Under the pieces are notes generated by a model that was given only the letters and a program-made list of their open reading frames with translations, ran no database searches and was not told the DNA's origin. Shown here piece by piece: positions 1 to 64,000 of a DNA stretch of 64,000 nt (positions are counted from its first letter, which is position 1; each line of letters begins with the position of its first letter). Source of the DNA: an uncultured Eubacteriales bacterium (GTDB lineage Bacteria > Bacillota > Clostridia > Christensenellales > Aristaeellaceae); assembly GCA_902764875.1 (NCBI GenBank), contig CACWXP010000014.1, positions 22,716 through 86,715 on the forward strand, given 5' to 3'. The translations under genes were made by a program, and so were the position numbers.

Positions 1-406
1 TCCTCTCCGCCTGTCCGGCGGGCGCCGCTGCTTCCGCCGCTGTTTCCGGCATTGTCTCTGTTTTTTCCAGCAGTTCCCACATGGAAACCTGGCCTTTTTC
101 CTGTGCGGAAGCTTTCTTCCTGGCTGTTTCTTTCCGCGGTTGTCCTTCCGATGGTTCTGCCTTCTGCGGTTTGCCCTGCTTTTCCGCTTTTTCCGTCCCC
201 CCGGCCTCTTCCGCCCGCAGCAGCCGGTCCGTCTGGGAAATCACGGCCAGAATGGCCCCGGCATAGGCGGACGGCGCAAACTCCGCGGTCTCTTTCAGCG
301 CCGCGTTGGTTCTTTTCTCCAGCGTCCGGATATATTCGTCCGGATCGTCGGAAGCAAAGCTGTAAGGCTGCTCGCCTACCGTAATGGTGACTCTTCTCTT
401 CTCCAA
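1..406 (-). CDS. zapA: ZapA-like cell division protein, C-terminus cut by window edge
   Basis: At least 135 codons; the frame is open to base 1, so the C-terminus lies outside the window. The N-terminus begins EKRRVTITVGEQPYSF and continues DDPDEYIRTLEKRTN, which fits the short beta-hairpin plus helix of ZapA, the FtsZ-ring-associated protein of the division site. The start is TTG at 406, with AGGAGA about 8 bases upstream. After about residue 65 the sequence becomes a Lys/Glu/Ala-rich, probably disordered tail, so the protein is longer than the usual ZapA of roughly 85-110 residues. It follows pncB by 43 bases and is probably the last visible gene of the nadE-nadD-pncB transcript. The family call rests on the N-terminal 45 residues only. 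Confidence 0.62.
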   Translation of the reverse strand, partial: MEKRRVTITVGEQPYSFASDDPDEYIRTLEKRTNAALKETAEFAPSAYAGAILAVISQTDRLLRAEEAGGTEKAEKQGKPQKAEPSEGQPRKETARKKASAQEKGQVSMWELLEKTETMPETAAEAAAPAGQAER

Positions 407-449
407 GTTGTCTCCTCTTTTCCGGGTTTATCCCCAAAGGAACGGTCTG

Positions 450-1643
450 TCAGCTTTCTCTCTGAATCCGGAAAGCCACGGAGCGCTTCAGATAATCCAG
501 GTATTCCTCGTCCCGGCACATGGCTTTTCCCGGTGAGTCCGAAAGCTTGGCCACGGGACGTCCGTTGACCGTCTGCAGCTTGATGACAATGTTCAGGGGG
601 TTCTCACAGGTGTCGTTGGAGCAGAACGTACCGATGCCGAAGGAAACCTTTGTCCGGCCCTTAAAGGCGTCGTAAAGCTCCTGCGCCCGGTCAAAGTCCA
701 GCCCGTCGCTGAACAGCAGCGTCTTCGTCTTCGGATCCGCCCCGTAATGCCGGTAATGGGCAATCAACTTCTCGCCCCATTCAAATGGATCGCCGCTGTC
801 GTGGCGCACGCCGGTGAAGTTGTTGACCATGGAACGGTTGAAATCCAGCAGGAACAGATCCGTAGTCAGCGTATCGGTCAGCGCCGTGCCGTTGTCGCCC
901 TTGTATTCGTTGTACCAGTCCTCCAGGGCATAATGGTTGGTGTAGGCCAGCGGAATGGAGTCGATGCCCTGATACATCTGAACGTATTCATGGGCATAGG
1001 TGCCGATGGGCGTCAGGTTGTGTTTCATGGCCAGATAAACGTTGGAGGTGCCGACGCAGTTCTTCGTTTCCTTCGCGAATCGGCGAACCATTTCGTCTTC
1101 CCATTCCAGGCTCAGCCGCCTGCGGGCGCCGAACTCCGCAAAGGGGAACGTATATTTTCCCTTCCGGAAGGCCGCGATCTTTGCGTCCAGTTTTTCCCGT
1201 GCGGAAGCCAGCAGCGTATCGTAGTCATACTTCATGCGGAAGTACACTTCGTTCACGATTTCCAGCAGGAAGATTTCAAACTGCATGGCGGAGAACAGCG
1301 GTCCGCGAACGACAATCTGCAGTTCACCGGTTTCAGTCAGACCGGTTTCCACGTAGTCCCGGATCGGGTGCCAGAGGCGGAGAAATTCCACATAGTCGTT
1401 TTTGATAAACCGGATGGAGCGGAGGTAATCCAGTTCCTTCTTCCGGAAGCGCAGCGTGCACAGATGGTCGATCTGCTCGTTGATTTCCTCCAGCATCTCC
1501 GGCGTGAAGACGATGCCCTCGTTCCGGCAGCGGAAATAGTATTCGCCGCACAGATCCGTATGCCGGTGAAAGATCACCTGATCCATGTTGAACTTGTACA
1601 GATCCGTATCCAGCAGGGAAATCACGATGGGGTTCAGTTTCAT
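450..1643 (-). CDS. pncB: Nicotinate phosphoribosyltransferase
   Basis: 397 residues, the usual length for PncB. It converts nicotinate, PRPP and ATP to nicotinate mononucleotide in the Preiss-Handler salvage route. Visible family blocks are DTDLYKFNMDQ near the N-terminus, the FAEFGARRR segment around residue 165, GTSNVYLA, and RHDSGDPFEWGEKL around residue 280, which carries the phosphoribosyl-binding loop. The ATG overlaps the nadD stop as ATGA, which implies translational coupling. Together with nadD and nadE it forms a complete nicotinate-to-NAD module. Confidence 0.95.
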   Translation of the reverse strand: MKLNPIVISLLDTDLYKFNMDQVIFHRHTDLCGEYYFRCRNEGIVFTPEMLEEINEQIDHLCTLRFRKKELDYLRSIRFIKNDYVEFLRLWHPIRDYVETGLTETGELQIVVRGPLFSAMQFEIFLLEIVNEVYFRMKYDYDTLLASAREKLDAKIAAFRKGKYTFPFAEFGARRRLSLEWEDEMVRRFAKETKNCVGTSNVYLAMKHNLTPIGTYAHEYVQMYQGIDSIPLAYTNHYALEDWYNEYKGDNGTALTDTLTTDLFLLDFNRSMVNNFTGVRHDSGDPFEWGEKLIAHYRHYGADPKTKTLLFSDGLDFDRAQELYDAFKGRTKVSFGIGTFCSNDTCENPLNIVIKLQTVNGRPVAKLSDSPGKAMCRDEEYLDYLKRSVAFRIQRES

Positions 1644-2272
1644 GGGGTGTTTCCTCCTTTGGCAGCCGACAGCAGCATCGGCAGGATTTCTTCGGGCACC
1701 GTGCGGCGCAGTTCATTTTCCGGAACCGGATCCTGCAGCAGCAGTTTCCGGACTTCGGAGGAGGAAACCTCCCGGAATTCCTCCGGTGTTTCCACCACCT
1801 CGATAAAACGAGACAGTTTGCGCAGGAGCGGGCTGTCCTGAATGACCCTTTCGCATTCGTCCCTGCCGCGGGTCAAGCACACAATCCCGAATTCCCAGCA
1901 GATCTCCGGCACATGAAGCCATTTGCTGTCCAGCTCGCAAAGCTTGTCTGACCCCAGAAGCAGCGTCGCCGGTATCCCCCACTCACGCAGCGCGCACAGC
2001 GTTTGATAGGTTCTGGGCTGGGTTTCTTCCCGCATTTCGATGTCTGTCGCCTGCATCCACGGACGGCTTTCCGCGATCCTGTCCAGCATCGCCAGTCTCT
2101 CTTCGTCCGGAAAGGCCAGATCCTTGTGCTGGAACCCCCGGATATAGGCGGATTTAGACGGAACAAACAGCACGCTCTCCCGGCCCGTTTCCCGCATCGC
2201 GAATTCCGCCAGACAGATATGCGCCTTCGTCGGCGGGTTGAAAGCGCCGAAAAAGGCCAGGGTTTTATGCAT
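1640..2272 (-). CDS. nadD: Nicotinate-nucleotide adenylyltransferase
   Basis: 210 residues from the ATG at 2272 (MHKTLAFFGAFNPPTKAH). It adenylates nicotinate mononucleotide to deamido-NAD. The N-terminal GAFNPPTKAH is the nucleotidyltransferase HxGH-type loop with a typical NadD neighbourhood, and SSSEVRKLL near the C-terminus matches the ISSTxIR-type motif. An in-frame ATG at 2290 would add six residues; the later one fits the family start better. It overlaps the end of nadE by eight bases and the start of pncB by four. In many Firmicutes nadD sits next to yqeK; here yqeK is about 34 kb away. Confidence 0.9.
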   Translation of the reverse strand: MHKTLAFFGAFNPPTKAHICLAEFAMRETGRESVLFVPSKSAYIRGFQHKDLAFPDEERLAMLDRIAESRPWMQATDIEMREETQPRTYQTLCALREWGIPATLLLGSDKLCELDSKWLHVPEICWEFGIVCLTRGRDECERVIQDSPLLRKLSRFIEVVETPEEFREVSSSEVRKLLLQDPVPENELRRTVPEEILPMLLSAAKGGNTP

Positions 2273-3083
2273 TCCCGTCACCTGCTTCAAAGGGGTTCAG
2301 AATCAGCGGCATGCGGCGTTTGTGCATGTTGGCCGCTTCTTTTCCCGCGATCTTCCGGTCGGTTTCCGGATCCCCGCAGGTGCCCAGGCGGATATAGTTG
2401 TGAATGTCCTGATACCGGAGTCCCAGTTTCTCTTCATCGCTGACGCCTGAGAGTCCGTCCGTCGGAGTTTTCTGAACCAGCTCCGCCGGAAGCTCCGGCA
2501 TGGTCAGTCCGACCTGCACGACCTCGATGCTGGTCAGCGCCCCAAGCATGGAGAAATCGCAGGAAGTATCGCCGTCTTTCGTGCAGTATCCGACGGTGGC
2601 CTCGCTCAGATTGCCGGTTCCGGCAAGCCGCGCGCCCAGGGCCTGGGCAATATACCGCAGCACGGTCATACGCAGCCGCGGGCCCACATTGATGTCGCTC
2701 TCCCGGCTGTCCGGAACGGTGAAATCGCCGTCCCCCGCAATTTCCGGATTGCGGAAAGCAGCGTCCCGCAGCGCATCATGCATTTTTCCGATATTCACCG
2801 TGCGGAAATGAATCCCCAGGGATTCGCAGACCCTGCGGCTGTCGGCAATATCCTTTTGCTCCCCGTCGGGCAGCATCACGCCGTAGACGTTTTCCGCCCC
2901 CAAAGCCCTCGCACAGATGGCTGCCGTTACTGTGGAGTCCTTCCCGCCGGAGATTCCGATCACGACTTTCGTAAATCCCTGCTCTCGGGCCAGGTTTCTC
3001 AGGCCTTCCGCCAGCCTGTCTCTGGCTTTCTCAGGAGAAAAAATATAGTTCTTCACAGGCAGCAGCTCCCTTCTGTTTTTCAT
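2265..3083 (-). CDS. nadE: NAD synthase, ammonia-type
   Basis: 272 residues from ATG 3083. It amidates deamido-NAD to NAD using ATP. The N-type ATP-pyrophosphatase loop GISGGKDST is at about residue 42, and GTGNLSEATVGYCTKDGD is the conserved adenylate/deamido-NAD site. There is no glutaminase domain, so ammonia is the likely donor. An in-frame GTG at 3107 would add eight residues, but the SD-like GAGGGG directly abuts it, leaving no spacing. The ATG at 3083 instead overlaps the stop of a five-codon upstream frame (3080-3097) that has a well-placed SD. It is the first gene of nadE-nadD-pncB. Confidence 0.93.
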   Translation of the reverse strand: MKNRRELLPVKNYIFSPEKARDRLAEGLRNLAREQGFTKVVIGISGGKDSTVTAAICARALGAENVYGVMLPDGEQKDIADSRRVCESLGIHFRTVNIGKMHDALRDAAFRNPEIAGDGDFTVPDSRESDINVGPRLRMTVLRYIAQALGARLAGTGNLSEATVGYCTKDGDTSCDFSMLGALTSIEVVQVGLTMPELPAELVQKTPTDGLSGVSDEEKLGLRYQDIHNYIRLGTCGDPETDRKIAGKEAANMHKRRMPLILNPFEAGDGNA

Positions 3084-3124
3084 GGCGTCATTTTCATGAA
3101 AGCGCACCCCTCAAAGAGGTGCGC
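3080..3124 (-). promoter_or_regulatory. nadE leader: SD-sequestering hairpin and five-codon upstream frame
   Basis: In transcript sense an inverted repeat, GCGCACC/GGTGCGC (3118-3124 with 3102-3108) with further CCTC/GAGG pairing inside, contains the only strong SD, GAGGGG (3107-3112). Nine bases after that SD lies ATG AAA ATG ACG CCA TGA (3080-3097), whose stop overlaps the nadE start as ATGA. The arrangement is seen directly. That it controls nadE translation is inference; no ligand or protein is implied. Confidence 0.45.
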
Positions 3125-3175
3125 AGATTGTCCATCCGACGATGCGGAGATAAACCCTGACGAGCGGGCAGTTGC

Positions 3176-3204
3176 AATATATCATAACTGCACGTCTGAG
3201 TCAA
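3176..3204 (-). promoter_or_regulatory. Sigma-A-type promoter for nadE-nadD-pncB
   Basis: TTGACT (3199-3204) and TATATT (3176-3181) are separated by 17 bases on the minus strand. A start near 3168 would give a leader of about 85 nt that includes the hairpin at 3102-3124. Confidence 0.7.
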
Positions 3205-3261
3205 TTGCCGTCCGCCGCCCCGGCCGGTATCTTCTCATCATCCGCACCCCTGCAGGCATCG

Positions 3262-3519
3262 CTTTGCGATGTGCTGAAGCTGGACAAATCCTTCATCGAC
3301 GGCCACGCCGGCACCCGGCGCGACAGCGTCGTTGTCTCCAATGTGGCAAAAATGGCCAACGAGCTGGATATGAGCGTGATCACTGAAGGCGTGGAGAAAG
3401 AGGAACAGGTCGAGTTCCTCAAGAGCGTCAACATCGATCTGGTGCAGGGATATCTCTTCGACAAGCCGCTTCCGAAGGCCGCTTTCGAACAGCGGCTGAA
3501 AAACAAAGTGTATGAGTAA
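3262..3519 (+). pseudogene. C-terminal fragment of an EAL-domain (c-di-GMP phosphodiesterase) protein
   Basis: About 84 residues from VLKLDKSFID onward, through VITEGVEKEEQVEFLK and VQGYLFDKPLPKAAFE to a stop at 3519. This is the last third of an EAL domain: the strand with the DKSFI motif, the EGVE motif and the QGYLFxKPLP end. The EAL signature, the earlier metal ligands and any GGDEF or sensor domain are missing; only about 150 bases separate it from the start of nadE. The frame is open back to 3172, but residues before 3262 show no family resemblance. It is best read as the remnant of a deleted gene rather than a working enzyme. A terminator still follows it. Confidence 0.78.
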
Positions 3520-3560
3520 TCCGGACGGCTTCCTGTTGTGCCGTCTCTGTCATCATGCTG

Positions 3561-3598
3561 AAAGCCGCCGGTTTTCTTCCGGCGGCTTTCGTTTATTC
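3561..3598 (+). terminator. Rho-independent terminator after the EAL remnant
   Basis: AAAGCCGCCGG and CCGGCGGCTTT form a perfect 11-bp stem around a seven-base loop, followed by CGTTTATT. It is bidirectional in form and could also stop minus-strand transcription leaving the NusG-like gene. Confidence 0.85.
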
Positions 3599-3648
3599 CC
3601 ATCTCTGCCATTATGCCTGTAATCTATCGGTTTCACCAGGAAACAGAC

Positions 3649-4488
3649 TTACAGCAGCTCCTGTATGGCTTTCCGCAGTTTCGCCGCTTTCTCCTCCAGT
3701 TTTGCAAGTTTTTCGCGAAGCGCGGTATTTTCGGCTTTCAGTGCGTCGGGATCCTCCTTCTTTCTCTGCCCGTATTTCCGCGTTGCCGCGGCCTCCGGCC
3801 CGGCATTTTTTTCGCGTTCCCGCCGTTTCATCTGCGCAATCATCTGCCACGGCACTGTAAACTCCGCCGCGGCCTGCCGGTTCCCGACTTCATCCGCACG
3901 GGCCAGCATCCGGGCCTTCTCCTCTTCCGTAAAGTCGTACTTTGAACGGGGCTTTCCGCCCGTTTTCCCTTCCGTTCCGCTCTTCCCGGCAGAAACAGCC
4001 TTTTCGGAAGCTTCGATGTCTTCGGCGTTTCCCGCTTCCGTTTCCCGTCCTTCCGCGTCAGTGCCGTGATTCCCGTTTTCTGCAGCCACTTCTTCCGAAG
4101 TTACTCCTTCCGGTTCCCGGTATTTCACCGCCAGCCAGTACTGTCTTTTCTCACCCAGGATCACGGCAGCGACCTTTGCCCGGTCCGCTTCGATCACGGT
4201 GACGGCTCCCTCAATAGCTTTCAGAGGGCCTTCCGCAATCTTCCGGGTCTCCCGGTCCACCGTGGAAAGATGCGAATCGGAAACCGCCTCGATGATAGCC
4301 CATTCATCCTCCGGCACCTTTACGGCCCCCGGCGCATACTGCAGCGTAAACACATATCCCGGAACGACAAACCTTTTTTCCGGGGTTTTTCCTTTCCCCT
4401 CCGCGTGCATGTATTTCGGAATAAATCCGCTGGAAACCTGCCGCACCTTGATCCGTTCCCTTCCCGGCTCAACTTTAATGCAATACAT
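3649..4488 (-). CDS. NusG-like (NGN+KOW) paralogue with HTH-like region and leucine zipper
   Basis: 279 residues. Residues 1-65 resemble a NusG N-terminal domain (MYCIKVEPGRE, then RFVVPGYVFTLQY, the family's FPGYVF strand). Residues 85-125 contain GPLKAIEGAVTVIEADR and QYWLAVKY, which match a KOW module. After an acidic linker (about 125-175), YDFTEEEKARMLARADEVG with RQAAAEFTVPW looks like a transposase/Psq-type helix-turn-helix, and the C-terminus (about 245-279) is a heptad Leu zipper, ENTALREKLAKLEEK. The start at 4488 has GGAGG eight bases upstream. The gene is monocistronic and is not in the secE-nusG setting of housekeeping nusG, so it is probably a specialised elongation factor of the LoaP/RfaH kind. 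Its target operon is not evident. Confidence 0.68.
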   Translation of the reverse strand: MYCIKVEPGRERIKVRQVSSGFIPKYMHAEGKGKTPEKRFVVPGYVFTLQYAPGAVKVPEDEWAIIEAVSDSHLSTVDRETRKIAEGPLKAIEGAVTVIEADRAKVAAVILGEKRQYWLAVKYREPEGVTSEEVAAENGNHGTDAEGRETEAGNAEDIEASEKAVSAGKSGTEGKTGGKPRSKYDFTEEEKARMLARADEVGNRQAAAEFTVPWQMIAQMKRREREKNAGPEAAATRKYGQRKKEDPDALKAENTALREKLAKLEEKAAKLRKAIQELL

Positions 4489-4595
4489 ACTTTCATCCTC
4501 CTCTTTGCGGCAATCTTTATTTGGGTCAGACGTTTGTTCTTTTCAATGGAAATAATGATGCGTTTTCCGCATGAGAATCACCTGATCACACAAAC

Positions 4596-4624
4596 AGTAT
4601 AGCATATCGCCGCAAAATAGGAAA
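4596..4624 (-). promoter_or_regulatory. Possible promoter of the NusG-like gene
   Basis: A good -10 (TATACT, 4596-4601) on the minus strand has only a weak -35 (TTTCCT, 4619-4624) at 17 bases. The leader would be about 100 nt and includes a small ATGCG/CGCAT hairpin. Confidence 0.4.
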
Positions 4625-4716
4625 GACTCATTCTTTCAGTCTCTTGCGTTTTCTTCTCCGGGGGTATATCATGACTCGGGATTTTGATATCGTAATGCTG
4701 ATGCGCGGAGGGTTCT

Positions 4717-5595
4717 ATGCTTCTCAGGGCTTTTGCAAAAATCAACTGGTCGCTGGATATCACCGGTGTCCGGCCCGACGGCTATCATCTGATGGATATG
4801 GTCATGCAGCCGGTTTCCCTCTGTGACGAAATCGAGCTGACGCCCGCGCCGGATCTTTCACTCTTTACAGACGGCAATCCGCCCTCCCGCGCCGATGAAA
4901 CCAATCTGGCCTGGCGCGCCGCCGATCTGCTGCGAAAAACCTGCGGCATCCGGGAGGGCGTGCGGATCGCTCTTCACAAAAGCATTCCGATGGGCGCCGG
5001 TCTCGGCGGAGGAAGCGCCGACGCCGCTGGCGTGCTGTTCGGCCTGAACCGCCTCTGGTGCCTGAACCTGACCCGCGAAAAGCTGGAGGAACTGGGCCTT
5101 TCCCTCGGCGCCGATGTTCCCTTCTGCCTCCACGGCGGGCTGGTCCGCACCCGCGGCATCGGCGAGCTCCTGGAGGATCATCCCTGCGGAATCAATTACT
5201 GGCTCCTCATTTTTCAGCCCTGCCGGGCCCTGAGCACCCGTGAAATCTTCGAAGCCTATCACGCGTCGGAATCCGTTTCCCGCCCGGACACGGAAAACGT
5301 TCTCTCCGCCCTGGCCGCCGTGGACAGCGAACGGCTCTCCCGGTCAGTCGGCAACGTGCTGGAGTCCGTCTCCGCCGCCCGCTGTCCGGAAATCCCGGAA
5401 GCGGTGTCCGCCCTGAAAAACGCCGGAGCCTTTGCCGCCCGGATGACCGGCAGCGGCAGCGCTGTTTTCGGCGTGTTCCGTTCCCGTGCCCTGGCGGAAA
5501 AAGCCCGGGATCTGCTCTCCCGGCAGTACCGGTCGATTCATCTTTGTCACACCCAGTCCGACAGCATCCGTGTCATGGAGGAGGATCTCCCGTGA
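4717..5595 (+). CDS. ispE: 4-diphosphocytidyl-2-C-methyl-D-erythritol kinase
   Basis: 292 residues. It phosphorylates CDP-methylerythritol in the MEP route to isoprenoid precursors. AKINWSLDITGVRPDGYH at the N-terminus is the substrate-binding block, and PMGAGLGGGSADAAG (about residues 90-105) is the GHMP-kinase ATP loop; MTGSGSAVFG near the C-terminus is the third GHMP motif. The ATG at 4717 has GGAGGG four to five bases upstream. The stop overlaps the GTG of the next gene (GTGA), so the two are coupled. Confidence 0.95.
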   Translation: MLLRAFAKINWSLDITGVRPDGYHLMDMVMQPVSLCDEIELTPAPDLSLFTDGNPPSRADETNLAWRAADLLRKTCGIREGVRIALHKSIPMGAGLGGGSADAAGVLFGLNRLWCLNLTREKLEELGLSLGADVPFCLHGGLVRTRGIGELLEDHPCGINYWLLIFQPCRALSTREIFEAYHASESVSRPDTENVLSALAAVDSERLSRSVGNVLESVSAARCPEIPEAVSALKNAGAFAARMTGSGSAVFGVFRSRALAEKARDLLSRQYRSIHLCHTQSDSIRVMEEDLP

Positions 5596-6419
5596 AGAAA
5601 ACCCTCGGCTGTATCCGGAAAGCGGATACTGACTTTCATCTGATTGAAAACGGCGACCGGGTGGCCATCGGCGTTTCCGGCGGAAAGGATTCCCTCCTGC
5701 TGCTCCACGCCCTGTCTCTCTACCGGAAGTTTACCCACAAGGATTTCACCCTGCAGGCCATCACCGTGGACAACGGCCTGGGTTTCATGGATTTTTCTCC
5801 GATTGTCTCCCTGTGCATATCGCTGGAGATCCCCTATCTGATCAAAGAAACCCAGATCGGGGACATCATCTTCAACTACCGGAAGGAAAAGAATCCCTGC
5901 GCTCTCTGCGCAAAGATGCGGCGCGCCGTCCTGGCCAACACCTGCGTGGAACTGGGCTGCAACAAGCTCGCCCTCGGCCATCACCGGGACGACGCGGTGG
6001 AAACCCTGCTGCTATCTCTCTTCCACGAAGGCCGATTTCATACCTTCCATCCCTGCACCCTTATGAGCCGTACCGGGATCACCGTGATCCGCCCGCTGGT
6101 TTATCTTCCCGAAAGCCATGTAAAGCATATGCAGAAAACCCTGGAGCTTCCCGTGGTGAAGTCCTCCTGTCCCGTCGACGGAAAAACCGAGCGGGCAACG
6201 ATGGCCGGCGTCCTTTCTGAGCTGAAGAAAATGTATCCGGATGTCACGGAGCGCATCCTTCATGCCCTCCGCTCGGAGCCCTATGACCTCTGGCAGAAAG
6301 ATGTTTCCCCGGTTTCCGAAGACTCCGGTATTCCCGGAGAATCCGAACATTCCGAAGTTGCAGCCAATGCCGGAGACTCCGGTGATTCCGAAGATCCCGC
6401 TGAATTCAGAGACTCCTGA
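5592..6419 (+). CDS. TtcA-family tRNA 2-thiolation ATPase
   Basis: 275 residues from GTG 5592, which overlaps the ispE stop and has GGAGGA upstream. The PP-loop GVSGGKDSLLLL lies near residue 32 and GHHRDDAVETLLL near residue 125. The pair CALC at about residue 100 supplies the CxxC that ligates an Fe-S cluster in TtcA-type enzymes, which thiolate cytidine or related bases in tRNA. After about residue 235 the protein ends in a low-complexity Ser/Asp/Glu/Gly tail of roughly 35 residues that is not part of the family fold. The exact tRNA position modified cannot be told from sequence. Confidence 0.85.
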   Translation: MKKTLGCIRKADTDFHLIENGDRVAIGVSGGKDSLLLLHALSLYRKFTHKDFTLQAITVDNGLGFMDFSPIVSLCISLEIPYLIKETQIGDIIFNYRKEKNPCALCAKMRRAVLANTCVELGCNKLALGHHRDDAVETLLLSLFHEGRFHTFHPCTLMSRTGITVIRPLVYLPESHVKHMQKTLELPVVKSSCPVDGKTERATMAGVLSELKKMYPDVTERILHALRSEPYDLWQKDVSPVSEDSGIPGESEHSEVAANAGDSGDSEDPAEFRDS

Positions 6420-6465
6420 GATTCGCCGCTTCCCCAGGCCCGGAAGATCATGAAGAAAATTCCCG

Positions 6466-6512
6466 AATTTCTATTCTTCCGAATCTGCAGAAATTGTCTT
6501 TCCTATTTTTTT
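6466..6512 (+). terminator. Possible weak terminator after the ttcA-like gene
   Basis: AATTTCT and AGAAATT pair around an inner ATTC/GAAT hairpin, and a run of T follows at 6505-6512 after a short gap. The stem is AU-rich and the gap is unusual, so confidence is low. Confidence 0.35.
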
Positions 6513-6552
6513 GAGTTTGCCGTGTTTTTCTCTTTTTTTTCCACTGCCGACG

Positions 6553-6561
6553 TGGTATAAT
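6553..6561 (+). promoter_or_regulatory. Extended -10 promoter of xpaC-telA
   Basis: TGGTATAAT (6553-6561) is an extended -10. The region 17 bases upstream is T-rich with no clear -35. The start codon follows 33 bases later with AGGAGAG between. Confidence 0.6.
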
Positions 6562-6594
6562 AACTTGATTTGTTGATTCAAGGAGAGTTTTGCC

Positions 6595-7464
6595 GTGGGA
6601 AGGAATTCAAATTATAACCGCAAGTCTGGAGGAACCGGTTTTCTGATTACGGCGGGAATCATCTTTCTTGCGCTGAAGGGGCTTCCCGGCCTTCTGCTGG
6701 GCGTGGCCATCGGCGCCGGCGTGGGCGCCATCGCCAGTATCATGGGCAAAAAGCTCGATACGACGACGCATAACCGCCGTGACCGCGAGCGCGAGGCCCA
6801 GGAGGCCATCCTCCGCAGTCAGGAAGAAGCCCGTCAGAAGCAGGAAGAGCTCCGCCGCAAACAGGAAGAGGCTTCCAAAATCCCGCTCACGGGCGATCCC
6901 CAGGCCGATAATGTGATCATGAAAGGCCAGGAAATGCTCAACACCATCCGCGAAGAGAATATCGTCATCACCGATGAGACCCTTTCCGCCCAGATGGATA
7001 CCCTGTCCGACAAGTGTATGCAGATTTTCCGCACCGTGTCGGCCGAGCCTTCCAAGGCGCCCCAGGTTCGCAAGTTCATGAGCTACTACCTGCCCACGAC
7101 GCTCAAGGTGCTCGCCAATTACCGGACCATGCAGGAGCGCGGCGTTTCCTATTATGAAATGAACCAGGCCCGCGAGTCCGCGGTCCGCTGCATGGATATG
7201 GTGCTCACCGCCTGCCAGAAGCAGATCGACGCCCTCCATAAGGAAAACATGCTCGATATCTCCACCGATATCGATGTCATGGAGCAGATGCTCAAGCGCG
7301 ACGGATACGTCGATAACGAAATCCTGAACAACCAGCGTCTCGGTACCGCGCGCACCGCGGCCGAAGCCCAGATGCGCTCGTCCGACGTTCCCCTGCTGAA
7401 TTTCAAGGAAGCCGAGGGAGAGGAAGAACCCCCGGCCCCCCAGGCCGCCCGGACGATCGAATAA
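6595..7464 (+). CDS. xpaC: XpaC-family membrane protein
   Basis: 289 residues from GTG 6595 with AGGAGAG upstream. Residues about 14-52 hold two hydrophobic stretches rich in Gly (FLITAGIIFLALKGLPG, LLLGVAIGAGVGAIAS). These are followed by a charged coiled coil (about 58-95, repeated Arg/Glu/Gln) and then a helical domain with PLTGDPQADNVIMKG and FMSYYLPTTLKVL. This matches the XpaC family, named for 5-bromo-4-chloroindolyl phosphate hydrolysis. In many Firmicutes it is paired with telA, as here, and the pair is linked to envelope stress and toxic-anion resistance. The molecular activity is not established. Confidence 0.82.
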   Translation: MGRNSNYNRKSGGTGFLITAGIIFLALKGLPGLLLGVAIGAGVGAIASIMGKKLDTTTHNRRDREREAQEAILRSQEEARQKQEELRRKQEEASKIPLTGDPQADNVIMKGQEMLNTIREENIVITDETLSAQMDTLSDKCMQIFRTVSAEPSKAPQVRKFMSYYLPTTLKVLANYRTMQERGVSYYEMNQARESAVRCMDMVLTACQKQIDALHKENMLDISTDIDVMEQMLKRDGYVDNEILNNQRLGTARTAAEAQMRSSDVPLLNFKEAEGEEEPPAPQAARTIE

Positions 7465-7565
7465 CCCCGAAGCACTCAGGCCAATCCATCCGTTCATGAA
7501 TTTGGCATTCTGATTCATCAGCGGGTAATATCACAGGAACAGAACCCAAAAGGAGGAAGAAAACC

Positions 7566-8735
7566 ATGTCCGAGTCCAATCCGATGCTGCAGCTTTCCGT
7601 TGCGCCTTCCGCGCCCGTGCCCGAAGCGGCCGCCCCCACCGAGAGCATCCAGCAGACCGCGGCCCCCGCTGCCGAAGCGCCCGCTGAGGTCGCGCCCAAG
7701 CTCGATGAAAGCCAGCTGACCGACGCGGAAAGAAAGGCGATCAACGATTTCATTCAGAAGGTCGACGTCACCAATCCCGACCATGTGCTGCTCTTCGGCG
7801 CCGATGCCCAGAAGAAAATCGCCGATTTCTCCCAGAGCGCCCTCGACGCAGTGAAAACCCAGGATACCGGCGAAGTCGGCAACATGCTGGTCAATCTCGT
7901 GTCCGAGCTGAAAGGCTTCCAGAAGGACACGGAAGAGCCCAAAGGCCTGGCAAAGCTTTTTGCCAAGGGTGAGGACAAGATCACCCGGATGAAGGCCCGG
8001 TACAGCAAGGTTTCCGCCAATGTGGACAACATTGCCGGTTCCCTCGAAAACTATCAGACCCAGCTGCTCAAGGACATCGCCATGTTCGACCGGCTGTATG
8101 ACCAGAACAACGATTATTTCCACCAGCTCACGCTGTATATCATTGCCGGCGAGAAAAAGCTTCAGCAGGTCCGCGAAACCGAGCTGAAAGCCCTGCAGGA
8201 AAAGGCCGCCCAGACAGGCGACGCAATGGATGCCCAGCGGGCCAACGATCTGGCTGCCCAGTGCGACCGTTTTGAAAAGAAGCTCTACGATCTGAAGCTG
8301 ACCCGTCAGGTAGCTATCCAGATGGCGCCCCAGATCCGTCTGCTCCAGAACAATGACAGCCTCCTGGTCGAAAGGATCCAGTCCACCCTGTCCAACACGC
8401 TCCCCCTCTGGAAGAGCCAGATGGTTCTCGCCCTGGGGCTTCATCATTCCCAGCAGGCTCTTCAGGCCCAGACCGCTGTCACGGATATGACCAACGAGCT
8501 CCTGCGCAAGAACGCCGAAGCCCTGAAGATCGGTACGATCCAGACCGCCAAGGAAGCGGAGCGCGGCATCATCGATATCGAAACTCTGGCCCAGACCAAC
8601 CAGGACCTGATCGACACCATCAACGAAGTGATGACCATCCAGTCCGAAGGCCGGGCAAAGCGCATGGAGGCCGAAAAACAGCTCTACAATATGGAAGCCG
8701 AACTGAAGAAAAAGCTTCTGACAACGCATCTGTAA
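7566..8735 (+). CDS. telA: TelA-family toxic anion resistance protein
   Basis: 389 residues, no signal peptide and no membrane segment. The ATG at 7566 follows AGGAGG by about nine bases. An Ala/Pro-rich N-terminal arm of about 45 residues precedes an all-helical body with the family's FDRLYDQNNDYFHQLTLYI, GEKKLQQ and LPLWKSQMVLALGLHHSQQA blocks. It lies 100 bases after xpaC on the same strand and ends in a strong terminator, so the two probably form an operon. TelA proteins are associated with resistance to tellurite and some cell-wall agents; the biochemical role is unknown. Confidence 0.9.
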   Translation: MSESNPMLQLSVAPSAPVPEAAAPTESIQQTAAPAAEAPAEVAPKLDESQLTDAERKAINDFIQKVDVTNPDHVLLFGADAQKKIADFSQSALDAVKTQDTGEVGNMLVNLVSELKGFQKDTEEPKGLAKLFAKGEDKITRMKARYSKVSANVDNIAGSLENYQTQLLKDIAMFDRLYDQNNDYFHQLTLYIIAGEKKLQQVRETELKALQEKAAQTGDAMDAQRANDLAAQCDRFEKKLYDLKLTRQVAIQMAPQIRLLQNNDSLLVERIQSTLSNTLPLWKSQMVLALGLHHSQQALQAQTAVTDMTNELLRKNAEALKIGTIQTAKEAERGIIDIETLAQTNQDLIDTINEVMTIQSEGRAKRMEAEKQLYNMEAELKKKLLTTHL

Positions 8736-8752
8736 TCATTTATGAATTCCCG

Positions 8753-8784
8753 CGGCCCGGCACAACCTGCGCCGGGCCGTTTTT
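8753..8784 (+). terminator. Rho-independent terminator after telA
   Basis: CGGCCCGGC and GCCGGGCCG form a nine-bp stem around a nine-base loop, followed by TTTTT. It lies between telA and the coaE-slt fusion gene. Confidence 0.85.
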
Positions 8785-8810
8785 CAAAACAGGAGGGTCA
8801 TCGGAAAAGC

Positions 8811-10316
8811 ATGCGTATCATCGGATTGACGGGAAGCATTGCCTGCGGCAAATCAACAGTCAGCGCTTATCTCGTCTCCCGCGGCGTTCCCGTTGTGGAC
8901 GGCGACCGTCTTTCCCGGGAGTTGACCGCGGCCGGGAGTCCCGTTCTCGAAGATCTTCGTCAGACTTTCGGCCCGGAGATCTTTTATGACGACGGATCCC
9001 TGAACCGCCGCCGCCTGGGCCGGATTGTTTTCTCCGATCCCCGCGCCCGGGAGCAGCTGGACAATCTGATGGCGCCGCACCTGTTTTCCCTCACCCGCCA
9101 AAGAATCGACAAAATCCGCGCCTCCGGCGCTCCCCTCTGCGTGCTGGATATGCCGCTGCTCTTTGAAAAGGGCTACGACCGTCTCTGCGATGAGGTCTGG
9201 ACCGTCTGGCTTCCGGAAGATCTCCAGCGGTCCCGCCTGATGGAGCGGGACGGCTATACCGCTGAGGAGGCCGACGCCAGGATCTGCTCGGTACTCTCCT
9301 CCGATGAAAAAGCCGCCCGTTCCGACCGGGTCATTGACAATTCCGGCGCCATGGAAAACACCCGCCGGATCGTGTCGGAATACCTGGAAGACGCGCTTGC
9401 GGCCGCCTCGGCGTCCTCCCGTCCGCGCCGTTCAAATCCCGCTGCTGCCGCGCGTTCCGCTGCGCCGTATTCACAGTTTACTCCCGCGCAGCCCTATGCG
9501 CCGGCCGCCTCTGTGCAGGCATATTCTCTGACAGCCCCCGCGCAGCCCTATGCGCCGGCCGCCGTACCGGCGGCTGCACCCGAGGGCTTTGTCCGTCCGG
9601 AATCGGCCCGGGCCCGAAAAACACCCAAAAAGGCTGCCTGGGTTCTGCCGGTGTGGCTGAAGGTTTCACTCATCGCCGCCGCCGCGGTGCTGATGGTCGG
9701 CGTCACGGCGCTGCTGCTGATGAACGCCCATCTCACTCGCTGTGCCGAGCAGCACGCGCAGGAGCAGGCCAACATCGATTACCAGTATCCGCTGCAGTAC
9801 CGGGATCTGATCGAGCAGTACGCTGCGGAATTCAACCTGTCCCCCGCCTTTGTTTCCGCGGTGATCCGGAATGAAAGCTCCTTCCGTCCCACCGTGGAGT
9901 CCGGAGACGGCGCCCGGGGGCTGATGCAGCTGATGCCCGACACGGCGGAGTGGATTGCCCGCAAACTGCAGGTCAGCGGCTATGCCTTTGAACGGATGTA
10001 TGATCCCGCTTCGAATATCCGCTTCGGCTGCTGGTACCTGAATTACCTCAGCAAACTTTTCCTCGGCGATCCCGTTGCGGTCACCGCCGCCTATCATGCC
10101 GGTCAGGGCCAGGTCAAGGTTTGGCTGTCCGATCCGCTGCTCAGCGAGGACGGCTATTCCCTGCCCCTCGCTTCGCTGCCGGATGGGCCCACAAAAAACT
10201 ATGCAGGGAGGGTCACAAGAGACTATGGGATTTATCAGGCGAAATACTTCTCTCCTGATCAGCTTTCTGCTGATGCTGACGCTGCTCCTGCCGCTGTCTC
10301 CGGCGAAGGCAGCTGA
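8811..10316 (+). CDS. coaE: Fusion of dephospho-CoA kinase and membrane-anchored lytic transglycosylase
   Basis: 501 residues in one uninterrupted frame. Residues 1-195 are a full CoaE: MRIIGLTGSIACGKST (P-loop), DGDRLSREL, and VLDMPLLFEKG; CoaE makes CoA from dephospho-CoA in the cytoplasm. Residues about 196-270 are a Pro/Ala-rich linker with the repeat PAQPYAPAA. Residues about 285-307 form one membrane helix. Residues about 325-480 are an SLT domain with catalytic Glu355 in VIRNESSF, then GARGLMQLMPDTA and AAYHAGQG, which would act on peptidoglycan outside the cell. The topology (kinase in, transglycosylase out) is consistent. AGGAGGG lies 13 bases before ATG 8811. The 3' end overlaps the next gene by 92 bases. 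Confidence 0.88.
   Translation: MRIIGLTGSIACGKSTVSAYLVSRGVPVVDGDRLSRELTAAGSPVLEDLRQTFGPEIFYDDGSLNRRRLGRIVFSDPRAREQLDNLMAPHLFSLTRQRIDKIRASGAPLCVLDMPLLFEKGYDRLCDEVWTVWLPEDLQRSRLMERDGYTAEEADARICSVLSSDEKAARSDRVIDNSGAMENTRRIVSEYLEDALAAASASSRPRRSNPAAAARSAAPYSQFTPAQPYAPAASVQAYSLTAPAQPYAPAAVPAAAPEGFVRPESARARKTPKKAAWVLPVWLKVSLIAAAAVLMVGVTALLLMNAHLTRCAEQHAQEQANIDYQYPLQYRDLIEQYAAEFNLSPAFVSAVIRNESSFRPTVESGDGARGLMQLMPDTAEWIARKLQVSGYAFERMYDPASNIRFGCWYLNYLSKLFLGDPVAVTAAYHAGQGQVKVWLSDPLLSEDGYSLPLASLPDGPTKNYAGRVTRDYGIYQAKYFSPDQLSADADAAPAAVSGEGS
9483..9563 (+). repeat. 27-bp direct repeat in the fusion linker
   Basis: The same 27 bases occur at 9483-9509 and 9537-9563, each encoding PAQPYAPAA inside the Pro/Ala linker of the CoaE-transglycosylase gene. 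This suggests slippage or unequal exchange lengthened the linker. Confidence 0.85.
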
Positions 10317-11811
10317 AATCGGCAACAGCATCACCATCGCGATCCAGTCTTCCAAAACGCTGATGGTCCGGCCTTTTGAGCCGGTGGAGTACGATATCAT
10401 CTCCGCCTATCACGCGGTCTACGAATCCCTGGTGGAGCTGGATGACGATTACCTTCCCCAGCCCTGCCTGGCCGAAAGCTGGGAGGAATCCGCCTCCGGA
10501 AAAACCTGGACCTTCCATCTCCGCGAGGATGTCCGTTTTTCAGACGGAACGCCCTTGACGGCCCGAGACGTGGTGGCTTCGGCGGAATATATCATCGCCA
10601 AGGCCAAGGATGAAAACATCGCGGATCACGGCTTTTATCAGAACCTGAACCGTTTTGTGGATTCCATCACCGCCAAGGATGATTACACCGTTGTGGTAAA
10701 GGCCGCAAATGGCCGCACCTATTACGGCCTGCTCTATCAGATGACGTTCCCGGTGGTCCCGGCAGCGCTGGTGGCGGAGGATAATCCGCCCGGTTCCGGC
10801 CCTTATGTCATCACCGAGTTCCACGCCGGCGAACGGATGTGGCTTTCCGCGAACACAAACTGGTGGAAAGCCCAGCCCCAGATCAAGGAAATCCTCTTCA
10901 CCTTTGAAAACACATCCTCGGCCGTTGTGGAAAGCTATGAATTTGCCCAGGTTGAAGCCTGTTTCACCCGTTCCGTAGCCGGCGCTCAGCATAAAACCGG
11001 CGCCAATTCCCTCACCATGTCCTATCGCACCAACCAGCTGGAATGCCTGTATATGAACAATAACGCCTCCGAGCTCACCCTCGAGGTTCGCCAGGCGATC
11101 CGCTGCCTGATCGACAAAAACAAACTCATCTCCACCGCCTATCTCAGCCTCGCGACACCGACCAATTTTCCTTTCTATCCCGGCACCTGGATGTACAATG
11201 ACAGCCTGGATTCCTCCTTCACCCTGGATGTGGAGGAAGCAAAGCGCCTTCTGGCCGAAGCCGGATGGGAGGACTCGGATGACAACGGCGTGCTGGACCG
11301 GGTGGATTCCAACGGCGATCTGAAGAACCTCCACCTGCGGTTCTATTATTATGAGGAGCCGGATAACGACGTCCGGGAGGAAGCCGCCAATATCATCTCG
11401 GCCGCCCTGGCCGAGGTTGGCATCGAGTGCAAAATCACCGCCATGACCCTGTCAGGCCTGCAGGAGCGCGTCAAAAGCGGCAGTTTCGACCTGGCCCTGA
11501 TCGCTTTCGCCATGGATACAACCCCCGATCCCGGCTTCATGCTCATGTCCGCCAATGTCAAAAGCGGAAACTACTGCCGGTATAAGAGCAGCAAAATGGA
11601 TGAGCTGTTCTCAAGCCTCCGGAAGGTCACTTCCCAGGAAGAGTACCGTCAGAAGCTGATGGACATCCAGTACCAGTTTTATCAGGACTGCCCCTTCGTC
11701 TGCCTGTATTTCCGAACCGGAAACGTCATCACCCGCTATATGTACACCGCCTGCCGGGATATCCGGGAGTACGAGCTGCTCCGCGGAATTGAATCCTTTT
11801 TTACACGCTGA
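10225..11811 (+). CDS. Family 5 ABC extracellular solute-binding protein (peptide-type)
   Basis: 528 residues. A Sec signal peptide (about 1-26, LLISFLLMLTLLLPLSPAKA) has no lipobox Cys. The mature protein shows family-5 blocks: AYHAVYESLVELDDDYLPQP, LAESWEESASGKTWTFHLR and VRFSDGTPLTARDVVAS, and later EAKRLLAEAGWEDSD. Such proteins usually bind oligopeptides or related ligands. The ATG at 10225 lies within the end of the previous gene in another frame (92-base overlap) with GGGAGGG upstream. No permease or ATPase genes accompany it in the window, so it is an orphan binding protein. Its neighbour is a transglycosylase, so muropeptides are a possible but unproven ligand. Confidence 0.85.
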   Translation: MGFIRRNTSLLISFLLMLTLLLPLSPAKAAEIGNSITIAIQSSKTLMVRPFEPVEYDIISAYHAVYESLVELDDDYLPQPCLAESWEESASGKTWTFHLREDVRFSDGTPLTARDVVASAEYIIAKAKDENIADHGFYQNLNRFVDSITAKDDYTVVVKAANGRTYYGLLYQMTFPVVPAALVAEDNPPGSGPYVITEFHAGERMWLSANTNWWKAQPQIKEILFTFENTSSAVVESYEFAQVEACFTRSVAGAQHKTGANSLTMSYRTNQLECLYMNNNASELTLEVRQAIRCLIDKNKLISTAYLSLATPTNFPFYPGTWMYNDSLDSSFTLDVEEAKRLLAEAGWEDSDDNGVLDRVDSNGDLKNLHLRFYYYEEPDNDVREEAANIISAALAEVGIECKITAMTLSGLQERVKSGSFDLALIAFAMDTTPDPGFMLMSANVKSGNYCRYKSSKMDELFSSLRKVTSQEEYRQKLMDIQYQFYQDCPFVCLYFRTGNVITRYMYTACRDIREYELLRGIESFFTR

Positions 11812-11901
11812 ACAATCCTATACCGCTGCTGTTCGCACCTGCATGCATAGTAACTGGAAAAAAACAGATGCGGCAATCGCACTGTTACGGAGGAATTGAC
11901 A

Positions 11902-12843
11902 ATGGACTGGATTGAACTGATTGTGCATACGACCACCGCCGGATCCGACTGGGTTTCCGATTGCCTGATGGAGCTCGGCGCCTCCGGCACCATGATTGAG
12001 GACAAGGCCGATATCCCCGATCCTTCCAAACCCCATGGCATCTGGGAAATCATCGATCCGAAGCTGTTGGAAACCATGCCGGAGGATGTGCTGGTCCACG
12101 CCTGGTTCGCGCCGGATGAAACCTTCCCGGGGATTTTGCAGCAGCTGAAGGAACACCTGGACGCCATGCGGCCGCAGCAGCCGCTCTACGGCGCCCTCGT
12201 CGCGGACACCCGCACCGTTTCCGAGGACGCCTGGGCCGAAGTCTGGAAAAAATACTACAAGCCTTTTTATGCCGGTCCCCATCTGGTGGTCAAGCCTACC
12301 TGGGAAGCCTTTGAACCTGCTCCCGGCGACCGGATCATCGAGATTGATCCCGGCATGGCCTTCGGCAGCGGCACCCATGAAACCACCGGCATGTGCATCA
12401 CCCTGCTGGAGGAAGTCATCAAAGGCGGCGAACGGATCATCGACGTGGGTACCGGCAGCGGCATTCTGGCCATCGCGGCCGCCCTTCTCGGCGCCGGACA
12501 GGTGCTGGCCGTGGATATCGATCCGGACGCGGTCCGCGTCGCGACGGAAAACGTGGCCCATAACCATGTGGACGGCGTGGTCACCGTTCAGGAAGGCGAC
12601 CTGCTGAAAAAAGTGAACGAAACCTGCGACATATGCGTCGCCAACATTATTTCCGATATTATTATTTCCTTCGCCGCACCCCTGAAGGAGCACATCGTCC
12701 CCGGCGGGCTCTTTATCTGCTCCGGCATCGTCCGGGAGCGCACGGAGGAAGTCCGCGAGGCGCTGCTGAAAGCCGGATTCGAAATTCTGAAAACGGAGCA
12801 CCGCGGCGAATGGACCGCCTTCCTTTCGAGGAGGAATGACTGA
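11902..12843 (+). CDS. prmA: Ribosomal protein L11 methyltransferase
   Basis: 313 residues from ATG 11902, with GGAGG eight bases upstream (a TTG at 11896 is less likely). The C-terminal class-I methyltransferase domain has GMAFGSGTHETT, then IIDVGTGSGILAIAA (SAM motif I) and VANIISDIIIS (motif IV). The N-terminal domain is the L11-recognition part (MDWIELIVHTT, ELGASGTMIED). It modifies L11 with S-adenosylmethionine. The stop overlaps the rsmE ATG (TGATG), starting a compact run of RNA and protein modification genes. Confidence 0.95.
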   Translation: MDWIELIVHTTTAGSDWVSDCLMELGASGTMIEDKADIPDPSKPHGIWEIIDPKLLETMPEDVLVHAWFAPDETFPGILQQLKEHLDAMRPQQPLYGALVADTRTVSEDAWAEVWKKYYKPFYAGPHLVVKPTWEAFEPAPGDRIIEIDPGMAFGSGTHETTGMCITLLEEVIKGGERIIDVGTGSGILAIAAALLGAGQVLAVDIDPDAVRVATENVAHNHVDGVVTVQEGDLLKKVNETCDICVANIISDIIISFAAPLKEHIVPGGLFICSGIVRERTEEVREALLKAGFEILKTEHRGEWTAFLSRRND

Positions 12844-13577
12844 TGCACCGTTTCTATGCGGATCCGGAAAAATCAGAAGGCGATGTTTTTGTCCTGACGC
12901 CGGAAGATACCCTTCACGCCGTGAAAGTCCTGCGGATGAAGGAGGGCGATCAGGCCGAAATCATTCTGAACGGAAACCGGTACAGTGCCCGGATCGCTGA
13001 GGCTTCGGATACGCTCGTAAAGCTCTTCCCCGAAAGCACTCTTCCCTCCACCGAACCCCGCTTGTCCGTTACCCTGTTCCAGGGGCTTCCGAAAGCAGAT
13101 AAGATGGACTGGATCGTCCAGAAATCGGTAGAGCTCGGCGTGGCCCGGATTGTGCCCGTCGCCTTTTCCCGCTGCGTGGTCCGGCTGAGTGAAAAGGACG
13201 GTGCCAAAAAGCAGGAACGCTGGCAGAAGATTGCCCGGGAGGCCGGCAAGCAGTCCGGCCGTTGTATCGTTCCCGAGGTGCTTCCGCCGGTGTCCCTCAA
13301 AAAACTGCCGGATCTGTTCGATGAATGCGAACAGGTCGCTGTTCCCTGGGAGGAATGTCCAAACCGTGGACCGCTGGCCTTCGCGAAAGAATATCCTCGT
13401 CTGCGTTCTCTGGGAATCGTGATCGGCCCGGAGGGCGGCATCGCTTCGGAGGAAATGGAGCAGCTGACGGCCTTCGGCGGAAAACCGATCACCCTCGGAA
13501 AGCGGATTCTTCGCACCGAAACCGCCGGCCTCGCGGCCCTCAGCGTTTTCTTCGGACTGTATGGGGAAATGGAGTAA
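12843..13577 (+). CDS. rsmE: 16S rRNA m3U1498 methyltransferase
   Basis: 244 residues. It methylates U1498 of 16S rRNA. The N-terminal PUA-like part begins MHRFYADPEK, followed by LHAVKVLRMKEGD. The SPOUT domain carries KADKMDWIVQKSVELGV and the knot motif GPEGGIASEEME with LGKRILRTETAGLAAL. It is one base-overlap coupled to prmA, the usual partner in Firmicutes, and is followed by mtaB after eight bases. Confidence 0.95.
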   Translation: MHRFYADPEKSEGDVFVLTPEDTLHAVKVLRMKEGDQAEIILNGNRYSARIAEASDTLVKLFPESTLPSTEPRLSVTLFQGLPKADKMDWIVQKSVELGVARIVPVAFSRCVVRLSEKDGAKKQERWQKIAREAGKQSGRCIVPEVLPPVSLKKLPDLFDECEQVAVPWEECPNRGPLAFAKEYPRLRSLGIVIGPEGGIASEEMEQLTAFGGKPITLGKRILRTETAGLAALSVFFGLYGEME

Positions 13578-13585
13578 GATCAAGT

Positions 13586-14884
13586 ATGCCGACCGTCGCT
13601 TATCACACCCTGGGCTGCAAAGTCAACCAGTATGATACCCAGGCCATGGAAGAGCTGCTTTCCGCCGCCGGATTTCCGACCGTCCCCTTTCCCGGCCCGG
13701 CCGATGTCTATCTGATCAATACCTGCACCGTCACCGGCACAGGAGATAAGAAAAGTCTGCAGCTGGCCCGGAAACTGAAGCGGGAACATCCGGACTGCAT
13801 CCTGATTCTCTGCGGCTGCCTGGCCCAGCTGAAGGGAGCAGCGCTGCTTTCCGCCGGCGCCGATCTGGTTCTCGGAACCCAGTTCCGCGGACAGATTGTG
13901 TCCCTGCTGCAGCAGGTGCTCTCTTCCGGAAAGCCCTTGTGCGCCGTGGAACCCCTTCCGGAAACCATGCCCTATGAATCGCTCCATGTGTCCGACTGTC
14001 AGGAGCACACCCGGGCCGTCCTGAAAATTCAGGAAGGCTGCCGCAACCGTTGTTCCTACTGCGTCATTCCCGATGTTCGCGGACCGATCCGTTCCCGGCC
14101 CCCGGAAGACATCGCCGCCGAGGCGAAACGCCTTGCCGCCGCCGGGTTCCGGGAAATTGTTCTGACCGGTATCCATCTTTCCTCCTGGGGAAAGGACTTC
14201 ACGCCCCGGCGTTCCCTGCTGGATGTGCTGAAAACCCTGGAAGAAACGAAGGGCGTTCTCCGGATCCGCCTCGGATCCCTGGAACCCGGCATCGCATCGG
14301 AGGATTTCATCGCCGCCCTCTCCGGATGCAAAAAGCTTTGCCCTCAGTTTCATCTGGCCCTCCAGTCCGGCAGTAATACTGTCCTGCGCCGGATGCGCAG
14401 GCAGTATACGGCCGAAGGATATCTGGAAGCCGTGGGGCGGCTGCGCGCTTTCTTCCCAATGGCGGCGATCACCACGGATATTCTGACCGGATTCCCCGGC
14501 GAAACGGAAGAGGAGTTTGCCGAAACCCGGGAGTTCATCCGGAAGGTCGGCTTCGCGAGGATTCATGTTTTCCCCTATTCACCCCGTCCCGGCACGCCGG
14601 CGGCGGATATGCCCGGCCAGCTGTCTGAATCCGTAAAGCAGGCCCGGGCCCGGGAGCTGATCGCCGTGGGCCGTGAAACCGCCCTCTGTTTCCAGCGCCG
14701 TTGGATCGGCCGGGAGACCGTTCTCTTGCCGGAAGAGCGGGTGGAAGGCTGCTGGGAAGGCTACTCGCCCGAATACCTGCGGATCCGCCTGCGGCGGGAG
14801 GATGTCTGTGTCTCCGGCGAACCGGTCCGCGTGCTGATTCAGTCTGTCTCTCCCCGTTTTCTCGGCGGAGCGATCATAAAATAA
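13586..14884 (+). CDS. mtaB: tRNA t6A37 methylthiotransferase
   Basis: 432 residues from ATG 13586. TLGCKVNQYDTQAME at the N-terminus is the MTTase domain start with the MtaB-type NQYD. The radical-SAM cluster ligands are in EGCRNRCSYCVIP at about residues 150-160, and a C-terminal TRAM-like region follows (RRWIGRETVLLPEE). MtaB adds a methylthio group to t6A37 in tRNAs reading ANN codons. The frame is open further upstream inside rsmE, but the family start and GGAG spacing support 13586. Confidence 0.93.
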   Translation: MPTVAYHTLGCKVNQYDTQAMEELLSAAGFPTVPFPGPADVYLINTCTVTGTGDKKSLQLARKLKREHPDCILILCGCLAQLKGAALLSAGADLVLGTQFRGQIVSLLQQVLSSGKPLCAVEPLPETMPYESLHVSDCQEHTRAVLKIQEGCRNRCSYCVIPDVRGPIRSRPPEDIAAEAKRLAAAGFREIVLTGIHLSSWGKDFTPRRSLLDVLKTLEETKGVLRIRLGSLEPGIASEDFIAALSGCKKLCPQFHLALQSGSNTVLRRMRRQYTAEGYLEAVGRLRAFFPMAAITTDILTGFPGETEEEFAETREFIRKVGFARIHVFPYSPRPGTPAADMPGQLSESVKQARARELIAVGRETALCFQRRWIGRETVLLPEERVEGCWEGYSPEYLRIRLRREDVCVSGEPVRVLIQSVSPRFLGGAIIK

Positions 14885-14905
14885 AAGAGTTTGGAGGAAT
14901 ACAAA

Positions 14906-15247
14906 ATGGAAAACTGTCTGTTCTGCAAAATCATTAAAGGCGAAATCCCTTCCGCAAAAGTGCTCGAAAACGATCAGGTCTATGCCTTCCGGGACATCAA
15001 TCCCCAGGCCCCGACCCACGTCCTGGTGGTTCCGAAAAAGCATGTCTCTTCCGTGGCGGAGATTGATCAGCTCTCCGACGCTGAAATCGCCGCCTGCCTG
15101 AAAGCGGTGAAGCAGATCGCGGCCGAAGAATCCCTTTCCGACGGTTTCCGGGTGGTTTCCAACTGCGGCCCGGATGCCTGTCAGTCCGTGCCTCACCTGC
15201 ATTTTCATATCCTCGGCGGCCGGAAAATGGGCGACCGGATGGCCTGA
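14906..15247 (+). CDS. HIT-family (HinT-type) nucleotide hydrolase
   Basis: 113 residues from ATG 14906, preceded by GGAGG. CLFCKIIKGEIPSAKV is the N-terminal block and HLHFHILGG the histidine triad; here the triad is in HLHFH. HinT-type proteins hydrolyse adenosine phosphoramidates and related nucleotides. It follows mtaB by 21 bases, a frequent Firmicute order with rpsU next. Confidence 0.93.
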   Translation: MENCLFCKIIKGEIPSAKVLENDQVYAFRDINPQAPTHVLVVPKKHVSSVAEIDQLSDAEIAACLKAVKQIAAEESLSDGFRVVSNCGPDACQSVPHLHFHILGGRKMGDRMA

Positions 15248-15270
15248 AAACCTGTTTTTTCCAAAAAACG

Positions 15271-15299
15271 TTGACTGATGGAACGAATCGCTGTATAAT
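15271..15299 (+). promoter_or_regulatory. rpsU promoter
   Basis: TTGACT (15271-15276), 17-base spacer, TATAAT (15294-15299). It lies after hinT and about 75 bases before the rpsU GTG, so rpsU can be made independently. Confidence 0.9.
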
Positions 15300-15373
15300 A
15301 CTTCCATGGTTTTGCCGTCCGTCCGTGTGGTGGGCTGCTGGCAAGGCGTGAATGAGCGAGGGGAGGGATAACA

Positions 15374-15547
15374 GTGTCCGAGGTTCGTATCCGCGAAAAT
15401 GAGTCCCTGGAAAGTGCGCTCAAACGGTTTAAGCGGCAGTGCGCCCGCAGTGGCGTTCTTCAGGAAGTTCGTAAACGCGAGCATTATGAAAAGCCCAGCG
15501 TGAAGCGCAAGAAAAAGGCCGAAGCCGCCCGTAAGCGCAAGTGGTAA
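15374..15547 (+). CDS. rpsU: 30S ribosomal protein S21
   Basis: 57 residues from GTG 15374 with GGGAGGG about seven bases upstream. The sequence [20 protein letters not shown] and the basic tail [18 protein letters not shown] are typical of S21, a small basic protein of the 30S platform. It has its own promoter and terminator. The 71-nt leader (about 15306-15373) shows no clear structure. Confidence 0.95.
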
Positions 15548-15563
15548 TTCATTTCGCACTTTT

Positions 15564-15592
15564 CCCTTCCCCACATCGGGAAGGGTTTTTTC
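15564..15592 (+). terminator. rpsU terminator
   Basis: CCCTTCCC and GGGAAGGG form an eight-bp stem around a short loop, followed by six T. Confidence 0.88.
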
Positions 15593-15636
15593 TTTCTTCC
15601 GTCGTTCAAATTCCCCGATTTGGGGTGCGCTTGCTG

Positions 15637-15665
15637 TTGCAAAACAACTTTCCTTTTGTTATAAT
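15637..15665 (+). promoter_or_regulatory. Promoter of the RNA methylase-rho unit
   Basis: TTGCAA (15637-15642), 17-base spacer, TATAAT (15660-15665), about 35 bases before the ATG at 15701. Confidence 0.8.
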
Positions 15666-15700
15666 GGTTGCAGTTCATGATCTGATGAAAAGAGGATGTC

Positions 15701-16717
15701 ATGGTTTATACGCTCGGTTTGGCGAAACACACAAATATCCGTTATCGCGATTCGGCCAATCGCTTAAGCCGTTGTGAACTCGTTTCCATGCTTCGCGCCC
15801 TTTCTCTGGATTGTGAAGTATCGCTCGAATCTTTCGGCGGTGCCGATTTTCTGACCTTTGAATCCCGTCCCCTCTCGGAAGATGAGCTTTCCTTTCTTTT
15901 CCGCCATTCCGCCGTTCGGTTTATGGCGGAAAAGCATGAGAATCTCCTCAGGCCCCTTTCTTTTCCCGAAGGAAATTATCTGGAGGAAGATCTGCCGGAG
16001 ATTCTGAAATATAAAGGGAAAACATCCGCTTCTTTCACACGGATGATGATCAATATCGCGCTTTCCCTTTCTTCCTTTGCCCGCAGCGATGCTCCACTTA
16101 CCCTGCTCGACCCGCTCTGCGGAAAGGGAACCGCCTGCTTCTGTGCCCTGCAGGCCGGCATGAATGCCGTCGGCATGGATCTGGACCAGAAAGCGGTCCG
16201 CGAGGCGGAGGATTATTTCGGCAAATACCTGAAGGTTCATATGCTCAAGCATTCGGTCCGTTCCTGGTCGGAAACCGCCGGAAAGTCTTCCCTTCCGGTG
16301 AAGGAATTCACCTTTGCCGATTCAAAGGAACACTATCAGCAGCAGGATACCCGTTTCCTCCGGCTTTCGGCGGGAGACACCGTCCTCGCCCCAATCCTCT
16401 GCCGGCGCCGGCCCGTCCATCTTCTGATTGCCGATCTCCCCTACGGCGTGCAGCATGCGCCCCAGTTCGGCCGCAGGCCGGAATCCTTCGGCGCCCTGCT
16501 CTCCCGCGCCCTTCCCGCGTGGAAAAAGGCGCTGATCCCCGGCGGCGTCGCGGCCGTCAGTTTCAACACGTTAACCCTCCCGACGCAGCAGGTCATCGAT
16601 CTGGCTGTCACGTCGGGATGGACGCCCTTTACGGGCGGCATCTTTTCCTCCCTGCGCCATGAAGTGGAGCAGGCGGTGGTCCGTGATGTTGTTTTTATGC
16701 AGAATGAAACCCTTTGA
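15701..16717 (+). CDS. Putative RNA methylase (UPF0020/Trm11-like)
   Basis: 338 residues. An N-terminal domain (about 1-110) is followed by a class-I methyltransferase with LLDPLCGKGTACFCAL (SAM motif I), AVGMDLDQKAV (motif II) and LLIADLPYGVQH, a DPPY-type catalytic motif (motif IV) as in N2-guanine methylases of RNA. This resembles the Trm11/THUMP-class enzymes, though a THUMP domain is not obvious. The ATG at 15701 has AGAGGA upstream. It shares a transcript with rho 17 bases later. The substrate is not determined. Confidence 0.68.
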   Translation: MVYTLGLAKHTNIRYRDSANRLSRCELVSMLRALSLDCEVSLESFGGADFLTFESRPLSEDELSFLFRHSAVRFMAEKHENLLRPLSFPEGNYLEEDLPEILKYKGKTSASFTRMMINIALSLSSFARSDAPLTLLDPLCGKGTACFCALQAGMNAVGMDLDQKAVREAEDYFGKYLKVHMLKHSVRSWSETAGKSSLPVKEFTFADSKEHYQQQDTRFLRLSAGDTVLAPILCRRRPVHLLIADLPYGVQHAPQFGRRPESFGALLSRALPAWKKALIPGGVAAVSFNTLTLPTQQVIDLAVTSGWTPFTGGIFSSLRHEVEQAVVRDVVFMQNETL

Positions 16718-16733
16718 AGGAGGTACCTGATCC

Positions 16734-18614
16734 ATGACTGAAAAAGAATTATCCGCAATGACAGTCATGCAGCTTCGCAAACTCGCCAAAGACCGGAGAA
16801 TCACCCTCGGTGCCGGGATTGATAAGGCCGGAATCGTCCGGAAGATTCTGGAGAACGAATCCGCCTTCCCCGTCCGCCTGGATGCGCCGGTGGATGAGAA
16901 TAGCGGCGCGGTGCAATCCGAACCGGTCGCCCCGCCCGTCAGGGAAAGCGTCGCGGCACAAAGCCACGTTCCCGTCCGGGAGTCTGTTGTTCCCGACAGG
17001 GTCGCCGGACAGGCTGCCGCACCGGCACAGGAAAGTGCCGGCGACCAGGGGGGCAATCCCCGTTTCCAGGCCGCGTGGCACAATTCCGACACGCCGCGTT
17101 TTAATGTGCGTCCGGCCTATCAGGCTCCGGGCGCCGCTCTGCGCCCCGCGTGGCAGAACACCACGCCCTCCGGCCACCAGCTTCCGCAGCAATCCCGGGT
17201 GCAGCCGACCCGTCCCGGAAGCTTCACGCCCCGTTTCGGTCCCGCCGCCGCGGCGCCCGCACCCGCTCCCGCCGAGCCGGCGCCCGAGCGCAGGGAACCT
17301 GCCGCGCCTTCCGTCAATCCGCTGCCCGAGCGGCGTTTCAACGACGCTCCGTCCTATACTCACCGGATCTCTGCCAACTATACCCCGGCCTACACCGCGT
17401 CCCGGCCCCAGGAAGCTTTCACGCCTCCCCAGGCCCAGGATGCCGGCGGAGCGCCGACCCTGGAAGAACTGCTGGAATCCGGCAATTATGAAGAAGGCAG
17501 CGGTATCCTGGAGCTGCATCCCGACGGATACGGTTTCCTTCGGGCGCCTTCTTTCCTCCCCTCCACCCGGGATATCTATGTTTCCATGGCCCAGATCCGC
17601 CGCTTCGGTCTTCGCACCGGCGATTTGATCGAGGGTAAAGTCCGTCCCCAGCGGGAAGGCGACAAGTATGCCGCCCTTCTCTATATCTCGACGGTGAACG
17701 GCGTTCCCGAAGAAAATGCCTTCACCCGTCCGGCCTTCGATGAACTCACGCCTGTCTATCCGGATCGCAGAATTTCCCTGGAAACCCCGGGAGACGCGTC
17801 CCTTCCCGATATGCGCCTGATTGATCTCATCGCGCCCATCGGTTTCGGCCAGCGCGGTCTGATTCTCAGCCCGCCCAACACCGGGAAAACGCAGCTTATG
17901 CGGAATATTGCCCGCGTGATCTCCCGGAACTATCCGGAATCGCAGGTTCTGATGCTCCTGATCGACGTCAATCCCGAGGATGCGACCCTGATGCGCGAAT
18001 CCGTTCCCTGTCAGGTTCTTTCCTCCAGCTTCGATCAGGCTCCCGAATCCCATCTTCGTCTGTCGGAAATCGTTCTGGAGCGGGCCATGCGCCTTGTCGA
18101 GCAGAAAAAAGATGTGGTTCTCCTGGTCGACAGTCTGACCCGTCTGGCCAAGATCTACACATCCGCCGCCGTACAGCAGGGCCGCAGCCTGCCCGGCATG
18201 GTCAACCCTGCCAGTCTTTTCCGTGCGAAGAGAATGTTCGGCGCCGCCCGTTCCTGCAAGGAAGGCGGCAGCCTGACCGTTATCGCCGCCATGGACATCG
18301 CCACCGGCTCCAAGGTGGATGATTCCGTTGTGGAAGAATTCAAGGGAACCGCCAACATGGAACTGACCCTGGATCTGAGTGTCGCCCGGGCCGGTGTTTC
18401 ACCCGCCCTGAACCTGCAGCACAGCTACACCAAAAATGCCGATATTCTCCTGAATGACCAGCAGAAGGAAGGGCTCACCCTGATCCGGACCATGCTGGGT
18501 ACCACTTCCTCCGCGGTAGCCATTCCCCAGCTGATTTCCATGATGGAAAAAACAGAAACAAATGAACAGCTGCTGATCAAGATGAAGGACTGGTTCGCGC
18601 TGATGAACCGGTAA
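16734..18614 (+). CDS. rho: Transcription termination factor Rho, divergent catalytic motifs
   Basis: 626 residues. Residues 1-45 are the Rho N-terminal helical domain; about 47-240 are a disordered Pro/Ala/Gln/Arg-rich insert; about 245-330 are the RNA-binding cold-shock-like domain (GILELHPDGYGFLRAPSF). The RecA-type core has the P-loop SPPNTGKT at 379-386 and DSLTRLAKIY. Compared with E. coli Rho, LIDERPEEVT reads LIDVNPEDAT (410-418): catalytic Glu211 is Val and Arg212 is Asn. Arg353 aligns with Gly554 and the arginine finger Arg366 with Lys567. It could still terminate with altered ATPase or bicyclomycin response, or could be a non-canonical paralogue. GGAGG precedes ATG 16734. Confidence 0.9.
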   Translation: MTEKELSAMTVMQLRKLAKDRRITLGAGIDKAGIVRKILENESAFPVRLDAPVDENSGAVQSEPVAPPVRESVAAQSHVPVRESVVPDRVAGQAAAPAQESAGDQGGNPRFQAAWHNSDTPRFNVRPAYQAPGAALRPAWQNTTPSGHQLPQQSRVQPTRPGSFTPRFGPAAAAPAPAPAEPAPERREPAAPSVNPLPERRFNDAPSYTHRISANYTPAYTASRPQEAFTPPQAQDAGGAPTLEELLESGNYEEGSGILELHPDGYGFLRAPSFLPSTRDIYVSMAQIRRFGLRTGDLIEGKVRPQREGDKYAALLYISTVNGVPEENAFTRPAFDELTPVYPDRRISLETPGDASLPDMRLIDLIAPIGFGQRGLILSPPNTGKTQLMRNIARVISRNYPESQVLMLLIDVNPEDATLMRESVPCQVLSSSFDQAPESHLRLSEIVLERAMRLVEQKKDVVLLVDSLTRLAKIYTSAAVQQGRSLPGMVNPASLFRAKRMFGAARSCKEGGSLTVIAAMDIATGSKVDDSVVEEFKGTANMELTLDLSVARAGVSPALNLQHSYTKNADILLNDQQKEGLTLIRTMLGTTSSAVAIPQLISMMEKTETNEQLLIKMKDWFALMNR

Positions 18615-18633
18615 CCCGGCCTCGCACGTCTCG

Positions 18634-18671
18634 AAAAGACGCCTGATCCTAATAAGGATCAGGCGTCTTTT
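18634..18671. terminator. Bidirectional terminator between rho and the convergent gene
   Basis: AAAAGACGCCTGATCC and its exact complement flank TAATAA, with T runs on both strands. It serves rho on plus and the SH3/propeller-like gene on minus. Confidence 0.92.
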
Positions 18672-18682
18672 CATCTGTCTGT

Positions 18683-19633
18683 TTACTGTTCGTTTTTCTG
18701 GTTGCGAACGGAGATCAGCTGTCCGTTGCTGTCCAGCGTCACCAGCTTGTATCCGTCCGTCATGCCGCTTTCATATTTCACAAGGATCGCGTCGTTGTCG
18801 ACCGTGATTTCATAGGGACCGTACACATCGGGATTGTTGACGTCGGACCGCCACAGAACGACACCGTCCTGGGTGATGGCCACCGGGTCCGGTCCGTCCG
18901 TTCCGGCGACATACACCGTTCCGTCTTTGCCTACGGCCGTCGCCGCGGCATTCCCAAGCGAACAGTTTCCCGTTGTCACGCACCAGCGTTCCTTCCCGCT
19001 CAGCAGGTCCAGCATGGAAAGCCCCCAGGCCCCGTTGTAAACCATAACCTGCCAGTCGTCAGACACGCCGCCGATAAAGACCTTTAACTGGTCGTACTGT
19101 CCGAATTCCTCTGCCCGTTCCTCATGTCCCCAGATCGGTGAATCGTTGATGAAACAGCCGATCCGAAGCACTTCCCATCTTTTTTTATTCTCTTCCACCC
19201 ATTCATGGGCCGCTACAACGGACATGTTATAGTCTTTCCAGTCGAGCACGACCTCGCCCGTTCCGATCACCTCTTCCATGGTCATCTTTTTGGTTACGGA
19301 ACTGGAAAGCGGTGGTTCGCACTCCGGGGCAGGCCACAGATAGCCGATCAGCGCATATCCTTTCTGGCCTTCATATTCACATTCATAGAACCTCGGATTC
19401 CCGATGTCCACACAGTTATAAACGATCGCGCCCAGGGGGATTTCCGCCAGTCGGTTGGATGTCTTATTTGGTTCTTCCCGCAAAGAAATCCATTCCTTGC
19501 ACCAGACGACGCGCATGGCCCCGATGTAGTTCTTCGGTTTCTCCTGGGGAACCCGGTCCGCCCCGGCGGTTACGTTTATGGCGAGGACACACAAAAGAAG
19601 GAGGACAAAGAGCCGTATTTTCCGTTTTTTCAT
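18683..19633 (-). CDS. Exported SH3-like protein with a beta-propeller-like C-terminus
   Basis: 316 residues from ATG 19633, with GGAGGG seven bases upstream (an in-frame ATG lies at 19660). Residues 1-25 are a Sec signal (IRLFVLLLLCVLAINVTAGA). Residues about 40-105 resemble a bacterial SH3 domain (WISLREEPNKTSNRLAEIP, GQKGYALIGYL). The C-terminal part (about 190-316) has WCVTTGNC, AAATAVGKDGTVYVAGTDG and AITQDGVVLWRSDV, which look like single blades of a PQQ/Kelch-type propeller. It is probably secreted or wall-associated. No function is assigned. Confidence 0.68.
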   Translation of the reverse strand: MKKRKIRLFVLLLLCVLAINVTAGADRVPQEKPKNYIGAMRVVWCKEWISLREEPNKTSNRLAEIPLGAIVYNCVDIGNPRFYECEYEGQKGYALIGYLWPAPECEPPLSSSVTKKMTMEEVIGTGEVVLDWKDYNMSVVAAHEWVEENKKRWEVLRIGCFINDSPIWGHEERAEEFGQYDQLKVFIGGVSDDWQVMVYNGAWGLSMLDLLSGKERWCVTTGNCSLGNAAATAVGKDGTVYVAGTDGPDPVAITQDGVVLWRSDVNNPDVYGPYEITVDNDAILVKYESGMTDGYKLVTLDSNGQLISVRNQKNEQ

Positions 19634-19665
19634 TGACATCCCTCCTTTTGTATACACCATATTGT

Positions 19666-19694
19666 ATTATACTTCCTTTCCGCTTTTCCCGCAA
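19666..19694 (-). promoter_or_regulatory. Promoter of the SH3/propeller-like gene
   Basis: TTGCGG (19689-19694), 17-base spacer, TATAAT (19666-19671) on the minus strand, 32 bases before the ATG. Confidence 0.72.
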
Positions 19695-19719
19695 GCATGT
19701 TTTTCGGCATAAAAGGCAT

Positions 19720-19760
19720 AAAAAGAGAAGGCCGCACTGCTGTACGCCCTTCGTCTTTTT
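19720..19760 (-). terminator. rpmE terminator
   Basis: AAAAAGACGAAGG and CCTTCTCTTTTT pair with one bulged base; the stem starts at the rpmE stop and ends in a T run on the minus strand. Confidence 0.75.
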
Positions 19761-19959
19761 ATTCCATATTGAAACGCTTCTTGAAGCGATCAACACGTCC
19801 GCCAGTATCTACGAGCTTCTGCTTACCGGTGTAGAAAGGATGGCACTTGGAGCAGATATCAACCTTCATCTCTTTCTTCGTGGAGCCGGTCTCAAATGTT
19901 TCACCGCATACGCAGCGAACGATGCATTTGCCGTACTGGGGATGGATGTTTTCCTTCAT
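19759..19959 (-). CDS. rpmE: 50S ribosomal protein L31, zinc-binding type
   Basis: 66 residues, [20 protein letters not shown] onward. Cysteines at CIVRCVCG and CSKCH make it the zinc-binding (C+) form of L31. AGAGGTG precedes the ATG. It is transcribed alone from a promoter at 20008-20036, divergent from DUF1385-prmC-prfA. Confidence 0.95.
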
Positions 19960-20007
19960 TGCTGTTTCACCTCTTTCGCGTATGCAATGGCGTTAAACGC
20001 AAAAAGT

Positions 20008-20036
20008 ATAATATCATATCGAAACGGGTTTTGCAA
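20008..20036 (-). promoter_or_regulatory. rpmE promoter
   Basis: TTGCAA (20031-20036), 17-base spacer, TATTAT (20008-20013) on the minus strand. Its -35 lies eight bases from the -35 of the divergent promoter at 20045. Confidence 0.82.
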
Positions 20037-20044
20037 CATTTTTT

Positions 20045-20073
20045 TTGCAATCTTTCGCCGTTTGTTGTACAAT
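20045..20073 (+). promoter_or_regulatory. Promoter of the DUF1385-prmC-prfA operon
   Basis: TTGCAA (20045-20050), 17-base spacer, TACAAT (20068-20073). The leader to the ATG at 20169 is about 90 nt. Confidence 0.8.
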
Positions 20074-20168
20074 GATGCCCGTGGCAGGCTGCCGATTCCG
20101 TTGTTTTCCGGGTTTTCCGCCCGGTTCTGTCTGCCCGTTCAATCCAGATTGCCGGAGGTTTCTGTTTT

Positions 20169-21239
20169 ATGATCCATACATCTGCACAGCAGGAAAAAAA
20201 GTTTGATGTCGGCGGTCAGGCCGTGATGGAAGGCGTCATGATGCGCTCGCCGAATGCCACCGCCGTTACCGTCCGCCGCCCAGACGGAACCATGGTCACC
20301 AAGCTCTCCCCCTTCGTCCCGCTGAAGGAAAAATATCCCTGGATGGGTAAGCCCTTCATCCGCGGCGTGGTCAATATGTGTACCATGCTCTATTATGGAA
20401 TGAACACCCTCAGCGATTCCACCAAAATGCTCGGGATCCTCGACGAGGAGCCCACGAAGTTTGAAATCTGGCTGTCCAAAAAGCTCGGCAAGGGCGTCGA
20501 TAAAATCGTGATGGGCGTCGCCATTGTCCTGGCCGTGGCCCTGTCCCTCGGCATCTTTATGGCCCTGCCCGCCGGTCTGGAATCCATCCTGAAAAATGCC
20601 GGCATGGGTCCCGTGGGCTATACGCTCCTGGGTGGTCTGCTGAAAGTGGTGCTGCTGCTGGGCTACATGTTCCTGGTGGGCTTTATTCCCGATATCCGCC
20701 GCACCTTCCAGTATCACGGCGCGGAGCACAAATCCGTCCACTGCCAGGAGTCCGGTCTTCCGCTGACGCCCGAAAACGCTCAGACTTTTTCGCGCCTGCA
20801 TCCCCGCTGCGGAACGGCGTTTCTCCTGATCGTCTTTGTCATCAGCATTCTGCTCTTCCTCGTGCTGAACATCCTGCTTCCGATCAACAATTTCTTCCTG
20901 CGCTTCCTTTTCCATCTGGCCATGCTGCCCATCGTTGCCGGCGTCAGCTATGAAGTGCTCATGGGCCTGGCCCATTCCAAATCACGCGCGGCCTGTATCC
21001 TGCGCGCCCCCGGCATGCAGATGCAGCGTCTCACCACCCGCGAGCCGGATGCTTCCATGCTGGAATGCGCCATCGTTTCCGTCAATGTGGTGCTGAACGG
21101 CTTCCCGGAGGGAACTCCGAAAACGCCGGAAGGCTGGGGCATTTTCCGCACCTACGACGAGTCCGAGCCCGGCCATGTGTTCCCCGCGCCGGAAGCGCCT
21201 GCCGATGCGAATCCCGAAACGCAGGAACCTCGGGCATGA
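20169..21239 (+). CDS. DUF1385 (YqhQ-like) membrane protein
   Basis: 356 residues. DVGGQAVMEGVMMRSP near the N-terminus and YHGAEHKSVHCQESG, then HPRCGTAFLLIVF in the middle, are the DUF1385 signature; the His/Cys/Glu residues suggest metal binding. Several hydrophobic helices lie at about 115-140, 155-180 and 215-270. It precedes prmC and prfA, a conserved order in Clostridia and Bacilli; the function is unknown. The C-terminal 60 residues run beyond the conserved region. The stop overlaps the prmC ATG (ATGA). Confidence 0.88.
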   Translation: MIHTSAQQEKKFDVGGQAVMEGVMMRSPNATAVTVRRPDGTMVTKLSPFVPLKEKYPWMGKPFIRGVVNMCTMLYYGMNTLSDSTKMLGILDEEPTKFEIWLSKKLGKGVDKIVMGVAIVLAVALSLGIFMALPAGLESILKNAGMGPVGYTLLGGLLKVVLLLGYMFLVGFIPDIRRTFQYHGAEHKSVHCQESGLPLTPENAQTFSRLHPRCGTAFLLIVFVISILLFLVLNILLPINNFFLRFLFHLAMLPIVAGVSYEVLMGLAHSKSRAACILRAPGMQMQRLTTREPDASMLECAIVSVNVVLNGFPEGTPKTPEGWGIFRTYDESEPGHVFPAPEAPADANPETQEPRA

Positions 21240-22090
21240 CGCCCTGCGCCCTGCTGCGTGAAACCACCCGCAGGTTCCGGGAGGCGGGCATTCCCGATCC
21301 CGAAACCGACGGCGCTTTGCTGCTTTCCTTTCTTCTTGGAAAGCCGCCCCTTTCGCTCCGCCTGGACACGGAGACGGAGCTGTCTCCCGATATGCTGGAT
21401 TCATTTGATACCCTGGTACGGCGCCGGCTTGACCGTGAGCCTCTCCAGTATATCACCGGCGAAGCCCCTTTCTGCGGGCGAATGTTCTTTGTGGACCGTC
21501 GTGTGCTGATCCCCCGCCCGGAAACGGAGGAGCTCTGTGCCTGGGCGCTGGAAAACCTGCCGGCGTCGGATTCCTGCCGCGTGCTGGATCTGTGCTGCGG
21601 CAGCGGCTGCATCGGTCTGACCCTGGCGGCGGAGCGCCCTCATTGGGATGTGGTTCTTGCGGACTGTTCGCCCGACGCCCTGGAGGTTTCCGCGCTGAAT
21701 GCATCCCGTTTGGATCTCAGCGTTTCCTTTCATCAGGGCGATCTGACGGAAGGCCTCGCCAACAATTCCTTTGACTGTATTGTTTCCAATCCGCCCTATA
21801 TTCCCTCTGCCGAATGCGCCGCCCTGCAGCCGGAGGTGCTGCGGGAACCCTCCCTCGCCCTGGACGGAGGCACGGACGGACTGGATTTTTACCGGCGTAT
21901 TGCTGACGAAGCCGCAAAAGTGCTGAAACCCGAAGGGCTCCTGATGCTTGAACTGGGCTTTGGAGAAGCGGAGCCTGTTTCCGCCCTGCTCGCCGCCGAG
22001 GGTTTCACAGAGATCGCCGTCCGCAACGATTTTTCCGGAATCCCCCGGATGCTTTCAGCCCGCAGCCCCGCACGGAGGAATTATGTTTGA
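21236..22090 (+). CDS. prmC: Release factor glutamine methyltransferase
   Basis: 284 residues from ATG 21236. It methylates the GGQ glutamine of release factors. LIPRPETEELC, VLDLCCGSGCIGLTLA (SAM motif I) and IVSNPPYIPSAE (NPPY catalytic motif) are all present. Start and stop both overlap neighbours: ATGA with DUF1385 and an eight-base overlap with prfA, its substrate's gene. Confidence 0.95.
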   Translation: MTPCALLRETTRRFREAGIPDPETDGALLLSFLLGKPPLSLRLDTETELSPDMLDSFDTLVRRRLDREPLQYITGEAPFCGRMFFVDRRVLIPRPETEELCAWALENLPASDSCRVLDLCCGSGCIGLTLAAERPHWDVVLADCSPDALEVSALNASRLDLSVSFHQGDLTEGLANNSFDCIVSNPPYIPSAECAALQPEVLREPSLALDGGTDGLDFYRRIADEAAKVLKPEGLLMLELGFGEAEPVSALLAAEGFTEIAVRNDFSGIPRMLSARSPARRNYV

Positions 22091-23144
22091 GAAACTGGAT
22101 GCCGTTCTGGACCGTTTCCGGGAACTGGACGAGGAAATCGCCCAGCCGGAGGTCATTCAGAACTATGAAAAATATCAGGCCTGCCTGAAAGAGCGCGCTT
22201 CGCTCCAGCCCCTGGTTGAAAAATATCAGCAGTATCTGTCCGTTTCCCGCCAGCTTTCAGAAGCCAAAGAGCTGTTGTCGGATCCGGACTTCGCCGCCGA
22301 GGCCGAAGCGGAAATCGATCAGCTTTCTGAAGAGCAGGCAAATCTGACGGAAGAGCTGAAAATTATGCTGGTTCCGGCGGATCCGATGGATTCCAGGAAT
22401 GTGATTCTGGAAATCCGGGCCGGTGTCGGCGGCGAGGAAGCCGCTCTTTTTGCCGGGGATCTGCTGCGCATGTACCAGAAATACGCGGACCGCAACGGTC
22501 TTTCTTCCGAAATTCTCTCCCTCAGCGATACGGACCTGGGCGGCGCCAACGAAGCGCTTTTGATGTTCACCGGCCCGGACGCCTTCGCCCGCCTGAAGTT
22601 TGAAAGCGGCGTCCACTGCGTCAAGCGCGTTCCGGTCACGGAAAGCGGCGGCCGGATCCACACCTCCACGGTCACCGTGGCCGTCTTCCCGGAGGCGGAA
22701 GAAATTGAACTGGACATCAACCCTTCCGATCTGCGGATCGACGTGTTTCATGCCTCCGGCCACGGCGGCCAGGGCGTCAATACCACCGACAGTGCCGTCC
22801 GGATCACCCATCTGCCCACAGGTACCGTCGTCACCTGCCAGGATGAGCGCAGCCAGCTGGAAAACAAAGCGAAGGCCCTGAAAGTGCTCCGCTCCCGCCT
22901 GCTGGATGAGAAGGTCCGTACGGAAACCGAATCCCGCGCGCAGGACCGGAAAAGTCAGATCCGCTGGGGCGACCGCAGCGACCGGATCCGCACCTATTAT
23001 TTCAACCATGATTACGTGGTGGATCACCGGCTGTCCATGACCGTGAACCGGGTCTCGAACGTCATGAACGGCGAAATCAGCCCCTTTATTGAAGCCCTCC
23101 GTCTCGCGGAGAAAACGGAAAAGCTCGCTGCCGTCAAAAGCTGA
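22083..23144 (+). CDS. prfA: Peptide chain release factor 1
   Basis: 353 residues from ATG 22083, which lies in the end of prmC and has GGAGG upstream. It releases nascent chains at UAG and UAA. The peptidyl-transferase loop is ASGHGGQGVNTTDSAVR (GGQ), and the C-terminal RIRTYYFNHDYVVDHR block is RF1-type. An upstream-open frame inside prmC exists, but the family start is MFEKLDAVLDRF. Confidence 0.95.
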   Translation: MFEKLDAVLDRFRELDEEIAQPEVIQNYEKYQACLKERASLQPLVEKYQQYLSVSRQLSEAKELLSDPDFAAEAEAEIDQLSEEQANLTEELKIMLVPADPMDSRNVILEIRAGVGGEEAALFAGDLLRMYQKYADRNGLSSEILSLSDTDLGGANEALLMFTGPDAFARLKFESGVHCVKRVPVTESGGRIHTSTVTVAVFPEAEEIELDINPSDLRIDVFHASGHGGQGVNTTDSAVRITHLPTGTVVTCQDERSQLENKAKALKVLRSRLLDEKVRTETESRAQDRKSQIRWGDRSDRIRTYYFNHDYVVDHRLSMTVNRVSNVMNGEISPFIEALRLAEKTEKLAAVKS

Positions 23145-23230
23145 CCGGCCGCTCCGGAACCGTTGTGCTTCATATTCCTGCTTTTCCGCCGCAAACTGAC
23201 CTTTATTGATCTGAAAGAATGTGACTTACC

Positions 23231-24268
23231 TTGAAAACGCTTCTGCTCCCCTCTTCTGAGGAATCCCTGTCCCTGGCGGCGGATCTGCTCCGCGCAGGCG
23301 AACTGGTTGCCTTTCCGACGGAAACCGTCTATGGTCTCGGGGCCGATGCCCTGAACGCAAAAGCGGTTCTGTCGATTTTTGCCGCCAAGGGCCGGCCCGC
23401 CGACAATCCGCTGATCGTTCATATCCATGACCGCGCCCAGCTTCCGGACCTCTGCACCGTCCCGGAGGCAGCCATTCCGCTGATGGACGCTTTCTGGCCG
23501 GGACCCCTGACCATTCTGTTTAACAGGAAGCCCGCCGTTCCCTCTGAGGTAACCGCCGGGCTCCCGACGGTGGCCGTGCGGATGCCTTCCCATCCGGTGG
23601 CCGCGGCCATGCTGAAAGCCTGCGGACTGCCGATCGCGGCGCCGTCCGCCAATTCCTCCGGCCGGCCGAGCCCCACCCTGGCTGCCCATGTGCTGGAGGA
23701 TCTGCAGGGTAAAATCCCCCTGATTCTGGACGGCGGCCCCTGTGAGGTCGGCGTGGAATCCACGGTGCTGGATCTCTGCCACGGCGTCCCCACAATTCTC
23801 CGGCCCGGCGGCGTCACAAAGGAAATGCTGGAGTCCGTCCTGCATACGGAAGTAGCCCTGGCCGGCAGCATTCTCCGGCCCCTGAAGCCGGATGAAAAGG
23901 CTCTTTCCCCCGGCATGCGCTATAAGCACTACGCCCCGAAGGCAGCTGTCACTCTGGTGGAAGGCGAAGAGGAAGCCGTCCTTGCCCGTCTGCAGGACCT
24001 GTACCGACGCGAAGCCGAAGCCGGCCGCAAATCCTGCGTCCTCTGCTTCTCCGAGCATATGGATCAGCTCCGCGATTGCCGTCCCCATGACATCGGTTCA
24101 AAAGATCATGCGGAAGAGATCGCCCATCGGCTCTTTGATACCCTCCGCCGCCTGGATGAGGAAGGCATGGAAACCGTCTTCAGTGAAGTGGTTCCGCCGG
24201 AAGGTGTGGGCCTGGCGGTCATGAACCGCCTCGGCCGCGCCGCGGCATTCCGTACAATCAAAGCATAA
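23231..24268 (+). CDS. tsaC: L-threonylcarbamoyladenylate synthase, long Sua5/YwlC form
   Basis: 345 residues. It makes threonylcarbamoyl-AMP for t6A37 of tRNA. The YrdC domain (about 1-190) has FPTETVYGLGADALN, KGRPADNPLIVHIH and PSANSSGRPSPT; the C-terminal Sua5 domain follows KALSPGMRYKHYAPKA. Start is TTG 23231, the only start before the conserved region without an upstream stop; SD is weak (GAAAG). It follows prfA by 86 bases. MtaB, encoded at 13.6 kb, acts on the product of this pathway. Confidence 0.9.
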   Translation: MKTLLLPSSEESLSLAADLLRAGELVAFPTETVYGLGADALNAKAVLSIFAAKGRPADNPLIVHIHDRAQLPDLCTVPEAAIPLMDAFWPGPLTILFNRKPAVPSEVTAGLPTVAVRMPSHPVAAAMLKACGLPIAAPSANSSGRPSPTLAAHVLEDLQGKIPLILDGGPCEVGVESTVLDLCHGVPTILRPGGVTKEMLESVLHTEVALAGSILRPLKPDEKALSPGMRYKHYAPKAAVTLVEGEEEAVLARLQDLYRREAEAGRKSCVLCFSEHMDQLRDCRPHDIGSKDHAEEIAHRLFDTLRRLDEEGMETVFSEVVPPEGVGLAVMNRLGRAAAFRTIKA

Positions 24269-24288
24269 ATCCTGTTATCCTATAACCG

Positions 24289-25869
24289 TCAGATTCCCAG
24301 CAAATCACTGAAAGCCTTCAGCGCGCCGTCCGTTTCATGGGCCAGCACGCGTTTCGCCAGCACCTTGCCCAGCTGTACGCCTTCCTGGTCAAAGCTGTTC
24401 AGGTTCCAGAGGAATCCCTGGAACATCACCTTGTTCTCGAAGTGGGAAAGCAGCGCGCCCAGCGCTTCCGGCGTCAGTTTCTCGCCGATAATGATGCTGG
24501 AGGGGCGGTTCCCGGCGAAGTACTTGTTCCGGTTTTCGTCCTCCTTGCCGCAGGCAAAAGCCATGATCTGGGCCGCCACGTTGGCGCCCAGCTTCTGCTG
24601 GCTGGTGCTGCCCTGAATCACAACGTCCGTTTCCGCCTGGCTCTTCTTCAAGCCGATGAACTGCAGCGGGATGATATCCGTTCCCTGGTGAAGCAGCTGA
24701 TAGAAGGAATGCTGTCCGTTGGTGCCGGGTTCGCCGAAGATCACCGGCCCTGTCACATAAACCACCGGCTCGCCGAAGCGGTTCACGCTCTTGCCGTTGG
24801 ATTCCATGTCAAGCTGCTGCAGATGGGCCGGGAACCGGCTCAGCGCCTGGCTGTAGGGCAGCACCGCCGTGCAGGGATAGCCCAGAACGTTCCGCTCGTA
24901 AACGCCGATCAGCGCGTCCAGCATCGCCGGGTTTTTCAGCGGATCCTTTTCCGTTGCCAGTTTGTCTTCCTCCGCGGCGCCCTGCAGGAACCGGTCAAAG
25001 ATTTCCGGTCCGAAGGCCAGGGACAGCACTGCGCCGCCCACGGCGGATGTGGAAGAATAGCGACCGCCGATATAGTCATCCATGAAGAAGGCCGCCAGAT
25101 AGTCGCTGCTCTTCGCCAGGGGTGAAGTCTCGCTCGTCACGGCAATCATGTGCTTCGAGGCGTCCAGCCCCTGCTTCGCCAGCGCGTCCTTGACGAAGGC
25201 TTCGTTCGTCAGGGTTTCCAGCGTGGTTCCGCTCTTGGAAACCAGCACGAAGATCGCGTGGGCCGCGTCGGTCTCGCAAAGCACGCCGGCCGCGTCGTCC
25301 GGATCCACGTTGCTGATGAACTTCGCCGTCATTTTAAAGCAGCCGTTCTTTTTAGCCCAGTTTTCCAGCGCCAGATACATGGCCCGGGGCCCCAGGTCGC
25401 TTCCGCCGATACCGATTTGCACGACCGTGGTAAATTTCTCGCCTTTTTCGTTGAGAATCTCGCCCCGGTGCACTTTCCCGGCGAATTCCGCAATCTTTTT
25501 CTGCTGCTCCGTATAGAAGGCGCGCTTGTCGACGCCGTCGGCGATCACCGCCTTGCCCAGCTGCCCCCGGGTCAGCTGGTGCAGCACCCTGCGCTTCTCG
25601 CCGGTGTTGATCACTTCGCCGCTGTACAGCTCCTCAAACTTCTCCGCCAGGCCGCATTCCTCCGCCAGCGCTTTCAGCTGCGCAAGAATTCCATCGTCCA
25701 CCTGTTTCGCGGCATAATAATAGGAAAGTCCGGCAGCCATCGGAACCCGGTACTTCGCCACCCGGGCCGCTCCCGCGTCCCCGGCAAGCGCTTTTGTCAG
25801 GTCAACCTTCCGGCTGTCAGCAAGATCCTTAAATGATTTTAATGTATCGAGATTTTTCCACTGTGCCAT
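24289..25869 (-). CDS. pgi: Glucose-6-phosphate isomerase
   Basis: 526 residues, the long form. It interconverts glucose-6-P and fructose-6-P. VVQIGIGGSDLGPRAMYLA, FVLVSKSGTTLETLTNEAF and GGRYSSTSAVGG are the sugar-phosphate loops, and GQHSFYQLLHQGTDIIP contains the catalytic region. GGAGGG precedes the ATG. It has its own promoter and is convergent with tsaC, with no clear terminator between them. Confidence 0.95.
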   Translation of the reverse strand: MAQWKNLDTLKSFKDLADSRKVDLTKALAGDAGAARVAKYRVPMAAGLSYYYAAKQVDDGILAQLKALAEECGLAEKFEELYSGEVINTGEKRRVLHQLTRGQLGKAVIADGVDKRAFYTEQQKKIAEFAGKVHRGEILNEKGEKFTTVVQIGIGGSDLGPRAMYLALENWAKKNGCFKMTAKFISNVDPDDAAGVLCETDAAHAIFVLVSKSGTTLETLTNEAFVKDALAKQGLDASKHMIAVTSETSPLAKSSDYLAAFFMDDYIGGRYSSTSAVGGAVLSLAFGPEIFDRFLQGAAEEDKLATEKDPLKNPAMLDALIGVYERNVLGYPCTAVLPYSQALSRFPAHLQQLDMESNGKSVNRFGEPVVYVTGPVIFGEPGTNGQHSFYQLLHQGTDIIPLQFIGLKKSQAETDVVIQGSTSQQKLGANVAAQIMAFACGKEDENRNKYFAGNRPSSIIIGEKLTPEALGALLSHFENKVMFQGFLWNLNSFDQEGVQLGKVLAKRVLAHETDGALKAFSDLLGI

Positions 25870-25913
25870 TTTTCCGCCCTCCGCATCCTGTTTATTTGGG
25901 ATTCAACAGGAGT

Positions 25914-25942
25914 ATTATACCGCGCCGGGCGTTCTCTTTCAA
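25914..25942 (-). promoter_or_regulatory. pgi promoter
   Basis: TTGAAA (25937-25942), 17-base spacer, TATAAT (25914-25919) on the minus strand, placed between the stop of the ABC ATPase gene and pgi. Confidence 0.87.
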
Positions 25943-25970
25943 GCTGTTCGGGAATTCAGGATCCGTCTGT

Positions 25971-26711
25971 TCATGTATTCAGAATCCGTTTCAGGAATTC
26001 CCGGGTCCTCGGGCTCTCCGGATCGGAGAAGATTTTGGAAGGTTTCCCTTCTTCTTCAATCACCCCGTCCGCCATGTAAACCACATGGGTGCTCACATCC
26101 CGGGCGAAAGCCATTTCATGGGTTACCACCAGCATTGTCATCCGGTCCTTCGCCAGCGATTTCATTACGTCCAGCACCTCGCCCACCATTTCCGGGTCCA
26201 GGGCCGAAGTCGGTTCGTCAAACAGCAGCACTTCCGGCTCCATGGCCAGGGCGCGGGCGATGGCGACGCGCTGTTTCTGACCGCCGGAAATCTGGTCCGG
26301 CCGCGCGTTGATATACGGCGCCATGCCCACCTTGTTCAGATAGTAAAGCGCCCGGTTCTTCGCTTCCTCCTTCGGAATTTTGGAAACCTTCTGCTGGCCG
26401 ATCATGCAGTTGCCCAGCACCGTCAGGTTGCTGAAAAGGTTGAAGTTCTGGAAAACCATACCCACCTTAGCCCGGTAGGCGGAAGGATTGATCTTCCCCG
26501 CCGTCACGTCCTGCCCGTGGAAAAGGATTTCGCCGGTGGTCAGCGTTTCCAGCAGGTTGATGCAGCGCAGCAGCGTGGATTTTCCGCTGCCGCTGGCGCC
26601 GATTATGGAGGTCACGTCTCCTTTGTCCACGGTGAAATCAATGTCCTTCAGCACAGCATGGGTTCCGAACGTTTTGGAGAGATGACGGATTTCAAGAATA
26701 TGCTCGCTCAT
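25971..26711 (-). CDS. Amino-acid ABC transporter ATP-binding protein (GlnQ type)
   Basis: 246 residues. Walker A is [14 protein letters not shown], the signature [17 protein letters not shown], Walker [17 protein letters not shown], and the H-loop [10 protein letters not shown]. The close fit to GlnQ/HisP-type ATPases and the neighbours indicate uptake of polar amino acids. It overlaps the permease gene by four bases and is last in the SBP-permease-ATPase operon. Confidence 0.93.
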
Positions 26712-27538
26712 GCTTTCTCTCCTTTATAGTCCTTGCTGGTCTCGTCAAAGGGCGAAGCCGCGTCCCTCGGATAGCTGTATGTTCCGGCGCTCATCGTCAG
26801 CGTGTCCGTGTTCACCAGTTCATAGTTGGATTTCCCTGCCAGTCTCTTTTCCATTTTCCGCAGCAGGAAGGAAGCCACCAGCGTCAGGATCAGGTATCCG
26901 CCCATTTCCAGAAACGCGGAGGGGAAATATTTGAACACCGCGCCGGAAACCATCTTGTGAACAGCGAAGAAATCGTTGAACCCGATGATGAACATGACGG
27001 AAGTATCCTTCACGTTGATGATGTAGTTATTGCCGATCTGGGGCATAATGTTGCGCAGCGTCTGGGGCAGAACGATGTACAGCATGGTCTGCAGGTGGTT
27101 CATGCCGATGGCCCGGGCGCCTTCAAACTGGCCCGGATCAATGCTCATAATGCCGCCGCGCACGGATTCCGCCATATAGGCGCCGGTGTTGACGGAAACG
27201 ACGATGATACTCACCGTCCAGATGTCCTTGAACGACACGCCGAAGAAGTACGGCATGCCGTAGTAAATGAACACCGCCTGCAGGATCATCGGGGTTCCGC
27301 GGAAAACTTCCACGTAGATCCGGATGATGATCCTGATGATCTTCAGCAGGACCCGCTTAACAATATTGTCCTTTGGACCGCAGGGAATCGTCTGGAGGAT
27401 TCCGCAGATGAACCCGATGACACAGCCGATCAGCGTTGCGACCACAGCCAGGATCAACGTGTTAAGAATCCCCGTCAGATACATGGTATGGTATTTCGCC
27501 CAAAGACTGGCAATATCGGTAAACAATTGTGCAAACAT
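26708..27538 (-). CDS. Amino-acid ABC transporter permease
   Basis: 276 residues from ATG 27538 (GGAG six bases upstream; a GTG at 27559 and ATG at 27550 are alternatives). Five or so membrane helices include [38 protein letters not shown] and the EAA loop [20 protein letters not shown] are typical of HisM/GlnP permeases. The C-terminal 40 residues after [10 protein letters not shown] are a soluble tail. It follows the binding-protein gene across a strong hairpin. Confidence 0.93.
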
Positions 27539-27560
27539 ATGATTCTCCATAAACCGCACC

Positions 27561-27587
27561 TGCCACCGGAATCATTTACCGGTGGCA
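27561..27587 (-). promoter_or_regulatory. Intercistronic hairpin between binding protein and permease genes
   Basis: TGCCACCGG and CCGGTGGCA form a perfect nine-bp stem with no T run. In this position such hairpins commonly stabilise the upstream binding-protein message and lower the downstream genes; the role here is inferred. Confidence 0.6.
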
Positions 27588-27626
27588 AGTGCACAGATCT
27601 TTGTCGAAAAGCGATTCAACATCCAT

Positions 27627-28460
27627 TCATTCGATAGGTTGAATCTTGATAGCTTCCGCCATCAGAGCATTGAAATCATCGGCAGTCTTGTCTTTCAGAT
27701 AGCTGTTGATGGCGTCCACCAGCGCGGTGTTGCCCTTATTGACGGAAATACCGATGTTGACTTCTTCCTCGGAAACCTCAAAGTCGTCACCGCTGCCGGA
27801 AAAGTCCAGGATCTTCCAGTCCGGATGAACAATCAGTGCACCCTGGGCCGTGGGCATATCGGTGCAGACGAAGTCAACCGTATCGGATTCCAGCGCCATC
27901 AGCATGGCGGGAGCGGATTCCTGAGGAGTCAGGATTTCAGCATCTTTGATCTGCGGCAGGCAGGAGTCATACCAGATGGTGCCGCTTTGGCTCGTGCACC
28001 GTCCGCCGGCCAGGTCAGACTTGCCCTTGGCGTCGGCAAACTTGCTGTCCTGCTTCACCAGGCAAACGATCGTCGCGTAAAGATACGGTCCGGCGAAATC
28101 AACGGTTTCCATGCGTTCGGAGGTCATGCTCTGTCCGGCGATGACGGCATCACACTGTCCGCTGATCACCGCGGGAATCAGGGAATCCCATTCCAGCTGC
28201 ATCACTTCCAGCTGCCAGCCGTTGGCTTCGCAGATGGCCTTGGCCGTCATCACGTCGTAGCCGTTGGCATAAAATGCAGAATCCTTAATCGGCACGGCGC
28301 CGTTGGAATCATCCGGCTGCGCCCAGTTGTACGGCGCGTAGGCGCATTCCATGGCCACCGTCAGCACGCCGTCTTCCACGCCGGGAATCGCGCTTTCCGC
28401 GCAGGCCGCGGAAGCAAGCAGCATCATCAGAACCAGTACTGCAGAAAGAATCTTCTTCAT
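27627..28460 (-). CDS. Amino-acid ABC transporter substrate-binding protein
   Basis: 277 residues. A signal peptide (about 1-21) ends LMMLLASAACAES; the Cys might be lipidated, but Ser at -3 is atypical, so type I cleavage is as likely. The mature part is a family-3 binding protein: VAMECAYAPYNW, GYDVMTAKAICEANG, QLEWDSLIPAVISGQCD and SEERMETVDFAGPY-like SERMETVDF. The ligand is probably a polar amino acid. GGGAGGG precedes the ATG and a promoter lies at 28505-28533. Confidence 0.92.
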   Translation of the reverse strand: MKKILSAVLVLMMLLASAACAESAIPGVEDGVLTVAMECAYAPYNWAQPDDSNGAVPIKDSAFYANGYDVMTAKAICEANGWQLEVMQLEWDSLIPAVISGQCDAVIAGQSMTSERMETVDFAGPYLYATIVCLVKQDSKFADAKGKSDLAGGRCTSQSGTIWYDSCLPQIKDAEILTPQESAPAMLMALESDTVDFVCTDMPTAQGALIVHPDWKILDFSGSGDDFEVSEEEVNIGISVNKGNTALVDAINSYLKDKTADDFNALMAEAIKIQPIE

Positions 28461-28504
28461 GATTGAACCCTCCCAATTCGTTTTGTTCTTCTGAACTCTT
28501 TTAT

Positions 28505-28533
28505 TTTATGTTTCCGCCCGACAGGATACAAGT
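28505..28533 (-). promoter_or_regulatory. Promoter of the amino-acid ABC operon
   Basis: TTGTAT (28528-28533), 17-base spacer, TAAAAT (28505-28510) on the minus strand. Confidence 0.72.
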
Positions 28534-28569
28534 TTTTTTCCTGTACTCTTATGAAATACTCTTCCACAG

Positions 28570-28598
28570 AAAAATCCCACATCGCGTGGATGTGGGAA
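28570..28598 (-). terminator. Terminator after rplM-rpsI
   Basis: TCCCACAT and ATGTGGGA flank a seven-base loop, then TTTTT on the minus strand. Confidence 0.85.
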
Positions 28599-28616
28599 TA
28601 AAACTCCTGGTATAAA

Positions 28617-29006
28617 TCAGCGCTTGCTGAACTGCGGAGCCCGGCGGGCAGCCTTGAGACCGTACTTTTTCCGTTCCTTCATACGAGGATCGCGGGTCAG
28701 CAGGCCTGCTTTCTTCAGCGTGTCGCGCAGTTCCGGATCAGCCTTGCACAGGGCGCGGCTGATGCCGTGACGGATCGCACCGGCCTGGCCGCTCAGACCG
28801 CCGCCGCGAACGTTGACCATCACGTCGTAGTTGCCGACGTTGGTCAGGTTCATGGGCTGACGAACGGTCATCTTCAGGGTTTCAAGTCCGAAATAATTGT
28901 CGATATCGCGCTTGTTGATCACGATTTTGCCATCGCCGGACACCAGACGTACGCGGGCAACGGCTTTTTTACGACGGCCAACAGCGTTGAATTCTCCCTT
29001 AGCCAT
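28617..29006 (-). CDS. rpsI: 30S ribosomal protein S9
   Basis: 129 residues, ending in the conserved basic tail RRAPQFSKR that reaches the P-site t[19 protein letters not shown] and [19 protein letters not shown] are S9 signatures. It follows rplM by 24 bases, the universal L13-S9 pair. Confidence 0.97.
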
Positions 29007-29030
29007 TCTCTCTTAACTCCTTTCCGCGTC

Positions 29031-29462
29031 TTACTTCAGGTCCAGCACTTCAGGCTTCTGAGCGGCCTGTTCATGCTCGGCTCCGGCGTAAACTTTCAGT
29101 TTCTTGGCCATCTGGCGTCCCAGAGGTCCCTTGGGCAGCATGCCGACAACGGCGTGACGCACGGCAAACTCGGGCTTTTCGGCCATCAGCTTGCGATACT
29201 TGGTCTCTTTCAGTCCGCCGGCATATCCGCTGTGGTGGTAGTAAATCTTCTGATCCAGCTTTTTGCCGGTCAGCACGGCTTTGGACGCGTTGACGATGAT
29301 CACATAGTCACCGGTGTCCATATTGGGGGTGTAGATGGGCTTGTTTTTGCCGCGCAGGATGTTCGCAACCTGGCTGGCCAGACGCCCGAGCACCATTCCC
29401 TCTGCATCAACGACATACCATTTCCGGTCAATGTCTGCAGTCTTCGGAATATAAGTCTTCAA
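29031..29462 (-). CDS. rplM: 50S ribosomal protein L13
   Basis: 143 residues from TTG 29462, with GGGAGGAAAA upstream and no ATG nearby in frame. Blocks [30 protein letters not shown] and the [20 protein letters not shown] region are L13. First gene of the L13-S9 operon, with its own promoter and a leader of about 100 nt. Confidence 0.97.
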
Positions 29463-29562
29463 CGGATTTTCCTCCCTGGTATTGTGGTCGTTTCCTTCAT
29501 GATGGTCGCATGTCGGAAACCTGTTTCAAGAGCTACCGGGGCTAGCGGAGCTTTTGATGCCA
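29463..29562 (-). promoter_or_regulatory. Structured rplM 5' leader
   Basis: The leader contains two inverted repeats: GTTTCC/GGAAAC (with a 19-base loop) and an AGCTCC..GGAGCT-type pairing around GCTAGCCCCGGTAGC. L13 leaders that bind L13 are known in Firmicutes; whether this is one needs a covariance-model match. Confidence 0.4.
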
Positions 29563-29568
29563 ACGAAG

Positions 29569-29597
29569 ATAATAACAAAATTCAACCCTCAAGTCAA
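29569..29597 (-). promoter_or_regulatory. rplM-rpsI promoter
   Basis: TTGACT (29592-29597), 17-base spacer, TATTAT (29569-29574) on the minus strand. Confidence 0.87.
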
Positions 29598-29652
29598 GAA
29601 AAATCTTTGCTTTTCGGCCGGATTTTCTTTATTTTCCGGCATTTTTCCCGTT

Positions 29653-30975
29653 TCATATTCCCGGATCCGCCGTAGTCCGGATTCGTTCTTTTCGCAGACC
29701 CTTCGGATAATGGTTTTTGATCACGCCGCCGCTGCCTTTTCCCCAGCCGAGGTTCAGGCCCCGGAAGCAGACCTGCGTCCATCCCTTCGCGTCTCCCGGG
29801 ATCTCCGCCCCGGCCATGTATGCCGCCGCGCCCGCCGCGTCCGTTACGGTCCGCAGCACTCCGCCGGTTTGCAGGAAACACAGTGCCAGAGCGTGATCCG
29901 GAACAAGGATTCTTCCGCGGTTTTCCGCGATCTGCAGTCCGGCCCGCAGCACCCGGATCCCTTTCATTTCCGGGCATTCCGGAATCCGGATCAGCGTGTT
30001 TCCGAAGGTCGCGTTCGGCTCCTGCAGTCCCGGAACGGTTTCCCGCAGCACCCGGGCCGCCTCCCGGTCCGGCGGCGCAAAGGGGATCCCGAAACGCGCT
30101 TTCTCTCCGCTGCCCTTTTTCCGCAGCAGCGCCGCGAACTGCCCTTCGCCCCGCATCCGGTGCGGCAGGCACAGCAGCGTTCCGTCCTTTCCCTCCGCCC
30201 CCGGCAGGCGAAAAGCCTCCGTTTCAAACTCCGGATGCTTTTCGAGAAAACGGTTCACAACCCCTTCGTTCTCCGCAGGGTTGTAGGTGCAGGTTGAATA
30301 GACCAGTCTTCCCCCGGGCCGTACCAGCCGGGCCGCTTCCTCAAGGATTTCTTCCTGCCGCTTCGCGCATCCTGCGGCTGCCTCTTCGCTCCATTCCCTC
30401 CGGGTTTCCGGATCCCGCCGGAACATGCCCTCACCGCTGCAGGGCGCGTCTGCCAGCACCCCGTCAAAGCATTCGTCCCAGGCGTGCGGAAGGTCCGCCG
30501 GAACCATGCAGGTCACAACGCTGTTGGGAATGCCCATACGTTCGATATTCCGGCTCAGGATTTGCGCCCGCTTCGGCACCGGTTCGTTGCAGACCAGCAG
30601 GCCCTCCCCCTTCATTTTGATGCCGATCTGGGTGGATTTCCCGCCCGGCGCGGCGCAAAGATCCAGGATCCGTTCCCCTGGCTGCGGATCCAGCACTTCC
30701 GCCGGCAGCATGGCCGCGGGCTCCTGCAGATAAAAAGCCCCGGCTTCGTGGAAAACCGTAGCCCCGGCCGTGCTTTCCCCTGCCAGGAAGAATCCGTCTT
30801 CCGTCCATGGAATCTTTCCGCCGGCTGTAAAGGCTTCCATGCCTTCGAAAGGTTTCAGGGGGTTCATCCGGATCCCGCGCAGAGGCGCTTCTTCCATCGC
30901 ATGCAAAAAATCCGGCAGCTCGTTTCCCAGCTGTCGGCTCATCCGTTCAACAAATGCTTTCGGCAGGTTCGTCAT
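29653..30975 (-). CDS. RsmB/NOP-family (RsmF-like) rRNA m5C methyltransferase
   Basis: 440 residues from ATG 30975. ILDLCAAPGGKSTQIG is SAM motif I, VLADAPCSGEGMFRRDPE holds the motif-IV Cys, and LVYSTCTYNPAENE holds the motif-VI catalytic Cys of m5C methylases. The C-terminal region (about 300-440) ends in WGKGSGGVIKNHYPKGLRK, like the extra domains of RsmF/YebU. The ATG overlaps the stop of the ATPase gene (ATGA). It is the last gene of the cdaA operon. The base modified in rRNA is not determined here. Confidence 0.85.
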   Translation of the reverse strand: MTNLPKAFVERMSRQLGNELPDFLHAMEEAPLRGIRMNPLKPFEGMEAFTAGGKIPWTEDGFFLAGESTAGATVFHEAGAFYLQEPAAMLPAEVLDPQPGERILDLCAAPGGKSTQIGIKMKGEGLLVCNEPVPKRAQILSRNIERMGIPNSVVTCMVPADLPHAWDECFDGVLADAPCSGEGMFRRDPETRREWSEEAAAGCAKRQEEILEEAARLVRPGGRLVYSTCTYNPAENEGVVNRFLEKHPEFETEAFRLPGAEGKDGTLLCLPHRMRGEGQFAALLRKKGSGEKARFGIPFAPPDREAARVLRETVPGLQEPNATFGNTLIRIPECPEMKGIRVLRAGLQIAENRGRILVPDHALALCFLQTGGVLRTVTDAAGAAAYMAGAEIPGDAKGWTQVCFRGLNLGWGKGSGGVIKNHYPKGLRKERIRTTADPGI

Positions 30976-31661
30976 TCCGCCTCCACCATCCATTCCGGAA
31001 CCATATACCGTTCGATGTCCATCGTCTCCGTCTTCAGCCGGCAGTTTTCCAGCACATTCCTTTTTCCCGCCGTGATCACCCGGCCGATCCCCATGCGCGC
31101 CGCGCAGGCGAGGACGGTTTTCTCCCCCCGCTCCACCATTTCCGCCGTGGTCCGGTCTGCCAGGTTCGTGTTGTTGATCATCAGGTCGATCTTCAGCCGG
31201 CCCCGGGCCTCAATCCGCTGCGCCAGATCGATGATATCGTCCTCTTCCATGGTCAGGGGACGCATGCAGTTGACCGCCAGGGCCACCAGGGTCTGCTCCC
31301 GCCGGGCCATAAAGGAAGGATAGTACCGGCCCAGTGCCGCCGCGCCCGTGTCGTCTCCGCCCACGTCGAAAATGACCCGGTCGGAAGGCACTTCAAAAAC
31401 GCTCTGGATCTCTGCGGGCAGCGCCGGAATGTCCACCGTCGTCATCGCGTAGGTGGGCATCAGCACGCGAACGCCCGCCGCTTTCAGTTCTTCCGCTTTT
31501 TCGCCGGTCCGAAAATAGGGATTCACAATGTCCAGATCCACCAGCGTGGTCTTTTCTTCCCGTGCGGCGTCAAAAGCAAGATTCAGCGATATTTCCGTCT
31601 TTCCGCTGCCGTAGTTCCCCGTAATCACGAGGAACCGCGCGTTCCCGAAGCATTCCTTCAT
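30972..31661 (-). CDS. P-loop ATPase of the MinD/ParA/CobQ class
   Basis: 229 residues from ATG 31661 (ATGA overlap with the upstream stop; an in-frame ATG at 31688 is possible). ITGNYGSGKTEISLNLA is Walker A; LVDLDIVNPYFRTGE follows as in ParA-like proteins; VIFDVGGDDTGAAALG is Walker B-like; NNTNLADRTT and VITAGKRNVLE follow. There is no deviant-Walker KGG at the N-terminus. No function can be given; it is coupled to a membrane-anchored protein and to cdaA-cdaR. Confidence 0.7.
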   Translation of the reverse strand: MKECFGNARFLVITGNYGSGKTEISLNLAFDAAREEKTTLVDLDIVNPYFRTGEKAEELKAAGVRVLMPTYAMTTVDIPALPAEIQSVFEVPSDRVIFDVGGDDTGAAALGRYYPSFMARREQTLVALAVNCMRPLTMEEDDIIDLAQRIEARGRLKIDLMINNTNLADRTTAEMVERGEKTVLACAARMGIGRVITAGKRNVLENCRLKTETMDIERYMVPEWMVEAE

Positions 31662-32341
31662 GAGTTCTGCTCTCCGTTTTTCTTCCATCCTTCAGGATAA
31701 ACCGGCGCGTGATAGGCTTCCCTGTGGTCGACGATGGGCCGGGGCGCATAATAATGAATTTCACGCTCCTCGTCGGCGTCACCCAGCAGGTTCACCCGCA
31801 GCCTGCGCCTTCCCGGTCTGCTTCCCGGCTTCCGGTAAGGACTGTCCAGCGGAACGGTGTAGCCGGCCTTCGTAATCTCGGCCTCGGGTTCCGCCTCCGG
31901 CATTTCCTTTTCCGAAACTTTCCATCTGCTCAGGTCGTCGTCCGTGTCAGGCTCCGCCTGCCGCCGGGGTGAAAGCTCCCGTTCCTCCGGTTCGTCCGCC
32001 CGCAGGCTCTCCGGAAAATAGTACTGTGCCGGGTCCGCCCCGTCGTTTTTCCATTCTTCCTGCGGCACGTTGTCCGCTTCGACCGGGGTCTCTCCTTTGT
32101 TTTTCAGCCTGCGCCAGAAGGACCGCCACACCTTGTAGGGCTGCCACCTGAAAAAGTAGACCGAAAAATCCACGATCGCCCCGACAGCGCAGAGAATGAC
32201 CGCGATTTTAATCCAGTTGTTCCAGATGAACTGAAAAAAGGATTTTCCTTCTTTTCCCGTAAACGCGGACCAGATGGCCGAGACCAGTCCCTGCATCCAT
32301 CCCAGCAAAATACTGAAAACGGTATTTGCAAAGCTTCCCAT
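31658..32341 (-). CDS. Membrane-anchored protein of unknown function
   Basis: 227 residues. Two hydrophobic segments lie at about 5-27 (VFSILLGWMQGLVSAIW) and 43-66 (WIKIAVILCAVGAIVDFSVYFF). The rest is a charged cytoplasmic-type tail rich in Glu, Pro and Arg, ending in repeated Tyr/Pro (HYYAPRPIVDHREAYHAPVY). I do not recognise the family. It sits between cdaR and the ATPase gene with a 12-base gap and an ATGA overlap, so it is probably made with them. Confidence 0.6.
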   Translation of the reverse strand: MGSFANTVFSILLGWMQGLVSAIWSAFTGKEGKSFFQFIWNNWIKIAVILCAVGAIVDFSVYFFRWQPYKVWRSFWRRLKNKGETPVEADNVPQEEWKNDGADPAQYYFPESLRADEPEERELSPRRQAEPDTDDDLSRWKVSEKEMPEAEPEAEITKAGYTVPLDSPYRKPGSRPGRRRLRVNLLGDADEEREIHYYAPRPIVDHREAYHAPVYPEGWKKNGEQNS

Positions 32342-32353
32342 TTTGTCGTCCTC

Positions 32354-33430
32354 TTATTCCGCGTTCTCCGCGTCCGGCACGATTTCAACCGTCACCGTCA
32401 CGGTGTCGTTGGAAAGCACCGCGTCTTCGGAGGGTTTCTGAACCTTGATCTGGAAAACGGTGGTCTCGCTCAGATCCTGAACGTTCACAACCCGGTCCAG
32501 CGCCGGTTTGTTCATCTGTTCCATCACTTCGTTCCGCGCCGCCACGGTGATGTTTTCCGGGCTCACCTTCGTGGAAACAACTTTGTATCCTTTGGCCGGC
32601 GTTCCCTGGGTTTCAATCAGGTCGCTGACGCTGAAGGATTTGGTGGGCATCACGGTTCCCTCAATCAGCACGGTATCAATGGTTGTGCCCTCGGTGGTGA
32701 TACTGAGCAGCGGGCTGTTCACTTCTTCGCCGGCGCGGTTGAACAGGCGGATCTCACCCGTGGCCAGCAGCGTTCCTTCCGTCCATTCCAGATCCTCCGG
32801 ATCCACAAACACCCGGGCAATGGAGATGGACTGCACCAGGGTGCGCGGTCCGTTCACGGCAATCAGTTTCGGGTCCACCGAAGGGTTAGTCATATACCAT
32901 TCGTGGTACCAGCCGTTCTGATAGTCCCCGCCGATGCTCACGGAGATGGGAATCCGCTGACGCACCATGTATTCGTCCACTTCAACGCTGATGGAAGAGG
33001 GCGTCGTGCCCGTCACCTTTCCGAAGGTGGCGTTGGCCGTGCTTTGGATTTTCAGTTCCTGCGTACCGATACCGTTGATTTTGGAAAGATCCACCCGCAG
33101 GTTATACGCGGAAGCTTCCGCGGTGTCATACTGCTTCTGGGGAACCGCCGCCGTTGCCGAGACGCCGGACAGCGCTTCCTCCAGGGAGCTGACGACAATA
33201 TAGCCGTTTCGCTTCATGGTTTCCTCGCCCGTGATCGAAACGCTCACGTTCTGCCACGTTTTGTCCCGGGTCAGCGAGTCGTCCTGGGAAATCAGTCCGG
33301 CCCACAGTACCAGGGAGATCAGCAGCGCAATCAGTTTCACCCATCCGTTGTGAAACAGCACATGCTTGATCGCTTTCAGGATCTGCTTTCCGCTTTCTCC
33401 CGCCCGGTTCGCAAAGGACGTATTACTCAT
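32354..33430 (-). CDS. cdaR: CdaA regulator with YbbR repeats
   Basis: 358 residues from ATG 33430, with GGAGGG about eight bases upstream and an overlap with the end of cdaA. One membrane helix (WVKLIALLISLVLWAGLI) is followed by an extracellular part of YbbR-type beta repeats (for example VSVSITGEE, ISVSIGGDY, KSFSVSDLIETQGTPAKGY). CdaR-like proteins bind and modulate the c-di-AMP synthase CdaA; the adjacent cdaA supports this. Confidence 0.88.
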   Translation of the reverse strand: MSNTSFANRAGESGKQILKAIKHVLFHNGWVKLIALLISLVLWAGLISQDDSLTRDKTWQNVSVSITGEETMKRNGYIVVSSLEEALSGVSATAAVPQKQYDTAEASAYNLRVDLSKINGIGTQELKIQSTANATFGKVTGTTPSSISVEVDEYMVRQRIPISVSIGGDYQNGWYHEWYMTNPSVDPKLIAVNGPRTLVQSISIARVFVDPEDLEWTEGTLLATGEIRLFNRAGEEVNSPLLSITTEGTTIDTVLIEGTVMPTKSFSVSDLIETQGTPAKGYKVVSTKVSPENITVAARNEVMEQMNKPALDRVVNVQDLSETTVFQIKVQKPSEDAVLSNDTVTVTVEIVPDAENAE

Positions 33431-34286
33431 CTGTTTCGCCCTCCGCATCTTCTTTCATATTTTTAAAGAAGGAAAGCACCCTGGATTGCCTCGATGTATA
33501 GATTTCGCCCAGCACTTCCTCCAGGTTCTTAACTGTCAGCGGCCGGGTCAGGTGACCGTCCCGGGCCATGGAAACAATCCCGGTTTCTTCGGAAACGACC
33601 AGCACAATCGCATCGGTATTCTCGCTGATCCCCACCGCCGCCCGGTGTCGTGTACCCAGTTCCCGGCTCACGCCGCTGGCCTCCGCCAGCGGAAGAATGC
33701 AGGCGGCTGCCATAATTTCATTGTCCCGGATCACAACCGCACCGTCGTGCAGCGGTGTGTTCGGCTCGAATATATTTTCCAGCAGCGGCGCGGAAATCTC
33801 CGCGTTCAGCCGGGTTCCGGTTTCGATCACGTCTTCCAGGCCGGTTTGCTGTTCGAAAACGATCAGCGCCCCGACTCTCCGCTTGCTCAGGTCCATGATC
33901 GTCTGGATGATTTCGGAAATGATCAGGTCCCTTTCCTCGTTCAGGGGTTTGTGGCCACTCTTCTGGAACACGCGGCTGCGTCCCATCCGCTCCAGCGCCT
34001 TGCGGAATTCCGGCTGAAACAGAACCACCAGCACGATGGCCCCGTTCTGCAAAATGGCGTTCAGCAGCCAGTTCAGGCTCACCAGCCCCAGTAGGTTGCT
34101 CAGAAACGCAATAATCAGCAGCAGGAAAAGCCCCTTCAGCAGCGCGCTGCCGCGGGTGTGCCGGGTCAGCAGCAGAAGCTCGTAGATAATGATCGCGACG
34201 ATCAGGATGTCGATCACGTCAACCACCCGGATCCGGTGAGTCAGATTCCAGACCATGTTCCGAATCGTTCCCATCACATCGTTCAT
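33423..34286 (-). CDS. cdaA: Diadenylate cyclase CdaA
   Basis: 287 residues. Three N-terminal membrane helices (to about residue 85) precede a DAC domain with NTPLHDGAVVIRDNEIMAAACILPL (DGA motif) and LGTRHRAAVGISENTDAIVLVVSEETG (RHR motif), the c-di-AMP synthase active site. The ATG at 34286 has GGAGGG upstream. The usual third partner glmM is not next to it; instead a membrane protein, an ATPase and an rRNA methylase follow. Confidence 0.95.
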   Translation of the reverse strand: MNDVMGTIRNMVWNLTHRIRVVDVIDILIVAIIIYELLLLTRHTRGSALLKGLFLLLIIAFLSNLLGLVSLNWLLNAILQNGAIVLVVLFQPEFRKALERMGRSRVFQKSGHKPLNEERDLIISEIIQTIMDLSKRRVGALIVFEQQTGLEDVIETGTRLNAEISAPLLENIFEPNTPLHDGAVVIRDNEIMAAACILPLAEASGVSRELGTRHRAAVGISENTDAIVLVVSEETGIVSMARDGHLTRPLTVKNLEEVLGEIYTSRQSRVLSFFKNMKEDAEGETDE

Positions 34287-34320
34287 CCGCTCACCCTCCT
34301 TCCGGCCTGACCGAAACCTT

Positions 34321-34326
34321 ATTATA
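34321..34326 (-). promoter_or_regulatory. -10 element of the cdaA operon
   Basis: TATAAT at 34321-34326 on the minus strand. The -35 region is poor and overlaps the 3' arm of the preceding gene's terminator. Confidence 0.5.
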
Positions 34327-34339
34327 CACGAACCCGGTT

Positions 34340-34400
34340 CAAAATGAAAGACGGACTTTCATATTTTTTTCATATTTCTGAAACAATTTGAAAGTCCGCC
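34340..34400 (-). terminator. Terminator after the SH3b protein gene
   Basis: GGCGGACTTTCA (34389-34400) pairs with TGAAAGTCCGTC (34350-34361) through one G-U pair, with an AT-rich loop of about 27 bases, followed by TTTCATTTT on the minus strand. Confidence 0.65.
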
Positions 34401-34408
34401 CTGTGGTT

Positions 34409-35338
34409 CTATTTCGTAATGATAAACTGCGCCATCATGTAGCCGTATTCCGTCCCGATCTTGACAAAATGCCAGTTCGTTCCGGGGGTCAGAATGGTCA
34501 CCGGCGTTCCGGGAGCGATGGAATCAATGGCAGTACTGGTAATGCGCGGCTCGCTTCTGAGGTTGACATTCTTTCCGTTGCTGCTCCATACATAAGTGCC
34601 ATGCAGCGGATAGTAAGGCGACGGTTCCGTTTTGGACAGGTACATCGTCATCATATACCCGACCTTGCCGTCTACATTGATCTTGCTCCAGGTCGTGCCC
34701 AGCTCGATCATCCCCGCCTTGGTCCCAACGTCGTAGAAACCGATGGACCGGCTGCTCCTGGAAGGCCCTGACCGCAGGTTCACCCCGGCGCCGTTGGCGC
34801 TGACCACCCAAACGTCGTAAAGAATGGTTTCTCCGCCGGTTCCCGGGTCGGTTCCCGTCAGGAATTCGGTCATCATGTATCCGATCATGCTGCCGATCTG
34901 AATCTGGGTAAAGTTGCCGTATTTCCCGAGCACCATGCACTTCGTCCCCGGCGGATAGGAAGCCACCGCGCCGTATTTGGTTCCCGGGCCGCTGCGCAGC
35001 TTCACGTTCAGGCCGTTCCTGCTGGTCACCCAGGCGTTCTGGCCCACCACCAGGTCGTCCCCGCTCACCACCAGATAGCTGCCCAGCATGTATCCGTTGA
35101 TGCCGTCCGGGGCCGTCACCGCGTACCATTTTCCGCTCTGCCCGGTGATGGTCACGACCGTTCCCGTCGGATAGCTGGAGATTTTTCTTCCGCTGTAGGA
35201 AGGCGCGTCCCGCAGGATCAGCCAGCCCCCGCGCACCGTCCCGGTTTTTTCCGCAAAGGCCGCAACAGGCATGAAGCTGCAGAGAAAGATCACTGCTGAA
35301 ACCAGCGCGGCAGCAAACCGTTTCTTTCCATGCTTCAC
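34409..35338 (-). CDS. Secreted protein with four bacterial SH3 repeats
   Basis: 309 residues from GTG 35338 with AGGAG ten bases upstream. A Sec signal (about 1-28) ends in FMPVAAFAEK. Four SH3b repeats follow: GGWLILRDAPSYSGRKI, NVKLRSGPGTKYGAVASYP, GVNLRSGPSRSSRSIGFYD and NVNLRSEPRITSTAIDSI, each closed by a GYMM(T/A) strand. SH3b arrays usually bind the cell wall. No catalytic domain is present. It is monocistronic between two terminators. Confidence 0.85.
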   Translation of the reverse strand: MKHGKKRFAAALVSAVIFLCSFMPVAAFAEKTGTVRGGWLILRDAPSYSGRKISSYPTGTVVTITGQSGKWYAVTAPDGINGYMLGSYLVVSGDDLVVGQNAWVTSRNGLNVKLRSGPGTKYGAVASYPPGTKCMVLGKYGNFTQIQIGSMIGYMMTEFLTGTDPGTGGETILYDVWVVSANGAGVNLRSGPSRSSRSIGFYDVGTKAGMIELGTTWSKINVDGKVGYMMTMYLSKTEPSPYYPLHGTYVWSSNGKNVNLRSEPRITSTAIDSIAPGTPVTILTPGTNWHFVKIGTEYGYMMAQFIITK

Positions 35339-35402
35339 GGCCTTCAGCTCCTTTCAGAAGAAATCCCGGGAAATTATAAACCTATTGTACACTCTTTTGG
35401 GA

Positions 35403-35436
35403 AAAAGAAAAACCCCTTTTGCTTAAAAAAGGAGTT
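35403..35436 (-). terminator. rpsT terminator
   Basis: AACTCCTTTT and AAAAGGGGTT form a ten-bp stem with a six-base loop, followed by a T-rich run on the minus strand. Confidence 0.8.
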
Positions 35437-35459
35437 TATCACACGCGAACTTTCTTCGC

Positions 35460-35726
35460 TCAGACGGCAGCGGCCTTGTTCAGCTGCTTTGCCAGACGGG
35501 CCTTTTTGCGGTTGGCGGCATTCTTGTGAATAACGCCCTTGGCTGCGGCCTTGTCAATCACGGCGGACGTCGCGGACAACAGCTCTTTGGCGTTGGTCGG
35601 GTCGGCGGCAACAGCAGCATCGAACTTACGAATGGAAGTACGCATGCCGCTCTTCACGATGCGATTCTGCAGGTTTTTCTTCTCGCTGACCTTCACGCGT
35701 TTCTTCGCGGACTGGATATTCGGCAA
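35460..35726 (-). CDS. rpsT: 30S ribosomal protein S20
   Basis: 88 residues from TTG 35726 with GGGGAGG upstream. PNIQSAKKRVKVSEKKNLQNR, AAKGVIHKNAANRKKARLAKQL is typical S20. Monocistronic, with its own promoter and terminator. Confidence 0.95.
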   Translation of the reverse strand: MPNIQSAKKRVKVSEKKNLQNRIVKSGMRTSIRKFDAAVAADPTNAKELLSATSAVIDKAAAKGVIHKNAANRKKARLAKQLNKAAAV

Positions 35727-35771
35727 CTCGGTTCACCTCCCCTTAGGTTCCTTAAAAAACCATCGTATGGC

Positions 35772-35800
35772 ATAATATCATGTTTGAAAGGAAAAAGCAA
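35772..35800 (-). promoter_or_regulatory. rpsT promoter
   Basis: TTGCTT (35795-35800), 17-base spacer, TATTAT (35772-35777) on the minus strand. Confidence 0.75.
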
Positions 35801-35912
35801 CCCTTTCCGGCAGAAAAACTTTCTTTTTTTCTTTTCGCCGTTTTCATGGCGAAAACAAATCAAATACAGGCGGATTCCGAATTCTCCTCTTCCAATGAAA
35901 GGAGTTTTGGTT

Positions 35913-35918
35913 TATAAT
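35913..35918 (+). promoter_or_regulatory. -10 element upstream of yqeK-rsfS
   Basis: TATAAT at 35913-35918 with a weak TTCCAA 17 bases upstream. A start near 35925 leaves only about 20 nt before the yqeK ATG. Confidence 0.45.
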
Positions 35919-35945
35919 GGTTCCAGATTTTGATTTGCTTTGAAT

Positions 35946-36671
35946 ATGGAGGTCTTCCCCATTTGCATCAGCGCTTCCGGCGATTCCCCTGTTCTGTTCC
36001 GGCCCCCGAAGACAGATCGTGAATATCATGATCTGAAAGCTCTTTACTGCGTTTCCACCCGTCTGGATACCGCCGGTCCCTGGCTCGACAGGCTGTACAA
36101 AACCCTCAATCCGAAACGCTTTGCCCATTCCCTTTCCGTGGCACGGACTTCCGTGCGTCTGGCGGAAAAATACGGTCTGGACGTGATCCGTGCGGAGCAG
36201 GCCGGCCTGCTGCACGACTGTGCCAAATGCCTCCGCCTGGAGGAAATGCAGAAAATCGCCGTTAGACACAATTTGACCGACGATCCTGCCTTTCTCGAGT
36301 CCCCGGCCCTGCTCCATTCCGTGGTCGGTGCCTGGGTGGCCCGGAAAAAATACGGCATGGAGGACCCGGAGGTCCTGAAAGCCATCGAGTATCACAACAC
36401 CGGCTGCGCCGGCATGTCTCCCCTGGCTATGGACATCTGCCTCTCCGATTTTATCGAGCCGAACCGTGAGCCCTTCCCCGGGCTGGAAGAGGTTCGTGCC
36501 CTGGCAGAAGTATCCCTGGAAAAAGCGCTCCTGCTTTCCCTGGAGGATGTGGTGGCCCATGTTTCCTCCAAGGGCAGAGCCCTTCATCCCCGAACTCTCG
36601 GAACCATTGAATGGCTGAAAACACTCCCTGCCGTAAATGCCGACCCAACCCCCGAACCCATTAAACCGTAA
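35946..36671 (+). CDS. yqeK: HD-domain hydrolase YqeK (Ap4A hydrolase type)
   Basis: 241 residues. FAHSLSVARTSVRLAEKYG, AGLLHDCAKC, ALLHSVVGAWVARKKYG and EAIEYHNTG-like AIEYHNTGC give the H..HD..H..D metal set of YqeK, which cleaves diadenosine tetraphosphate symmetrically in characterised members. The N-terminal 45 residues before the HD domain are not conserved. ATG 35946 (or TTG 35940) lacks a visible SD and the leader seems very short. It is followed by rsfS, its usual partner; the usual upstream partner nadD lies at 1.6 kb. Confidence 0.87.
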   Translation: MEVFPICISASGDSPVLFRPPKTDREYHDLKALYCVSTRLDTAGPWLDRLYKTLNPKRFAHSLSVARTSVRLAEKYGLDVIRAEQAGLLHDCAKCLRLEEMQKIAVRHNLTDDPAFLESPALLHSVVGAWVARKKYGMEDPEVLKAIEYHNTGCAGMSPLAMDICLSDFIEPNREPFPGLEEVRALAEVSLEKALLLSLEDVVAHVSSKGRALHPRTLGTIEWLKTLPAVNADPTPEPIKP

Positions 36672-36680
36672 ACCTTAAAT

Positions 36681-36714
36681 CTACTATCCACTAACCACTC
36701 ATCACTATCCACTG
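36681..36714. repeat. Degenerate ACTATCCACT short tandem repeat
   Basis: Seven-base units of the type ACTATCC/ACTAACC/ACTCATC lie between yqeK and rsfS. A cleaner version is at 48580-48613. Base composition is AT-rich compared with the neighbouring genes. Confidence 0.55.
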
Positions 36715-36747
36715 CCGCGCAGCAGCGCGGTCTCAAGGAGGTACTTC

Positions 36748-37113
36748 ATGCAGGATCAGGAACTGGTGCTCAACCTGGCGTCCTTTCTCTACGAAAAGAA
36801 AGCACAGGACATTGTTGTCCTGCGCGTCTCCCATCTCACGGTACTCTGCGATTATCTGGTCATCGCCAGCGGCCGGACTGCCAGCCAGGTTTCTTCTCTG
36901 GCCGACCTGGCCGATGAATTCATGGCCAAAGCCGCCCTGCCCCTCCGGCGCACCGAAGGCCAGCGGGAAGGCCGCTGGGTCGTTCTCGACTACGGAAGCA
37001 TCATGGTCCATCTCTTCCATCGCGAAGAGCGCGCCTATTACGGGCTCGACCGGCTCTGGAACGACGGAACCAACGCCCTGGACCTGCCCTTCGATCAGAC
37101 GGTGCCCGACTGA
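36748..37113 (+). CDS. rsfS: Ribosomal silencing factor RsfS
   Basis: 121 residues from ATG 36748 with AAGGAGG upstream. KAQDIVVLRVSHLTVLCDYLVIASG, and WVVLDYGSIMVHLFHREERAYYGLDRLW are RsfS/Iojap blocks. It binds L14 of the large subunit and blocks subunit joining when nutrients are short. Placed after yqeK, as in most Firmicutes. Confidence 0.94.
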   Translation: MQDQELVLNLASFLYEKKAQDIVVLRVSHLTVLCDYLVIASGRTASQVSSLADLADEFMAKAALPLRRTEGQREGRWVVLDYGSIMVHLFHREERAYYGLDRLWNDGTNALDLPFDQTVPD

Positions 37114-37117
37114 CCCC

Positions 37118-37168
37118 GTTTCCAAAGCCTTTGAGATCCAACAACGTTCCTGAAGGAACTTTGGAAAC
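37118..37168. other. Nested inverted repeat between convergent rsfS and coaBC
   Basis: GTTTCCAAAG (37118-37127) pairs with CTTTGGAAAC (37159-37168), and GTTCC/GGAAC nests inside at 37146-37159. No T run follows on either strand, so it may be a structured 3' end rather than a standard terminator. Confidence 0.5.
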
Positions 37169-37183
37169 AGCGATCGCAAAATC

Positions 37184-38383
37184 CTAAATCCTCAATCCTA
37201 ACACTTCATCCAGAATCACATCCGCCAGCTGCCGCTTGCTCATGATCGGCAGCTCTTTTTTCGCCTCTTTCGTGATCAGCGTGGCAATGTTCGTGTCCGT
37301 ATTGAATCCGGCGCCGGGTTTCGTCACATCGTTGGCCACGATCATGTCCAGGTTCTTCGCCGCCAGTTTCTCTTCCGCGTGGCGGATCACATGATCCGTT
37401 TCCGCCGCGAACCCGACGAAGGTCTGTCCCTGTTTTTTTGTTTTTCCGATCGTTTTGGCAATGTCCGGGTTTTCCTCCAGCACGATCGTCAGCGGCTCCC
37501 CGGCCTTCTTCTTGATCTTTGTTTTCGATGCTGCTGCCGGCCGGTAATCCGCCACAGCCGCTGCCTGAATCACGATATCCTGCTTCGGCGTTTCCTTCTT
37601 CATGGCCGCCAGCAGATCCGCCGCCGATTCGATTGCAACGATCCGCACGTTCTCCGGTACCGGCGCCGTGGTGCTTCCCTTCACAAGCGTCACCTCCGCG
37701 CCCCGGTCCCGGGCCGCTTCCGCCAGTGCAAAGCCCATTTTCCCGCTGGAATCATTGGTCAGAAAGCGCACGGGGTCCAGCCGCTCCCGGGTGGCTCCGG
37801 CAGTGACGAGCACCTTCAGCCCCGCCAGATCGTTTTCCCCCGCAAGGATCTCCCCGATCTTTTCCACAATCTCCGCCGGTTCGCTCATCCGCCCGGCGCC
37901 CTCGTCGCCGCAGGCCAGGATGCCCGTTCCCGGGCCGACGAACCGCACGCCCCGCTTCCGCAGGGTTTCCACGTTCTGCCGCGTGGCCTCCGCGGTCCAC
38001 ATGCCGGTGTTCATGGCCGGGGCCACCAGCACCGGCGCCTTCGTCGCCAGCACGGTGGTGCTCAGCATGTCGTCCGCGATACCGCAGGCCATCTTGGCCA
38101 GGATATTCGCCGTCGCCGGCGCGATTACAAACACGTCCGCCACTTTGGCCAGCGCCACGTGCTCCACGTTCCAGTATTCCGGCGCGGAAAAAGTGTCCGT
38201 AACCACCGCGTTCGCGCTCAGGGTCTGAAACGTCAGCGGTGCCACAAACTCCGTCGCGTTTTTCGTCATGATCACATGGACGCAGGCGCCCAGATGACGC
38301 AAACGGGAGACAACCTCGGCGCTTTTATACGCCGCGATGCCTCCCGTAACGCCCAGCACAATGTTTTTGCCGGTCCAGTTCAT
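37184..38383 (-). CDS. coaBC: Bifunctional phosphopantothenoylcysteine synthetase/decarboxylase
   Basis: 399 residues. CoaC part (about 1-180): VLGVTGGIAAYKSAEV, FVIAPATANILAKMACGIADD, and PAMNTGMW (flavin site and substrate clamp). CoaB part (about 190-399): VTAGATRERLDPVRFLTNDSSGKMGFALA, and PDIAKTIGKTKKQGQTFVGFAAE. Together they convert 4'-phosphopantothenate to 4'-phosphopantetheine; the pathway's last enzyme CoaE is in the fusion gene at 8.8 kb. It is the last gene of the yicC-remA-gmk-rpoZ-coaBC cluster. Confidence 0.95.
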   Translation of the reverse strand: MNWTGKNIVLGVTGGIAAYKSAEVVSRLRHLGACVHVIMTKNATEFVAPLTFQTLSANAVVTDTFSAPEYWNVEHVALAKVADVFVIAPATANILAKMACGIADDMLSTTVLATKAPVLVAPAMNTGMWTAEATRQNVETLRKRGVRFVGPGTGILACGDEGAGRMSEPAEIVEKIGEILAGENDLAGLKVLVTAGATRERLDPVRFLTNDSSGKMGFALAEAARDRGAEVTLVKGSTTAPVPENVRIVAIESAADLLAAMKKETPKQDIVIQAAAVADYRPAAASKTKIKKKAGEPLTIVLEENPDIAKTIGKTKKQGQTFVGFAAETDHVIRHAEEKLAAKNLDMIVANDVTKPGAGFNTDTNIATLITKEAKKELPIMSKRQLADVILDEVLGLRI

Positions 38384-38384
38384 T

Positions 38385-38603
38385 TTATGCCTGTTCCTCC
38401 GGATCCGCGGGGTTGTCGTAGGTCAGCAGCCCGCGGTTGATTTCTTCCACGGCGATCTTCAGAGGCTTCATGCCGTCGGCGTCAATCATCGGCAGCGCGC
38501 CGTTGACGATTTCGCGGCCCCGCTTGCTGGCCTCCACCACCAGGGTGTAGCGGCTTTCCGCGTGGTTCAGCAGTTCCAGTACGCTCGGATCTACAATGGA
38601 CAT
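38385..38603 (-). CDS. rpoZ: RNA polymerase omega subunit
   Basis: 72 residues. SRYTLVVEASKRGREI and LKIAVEEINRGLL match omega, which assists assembly of the beta' subunit. It sits between gmk and coaBC, two bases from coaBC, the standard Firmicute location. Confidence 0.92.
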   Translation of the reverse strand: MSIVDPSVLELLNHAESRYTLVVEASKRGREIVNGALPMIDADGMKPLKIAVEEINRGLLTYDNPADPEEQA

Positions 38604-38622
38604 TTCTTTGTTTCCTCCTGCC

Positions 38623-39228
38623 TTATTCTTCTTCGATTTCCGGGAAATAGCGGACGGAATTCTGTTTTTCCGCCCTCACAATGGCAGCCAGCTGATCAAA
38701 AGCCAGCTCCAGGTCGTCGTTCACAACCAGGTAGCGGTAGCGGCTCATCTGTTCGATCTCGCCCCTGGCGTTGTTCAGCCGGCGCTGAATTTCTTCCTCG
38801 CCCTCGGTGTTCCGGGTGTGCAGCCGAACCTTCAGGTCGCGATAGGTCGGCGGAAGAATGAACACGCTCACGCAGTCCTTTTCCTTTTCCATCACGGCCC
38901 GGGCGCCCTGGGGATCAATGTCCAGCAGGACGTTCTGCCCCTTCTCCATCCGCTCGTAGACTTCGCTTTTCAGCGTGCCGTAGCGGTGCCCGTGAACACT
39001 GGCGTGCTCGAGGAACGCGTCCTCGCTGAGCAGTTTATCATATTCCGCTTCGGAAATAAAGTGGTAATGCACATCTTCTATTTCATTTTCCCGCCGTCCC
39101 CGCGTTGTCACGCTCACGGAGAAGGCAAAGGAAGGATCCTTGTCCAGAAGTTTTGAAACCAGCGTTCCCTTTCCGGCGCCGGAGGGCCCGGAGATCACCA
39201 GCAGCATTCCCTTGCGGATTTCTTTCAT
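38623..39228 (-). CDS. gmk: Guanylate kinase
   Basis: 201 residues. Walker A is ISGPSGAGKGTL; SVTTRGRRENEIEDVHYHFIS is the GMP-binding domain, and LLDIDPQGARAVM follows. It phosphorylates GMP to GDP. It begins three bases after remA ends and is co-transcribed with rpoZ. Confidence 0.95.
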   Translation of the reverse strand: MKEIRKGMLLVISGPSGAGKGTLVSKLLDKDPSFAFSVSVTTRGRRENEIEDVHYHFISEAEYDKLLSEDAFLEHASVHGHRYGTLKSEVYERMEKGQNVLLDIDPQGARAVMEKEKDCVSVFILPPTYRDLKVRLHTRNTEGEEEIQRRLNNARGEIEQMSRYRYLVVNDDLELAFDQLAAIVRAEKQNSVRYFPEIEEE

Positions 39229-39231
39229 GCT

Positions 39232-39477
39232 CTAATCCTCCGTTTTTCCGTCGATCCTCGCCGCGATGGTCTCGGGCATCAGCGGCGAAAGAATCACATG
39301 CTCCGAATCCGTCACCAGCACGGCCCGCGTCTTGTGTCCGCAGGTGGCGTCGATGACGTGTCCGGCGTCCCTGGCGTCCTGCACCATCCGGCGCACCGGC
39401 GCCGCGTCCGGCGAAACGATGGCGATCAGCCGGTGGGCCGCCGTCATGTTTCCGTATCCGACGTTGATAAACTTCAT
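39232..39477 (-). CDS. remA: RemA/DUF370 family regulator
   Basis: 81 residues, KFINVGYGNMTAAHRLIAIVSP, DARDAGHVIDATCGHKTRAVL and DSEHVILSPL. RemA in Bacillus is a DNA-binding activator of matrix genes that forms an octameric ring; Clostridial homologues between yicC and gmk are common and their regulons are mostly unknown. Confidence 0.92.
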   Translation of the reverse strand: MKFINVGYGNMTAAHRLIAIVSPDAAPVRRMVQDARDAGHVIDATCGHKTRAVLVTDSEHVILSPLMPETIAARIDGKTED

Positions 39478-39483
39478 TTCCTT

Positions 39484-40356
39484 TCACTCCACATTCTGAA
39501 TCTGTTCCCGAAGCTTCTCAATCTCGCTCTTCAGGTCCACCACCCACCGGGCGATCTCCGCGTCCTGTGCTTTGGAGCCGATGGTGTTGGCCTCCCGGTT
39601 CATTTCCTGAATCAGGAAGTCCATTTTCTTTCCGATCTCGCCCTCCGCCTCCAGATAGGCGCCCATCTGCCGCAGGTGGCTTTCCAGCCGGGCCAGCTCC
39701 TCGTCGATGGCGCACCGGTCTGCCATGATGGCAACTTCCTGCGCCAGCCGCTGGGGATCCACCCCGTCGGAAATCATGGATTTCAGCCGGTTCTCCAGCT
39801 TCTCCCGGTATTCGGAAACCACGTTCGGCGCCCGGCCCAGAATCTTTTCGCGCAAATCTGCCGCCTGATCCAGATGGAACCGCAGGTCCTCCTTCAGGTG
39901 CGTCCCTTCCTTTTCGCGCATGGCCGTAACCTGTTCAACCGCCTGTTCCACCGCCTCGGCACAAAGGGCGCTCACCAGTTCCTGGTCCATTTCCTTTTCG
40001 GTCAGCGTGGTCACGCCTTCCATGGCCAGCAGCCGGCTGACGGTCAGGTCGTTTTCTGTCCCGATGGCCTCGAACATGGCTTTTCCGGCTTCCCAGTACT
40101 GCCGGGCCAGTTCCCCGTCCACCGAGATCGAAACCGCGGAGCTCTCCGTGTTCCGCACGGTCACGAAAACATCCACGTGTCCGCGCTTCAGTCCTTTCCC
40201 GGCCGTTTCGCGGATCACGGGCTCCAGGAAGGAAATGTTCCGGGGCAGCCGCATGCTCAGGTCCAGAAAACGGTGGTTCACGGTTTTCAGTTCCGCCGTT
40301 ACTTCCCATCCGTCCCGCAAAGCCCGTCCGGCTCCGCATCCTGTCATGCTCCGCAT
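39484..40356 (-). CDS. yicC: YicC-family endoribonuclease
   Basis: 290 residues from ATG 40356 (MRSMTGCGAG), with AAGGAG 12 bases upstream; other in-frame ATGs lie at 40368 and 40407. Blocks ELKTVNHRFLDLSMRLP and the C-terminal EIGKKMDFLIQEMNREANTIGSKAQD are YicC. Members studied degrade or process small RNAs. It is first in the remA-gmk-rpoZ-coaBC operon, with its own promoter. Confidence 0.92.
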   Translation of the reverse strand: MRSMTGCGAGRALRDGWEVTAELKTVNHRFLDLSMRLPRNISFLEPVIRETAGKGLKRGHVDVFVTVRNTESSAVSISVDGELARQYWEAGKAMFEAIGTENDLTVSRLLAMEGVTTLTEKEMDQELVSALCAEAVEQAVEQVTAMREKEGTHLKEDLRFHLDQAADLREKILGRAPNVVSEYREKLENRLKSMISDGVDPQRLAQEVAIMADRCAIDEELARLESHLRQMGAYLEAEGEIGKKMDFLIQEMNREANTIGSKAQDAEIARWVVDLKSEIEKLREQIQNVE

Positions 40357-40410
40357 CGTTTCCCGCATCTCCTTTACCCGGAAAAAACCGGATTCATTCC
40401 GTATCAAGAT

Positions 40411-40440
40411 ATTATATCATCAGTTTCCCTGAAAAATCAA
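40411..40440 (-). promoter_or_regulatory. Promoter of the yicC-gmk-coaBC operon
   Basis: TTGATT (40435-40440), 18-base spacer, TATAAT (40411-40416) on the minus strand. Confidence 0.8.
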
Positions 40441-40455
40441 CAAAACCCTTCCCGC

Positions 40456-40794
40456 TTATGCCCATTTGTCCCATTCTTCCGGCGCGTATCCCTGGGTGAT
40501 CCAGTTTCCGTTGCGCACAATGGGCGTCTTCAGCAGCCACGGGTTTTCCTGAATCGCGGGAATCAGCATCTCCGCCCGGTCAAAGTAGCAGGCCGGGTGT
40601 TCCTTCACCTTTTTGTCCTCCCGGTCGATCAGCTTTTCCATGCCGACGGCGTCCAGCATCAGGCGGATCTCCCGCTCCCCAAGCCGGTGTTTCTTCAGGT
40701 CCAGGCTCTGGAAGGGAATCCGGCGCTCCTTGAAATACCGCTCCGCCTTCTGGGTGTCGAAATTCTTTTTCCCCGCGTAAATCTGAATGTTCAT
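40456..40794 (-). CDS. ArsC/Spx-like protein lacking the N-terminal cysteine
   Basis: 112 residues, a thioredoxin-fold ArsC/Spx relative: IQIYAGKKNFDTQKAERYFKE, then LLKTPIVRNGNWITQGY. In this family the first loop normally carries a Cys (for example KKCxxTQKA); here that position is Asn in KKNFDTQKA, so arsenate-reductase or thiol-switch chemistry is not expected. RBS AGGAAA before the ATG. It follows dnaC by six bases, the end of the nfn-dnaD-dnaC run. The function is unknown. Confidence 0.8.
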   Translation of the reverse strand: MNIQIYAGKKNFDTQKAERYFKERRIPFQSLDLKKHRLGEREIRLMLDAVGMEKLIDREDKKVKEHPACYFDRAEMLIPAIQENPWLLKTPIVRNGNWITQGYAPEEWDKWA

Positions 40795-40800
40795 GGATAT

Positions 40801-41772
40801 TTATTTCCTCACTATTTTTCTCAGGTCCTGCCCTTCCAGAGTTAATACAATACAGTTATTTTTGTCTGTCAATCGAGACACAATTCGTTCTGTATACCTG
40901 TCTTGTAGATTTGGAATCGGCAAATTTGTACTTATTATAGTAGAAAGTCCTCGTGCCTGCCGTTCATTAATTAAATGAAATAATTGCTCTACTGTTATAT
41001 TTTGCATCAACGGTTCACTGCCTAGGTCGTCCAACATCAATACAGGGACTTCCAGCAACTCTTTTATACCATTTTCTGCGTCAAAATAGCTTTTTCGCGC
41101 TGTCTGTAAAAAAGTATAGGCACTGACCATTAATACATTGATTCCTCGTTCTATCAATCTTTCAGTCATAGCATTCATCAGGAAAGTTTTCCCGAGCCCA
41201 CTTCCACCAGACAGCAAAATATCACGTTTCTGAACATTTGGATACAGATTAGCCCAGTTTTCGCACTCATTCCGTGCATGTAACGAAAAATCGCGCTGCG
41301 TCAATCCAGATTTTCCAATAATCTCATTCGGAATACAGTCAACATCGAAAGATTCGAAAGTTTGTTTCTGTGCAACCCCAAGTCCTATCTTTTCCCTAAT
41401 CTTCACCTGATACGCATTTTTCAGGCATTCGCAAGGCTCCTTGATCAGTTCACCCGCGTATCCGGTGTCCCGGCACTTTGGGCACCTGTAAACCGGGGCC
41501 AGGTAGTCCTCCGGAAGGCCCGCTTCCAGAAGCATCTGACCGATCTCCCCGTTCAGCTTCTCCATCTTCGCGGTCAGGTCCTCGGCCTTTGCCTCCCCGT
41601 CCAGAATCCGGTGGATCGTCCCGAAGATCAGTTCTTCCCGCTCCGAGGCCTTCTTCTCAATGTCCGGACATTCCCGGCGGATCTTTTCCCGTCGGGCGGC
41701 TTCCTCCCGTTCGTTCCGGGCCCGCTGCGCCTCGTATTCTGCCATCAGTTCGTTCAGCAGATCTTCACGCAT
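40801..41772 (-). CDS. dnaC: DnaC/DnaI-type helicase loader, mosaic base composition
   Basis: 323 residues from ATG 41772 (GGAGG eight bases upstream; ATGs at 41778 and 41793 lie in dnaD). The N-terminal coiled region is followed by a zinc ribbon, CPKCRDTGYAGELIKEPCEC, at about residues 100-120. The AAA+ core has LLSGGSGLGKTFLMNAM (Walker A) and VLMLDDLGSEPL (Walker B), plus the sensor-1-like STNLP. It loads replicative helicase onto DNA. From about 41440 down to 40801 the gene is AT-rich (60-base blocks at about 40% and 42% GC), while 41521-41580 is 58% GC. The zinc ribbon thus sits near a composition break. Confidence 0.9.
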   Translation of the reverse strand: MREDLLNELMAEYEAQRARNEREEAARREKIRRECPDIEKKASEREELIFGTIHRILDGEAKAEDLTAKMEKLNGEIGQMLLEAGLPEDYLAPVYRCPKCRDTGYAGELIKEPCECLKNAYQVKIREKIGLGVAQKQTFESFDVDCIPNEIIGKSGLTQRDFSLHARNECENWANLYPNVQKRDILLSGGSGLGKTFLMNAMTERLIERGINVLMVSAYTFLQTARKSYFDAENGIKELLEVPVLMLDDLGSEPLMQNITVEQLFHLINERQARGLSTIISTNLPIPNLQDRYTERIVSRLTDKNNCIVLTLEGQDLRKIVRK

Positions 41773-43276
41773 GATCATTGCCTCCGTTCTCATTTGCTAC
41801 TTTTTCCTTTTCTGCTTTTATTGCAGCGATCATGCTTTGCATTGCAGCTTCTTGTTCACCAGTATAATCTCTTTGTGGGTACTGCTGGGCCGTCACGCTC
41901 TTTCCGCCCGGTTTTCTCGCCGCCGGCGGGGCTTCCGCCCGTTTTTTCTTTTCTTCCAGCGCTGCCTCAGGCGTCGTGATTCCCTTTCCGGCCCAGTCCA
42001 TCAGCACTTTGTCCATGTAGGCAATCGGCCGTTTCGCCTCGAAAGCTTCGTCTGCGGCCAGGGTAATCATCTCCCGGCTGAAGCCCATCCCGCTTTCCCA
42101 TTTGTCCAGCATCGCCAGGGTCTTCTGTCCGACGTCCGTGTCCCGCCCGGCCCATTTCTGCCGCAGCGTCTTCAGGAACTCTTCCTTTCCGTGGAAAGCC
42201 GCGATGTGCTCCCGGATCTGTTTTTCGTCCGTGAATCCCCGTTCCTGCCAGCTGTCCAGCAGTTTCACAACGCTGTCGAAGTGCTTCTGCTTCGCCGCGC
42301 ATTCCTTCGCCGCCAGCAGGATCACTTCCTTCGGGTAAATCTCCGCAAGCCGGGCATACTGCTTCTGCTGGGCCGGCGTGGCCGCGCCGTACTGTCCGAC
42401 CTCCTTCAGAACTTCCTTCAGGTTTCTGCGCTTCGTCTCCGCGGCGTCCAGGTCTTCTTTCCCAAGTTCCCTTCCGTCCCCGGCGTCCTGCCGCGCCCCG
42501 TCCAGAATGGCGTCCACCAGCGCCAGGCTCGGCGTACTTGTTCCTGTCCGGTCGCAGGCGTCCTCAATGGCCGCCTGCGTGAAATGCCATTCCTCCGTCC
42601 ATTTCCGGTATAAGGCCAGGTTCGCGTCGGAGGGATTGAAGCGCATGCCGAGTTTGCGCAGCACTTTGCGCAGGCCGGAGGTCATCGCCTCGTCCCGGCC
42701 CAGCACCTGCTCCGCGTCCTCCGCGCTGTAGGCTTCTTCTTCGGAAAGGCGGATCGCCAGTTTTTCGGCGTCCTTGATCTTAAAGCTTTTTCCCCGGGTC
42801 CGCGCCATGTATTTCAGAAGCATGATGACCGTTTCCGTGCTCAGTCCCATGTCTTCCTTCCATTCATAGCACGCCGCGATCTCGCTGCCGTGGAAATCCC
42901 GTTCGCCCTCAAAAGCGTTTTCAATATCCCGGCTGAAGCGGGCATATTCCGGCTCCGGCCCCTCCGCGCCGGCGGAAAGGTTCATTTGTTTGATATTGAT
43001 GTACTGCCAGCTCGGCGGGTTGTCGCTGATCCGGCGCACCAGGCGCTGACGCTCCCAGTAGCGGAAAGCCGCCAGGATCACGTCCTCCGCCAGGTTCAGC
43101 TCCCGGCTCATGGCCGCAATGTCCATTTCCTTTTTCGGGTGATAGCAGCAAAGCAGGCCGTAGAGGTAAACTTTGACATAGTCGCCCTTCGCGCCGGCGA
43201 GGTATTCCAGGATAAACTGGTTTTCCACCGGCGTCACGTCAAACATTGCGTATCGTTCATCAAAGGCGAAAGTCAT
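41765..43276 (-). CDS. dnaD: DnaD-domain replication protein
   Basis: 503 residues, longer than B. subtilis DnaD. The N-terminal winged-helix part (about 1-100) has EMDIAAMSRELNLAEDVILAAFRYWERQRLV; a helical DnaB2/DnaD domain follows, with ACYEWKEDMGLSTETVIMLLKYM; several further helical repeats follow (for example ITLAADEAFEAKRPIAYMDKVLMDW). It probably remodels origin DNA for the loader encoded next, which it overlaps by eight bases. The last 110 bases (41776-41885) are AT-rich like the 3' part of dnaC. Confidence 0.87.
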   Translation of the reverse strand: MTFAFDERYAMFDVTPVENQFILEYLAGAKGDYVKVYLYGLLCCYHPKKEMDIAAMSRELNLAEDVILAAFRYWERQRLVRRISDNPPSWQYINIKQMNLSAGAEGPEPEYARFSRDIENAFEGERDFHGSEIAACYEWKEDMGLSTETVIMLLKYMARTRGKSFKIKDAEKLAIRLSEEEAYSAEDAEQVLGRDEAMTSGLRKVLRKLGMRFNPSDANLALYRKWTEEWHFTQAAIEDACDRTGTSTPSLALVDAILDGARQDAGDGRELGKEDLDAAETKRRNLKEVLKEVGQYGAATPAQQKQYARLAEIYPKEVILLAAKECAAKQKHFDSVVKLLDSWQERGFTDEKQIREHIAAFHGKEEFLKTLRQKWAGRDTDVGQKTLAMLDKWESGMGFSREMITLAADEAFEAKRPIAYMDKVLMDWAGKGITTPEAALEEKKKRAEAPPAARKPGGKSVTAQQYPQRDYTGEQEAAMQSMIAAIKAEKEKVANENGGNDHA

Positions 43277-43296
43277 GGTTTCCTCTGTTCCTCCCG

Positions 43297-44679
43297 TCAG
43301 TCCGGATGATCCTCCAGAATAGCCGTCGCGGCCTTCTTGCCCGCGCCCATGGCCAGGATCACCGTTGCGGCGCCGGTCACGGCGTCTCCGCCCGCGTATA
43401 CGTTCTTTTTGCCTGTCCGCCCGTTCTCGTCCGTCTCGATGCCGCCCTTCGCGTTCACGGGCAGGTCCGGCGTCGTTTTCTTGATCAGGGGGTTCGGGCT
43501 GTTGCCGATGGCGACGATCACCGTTTCAACCGGCAGTTCAAATTCGCTCCCGGCTACCGGCACCGGCCGTCTGCGGCCCCGCTCGTCCGGCTCGTCCAGC
43601 TGCATTTCGATGCACTTCATGGCCTTCACGAAGCCGGTTTCATCGCCTTCGATGGCCGTCGGCGCCGTCAGCATCCGGAAGATGATGCCTTCCTCTTTGG
43701 CGTGGTGCACTTCCTCCGCCCGGGCCGGCATTTCCTGTTCGCTCCGGCGGTAAACAATCGTCACCTCCGCGCCCAGCCGCTTGGCGCATCGGGCCGCGTC
43801 CATGGCCACGTTGCCGCCGCCGATGACAGCGACGCGCTGACCGATCTTGACGGGCGTGTCGTGTTCCGGGAAGGTGTAGGCTTTCATCAGGTTCAGCCGG
43901 GTCAGGAACTCGTTGGCGGAATACACGCCGCAGAGGTTCTCCCCGGGGATCTTCTGGAAGTTGGGCAATCCCGCGCCGCTGCCGATGAACACGGCGTCGT
44001 TGCCTTCCGCCAGCAGTTCGTCCACCGTCAGGGCTTTGCCGGCCACCGCGTTGGTGATGATCTTCACGCCCATCTGCTTCAGCGTTTCAATCTCCCGGGC
44101 CACCAAAGCCTTCGGAAGCCGGAATTCCGGAATCCCGTACATCAGCACGCCGCCGGCGGTGTGCAGCGCTTCGTAAATCGTTACGTCCCATCCGGCCTTC
44201 GCCAGTTCCCCGGCGCAGGTCAGTCCCGCGGGGCCGCTGCCGATCACGGCAGCCTTCTTTCCGCAGGGGGCTTTCTTTTCGCTGCTGGCTGCGCCTTCGG
44301 CCATGGCGGTGTCCGCCGCGAAGCGTTCCAGCCGCCCGATGGCGACGGGTTCGCCCTTGATCCCGCGCACGCACTTGCTTTCGCACTGGCTTTCCTGCGG
44401 GCAAACCCGGCCGCAGATGGCCGGCAGGGCGTTCTGGCTGCGGATCACGGCATAGGCGCCCACCGGGTCGCCTTCCCTAATTTTCGCGATGAAGTCCGGA
44501 ATCGGGACGTTCACCGGGCATCCGGTCACGCAGGGGCTGTTTTTGCAGCGGAGGCAGCGATCCGCTTCCTCCATGGCGATCTCCCGGGTATAGCCGAGAG
44601 CGACCTCTTTGAAGTTGGTGGCCCGCACTGCGGGCTCCTGTTCGGGCATGGGATTCTTCACAAGCGACATGTTCGGCAT
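43297..44679 (-). CDS. nfnB: NADPH-dependent oxidoreductase, large subunit of NfnAB (GltD-like)
   Basis: 460 residues. The N-terminal domain holds two four-Cys sets, CLRCKNSPCVTGCPV and CGRVCPQESQCESKC, for Fe-S clusters; AVIGSGPAGLTCAGELAKAG is the FAD loop and AVIGGGNVAMDAARC the NADPH loop. In NfnAB-type enzymes it couples ferredoxin and NADH to NADPH. The alternative is a stand-alone GltA-like subunit of glutamate synthase, but no large subunit is adjacent. It is four bases from nfnA. Confidence 0.87.
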   Translation of the reverse strand: MPNMSLVKNPMPEQEPAVRATNFKEVALGYTREIAMEEADRCLRCKNSPCVTGCPVNVPIPDFIAKIREGDPVGAYAVIRSQNALPAICGRVCPQESQCESKCVRGIKGEPVAIGRLERFAADTAMAEGAASSEKKAPCGKKAAVIGSGPAGLTCAGELAKAGWDVTIYEALHTAGGVLMYGIPEFRLPKALVAREIETLKQMGVKIITNAVAGKALTVDELLAEGNDAVFIGSGAGLPNFQKIPGENLCGVYSANEFLTRLNLMKAYTFPEHDTPVKIGQRVAVIGGGNVAMDAARCAKRLGAEVTIVYRRSEQEMPARAEEVHHAKEEGIIFRMLTAPTAIEGDETGFVKAMKCIEMQLDEPDERGRRRPVPVAGSEFELPVETVIVAIGNSPNPLIKKTTPDLPVNAKGGIETDENGRTGKKNVYAGGDAVTGAATVILAMGAGKKAATAILEDHPD

Positions 44680-44682
44680 TTT

Positions 44683-45525
44683 TTATCTCGCCTCCCCGGT
44701 CAGTCTGCAGATATGCTTTTCTTTGGCCTTCGCCTCTTCCGGGCGGAACATCCGGCCCCGGGCCATGGCCTCGTCAAAGTCCACCAGGTGTCCGTCGAAG
44801 TCCGGTCCGTCCACGCAGGCAAACTTCGTTTCCCCGCCGACGGTCAGCCGGCATCCGCCGCACATCCCCGTTCCGTCGATCATGATCGGGTTCATGCTCA
44901 CGATCGTTTTGATCTTCAGCGGCCGCGTCATCTCGCTCACGGCCTTCATCATCGGCAGGGGGCCGATGGCGATCACGGTGTCGTATGCCCGCCCGGCCGC
45001 AAGCTGTTTTTCCAGTGCCTGGGTCACGAAGCCCTTGTTGCCGTTGCTGCCGTCGTCCGTCATGATGATCAGGTTCGTGCAGGCGTTCTCAAGCTCGTCC
45101 TTCAGGATAATCAGGTGTTCGTTCCGGAAGCCGACGATCAGGTCCACTTCGGCGCCGGCTTCGTGCAGCGCCTTGGCCTGGGGATAGGCGATCGCCACGC
45201 CCAGGCCGCCGCCGATCACGGCCGCCCGCTGGATGCCCTCGGTTTCGCTGGGCTCGCCCAGGGGCCCCACGAAATCCAGCAGCGCGTCGCCCTCGTTGAG
45301 GGTGTTCAGCTTTTCCGTCGTATAGCCGACCCGCTGGAAGATGATGGTCACGGTGCCCTTCTCCCGGTCGTATCCGGCGATCGTCAGCGGAACCCGTTCA
45401 CCTTCCTCGTCAATGCGGAAAATGATAAACTGGCCGGGCTTGGCCTTCCGGGCCACCAGCGGCGCTTCCACGTCCATCAGCGTGGTGGTTTCGTTCAGTT
45501 CTTCCTTTCGAACAATGGGATACAC
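44683..45525 (-). CDS. nfnA: NfnA / sulfide dehydrogenase small subunit (FAD/NAD and 2Fe-2S)
   Basis: 280 residues from GTG 45525 with GGAGGG upstream. It has a ferredoxin-reductase fold (PLTIAGYDREKGTVTIIFQ FAD site, AAVIGGGLGVAIAYPQAKAL NAD site). The C-terminal cysteines in DGTGMCGGCRLTVGGETKFACVDGP (C, C, C) bind a 2Fe-2S cluster, as in PyrK/NfnA. With nfnB it is a candidate NADH-dependent ferredoxin:NADP oxidoreductase; the pair is called SudBA in sulfur reducers. Confidence 0.88.
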   Translation of the reverse strand: MYPIVRKEELNETTTLMDVEAPLVARKAKPGQFIIFRIDEEGERVPLTIAGYDREKGTVTIIFQRVGYTTEKLNTLNEGDALLDFVGPLGEPSETEGIQRAAVIGGGLGVAIAYPQAKALHEAGAEVDLIVGFRNEHLIILKDELENACTNLIIMTDDGSNGNKGFVTQALEKQLAAGRAYDTVIAIGPLPMMKAVSEMTRPLKIKTIVSMNPIMIDGTGMCGGCRLTVGGETKFACVDGPDFDGHLVDFDEAMARGRMFRPEEAKAKEKHICRLTGEAR

Positions 45526-45559
45526 GTCCGATCCCTCCTGCTTTCTTCAGAATAGGTCT

Positions 45560-45588
45560 ATTTTACTCTTTTCCGGCCCTTTAGGCAA
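45560..45588 (-). promoter_or_regulatory. Promoter of the nfnA-nfnB-dnaD-dnaC operon
   Basis: TTGCCT (45583-45588), 17-base spacer, TAAAAT (45560-45565) on the minus strand, divergent from fba. Confidence 0.75.
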
Positions 45589-45644
45589 CTGCTTCCCTGT
45601 CTTCTTTAGATTTTATTTCTCTTCCCTTTTCCCGGCCAATGTGT

Positions 45645-45650
45645 TATACT
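45645..45650 (+). promoter_or_regulatory. -10 element of fba
   Basis: TATACT at 45645-45650 with no clear -35; the ATG follows 31 bases later with AAAGGAGG between. Confidence 0.5.
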
Positions 45651-45680
45651 GTCTGTACTTTGTTAAAGGAGGTCTGTCCT

Positions 45681-46619
45681 ATGCCACTCGTAACAACAAC
45701 CGAAATGTTTAAAAAGGCCTATGACGGCGGATACGCGGTCGGCGCGTTCAACGTCAACAACATGGAAATCATCCAGGGCATCACCGAAGCCGCCGGCGAG
45801 CTGAAGGCTCCCGTCATCCTGCAGGTGTCCAAGGGCGCCCGCGCCTATGCCAACCACACCTATCTGGTCAAGCTGGTGGAAGCGGCTGTACAGCTGAACC
45901 CCGAAATCCCGATCTGCCTGCATCTGGACCATGGCGACACTTTCGAGCTGTGCAAGAGCTGCATCGACGGCGGCTTCACCTCCGTCATGATCGACGCATC
46001 CTCCAAGCCCTTCGAAGAGAACATCGCCCTCACCCGTCAGGTCGTTGAATACGCCCATGATCACGGCGTCGTGGTCGAGGCCGAACTCGGAACCCTGGCC
46101 GGCGTGGAAGACGAAGTGTCCGTCGAGGCCGACAAAGCCATGTACACCCATCCCGAAGAAGTGGTCGAGTTCGCGACCCGCACCGGCTGCGACTCCCTGG
46201 CCATCGCCATCGGCACCAGCCACGGCGCCTACAAGTTCAAGCCCGGCACCAAGCCCCAGCTCCGGTTCGACGTGCTGGAAGAGTGCTCCAAGCAGCTGCC
46301 CGGCTTCCCGATCGTTCTGCACGGCTCTTCCTCCGTTCCGCAGGAATTCGTGAAGATCATCAATGAAAACGGCGGCAACATGCCCGGCGCCATCGGCATT
46401 CCGGAAGAGCAGCTCCGTCAGGCGGCCCGCAGCGCGGTCTGCAAGATCAATATCGACTCCGATATCCGTCTGGCCATGACTGCTGTCATCCGCAAGTACT
46501 TCAACGATCATCCGGATCATTTCGATCCCCGCCAGTATCTCAAGCCCGCCCGTCAGGCGGTCCATGACATGGTGGCGCACAAGATCGTCAACGTGCTCGG
46601 CTGCGACGGCAAAGCCTGA
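45681..46619 (+). CDS. fba: Class II fructose-bisphosphate aldolase
   Basis: 312 residues from ATG 45681 after AAAGGAGG. It cleaves fructose-1,6-bisphosphate in glycolysis. CLHLDHGDTFELCKSCI holds the Zn-binding His and catalytic Asp region; GTSHGAYKFKPGTKP and LHGSSSVPQEFV are phosphate/substrate loops; INIDSDIRLAMT is the K+ and phosphate site. Monocistronic with a strong terminator. Confidence 0.95.
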   Translation: MPLVTTTEMFKKAYDGGYAVGAFNVNNMEIIQGITEAAGELKAPVILQVSKGARAYANHTYLVKLVEAAVQLNPEIPICLHLDHGDTFELCKSCIDGGFTSVMIDASSKPFEENIALTRQVVEYAHDHGVVVEAELGTLAGVEDEVSVEADKAMYTHPEEVVEFATRTGCDSLAIAIGTSHGAYKFKPGTKPQLRFDVLEECSKQLPGFPIVLHGSSSVPQEFVKIINENGGNMPGAIGIPEEQLRQAARSAVCKINIDSDIRLAMTAVIRKYFNDHPDHFDPRQYLKPARQAVHDMVAHKIVNVLGCDGKA

Positions 46620-46638
46620 TCGATCCCCCAAAACATCA

Positions 46639-46671
46639 GCGCACCGGAGAATCTTCTCCGGTGCGTTTTTC
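46639..46671 (+). terminator. fba terminator
   Basis: GCACCGGAGAA and TTCTCCGGTGC form a long stem around two bases, followed by TTTTT. Confidence 0.9.
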
Positions 46672-46776
46672 TATCTGATCATCCTTAATCCGCCCCGGTT
46701 GCGCGGCGTTTCCGTCCCGGGGTCGCATATCGTCATTCTCCGCCCGTACTGTGAACAGTCCGGGGCTCGCGTATTG

Positions 46777-48501
46777 TCATTCACCACTTGGACTGTAAAT
46801 CTTCTGGGGCTTCGGGTTATAAGTATCCTTGAACAGGAATTCCCGGTTCGTCAGAATGCCGTCCACATAGGTCATCCGGTAGCTGTCCACAATGCAGCCG
46901 TCCTTGGCGTTTTGCTCCAGTTCCTTGTCGTTCACGTAAACCGGTTCCATAATGCTCGGCAGCGTCTCCACAACCTGGGTTTCCAGTGTATACTTCACGT
47001 TCCCGAGGTCCGTCCCGTAGATGCAGACCTTCGTCATCAGGCGGTTCTTGTTGTCCGGGTCCGTCAGCACTTCCGCCGTGATGTAGATCGGTTCCTCCGT
47101 GTTGTTTTTAAACTGCAGGTCGATCTGCTTGCCGCCCATGTAAACCGTCGCGTCCATCCCGTATTCGGAATAGGATACGCTGTCGGAATGAGGTCTGCGG
47201 GAAACGATCTCCAGCCCGGCGCATACCGCCGCCTGGTAAACCGTCGTGCTGGCCTGGCAGGCGCCGCCGCCGATGCCTTCCACGTGTTCGTCGTTGATGT
47301 ACTCGATCGCCGGATAGAATCCGTTCTCCATCGTCCGGGGACCCACCGTCTTGTTGAAGCTGAAGGTTTTCCCGGGCTGAATCACCGTTCCGCTGATCAG
47401 CTGGAAGCAGCGGCGGATGTTGTTGTTCCGGTTCTCGGTGGAGTGCTTGTCGATGGGCGTGGTGGCCATGGCCCGCAGGGCGTAGTGCTTCTCCAGCTCC
47501 GCCACCGTTTTCCCCGGTTGAATCACTTCCGGCACCAGCTCCAGCGATCCGCTCTGCATCGTGCTCACCATCTGGTAAAGCTGCTGCTTCAGCGGTTCAA
47601 TGTCCAGGTTCAGGCCCGTCTGCTCCTCGCTGAAAAGGAAGGGATAGGCCCGTGTGGTGTCAAAGGTCAGCACCTGGGCGTCCACCGCCGGCTTGTCAAT
47701 CTGCAGCTTCAGGCTCGTCAGCAGCGTGTCGATCTGACTGGTGTCGCTGCTGGGTTTCGCCGTGTAGGCCTGATAGGGCTTCTTTTCCAGCGCTTCCATC
47801 TGGGCATAGCGTTCCGCCTCGGTGCCGGTGTGTCCCTGCGCCCACGCCTCGTTCATCAGCGCGTTCAGTTCGTTCTGGTCCACGTTCATGTTCAGCAGTT
47901 CGCTGTTCACCGTCGCGACCCGTTCGCCCTCATAGGTCAGCTGTACCGACCACGCGTCGTGCCGCTGATTGATCAGGCTCTGAACCGAGTTCATCGCCTG
48001 CTCCGGCGTCATGCCGCTCAGGTCGATCCCGTCCACGTAAACCCCCGGGCAGTACAGGTTGTTGTAGGGCACGACCTTGTCGCTGATCTTCTGCTTCTCG
48101 GCCATGTCTTTGGAAATCTGAATGCCCGCGTAGGCGCCGCCGCCGATCACGCCGATCACCAGCAGCGCGATCAGGATTCCGAGCCAGGTCTTCCGCTTTT
48201 TCTTCGGCGGCTCCTGCATCGCAGGCATCCCGAATCCCCGCTGTCCGCCGCCGTTCTGGGGCATAGCATAATATGCCGACTGCCTGCCCGTCTGCTGGGG
48301 AACGCCCTGTCCGTTATAGGGCACGCCGCCCGGCTGGCCGGGATTTCTGCCCCGGACGGGCGGCTGCTGTCCCGTCTGCTGGGGAACATATCCCCGGAAG
48401 TTTCCGTTGGAGGAAGTATTGTACATCTGTTCCGCGGCGTTTGTAACCCGCTGCGGTGTTTCCGGTGCGCGGCCGGAACGGCGGTTATTCTTCTGTGTCA
48501 T
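46777..48501 (-). CDS. VanW-family wall-associated protein with disordered N-terminus
   Basis: 574 residues from ATG 48501. Residues about 1-100 are a cytoplasmic Gln/Gly/Pro-rich region; about 105-130 are one membrane helix (WLGILIALLVIGVIGGGAYAG). A PG-binding_4 domain follows (VDGIDLSGMTPEQAMNSV), then a VanW domain with PRTMENGFYPAIEYIND, GIGGGACQASTTVYQAAV and RRPHSDSVSYSEYGMDA, ending in a G5-like strand region. VanW occurs in vancomycin resistance clusters but is widespread in Clostridia without them; there are no van genes here. It follows ftsH across a repeat-bearing spacer. Confidence 0.86.
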   Translation of the reverse strand: MTQKNNRRSGRAPETPQRVTNAAEQMYNTSSNGNFRGYVPQQTGQQPPVRGRNPGQPGGVPYNGQGVPQQTGRQSAYYAMPQNGGGQRGFGMPAMQEPPKKKRKTWLGILIALLVIGVIGGGAYAGIQISKDMAEKQKISDKVVPYNNLYCPGVYVDGIDLSGMTPEQAMNSVQSLINQRHDAWSVQLTYEGERVATVNSELLNMNVDQNELNALMNEAWAQGHTGTEAERYAQMEALEKKPYQAYTAKPSSDTSQIDTLLTSLKLQIDKPAVDAQVLTFDTTRAYPFLFSEEQTGLNLDIEPLKQQLYQMVSTMQSGSLELVPEVIQPGKTVAELEKHYALRAMATTPIDKHSTENRNNNIRRCFQLISGTVIQPGKTFSFNKTVGPRTMENGFYPAIEYINDEHVEGIGGGACQASTTVYQAAVCAGLEIVSRRPHSDSVSYSEYGMDATVYMGGKQIDLQFKNNTEEPIYITAEVLTDPDNKNRLMTKVCIYGTDLGNVKYTLETQVVETLPSIMEPVYVNDKELEQNAKDGCIVDSYRMTYVDGILTNREFLFKDTYNPKPQKIYSPSGE

Positions 48502-48579
48502 TCCGGCCACCTGCCTATTGAAATCAAATTACTCACTTTATATGTCTCAAATCCTTTAACTTCAAACCTGAAACCCAAA

Positions 48580-48613
48580 CCACTATTCACTATCCACTAT
48601 TCACTATCCACTA
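48580..48613. repeat. 14-bp tandem repeat (ACTATTCACTATCC), about 2.4 copies
   Basis: Two full 14-base units ACTATTCACTATCC and a partial one lie between ftsH and vanW. A degenerate relative is at 36681-36714. Both are AT-rich and intergenic. Confidence 0.7.
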
Positions 48614-48620
48614 AAAAACC

Positions 48621-50690
48621 TTAATTCAGCTGTTCCGGTTCATCCGCGTTCGGATGCTCGGCCTTTTCCTTCGCTTCCGCCGCTTCCCGGGCCTTCTTTT
48701 CCGCCCGTTCCTTTTCCTCGGCTTCCAGCACGTCCTTCGCCTCTTCCAGCACTTCCGCGGTGGTTCTGGGTTTGTCGTCGCCCAGTCCCTCGGCAACCTT
48801 GCCGGTCTCCATCACGGAAAGGAACTCCGCCCGGTTCAGCGTTTCGTGCTCAAGCAGCGCGTCCACCAGGGCGTCCAGCTTGTCCTTCTGCTCCCGCAGA
48901 ATACTCTTCGCCTGGTCGTACAGCCGGGCCAGAATCGCGGCGACTTCCCGGTCGATCTTTGCGGCGGTCTCTTCGCTGTATTCGCGGCTCTGGCCGAATT
49001 CCATGCCGACGAAAACTTCCTGGTCGCTGCCCAGGTAGATCGTGCCGACGTTGTCGCTCATGCCGAACTGCGTCACCATCTTCCGGGTGATTTCCGTCGC
49101 CCGCTTCAGGTCGCTGCTGGATCCGGTGTAGATCTCGCCCAGGGCGACCTCTTCCGCCGCGTGTCCGCCCAGCATCATCGTCACCTGGTCAAGCAGCTGC
49201 GTGCGGCTCATGTTGTCGTGTTCCTTCTCCGGCAGGGCCAGCGTGTGTCCGGCTGCCTGTCCCCGGGGGACGATGGTAATCAGGTGCACTTCGTCGCAGC
49301 CCTTCAGCAGATGGCCCACGATGGCGTGTCCGCCTTCGTGATAGGCCACCATCCGCTTGTCGTCCTCGCTCACCTTGTGGCTCTTCTTTTCCGGGCCCAT
49401 CTGCACCCGGGCAATCGCGTCGATCAGCAGCTGCTGGTCGATTTCCTTCTTCCGGGTCCGGGCGCACAGAATCGCCGCTTCGTTCATCACGTTTTCCAGG
49501 TCCGCGCCGGTGGCAAAGGGCATCCGCTTCGCAATGTTGTCCAGATCCACGTCCGCCGCCAGCTTCTTGCCGCGGCTGTGCACCTTCAGAATCGCGACCC
49601 GCCCGCCCTGGTCGGGATAGTTCACCGTCACCTGCCGGTCAAACCGGCCCGGACGCAGCAGCGCGGGGTCCAGAATATCCCGCCGGTTCGTGGCCGCCAT
49701 CACGATGATGCCTTCGTTCACCGCGAAACCGTCCATTTCAACCAGCAGCTGGTTCAGCGTCTGCTCCCGTTCGTCGTGGCCGCCGCCGAGGCCCGCGCCG
49801 CGGTGACGTCCGACGGCGTCGATTTCGTCGATGAAAACAATCGCCGGGGCTACTTTCTTCGCCTGTTCAAAAAGGTCGCGCACGCGGCTGGCGCCGACGC
49901 CGACAAACATTTCAACAAAGTCGCTGCCGCTGATGGAGAAGAAGGGCACGCCCGCCTCTCCGGCAACCGCCTTGGCCAGCAGGGTTTTGCCCGTTCCGGG
50001 AGGGCCCACCAGCAGCACGCCCTTGGGAATCCGCGCGCCGACTTCCGAATAGTTCTTCGGGTTCTTCAGGAAGTCGACCATTTCCTGAAGTTCTTCCTTC
50101 TCCTCGTCCGCGCCTGCCACGTCGGCAAAGGTCACCTTGTTCTTGGAAGGATCCTGCATCCTGGCCCGGCTGCGGCCGAAGGACATGACCCGTCCGTTGC
50201 CGCCGCCCTGGGCGCGCATCATCAGGAACCAGACCACCGCCATGACGCCCAGCATGATCAGGTACGGAATAAACTCGTACCACCAGGGAATCGTCACCGG
50301 CGCCCGGTATTCAATGGAAAAGTCCAGGTCGTTGACCGTAATGTCGGACAGCTGTTTCCCGACCTTGTTGGCTTTCATCTGGCGAACGGTTTCGATAAAG
50401 TCGTCCCCGATCGTCGTCTCAAAGTCATAGCTCCTCTCCGGGAAATCGGCGTCCGCCGTCATGGTAACGCGGTTTTTCCCGTCAAAGACGCCGACCAGTG
50501 AGCTTCCGCGGATCGCAACCCGGCCGACTTCGCCCTTGTCGATGGCATTCAGCAGCTGGGGATATTCAATCCGCTTGCTCACGGTGCGGTTCAGTCCGCC
50601 GTTCAGCAGAATCGCGATCAGCAGCAGCGTGCCGATCAGTGCAAAGTATCCGAGAATCCCTCTCGATGGTTTTTTGTTCATCCCGTTCAA
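48621..50690 (-). CDS. ftsH: ATP-dependent zinc metalloprotease FtsH
   Basis: 689 residues from TTG 50690, which has AGGAGG ten bases upstream; ATG 50681 is the alternative. Two membrane helices (about 13-33 and 115-135) flank a small periplasmic-type domain. AAA+ motifs are [26 protein letters not shown] and an SRH region [21 protein letters not shown]; the protease site is [11 protein letters not shown]. It degrades membrane and regulatory proteins. A Glu/Lys/Ala-rich tail of about 45 residues ends it. Classic tilS-hpt-ftsH order. Confidence 0.95.
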
Positions 50691-50799
50691 CCTGTTTTTT
50701 CCTCCTGAGCCGAAGCTCATCAAATATTGTTTGGATCCTTAGCCTTGTTTGCGTCCCGCAAATTCTGCAGGATAATAACCAGCTCGTCTATGGCAGCCC

Positions 50800-51363
50800 T
50801 CAGGTGTCCCCATAGATCCGCGGACTCAGCACTCCGATATCCGGCAGATTCCGGTAAACCTGGTCGTAGTCCAGTCCGTATCCCACCACGAAAGCATCCG
50901 GAATGTTGAAACACATGTAGTCCACGTGCAGGTCCTGAACCTTCCGCCGCGCCGGCTTGTCCAGCAGCGTCGCGATCCGCAGGCTTTTCGCCCCCCGCTG
51001 CATCAGGGTTTTCGTCAGATAGCTCAGCGTGATCCCGGTGTCCACGATATCCTCAACCACAATCACGTCTTTCCCCAGGATGTCGTTGTCCAGATCCTTC
51101 AGAATCCGAACCACGCCGCTGGTCTTCGTCGCGCTGCCGTAGCTGGAAATCGCCATGAAGTCCAGCGTCAGCGGAAGATCTATCTCCCGGATCAGATCGG
51201 TAAAGAAAACCGACGCGCCTTTCAGGATGCACACCAGCACCGGCTGTTTCCCCGCGTAGTCCCGGGTAATCTGCTGTCCCAGTTCGCGAACCTTCGCCGC
51301 GATTTCATCCTTTGTAATCAGCACTCGGTCCAGATCCTTGTAAAGTTCAGAATTCTGTTCCAT
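50800..51363 (-). CDS. hpt: Hypoxanthine phosphoribosyltransferase
   Basis: 187 residues. ISSYGSATKTSGVVRI, VIVVEDIVDTGITLSYL (PRPP loop) and FVVGYGLDYDQVYRNLPDIGVLSP match Hpt, which salvages hypoxanthine and guanine. The ATG lies in the end of tilS (17-base overlap) after AAGGAAAG. The 110-base space to ftsH shows no other gene. Confidence 0.95.
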   Translation of the reverse strand: MEQNSELYKDLDRVLITKDEIAAKVRELGQQITRDYAGKQPVLVCILKGASVFFTDLIREIDLPLTLDFMAISSYGSATKTSGVVRILKDLDNDILGKDVIVVEDIVDTGITLSYLTKTLMQRGAKSLRIATLLDKPARRKVQDLHVDYMCFNIPDAFVVGYGLDYDQVYRNLPDIGVLSPRIYGDT

Positions 51364-52723
51364 CGTCCGTTTTCTTCCTTTCCTTCAGGTTCCAGATCAT
51401 CCGCCCCGTCCATTGCAGGCGGATGTTCCTTTCGTTTCCGTTCCATCGGGGCACGGCGCCTGCGCCGACCCCCGCCGCCAGGAGCACCTCGTCCCCCCGG
51501 CAAAGGAGCGGAATCCGGTCCCGCGCCGGTTCGTCAATACCCCGGTCGGTAAAATAGTCCTGCAGTTTCCGGCTGCCCTCCATGCCGAAGGGCCGGATCC
51601 GGTCGCCGTTTCGTCTCCGCCGGATCACGCATCCCCTTAAAAAATCTTCAGGCACTTCCTGAGTTCGGATGCCGTCTCCGGGGTTTCCTTCCGAAGGCCC
51701 CGTCTCCAGCCGGATCCCTCCGCCGCAGTCGGTCTGCCCCGGTGTAAAGGGAATCTCCTCCGCCGGCTCCTCTGCAAATCCCGTCAGATAAAGCCCGTGC
51801 GCGGCCTTCACCGCGTGCAGCCCTCCGGGAAGGTTCATCTTCCCTCTCGCCGCCTTCGCCAGCGCCGCCAGTTCCCCGGTCTGCCGGGCGTTCAGCGCGT
51901 GTTCCTCCGTCTCCGGCGCGTTCCGCTTCCACCAGGTTCGCAGAATTCTTTTCGCCAGTGCTTCCGGCGTTCCGGAAAGCGCTGCCGGGTCCAGCCACCG
52001 TTCGAACGAATGGCCGTCCAGAAACTGTTCTGCCATTCCCTGCAGCAGACGGTTTTCCTCCCCGGCGATCTCCGCCGTCCGGGCGATCCGCTCCGCCGCC
52101 CCCGGGTTCAGCGCATCCATCAGGGGCATCACTTCCCCGCGGATCCGGTTCCGAAGGTAGGCCCCGCTTTGGTTCAGCGAGTCTTCGCGCCATCTGATCC
52201 CGTCCGCCGCAAGGGCGTCCCGGATTTCTTCCCGCCCGGCCTTCAGCAGCGGCCGGTAAACCGTAAATCCCGCGTGTTCGTCCCGCCCGCTCATGCAGGC
52301 AAGCCCTTCGCCGCCGGCCCCGCGGATCAGGCGCATCAGGAAGGTTTCCGCCAGGTCGTCCCGGTTGTGCGCCAGCACAAGGGCACGGATTCCGGTTTCT
52401 TCCATCACCTTCCGGAAGCAGCGGAACCGCTCTTCCCGGCAGGCGTTCTCGTCCGTCCGTCCGTCCAGCCCGGCCCGTTCAATATGAAGCGGAATGCCGA
52501 GCTCCCGGCAGAATCCGGCGCAGAAAGCTTCGTCGCCGTCGCTTTCCGCCCCCCGCAGCCCGTGGTTCACGTGGACCGCCTCCGGCTGAATCCTCCCGTT
52601 GTCCCGGGCCGCGGCCAGCAGGAACATCAGCGCCGTGCTGTCCGCCCCGCCGCTGAATCCGGCCAGCACCCGGCCTTCCGGCAGTTCCCCGAGCTTTTTC
52701 GAAAGCTCCTCCATCGCTGTCAT
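51347..52723 (-). CDS. tilS: tRNA(Ile)-lysidine synthetase
   Basis: 458 residues. LAGFSGGADSTALMFLLAAA is the PP-loop; VHVNHGLRGAESDGDEAF, and VLAHNRDDLAETFLMRLIRG with the RPLLKAGREEI block are typical. The C-terminal TilS domains are present (RNGDRIRPFGMEGSRKLQDYF). It makes lysidine at C34 of tRNA-Ile(CAU), needed for AUA decoding. ATG 52723 follows the preceding stop by five bases; SD is weak. Confidence 0.93.
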   Translation of the reverse strand: MTAMEELSKKLGELPEGRVLAGFSGGADSTALMFLLAAARDNGRIQPEAVHVNHGLRGAESDGDEAFCAGFCRELGIPLHIERAGLDGRTDENACREERFRCFRKVMEETGIRALVLAHNRDDLAETFLMRLIRGAGGEGLACMSGRDEHAGFTVYRPLLKAGREEIRDALAADGIRWREDSLNQSGAYLRNRIRGEVMPLMDALNPGAAERIARTAEIAGEENRLLQGMAEQFLDGHSFERWLDPAALSGTPEALAKRILRTWWKRNAPETEEHALNARQTGELAALAKAARGKMNLPGGLHAVKAAHGLYLTGFAEEPAEEIPFTPGQTDCGGGIRLETGPSEGNPGDGIRTQEVPEDFLRGCVIRRRRNGDRIRPFGMEGSRKLQDYFTDRGIDEPARDRIPLLCRGDEVLLAAGVGAGAVPRWNGNERNIRLQWTGRMIWNLKERKKTDDGTEF

Positions 52724-52728
52724 GTGTA

Positions 52729-54348
52729 TTATTCCGGCGGCAGCGGCGCTCCGCATACGTTGCAGGGTTTCAGCTTGCTGTAGGGTTCGTTCCCGATCTC
52801 GCCGTAGGTGAACTGTCCGCCCAGGGGCAGGAACTTCGGGTTGATAATCTTGCAGTACTGGTCCAGGTGATAGTATTCGCCGCCGCTCGGATTATAGTAA
52901 AGCACCGTGCTGGCGAAGACTGTGGGCGTCTCGGTGGGCCCTGGCGTCGGCGTGACGTTCGGATCCGGCGTTTCCATGGATTCATAGGTCTGCAGGCTTT
53001 GCGGATCGATGTACCAGTCGCCGCCTTCCTTCACCATCATAATGGTCATCCGGTATTTCTCGTCCGGTTTCCCGTTGTTTCGGTTCATCGTGGAGGTTAC
53101 CGTCACCTTGCGGGTGGTGTCCGCCGTTGTGCCGGAAATGCTCTCCGGCGTGCAGTCCTTCGGCGTCCGGTTGGCCAAAAGGGCAAACAGGCTCGTCCGC
53201 GGGTTCTCCTCTTTCGCCTGCCAGCTCGGCAGGCAGAGGGCCAGCATTTCGTCCTGCCGGTTTCCGGCCCAGTAGGTAAAGAAGGAAACCAGCCGTTCCA
53301 TCAGCGAACTGTCCACGCTGTTTTCCGGTTCCGGCGTTGTTTCCAGCGCCGTGGTAAAGCCGCTCTCGGGAATCTCCGGTACGCCGCTTTCCCCGCCCGT
53401 GCCGTTCAGGGTGTCGTCGTCTGAAACCACGGCCGGGTCCGTTCCGTTTTTGGTCGTATCCGCGTTCGGGTTGATCAGGAAGCTCACCGCCGTCAGCACG
53501 CATAAAGCCAGCGCAAGAATGGAATAGGTCAGCCGCCTGTTCTCCGCCGTCAGGGGTTTGATCCAAAGCAGCCCGGCGCTGCCCGCGGCAAGAATCATCA
53601 GCGCAATCTTCAGCGGCACGCTTTTCAGAATCAGCACCGCCGCGACAAACAGCCCGATCAGCACCGCTCCGGCCGCGATCAGGTACCAGTCCCGGAATTC
53701 AAATCCACGTTTTTTAACGGGAACCCGCTGCGGAACGTATCCGCCCCCGTTCAGGGGGATCTCGTTCTGAACCGGTCCCTGAGGCGGCCGGCCCATCTGG
53801 CTGTAGGGGTTATATCCGCCCATGTAGCCGCCCGGCTGCTGTCCGCCGCCCTGGGGCGCGTATCCGCCCAGGGATGTTCCCTGGGGAATCTGGTATCCCC
53901 CCGGCATGCTCTGCGTGCCGCCCGGATAGTAGCCCCCCGCCGGATTCTGATAGTTTCCCATCGGGGGCTGATAGCCGCCCTGCGGGGCAAATCCGCTCTG
54001 GGAAGGAACGTTTCCCGTCGGCATGGTGTATCCGTTCTGGGGTCCGAAGCTGCCCTGCCCCGTGTATCCCGTCTGCTGCGGCGTGTATCCGGTCGGCTGG
54101 GGCGGCTGATAATCCGGGCTCTGGTATCCCGGGCTGTAGGGGGTCTGGGGAATATAGCTCCCGGTGCCCGCCTGCCGCGGCTGATAGTCCGGCCCCGCGT
54201 ATCCCGGGTAGTATCCGCCCTGCGGCGCCGTGTATCCGGGAACGCCCTGTCCCTGTCCGCCCTGCGGCGCCGTGTATCCGGGAACGCCCTGTCCCTGTCC
54301 GCTCTGCGGCATCGTATATCCGGTCTTTCCCGGTCCGTATCCTTGCAT
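52729..54348 (-). CDS. Gly/Gln/Pro-rich membrane protein with C-terminal zinc-site-like motif
   Basis: 539 residues from ATG 54348 (AAGGGAAAG upstream; the frame is open to 54393). Residues about 1-215 are a repetitive Gln/Gly/Pro/Tyr-rich region (YTAPQGGQGQGVPG repeated). Three membrane helices follow at about 225-290 (WYLIAAGAVLIGLFVAAVLIL; KIALMILAAGSAGLLW; YSILALALCVLTAVSFL). An extracellular domain of about 165 residues (about 325-490, TYWAGNRQDEMLALCLPSWQ) resembles stalk or NTF2-like folds by eye only. The end, EYYHLDQYCKI with KLKPCNVCGA, places one His and three Cys like a small zinc site. First gene of a tilS-hpt-ftsH-vanW run. Confidence 0.65.
   Translation of the reverse strand: MQGYGPGKTGYTMPQSGQGQGVPGYTAPQGGQGQGVPGYTAPQGGYYPGYAGPDYQPRQAGTGSYIPQTPYSPGYQSPDYQPPQPTGYTPQQTGYTGQGSFGPQNGYTMPTGNVPSQSGFAPQGGYQPPMGNYQNPAGGYYPGGTQSMPGGYQIPQGTSLGGYAPQGGGQQPGGYMGGYNPYSQMGRPPQGPVQNEIPLNGGGYVPQRVPVKKRGFEFRDWYLIAAGAVLIGLFVAAVLILKSVPLKIALMILAAGSAGLLWIKPLTAENRRLTYSILALALCVLTAVSFLINPNADTTKNGTDPAVVSDDDTLNGTGGESGVPEIPESGFTTALETTPEPENSVDSSLMERLVSFFTYWAGNRQDEMLALCLPSWQAKEENPRTSLFALLANRTPKDCTPESISGTTADTTRKVTVTSTMNRNNGKPDEKYRMTIMMVKEGGDWYIDPQSLQTYESMETPDPNVTPTPGPTETPTVFASTVLYYNPSGGEYYHLDQYCKIINPKFLPLGGQFTYGEIGNEPYSKLKPCNVCGAPLPPE
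54218..54301 (-). repeat. 42-bp tandem repeat, two perfect copies
   Basis: Units at 54218-54259 and 54260-54301 are identical; a degenerate third follows to about 54323. Each encodes 14 residues (GQGQGVPGYTAPQG frame) of the low-complexity N-terminus of the membrane protein gene. Confidence 0.92.
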
Positions 54349-54483
54349 GCTCACTTTCCCTTTCCGCCGTCTCCGGCGTGGTCCCTTGCCCACCCGAAAG
54401 ATGGGGCAGGCTAATGATAAATTTTATCATTTTATGACAATTTTGTAAACCTTTTTGTTTCTATGTCCGCAGCTTTCCCTTCA

Positions 54484-54512
54484 TTGACGATTTCTCCGCA
54501 ATATGCTAAAAT
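54484..54512 (+). promoter_or_regulatory. Promoter of the nucleotidyltransferase-giant ATPase operon
   Basis: TTGACG (54484-54489), 17-base spacer, TAAAAT (54507-54512); AAGGAGA precedes the ATG at 54552. Confidence 0.82.
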
Positions 54513-54551
54513 TTGCCTGAATCTTAACATCCGAAGGAGACTGATTTTTCG

Positions 54552-55457
54552 ATGAATACAACGCTTCTGATCATGGCAGCCGGACTGGGATCCCGCTACG
54601 GCGGAAATAAACAGGTGGACCGCATCGGCCCCAACGGTGAAATCTTAATGGAGTATTCCATCCACGACGCTGTCGAAGCCGGTTTCGACAAGGTGGTTTT
54701 CGTCATCCGCAAGAGTATGGACGCCATGTTCCGCGAGGTCATCGGCGACAAGATCGCCAAAAAGGTCGAGGTCGCCTATGCCTATCAGGAATATGATTCC
54801 CTGCCCGGCGGTTTCGTTCCCCCGCCCGAGCGTACAAAGCCCTACGGAACGGTCCACGCCGTCATGTGCGCAAAGGATCTCATCCACGAGCCCTTTGCCG
54901 TCATCAATGCCGACGATTATTACGGCAAGGATGCCTTCCGCGCCATGGCCGAATCCCTGAAGCGCCTGCGGACTGCGGAGAACAGCGCTTCCATGGTGGC
55001 CTATTATCTGAAAAACACGGTTTCCAAAAACGGCCATGTCACCCGCGGCGTCTGCACAACGGATGAATCCGGCCATCTCGTCAAAGTGACGGAGACCTTC
55101 AGCATCCTTCCTTTCCCGGACGGAACGATCCGCGATATCCACGACAATCCCGACGGCGTCATTCTCGATCCCGACGCCCTGGTTTCCATGAATCTGTGGG
55201 GCTTCGCGCCCTCCTTCTTCGATGCCGGCACAGCCTATCTGGATGCCTTCCTGAAGGATCCCTCCGGTGATCCTCTCAAGAAGGAATGCCTCCTGCCTGC
55301 CCTGGTGGATCATCTGATGCACACCGCCGGGCTCAAGGTCGAGGTGCTTTCCACAAAAGCCGTCTGGTTCGGCGTCACCTACAAGGAGGACAAGGACTAT
55401 GTTGCCGGAGAGCTCAGAAAACTCCATGAAAACGGGAGTTACCCCCCTGCCCTGTAA
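54552..55457 (+). CDS. Sugar-phosphate nucleotidyltransferase family protein
   Basis: 301 residues. LLIMAAGLGSRYGGNKQVDRIGP is the nucleotide-binding start of the NTP-transferase family; FAVINADDYYGKDAF holds the metal-binding Asp pair; the Lys in PYGTVHAV and STKAVWFGVTYKEDKDYV near the end are typical of the fold. The substrate is not clear; there is no sugar pathway gene next to it. It overlaps the next gene by 59 bases, so it is co-translated with the giant protein. Confidence 0.8.
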   Translation: MNTTLLIMAAGLGSRYGGNKQVDRIGPNGEILMEYSIHDAVEAGFDKVVFVIRKSMDAMFREVIGDKIAKKVEVAYAYQEYDSLPGGFVPPPERTKPYGTVHAVMCAKDLIHEPFAVINADDYYGKDAFRAMAESLKRLRTAENSASMVAYYLKNTVSKNGHVTRGVCTTDESGHLVKVTETFSILPFPDGTIRDIHDNPDGVILDPDALVSMNLWGFAPSFFDAGTAYLDAFLKDPSGDPLKKECLLPALVDHLMHTAGLKVEVLSTKAVWFGVTYKEDKDYVAGELRKLHENGSYPPAL

Positions 55458-58400
55458 TCTCCTTGCCGTCGGCGATGCCGCCGCCCGTTCGCTGCCTCTC
55501 GTTTTAACGGCTCTTTCCTGCGGCGCGGCGCGGCCGGTGTCTTCCCTGTCCGTCTTTGCGCTTTGCCCGGGGTCTTCCGTTTCCAGCCGACCGGATTTTT
55601 CGGAAATCGAAAGCCTTGCTTCCTCTTTTTCCGCTGCTTCCCGTCTGCTGAAGGGTTCCGGATCCCCGGCGCTGTTTCCGGCTGAAATCTCTTTTCAGTC
55701 CGCCGTTCCCGTCTTTCGCGATCTCAGGTCCGCTTCGGCGGATGCAAATACCTCTCTGCTCTTTGACGCGCTGCGCGGCAAAGGGCTTCCTTTTTCTTTC
55801 CGGTCCGATCCGGAGGTGGTGCAGTGGTCTTTCGCCGATCTGCTGTCCCGCCCGGAGGATCCTTCCGTGGCCCCGCTGTTCTCCTGGCTTTCCGGCCTTG
55901 AAAACGCCGAAATTTCCGAAGGCGGAAAACCGCGCCTCGCGGTCCTGGCGGATCCGGCCGATCCCTTTGCCGCCGGCTGCCTGCTGGCCCTTCTGCCCAT
56001 CCTTCAATCCTTTTCTTTTGATGTTTCGCTCCTCGCCCTGGCCGAAACTGCCTCCCCCCTGCCGGATTTGTTTTTCCCGACGCTGTCCGCGTCTCTCCGT
56101 TTCCTGGAGGATCTTCCGCTCCCTGTGTGGCTGCTTTCCCTGCCTTCCTCCATGGCAACCGATCCCTCGGCCCACGGGGTAACCTTCCTTGCCCTGGCAA
56201 GGGTGCTGCCAACCCTCTCCGAAAAATCAGACCCCGGTCTGTATACGCTGGAAACCGACGGCACCCTGTCCCTGGCCTCCCTCCGGGAGCAGGCGACCTC
56301 TTTTGCCGCTTTTTTGCGCGCCGCCGCCTGGATGGTGTCGGATCTGATTCCTTCCATCCGCCAGTACCTTTCTCATCCTGCCCGCCTCCGGTCCCTGACC
56401 GTCAATCCCCGCACCGGTCTTTTCCGTATGCTTTTCCCCTCCGGCCGAACGGATCAGGCGGCCGACCTTGAGGATCTGTCAACCCTCGATTCCGCGCTGC
56501 GCGCCGTCATTGCTCAGGTGCTTTCCTTCCTGCGCGGCGTGCCCTCCGCCCTCCGCCCTTCCGGTGAAAACGCCTCTCTCTGGCAGCAGGCGGTCAACGC
56601 CTGCGGCCGGTATATCACCGTGGCTTCCGAATATGACACTTCCGCGGCCGAGGCAGCGGAATCCGGTCTGGATTCCGTTCGCCCCGTCCACCGCGTTTCC
56701 ATGGCGGATACGGAAGAGGAGCAGCTCGTCCGCCGCCTGCAGGAGATGAAGGCCCAGCTGGAGTCCGAGTCCGCCGCCCTGGAGGGGACGCTCTCCTCCC
56801 TCGGCGGTTACCGCGCCCTCCAGGTGCGCCTGGACTGCTATTTCCGCTGCCGCGATGCCCTGGTAAAGGCCCGGGAGGATGCCGCCGCCCCGCGGGACGG
56901 CCTGGACAATCTGTCCATTCTCCGGCGGGAGCGCCGGGTCCGCCTGCTGGAGGCGGCCGTCGCCCGCTGCCGCGAGGATCTCCATTCCTCCTCGGTCCAG
57001 GCGGCGCTTTCCCTTCCGCCCTCCGGCGCTTCCGCTCCCGGGGATCCGTACGCCTTCTCCGTGCTCTCGCCGGAAGCCTGCCGCGCGCTGGAATCGCTGC
57101 TGGCCGCCTCCGGTGAAGAAACCGGCCTGAAAATACCGCCCCTCTTCTCGAATCTCACCGAGCCGGATCCCAAGGTCCGTGCCAAAGCACTGGCGGCTGC
57201 CTGCGGCTCCGAAAACGCATCCGTCGGCGCCCTTCGCCCGGTGCCCTTCCTTTTTGCCCGTGCCTTCAGTGTCTGCCTGGAAGAGCTGGCCGCCGTGCGT
57301 TTCCTGCCGTCGTCCCTGATGCCCGCCGTTCCCCTCCTGCCGGATCTGATTGCGGACGAGCCCCTGCGCTCTGTCGGGGATGTGCTTTCCCGCCTTCCCG
57401 TTCCGGCCCTGACCGGCCGGGAAACCGCGGAGCAGCGCGGCCTGCTGGCCCTGCTCCTTCTCCGCCCCTATCGCCGGCGCCTATCCGCCGAGGCGTCCCT
57501 TTCCTCCGTCTGCTGCCTTCCCGCCGATTCACCGGCAATGGCCTGCTGGCTTTCTTCCCGCCGGGCTGAAAAGGCTTATATTCTTTCTCTTGAAAAGGAA
57601 GATCTCTCCCTGCCCTTCGCCCTGGTGCTTCCCGGCCGGCTTTTCCTGCCGGCCCGGCGTGTCGCTGCCCACAGGGATCTGGTGCCCGCCTTCGCCTCCT
57701 GGTATGACCCGGAGACCGATGCTTTCAAGGACCCGACCCCGTATCTCGGCGAAAGCGACCGCAAGCTCCTGACGGAGCGCCTGACTGTGCTCCGAAAGGA
57801 ACTGAACCCGAACGAGCAAAACGACGACCCCGAAACCAAACTCAATAGCCCGGAGGAGCAAAGCGACGACCCGAATTCCCTGACCCCTGAAGCCGATCCC
57901 CTGAACCCTCTCCAAAGCCTCATCGAAGGCTTCCTGAAAGACCTGACCTCATCCGCGGACGACGACGAGCCCCCCGCAGATCCCTCTCTGGAAACCCGTC
58001 TCCGGGCCGTCTTCGGTCTCTCCGCCCTTTCTGCCTACGAACCGTATCTGGCGAAGGAAACCTGTTTCTTCGAGCGTGTTCTTTCCTCCGATCCGGTGGC
58101 CGCCTGCCTCCTGGGACGTGAGTCTTTCCCGGCCTCCTCCTGTTCGGACATCCCGGAAGACGTTCTCTGGTTCTATCGCGGTGTTCCCTTCGCCCGGGAG
58201 GATTCCCGTCTTCTGCTTTCGTCCCCCCTCTCTCCCGGCGAGGATTTTGCCCTCTCCCGGCTCCGGGCGGAGTGCGACGTCCTTTCGGAGTCCTCCGATG
58301 ATTTCCGCGATGCCCTGCTGAAAAACCTCGGCTCCCTGCCGGAGCGGTTCCCCGCTGCCCTGCCCCTCCCGCTGAAGGCGGTCTCTTCGCTGCTGAAGGA

Positions 58401-60714
58401 TGCCTCCCGGCCCCTGGAGGGAAAGGAGCCTGTCTTCCTCTGGCCCTGGGATGAAAAATCCCCCTCGGTCCATACTGTTCTGCATGAAAGCCTGGGTTCC
58501 GCGCTTTCCGCCGCCGCCCTGCATCCCTTCTCCGAATGTCTCACGGTTTTCCCCGCCCGCGGGCGTGAAATCATCGGGGATTCCCTCCTCTCCGAAATGT
58601 GCACCGTTCTCCCTTGTCAGGAAGCTCCCGAAGGGGCCGAAATCGTTCCGGACGCGGTGCTGCCGCCCCTCTCTCCTGCCTTTGGCGAAGCCCTGTGCCT
58701 CCTGCCCGAGGGGCGCACCCTGCTGAAGGCCGGTCTGCTGTCCTTCGAGCGTTTTCGCGAGGAAACCTCCGGCTTTGCGCGTGATGTTTCGGATTCCTTC
58801 CGCGTCACCCTGACCCTCGACGGCGCCTTCCCCGTGCATCTTGTCCGGGTTTACGCCGCTGAAGAAGTTTTCCATCTCTATGCCCACGATATCCCGACGC
58901 TGGCCCTTTGGCCCTCCGTACCCTTCCGGCCCGAAGACTGGCACGCCTATTATCTCTATGCCCATCTTTCGTCTTCCTGGTCCGCCTCCGCCCTCTCGGT
59001 AAACGGTGCCTGGACCGGTCTTTCCGAAACCTCCGAAAGCCGCTGCGTCGCGGCCCTGGAATCCTATCCGGCCGCCGTCTCCCTCCTTGCGGATGGAAAA
59101 ACCGCCGGCTTCCTGCCCAATGTCCTGCCCCCGCCGCTCATCGCGCCTTCGGATCCCGTGCGGGTCTGCGTGGACTTCGGCTCTTCCGGAACGTCGGTCA
59201 TATTTTCTTCCGGCGCTGCCCGCCGTCCCATGCACGGTCCCGTCATGGTGCGCACACTGCTGAACAATCCCGCCGCTTCCCGTGATCTGCTCCGGCGGGA
59301 GTTCCTTCCGGCCGTGCCGGTGTCAGCCCTGCTGCCGACGGTATCCCGACTTTTCCGGAATGTACCCGGCGCCTCGCCGGTTCCCTTTGCCGACGGCATC
59401 GTCCTCATGTCCGCGGATCTCGAGGATCTGCTTTCAACGCCCTCCGACGCGATTTATACCTCCCTCCGCTGGGAGGAGGAAAAAGGCCGCTCCGGCTTCC
59501 TCTGTCTTCATCAGGTGCTTCTCATGGCCGCGCTCCAGGCCCGCTTTGAAGGTGCTTCCGCCCTCTCCTGGCGGTTCTCCCTTCCGGATGAAATGGCGAA
59601 GGACGGCCGCGAATCCCTCATGAATCTCTTCCTCTCCCTTTCCGACGCGGTTCTCCGGGAAAGCGGTTATCCTCTCTCTGTCGGCGATCCTCCCGTTCCG
59701 CCCGTCTCCTTTGCTTCCGATTCTGCGGCCCTCGGGGCTTATTTCCGCTTCTGTGCCGCGGAGGATACCCGCGGAGGCTTTATGGTGCTGGATCTCGGCT
59801 CCTGCACGGCGGATATCTCCCTTTTCCTCCGCGGCCGGGAGCAGGCTGTCCGAACCTGCCAGCTCCCCCTGGGCGTCCATTATATGCTCCTGCCCGCCCT
59901 CCTGCGGGATCCGGAGCTTCTCGCCCGTGATTTCGGTTTCTGTCCGGATGAACGCTTTCTCCGGGATCTCTCCCTGCTTTCCCGGGCCCTTTCCGATGCC
60001 CGAACCGACCCCGTGGCCCTGCGCCGTGCCCGCGTCGCGCTGGATTTCTTTGTTGCGGATTATCTTCCCCTCCTTGTATCCCTCGCGTGCCAGCTGGCCT
60101 CCGGCGGCTGGGCCTCCCGTTCCGGGGCGCTCATCCTGCTGCATCTCGCTTTCCTGCTGATGCTTTCAGGCCTCGTTCTGCTCCAGATCGCCGCCGATCC
60201 CTCCCGCAACGATTTCCTTCCCGATCGCATGTCCCTCTGCCTGTCCGGCCGCGGCGCGTCGATTCTGGAGTCCCTGCCCCCGCCCCTCCGCAATGCCCTC
60301 TGGCATTTTCTCACCATGTTCCGCAATCGTCGGGTCGCTTCCCTGTCTCTCCTTTTCTCTGCCGAAAAGAAGATGGAAATCCCCGTCGGCCTCTCTCTTT
60401 TGAATGAAGTTTCCGCCGCTTTGCCTCCTGCCTCTGCCGTGCCGGCGTCCATCGCCGTGCGGCCCGCGGATCTTCTGCCGGAGTTTCTGCTCCGCTTCCG
60501 TTCCGCCTTCCCCGCTTCCGCGGAGCTGCTTTTCCCCGGTTTCTTCACCGGCATCCCCGCCTACCCCTTCTCGGATCGCGGTCGTGCCCTCCTCGCCGCT
60601 TCCATTGACCAGTCCTTCCCCGCGGGCCGCACCGATCTGTCGGAGGGAACCTCCCCCCGACCCTACGATTCCCTGGCCGCCTGGCTCGGCAATATCCTCG
60701 ACCTGAACCTATAG
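55399..60714 (+). CDS. 1771-residue protein with C-terminal Hsp70/actin-type ATPase signature
   Basis: ATG 55399 has AGGAGG nine bases upstream and lies inside the previous gene. The C-terminal third has the three nucleotide-binding motifs of actin/Hsp70 folds: VRVCVDFGSSGTSV (phosphate 1, 1255-1266), GGFMVLDLGSCTADISLF (phosphate 2, 1459-1476) and CLSGRGAS (adenosine, 1614-1621). The N-terminus (1-300) alternates beta strands and helices like a Rossmann or tubulin-like fold (PRLAVLADPADPFAAG at 178-193) without the tubulin GGTG loop. About 435-530 is coiled coil; about 795-860 is an acidic linker; about 1575-1597 is very hydrophobic. I know no close family; SrfB-type actin-like proteins are the nearest recollection. 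It is Ala/Leu/Ser/Pro-rich. Role unknown. Confidence 0.72.
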   Translation: MLPESSENSMKTGVTPLPCNLLAVGDAAARSLPLVLTALSCGAARPVSSLSVFALCPGSSVSSRPDFSEIESLASSFSAASRLLKGSGSPALFPAEISFQSAVPVFRDLRSASADANTSLLFDALRGKGLPFSFRSDPEVVQWSFADLLSRPEDPSVAPLFSWLSGLENAEISEGGKPRLAVLADPADPFAAGCLLALLPILQSFSFDVSLLALAETASPLPDLFFPTLSASLRFLEDLPLPVWLLSLPSSMATDPSAHGVTFLALARVLPTLSEKSDPGLYTLETDGTLSLASLREQATSFAAFLRAAAWMVSDLIPSIRQYLSHPARLRSLTVNPRTGLFRMLFPSGRTDQAADLEDLSTLDSALRAVIAQVLSFLRGVPSALRPSGENASLWQQAVNACGRYITVASEYDTSAAEAAESGLDSVRPVHRVSMADTEEEQLVRRLQEMKAQLESESAALEGTLSSLGGYRALQVRLDCYFRCRDALVKAREDAAAPRDGLDNLSILRRERRVRLLEAAVARCREDLHSSSVQAALSLPPSGASAPGDPYAFSVLSPEACRALESLLAASGEETGLKIPPLFSNLTEPDPKVRAKALAAACGSENASVGALRPVPFLFARAFSVCLEELAAVRFLPSSLMPAVPLLPDLIADEPLRSVGDVLSRLPVPALTGRETAEQRGLLALLLLRPYRRRLSAEASLSSVCCLPADSPAMACWLSSRRAEKAYILSLEKEDLSLPFALVLPGRLFLPARRVAAHRDLVPAFASWYDPETDAFKDPTPYLGESDRKLLTERLTVLRKELNPNEQNDDPETKLNSPEEQSDDPNSLTPEADPLNPLQSLIEGFLKDLTSSADDDEPPADPSLETRLRAVFGLSALSAYEPYLAKETCFFERVLSSDPVAACLLGRESFPASSCSDIPEDVLWFYRGVPFAREDSRLLLSSPLSPGEDFALSRLRAECDVLSESSDDFRDALLKNLGSLPERFPAALPLPLKAVSSLLKDASRPLEGKEPVFLWPWDEKSPSVHTVLHESLGSALSAAALHPFSECLTVFPARGREIIGDSLLSEMCTVLPCQEAPEGAEIVPDAVLPPLSPAFGEALCLLPEGRTLLKAGLLSFERFREETSGFARDVSDSFRVTLTLDGAFPVHLVRVYAAEEVFHLYAHDIPTLALWPSVPFRPEDWHAYYLYAHLSSSWSASALSVNGAWTGLSETSESRCVAALESYPAAVSLLADGKTAGFLPNVLPPPLIAPSDPVRVCVDFGSSGTSVIFSSGAARRPMHGPVMVRTLLNNPAASRDLLRREFLPAVPVSALLPTVSRLFRNVPGASPVPFADGIVLMSADLEDLLSTPSDAIYTSLRWEEEKGRSGFLCLHQVLLMAALQARFEGASALSWRFSLPDEMAKDGRESLMNLFLSLSDAVLRESGYPLSVGDPPVPPVSFASDSAALGAYFRFCAAEDTRGGFMVLDLGSCTADISLFLRGREQAVRTCQLPLGVHYMLLPALLRDPELLARDFGFCPDERFLRDLSLLSRALSDARTDPVALRRARVALDFFVADYLPLLVSLACQLASGGWASRSGALILLHLAFLLMLSGLVLLQIAADPSRNDFLPDRMSLCLSGRGASILESLPPPLRNALWHFLTMFRNRRVASLSLLFSAEKKMEIPVGLSLLNEVSAALPPASAVPASIAVRPADLLPEFLLRFRSAFPASAELLFPGFFTGIPAYPFSDRGRALLAASIDQSFPAGRTDLSEGTSPRPYDSLAAWLGNILDLNL

Positions 60715-60755
60715 GGACGGTTCTTTTCGGTTCATTTTGAATCAGGACCTATAGG
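60707..60755. mobile_element. Possible remnant element flanked by ACCTATAGG direct repeats
   Basis: ACCTATAGG occurs at 60707-60715 (containing the stop codon of the giant gene) and again at 60747-60755, with 31 bases between them that begin GACGGTTCTTTT. GGGACGGTTCT is recalled as an end sequence of dispersed palindromic elements in Firmicutes; only one arm is present. The repeats look like a target duplication. Confidence 0.35.
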
Positions 60756-60849
60756 TGAAGGAGCAGGTGGCTCCATTCGTTGGCTCCGGATTTCCCAAAA
60801 AAGTTTTCTGAAGCCGAACAATCAAGTAAAAAAGGAGCTCCAAGAAATC

Positions 60850-61671
60850 ATGGAAACCATAACCTCGCCTAAGAACCCGAAAGTCCTCGCCTGGCGCGCC
60901 CTCCAGACCCATAAAGGCCGCGAAGAACAGCAGGCCTTTCTGGTGGAAGGTCTGCGGATGGTCCGCGAAGCCCTGGACTCTGATTTCGCGCTCCGGGCGA
61001 TTCTCCTGCGGGAGGGGGTTGAACCTGCCTTCGCTCTGCCGGCCGGCGTCCCCGTCTTCGTCCTCTCTGACCGGGTTTTCGCCGCCGTTTCGGAAACGAA
61101 AACGCCCCAGGGCGTTGCCGCCGTGCTTTCCCGCCGCATCCGCCCCCTTTCCGGTTCCCGCTTTGTCGCCCTCGACGCCGTGCAGGATCCCGGCAATGTC
61201 GGAACGATCATCCGCACCGCGGATGCCGCCGGTTTTGACGGTGTCCTCCTGGGCCCGGAGTGTGCCGATCTTTTTTCTTCGAAAGTACTCCGTTCAACCA
61301 TGGGCAGCATTTTCCGTCTGTCCTTCGCCTTTCCGGAAGATCTTTCCGCCGACCTGAGAACGCTCCGTTCCCGCGGTTTCTCCGTTCTCTCTTCCCAGCT
61401 CGACGGAGAGCCCTTCTACAGCCGCGAAGAAATCCCCGCGCCCTTCGTACTGATCGTCGGCAATGAGGGCAACGGCATCTCCGCTCCCGTAAAGGCCGAA
61501 GCCACCCACCGCTTCCGTCTTCCCATGCGCGGCGGCGCCGAATCCCTGAATGCGGCCGTGGCCGCGGGGATCATGATGTATGACCTGATGAAGCATCCGG
61601 ATCAATCCCGCTGTACGCCGCATACTTCTCCCCGACGGTCTTCAGTTCCGACCGTGCTTCCTCATACGTAA
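60850..61671 (+). CDS. TrmH/SpoU-family rRNA methyltransferase, altered C-terminus
   Basis: 273 residues. An N-terminal L30e-like part (ITSPKNPKVLAWRALQTHKG) is followed by a SPOUT domain with LDAVQDPGNVGTIIRTADA (motif 1), VLIVGNEGNGIS (motif 2) and LPMRGGAESLNAAVAAGIMMYDLM (motif 3), so a 2'-O-ribose methylase of rRNA is likely. In this family the protein normally ends a few residues after motif 3; here about 22 extra residues (PDQSRCTPHTSPRR and on) are read from DNA complementary to the phage portal gene. The 3' end is therefore probably changed by the phage junction. The core is intact. AAGGAG precedes the ATG. Confidence 0.86.
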   Translation: METITSPKNPKVLAWRALQTHKGREEQQAFLVEGLRMVREALDSDFALRAILLREGVEPAFALPAGVPVFVLSDRVFAAVSETKTPQGVAAVLSRRIRPLSGSRFVALDAVQDPGNVGTIIRTADAAGFDGVLLGPECADLFSSKVLRSTMGSIFRLSFAFPEDLSADLRTLRSRGFSVLSSQLDGEPFYSREEIPAPFVLIVGNEGNGISAPVKAEATHRFRLPMRGGAESLNAAVAAGIMMYDLMKHPDQSRCTPHTSPRRSSVPTVLPHT

Positions 61672-62938
61672 GCAGTCCCGCCGAATACAGCTTTTCCACG
61701 CGGTCGGAAAGCTTCCCCGCCAGCTCCTCCGCCTGCTCCGCCGTCACCGTCGCCAGCGGATTGAACACGAAATCGAGATTCTCCGGCAGGTACCCGAAAC
61801 AGGAAATCGCCATCACCGGCAGCAGCCGCTCCAGCGCCGGCCGCAGATCCCGCTCCTGCAGCCCCGCGATCATCTCATAGTAATTCCGCATCTCCGCTTC
61901 GCCGGTACTCTGGAAACCCTGCGGCGACCGCCCGAACAGTTTCGAAGCCGGAATCTCCGCCGCGCCGGAAATATCCATCATAAAGGACTCATAAATGTCG
62001 TTGAGCCCCGCGAAGGAATAGCTGTGATTCTCATAGGAATCGTCCTTGTTCAACAGCTGGATCCCGAAGGACGTCCGGAACCGGTTCTCTTCGGAAATCA
62101 GATTCCGCAGGTTCTTCCGCGCGTCGTCCGTCCCCATGGCCACCGAATCTCCGAAGTCGCTCATCTTCAGCGTCGTGATGTTCGCCTGGAATACAAGCTG
62201 CGCAATATTGGCCGAAGTTGCCGACCGCTTCTGCAGTTCGTCCCAGATGTGCTCCAGCTCCGACGCGCCCCAGTAGTTTTCGGAGATCGCCTCGTTGCGC
62301 GGCAGCGGCCGTCCGGTAAACCGCAGCAACCTGGAATGATGAATCGTCAGCGTGCCGTTTTCCCCGTCGTCCACGTTGATCGTAAAATACATCGGCAACC
62401 CGTAATCCGGATCGTTCAGATTTGTTTCCAGTTCAATGGACGGTGAAATGCCCATCGACTGATCCAGTACCAGCAGCCCCCGAAAGCATTCCGGCGGAAG
62501 CAGTTCCAGGTCCAGCGGCTCGTCCAGCCGGTCGCCTTCCCCGTCGATCACCATCAGGGCCAAAGACCCGCCGTAGAGCCTTGCCCACCGGATCGCGTCG
62601 GTAAGCTCCCGTTTCACGCTGTGCCTGGCTTCCAGCCGCCGGAGATCCGCCAGGTCGTCCGGATCAAACTTCCCGGTCAGCGTATACCAGCTGCGCGTCA
62701 TGTCTTCCGCCGGTGTGTCGATGATCCTTGTCGCCAGCCAGCATTCGCGGTAAGTCGTCGTCAGCAGCTGCGTATTCGCCGTCAGCCCGGAGCGCAGGAA
62801 CGTGCCCGAAGCTATCAGCGGGGAATACTCCCCCAGGAACGCCGCGGCGTTGGAATAACCGTCCGTCGCTTTTCCGCCCAGGCCGTGCAGAATGGCCACC
62901 TGCTCCGCCGGGTCAATGTGCCGGGTCTTCTTCTTCAC
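61571..62938 (-). CDS. Phage portal protein (DUF1073 type)
   Basis: 455 residues from GTG 62938, which overlaps the terminase stop (GTGA) and has GAGGTGG five bases upstream. WARLYGGSLALMVIDG and DQSMGISPSIELETNL, and ASKLFGRSPQGFQSTGEAEMRNYYEM are typical of DUF1073-like portal proteins, the ring at a capsid vertex through which DNA enters. The final residues are encoded within the methyltransferase gene, 101 bases of antisense overlap, so its true end may have been changed by recombination. Confidence 0.83.
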   Translation of the reverse strand: MKKKTRHIDPAEQVAILHGLGGKATDGYSNAAAFLGEYSPLIASGTFLRSGLTANTQLLTTTYRECWLATRIIDTPAEDMTRSWYTLTGKFDPDDLADLRRLEARHSVKRELTDAIRWARLYGGSLALMVIDGEGDRLDEPLDLELLPPECFRGLLVLDQSMGISPSIELETNLNDPDYGLPMYFTINVDDGENGTLTIHHSRLLRFTGRPLPRNEAISENYWGASELEHIWDELQKRSATSANIAQLVFQANITTLKMSDFGDSVAMGTDDARKNLRNLISEENRFRTSFGIQLLNKDDSYENHSYSFAGLNDIYESFMMDISGAAEIPASKLFGRSPQGFQSTGEAEMRNYYEMIAGLQERDLRPALERLLPVMAISCFGYLPENLDFVFNPLATVTAEQAEELAGKLSDRVEKLYSAGLLTYEEARSELKTVGEKYAAYSGIDPDASSGHTS

Positions 62939-64000
62939 ATATACCACCTCGGATCCCAGTACCGGCAGCAGCACGCCGCGCTGTCCGGTGCGTCGTCGTG
63001 CTCCGCCTGCTCGGTGTAGTCCATAATCTGGTCGATGTATTCCGGATCCGTCCCCCGGAGGAAAATGATGTTCGGCCACCATTTCCGCAGATACGTGGAG
63101 ATCTTGATCACCTTGTTCTGGTTCTCCGAATAACCTTTGGCCCATTTTCCCCGCCGGCGGATTTCCTTGTAAAGGAACCCCTTGTCGCCGTTCTCTTCAC
63201 AATGAAGCGGCCAGCATTTCAGCCGCTCCGCTTCCGCCAGACATTCATCCAGCACCTTCTCCACGTGCTTGTGCCAGATCCGCCCGTACATGTAGATCTT
63301 GTCCCCCGTCCGCTTCGCGCAGGTGAAGGCCGTAAAGTCGCTCCCGCCGTAGGCCGCGTCGATGTGGGAAATACCGTTCCGAAGGGTCTCCGGATCGTCT
63401 GTGAAAACCGGCGGTGTATCGAAGAAAGCTTCTTCCGAAGCAATGTGCTTCAGCTCATAGTTCGCCGCGAACAGTGAAGGCGACATCGACTGCCGGATCT
63501 CGTCCAGCTTTTCGGTGGAAATCAGTCCCGTCTGGTAACAGTCGTACCGGCGGATGTTCGGCATCTTGCTGAAAACGTCGTCCTTGTGCCAGGGCGTCCC
63601 CAGGTTGATGATCCTTCCGCCCCGGTTCCGGATGTTCTGCAGCTCGTCGTACTGAAGCTTCGTCCGCTCCCGTTCGGCCCGGGAAATCCGGTCACTAAGG
63701 TTGCAGATGTCGTCCGTGATCACGTAGTAAGCATGTTTGCCTGTAATGCTCGTCCGGATCCCAAGGCCCAGCAGCTGCTGGGCCCCCATCGGCGACTGCC
63801 ACAGGTTCGTGGAAAGGTGATCCATTCCCTCCGACTCGATGCGAAGATCCGTTCCGTATTTCACCGTAACGATATCCCGCATAATGTCCGACCGCAGGAT
63901 CTTCACCACCATGCCCATCATCTCGCTCACGTCGTTGTCCGTCTTCCGGATAAAGATGATGTTCCGCTCCGGAAACGAAATCAGAATCAAAGCGATAGCC
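62935..64000 (-). CDS. Phage terminase large subunit, N-terminus outside window
   Basis: At least 355 codons, open to base 64000. The frame begins AIALILISFPERNIIFIRKTD, just after where the Walker A loop should lie; YYVITDDICNLSDRI is Walker B with its Asp pair; the C-terminal nuclease region has ISHIDAAYGGSDFTAF and other acidic residues. It cuts and translocates phage DNA into the head. The ATP-binding N-terminus is beyond the window. Stop overlaps the portal start (GTGA), as is usual for packaging genes. Confidence 0.87.
   Translation of the reverse strand, partial: AIALILISFPERNIIFIRKTDNDVSEMMGMVVKILRSDIMRDIVTVKYGTDLRIESEGMDHLSTNLWQSPMGAQQLLGLGIRTSITGKHAYYVITDDICNLSDRISRAERERTKLQYDELQNIRNRGGRIINLGTPWHKDDVFSKMPNIRRYDCYQTGLISTEKLDEIRQSMSPSLFAANYELKHIASEEAFFDTPPVFTDDPETLRNGISHIDAAYGGSDFTAFTCAKRTGDKIYMYGRIWHKHVEKVLDECLAEAERLKCWPLHCEENGDKGFLYKEIRRRGKWAKGYSENQNKVIKISTYLRKWWPNIIFLRGTDPEYIDQIMDYTEQAEHDDAPDSAACCCRYWDPRWYM

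What the first reader, a model, noticed from the sequence alone, without database searches (positions are those of the whole stretch)
55399..60714. 1771-residue ATPase-like protein co-translated with a nucleotidyltransferase
Seen in sequence: one frame with VCVDFGSSGTS, VLDLGSCTADIS and CLSGRGAS in the order and spacing of phosphate-1, phosphate-2 and adenosine motifs of the Hsp70/actin superfamily, an N-terminal alternating beta-helix region, a coiled coil (about 435-530) and an acidic linker (about 795-860). Strong SD and a 59-base overlap with a sugar nucleotidyltransferase gene, with one promoter for both. Inference: a self-contained ATP-driven scaffold or chaperone system. A polymerising N-terminal domain would be novel if the tubulin-like reading is right; the GTP loop is missing, so it may be degenerate.
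Basis: partly seen in the sequence, partly recalled or inferred. Interest (0 to 1): 0.85.

Follow-up and report, generated by a model that had tools for sequence, protein, structure and literature searches.

The report
Tubulin-like protein fused to Hsp70-like ATPase
One large protein of a gut bacterium looks like a tubulin-type building block that no longer shows its own energy-binding loop and is joined to an Hsp70/actin-type ATPase, which in related bacteria is a separate gene next door; what the joined protein does is not known.

Summary
The 1771-residue frame is a real gene. It has no Pfam or NCBIfam match, but orthologues occur in 21 of 25 genomes of its genus, and both halves are under purifying selection.

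In 20 of 20 loci fetched from six other genera of the family, and in five more from three other families, the protein is encoded by two neighbouring genes. The C half has an Hsp70/actin ATPase fold: AlphaFold pLDDT 88.9, 637 PDB matches at E<=0.001. The N half is tubulin-like: split relatives keep GGTG loops and match Tubulin_2. The window's N half folds confidently; TubZ/CetZ/FtsZ lead its fold matches, but weakly (best E 0.02). Its GTP loop is gone, as in all 30 fused copies compared. A tree fits one fusion event.

In outer relatives the pair follows a lipoprotein with a vWA-like motif and a small membrane protein, resembling FtsZl1 operons.

Most likely mechanism, inferred: an ATP-switched scaffold in which the ATPase drives a tubulin-fold module that no longer uses GTP. 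My paper searches showed no tubulin-Hsp70/actin fusion.

The parts
55399..60714 (+). fused gene, 1771 aa (start may be 55426)
55383..55389 (+). Shine-Dalgarno-like AAGGAGG
55447..57333 (+). N half, residues 17-645: tubulin-like domain plus coiled coil; a separate gene in other genera
55462..55497 (+). place of the tubulin T1 loop (LAVGDAAARSLP)
55948..55977 (+). place of the tubulin T4 GTP loop, degenerate (ADPADPFAAG; GGTGASG in intact relatives)
56713..56979 (+). coiled-coil helices, residues 439-527
57286..57342 (+). approximate fusion joint, residues 630-648
   Evidence: ends of split N and starts of split C genes against the genus profile
57319..60711 (+). C half, residues 641-1771: about 600 unassigned residues, then the Hsp70/actin-type ATPase domain; a separate gene in other genera
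57796..57900 (+). acidic insertion, residues 800-834, found only in this protein among 19
59164..59199 (+). phosphate-1 motif VCVDFGSSGTSV
59779..59820 (+). phosphate-2 motif FMVLDLGSCTADIS
60235..60267 (+). adenosine motif LCLSGRGASIL
54552..55457 (+). upstream sugar-nucleotidyltransferase gene; a neighbour, not judged part of the system

Best explanation
The gene is a fusion of two genes that are neighbours in related Clostridia. The upstream one encodes a tubulin-superfamily protein of the Tubulin_2/FtsZl1 type with a coiled coil (supported through split relatives and structure prediction). The downstream one encodes a large protein that ends in an Hsp70/actin-type ATPase domain (supported by structure prediction and conserved motifs). 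In the ancestor the pair probably sat in a membrane-linked operon behind a lipoprotein with a vWA-like motif and a small membrane protein (inferred from outer relatives). In this lineage those parts left the locus, the tubulin part lost its GTP loop, and the two genes were joined once (inferred from the tree; the order of these steps is not resolved). Most likely mechanism, inferred: ATP binding and hydrolysis in the C-terminal domain switches the shape or assembly of the attached tubulin-fold and coiled-coil module, giving an ATP-driven scaffold or chaperone-like machine in the cytoplasm.
For: Two adjacent genes in 20 of 20 fetched loci of six other genera and in L145-L147, L172, L173; in 7 of the 20 they overlap by 4 bases. 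Tubulin_2 and PF00091 each match 9 of 20 A2 members at E<=1, best 1.6e-6 and 4.4e-5; hhalign of 12 intact-loop genes against four genuine Tubulin_2 proteins 88.9%, E 2.4e-6, of all 50 N halves 44.9%, E 2.2e-4; fused N half to split genes 99.8%. N model pLDDT 90.8, best fold match TubZ. C model pLDDT 88.9, 637 PDB matches at E<=0.001, the 50 listed being Hsp70- or actin-type by their titles; outer split C genes to DnaK 82.8%, E 9.3e-6. ATP motifs are kept in the 29 fused rows of A5. GGTG loop in 15 of 25 split genes, 0 of 30 fused rows. Fused rows are one side of a branch, SH-aLRT 100. Purifying selection on both halves.
Against: Nothing here is experimental. The fused N half alone shows no profile link to Tubulin_2 (0.1%) or FtsZ (0.1%), and even the intact-loop genes give 0.9% against FtsZ, where Tubulin_2 as positive control gives only 23.9%. 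Fold matches of the N model reach only E 0.02, with unrelated folds among the first 50. The fused C half alone gives 4.0% against DnaK. The tree is a quick one with long branches and uneven letter make-up. About 600 residues before the ATPase domain are unassigned. ATP use, assembly and cytoplasmic location are untested.
Confidence: 0.55

Rival explanations
1. Architecture and history as above, but the N half is only a passive docking or dimerisation module left from a decayed tubulin; the ATPase is the whole working part and nothing assembles into a larger structure.
For: GTP loop lost in 30 of 30 fused rows; the N half evolves faster than the C half in the six more diverged of 7 pairs.
Against: The N half is kept whole with dN/dS 0.11-0.35 and folds confidently; the pairing with the ATPase is kept in every split locus fetched.
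Confidence: 0.27
2. The system is part of an envelope-linked conflict or defence machine, as GTPase-centred tubulin systems have been proposed to be; the fused form is a reduced member.
For: One outer relative (L173) has ZorA-like and ZorB-like genes two genes downstream (PADLOC E 2.9e-11 and 4.9e-19); vWA-like lipoprotein and membrane proteins in outer operons; published proposals for tubulin/HSP70 systems (PMC7159879, passages).
Against: PADLOC matches neither the window protein nor the split pairs tested at E<=1, apart from chance coiled-coil matches of one N protein. In the genus the gene has a fixed place before the SpoU gene (49 of 51 overlapping genus loci hold that gene) and is found in 21 of 25 genomes, unlike patchy defence genes (recalled).
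Confidence: 0.1
3. The protein works with the upstream nucleotidyltransferase in sugar-nucleotide or surface-glycan metabolism.
For: Overlapping genes and one promoter-like site in the window; the gene is found upstream in 20 of 30 fused loci.
Against: Within 100 bases in only 7 of the 30; another gene between in 13; not found in 10, 3 of them with short upstream sequence. A match to it in only 2 of the 20 split loci.
Confidence: 0.05

Closest known systems
FtsZl1 / Tubulin_2 (PF13809) proteins and their vWA operons (Makarova and Koonin 2010, PMC2875224; parts 1 and 2 of 5 read)
   Same: N-terminal tubulin-type domain followed by a coiled coil; outer relatives keep the T1 and T4 loops and sit near a lipoprotein with a vWA-like motif, and in one case an OmpA-type protein
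   Different: Individual matches stay below the Pfam cut-off; the constant partner is an Hsp70/actin-type ATPase; fused copies have no GTP loop
GTPase-centred conflict systems with tubulin or HSP70 components (PMC7159879; 12 passages and section 29 read)
   Same: Tubulin with coiled coil, HSP70-type and vWA components occur in that group of systems in Firmicutes
   Different: There tubulin and HSP70 belong to non-overlapping themes around GTPases; here tubulin-like and Hsp70-like genes are direct neighbours or fused, and no GTPase family was found among the neighbours scanned
Hsp70/DnaK and actins
   Same: Fold of the ATPase domain and its phosphate and adenosine motifs
   Different: No PF00012 match, no substrate-binding domain after the ATPase domain, about 600 unassigned residues before it
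FtsA-FtsZ pair (recalled)
   Same: An actin-fold and a tubulin-fold protein working together
   Different: Separate proteins with an active GTPase; the genomes here keep their own FtsZ, one Tubulin-family match in each of 21 genomes
Zorya ZorA/ZorB (PADLOC models)
   Same: ZorA-like and ZorB-like genes lie downstream of the split pair in L173
   Different: Seen in one genome; absent from the window's locus

Membership tests
Tubulin superfamily, Tubulin_2/FtsZl1 type | sequence match to the family profile | tested here: inconclusive
   Window N half: none. Split relatives: 9 of 20 at E<=1, best 1.6e-6; those below the cut-off; hhalign 88.9%
Tubulin superfamily, Tubulin_2/FtsZl1 type | tubulin fold | tested here: inconclusive
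   Confident model; TubZ, CetZ and FtsZ prominent among the first 50 but best E 0.02, none of 1143 at E<=0.001
Tubulin superfamily, Tubulin_2/FtsZl1 type | GTP-binding loop GGTG | tested here: not met
   0 of 30 fused rows including the window; 15 of 25 split relatives have it
Tubulin superfamily, Tubulin_2/FtsZl1 type | coiled coil after the tubulin-type domain | tested here: met
   Long helices at P0001 439-527
Hsp70/actin ATPase superfamily | ATPase fold | tested here: met
   637 PDB matches at E<=0.001
Hsp70/actin ATPase superfamily | phosphate-1, phosphate-2 and adenosine motifs in order | tested here: met
Hsp70/actin ATPase superfamily | ATP binding and hydrolysis | not testable with these tools
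   needs biochemistry
Hsp70 (PF00012) chaperone | profile match and C-terminal substrate-binding domain | tested here: not met
   No PF00012 match for P0001 or 21 relatives; the genome's PF00012 matches lie elsewhere; the chain ends about 80 residues past the last ATPase-domain strands and helices with helices only
SrfB (family recalled) | Pfam match | tested here: not met
   No such family among matches at E<=10 for P0001 or E<=1 for 21 relatives
GAP1-N2 GTPase-centred systems | GTPase component in the neighbourhood | tested here: not met
   No GTPase family among the neighbour proteins scanned; not every neighbour was scanned
vWA component (outer operons) | vWA domain | tested here: inconclusive
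   D-x-[S/T]-x-S in L145, L146, L147, L173; degenerate in L123, L124, L127, L129, L130; absent in L172; no Pfam match for those scanned

The most novel reading that the evidence does not exclude
A tubulin-fold protein whose own nucleotide switch was lost and replaced, through gene fusion, by the ATP switch of an Hsp70/actin-fold ATPase: one polypeptide holding both great cytoskeletal folds, forming ATP-driven assemblies from tubulin-type subunits.
Probability: 0.3. Interest if true: 0.88.

Novelty: new variant of a known kind. Interest (0 to 1): 0.72.

Why it matters
Tubulin-type and actin/Hsp70-type proteins are two main nucleotide-switched folds of cytoskeletons, and I know of no protein that has both in one chain (recalled; the paper searches named in the report showed none). 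Living relatives show the intermediate states: pairs with intact GTP loops in a membrane-linked operon, pairs with lost loops, and the fusion. The question whether a tubulin fold can be driven by a partner's ATP cycle becomes directly testable. It also defines a tubulin-like/Hsp70-like gene pair in Clostridia; its Hsp70-like half matches no family above a cut-off in the libraries searched here.

Tried and rejected
Direct database routes gave nothing for the window's protein: Pfam, NCBIfam and PADLOC, PDB sequences (one chance match, E 1.9), viral contigs. PF13809 in 31 close relatives: 0 of 31. A class-wide search with the genus profile: 1 of 391, the window's own genome; the family-wide search then showed the split form. 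PDB sequence search with the N profile gave only weak matches, among them a CetZ at E 0.3; with the C profile one unrelated match at E 0.022. The FtsZ comparisons used wrong frames and were repeated. In some searches I took the L124 frame 5488-6198 and the L130 frame 3814-4482 for the small membrane protein; one search shows other frames (5417-6058 and 3548-4159) to be the right ones, so those two scans mean nothing; L147:6529-7647 looks like a wrong frame too. The gene maps come from a simple longest-frame rule and include shadow frames. Rejected: a shadow of a minus-strand gene; a partnership with the nucleotidyltransferase; membership in SrfB; membership in Hsp70 proper.
Full report
OBSERVATION. 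The frame 55399-60714 (+) is open for 1771 codons. No Pfam or NCBIfam family at E<=10 and no PADLOC family at E<=1 matches it, and one chance PDB sequence at E 1.9. It is nevertheless a gene. Of 25 genomes of the genus examined, 21 have it, two of these (G013, G024) cut by contig ends; the four without are 60-79% complete. A scan of named genomes gave 31 loci, titled Clostridia, Clostridiales or, once, Lachnospiraceae bacterium, many with rumen or gut names; 28 hold a full-length single frame, and L069, L074 and L082 are cut by contig ends. Nineteen genus sequences align with 53% mean column identity. dN/dS is 0.11-0.35 for the N half and 0.08-0.23 for the C half in seven pairs; dS exceeds 1 in four pairs, so those values are rough.

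SPLIT RELATIVES. A profile search of 200 genomes of the family matched 58, 11 of them in the own genus, in 9 of 50 genera in all. I fetched 20 loci of the other 47, from six of the eight other genera. In all 20 the protein is encoded by two neighbouring genes on one strand: an N gene of 529-715 aa and a C gene of about 1040-1410 aa by longest frame, with a 4-base overlap in 7. The N gene of L130 was missed by the first profile and found with a second. The other 27 family matches were seen only in the search table; G536, G576 and G429 hold internal stops there. Further out the pair recurs in one other family of the order (L145-L147) and in two other families of the class (L172, L173; 3 of 291 class genomes matched, the window's own among them). 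A further order genome (L148) shows the C gene at a contig edge. A quick LG+G4 tree of 50 C halves, rooted on L145-L147, puts the 29 fused rows on one side of a branch with SH-aLRT 100; the program warns of long branches and uneven letter make-up. One fusion event is the simplest reading.

N HALF. Split N genes of several genera begin with a loop such as IGGTGNK and carry sequence such as CGSIFGGTGASG, which I read as the T1 and T4 loops (loop names as in PMC2875224). Of the 20 members of A2, nine match Tubulin_2 (best E 1.6e-6) and nine PF00091 (best 4.4e-5) at E<=1; the proteins scanned stay below the curated cut-offs. Twelve intact-loop genes match four genuine Clostridial Tubulin_2 proteins by hhalign with 88.9%, E 2.4e-6, both loops aligned; all 50 N halves together give 44.9%, E 2.2e-4. 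Controls: the same N profile against DnaK 0.3% and the C profile against Tubulin_2 0.2%. Against the genus's own FtsZ the intact genes give 0.9%, while Tubulin_2 itself gives only 23.9%. The fused N half is tied to the split genes at 99.8% but alone shows nothing against Tubulin_2, 0.1%. AlphaFold of residues 10-645 from 50 sequences is confident, pLDDT 90.8, pTM 0.91. Foldseek puts TubZ first and lists many CetZ, FtsZ and tubulin chains, mostly at probability 0.85-1.00, but none of 1143 matches reaches E 0.001, TM-scores are low and unrelated folds are interspersed. The GGTG loop is present in 15 of 25 split genes (L119, L120, L122-L127, L129, L130, L145-L147, L172, L173) and absent in 10 (L114-L118, L121, L128, L131-L133); it is absent in 30 of 30 fused rows. 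On the tree the loop state needs two changes. A canonical FtsZ-type gene is kept: one Tubulin-family match in each of 21 genomes.

C HALF. AlphaFold of residues 641-1771 from 50 sequences has pLDDT 88.9, pTM 0.77. Foldseek finds 637 PDB matches at E<=0.001; the 50 listed are, by their titles, Hsp70/DnaK entries, actins, actin-related and actin-like proteins and EutJ. Nine outer split C genes match DnaK by hhalign with 82.8%, E 9.3e-6; the fused C halves alone give 4.0% but are tied to the split genes at 100%. The three motifs lie at the expected strands and are kept in the 29 fused rows of A5; two split rows (L121, L128) have E for the P1 aspartate. About 600 residues in front of the ATPase domain remain unassigned.

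GENE NEIGHBOURHOOD. A SpoU methylase gene follows the fusion in 49 of 51 overlapping genus loci, and a match to it occurs in 4 of the 20 split loci. The nucleotidyltransferase gene was found upstream in 20 of 30 fused loci: within 100 bases in 7; in 13 a gap of 1-1.6 kb holds a frame of 338-359 aa, which in the three printed looks like a UDP-glucose epimerase (by eye, recalled). In 10 it was not found, three of these with under 4 kb upstream. It is a neighbour, not a conserved partner. In outer relatives (L119, L123, L124, L127, L129, L130 by sequence; L145 and L146 weakly; L147, L172 and L173 by position and alignment) the pair follows a lipoprotein-like protein, and a small membrane protein lies between. 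Most of these lipoproteins carry a D-x-[S/T] motif resembling the vWA metal site, but no Pfam family matches, so the vWA reading is a lead. L173 continues with a coiled-coil membrane protein, a ZorA-like gene (PADLOC E 2.9e-11) and a ZorB-like gene (E 4.9e-19).

LITERATURE. PMC2875224 (parts 1 and 2 of 5 read) describes FtsZl1: tubulin-type domain, coiled coil, helical end, in operons with vWA proteins, GTPases, kinases and OmpA-type proteins. PMC7159879 (12 passages and section 29 read) describes GTPase-centred systems in which tubulin and HSP70 components form non-overlapping themes. Searches that could have shown a tubulin-actin or tubulin-Hsp70 fusion or pair (listings only, some capped) showed none beyond these two papers; the library holds open-licence papers only.

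MECHANISM. Supported here: two predicted folds in one chain, kept ATP motifs, a lost GTP loop, split relatives, purifying selection. Inferred: the ATPase drives conformational change or assembly of the attached tubulin-fold and coiled-coil module. Whether anything polymerises, and which task it serves in the cell, is unknown.

Noticed in passing
L173 2263-16372: Outer operon: lipoprotein, small membrane protein, tubulin-like, Hsp70-like, coiled-coil membrane protein, ZorA-like, ZorB-like, 1133-aa unknown: a possible link between Zorya-type motors and tubulin/Hsp70-like pairs.
   Followed up: partly
L145 10448-16755, L147 2402-6511: Downstream of the split pair in another family: a membrane/coiled-coil protein, a Sel1-repeat/NPCBM protein of about 1400 aa and, in L145, a zinc carboxypeptidase.
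   Followed up: partly
window 61571-63145 (-): Phage portal protein (PF06381): a prophage seems to begin right after the SpoU methylase gene.
   Followed up: no
window 52729-54393 (-): 554-aa frame rich in Gly, Gln and Pro with hydrophobic stretches, no Pfam match, with matches in 29 of 51 genus loci, next to TilS, phosphoribosyltransferase and FtsH genes.
   Followed up: no
G536:C17:7086-12257; L172 11246-12696: A fused copy with one internal TGA and a split tubulin-like gene lying in two frames: assembly errors or decay.
   Followed up: no
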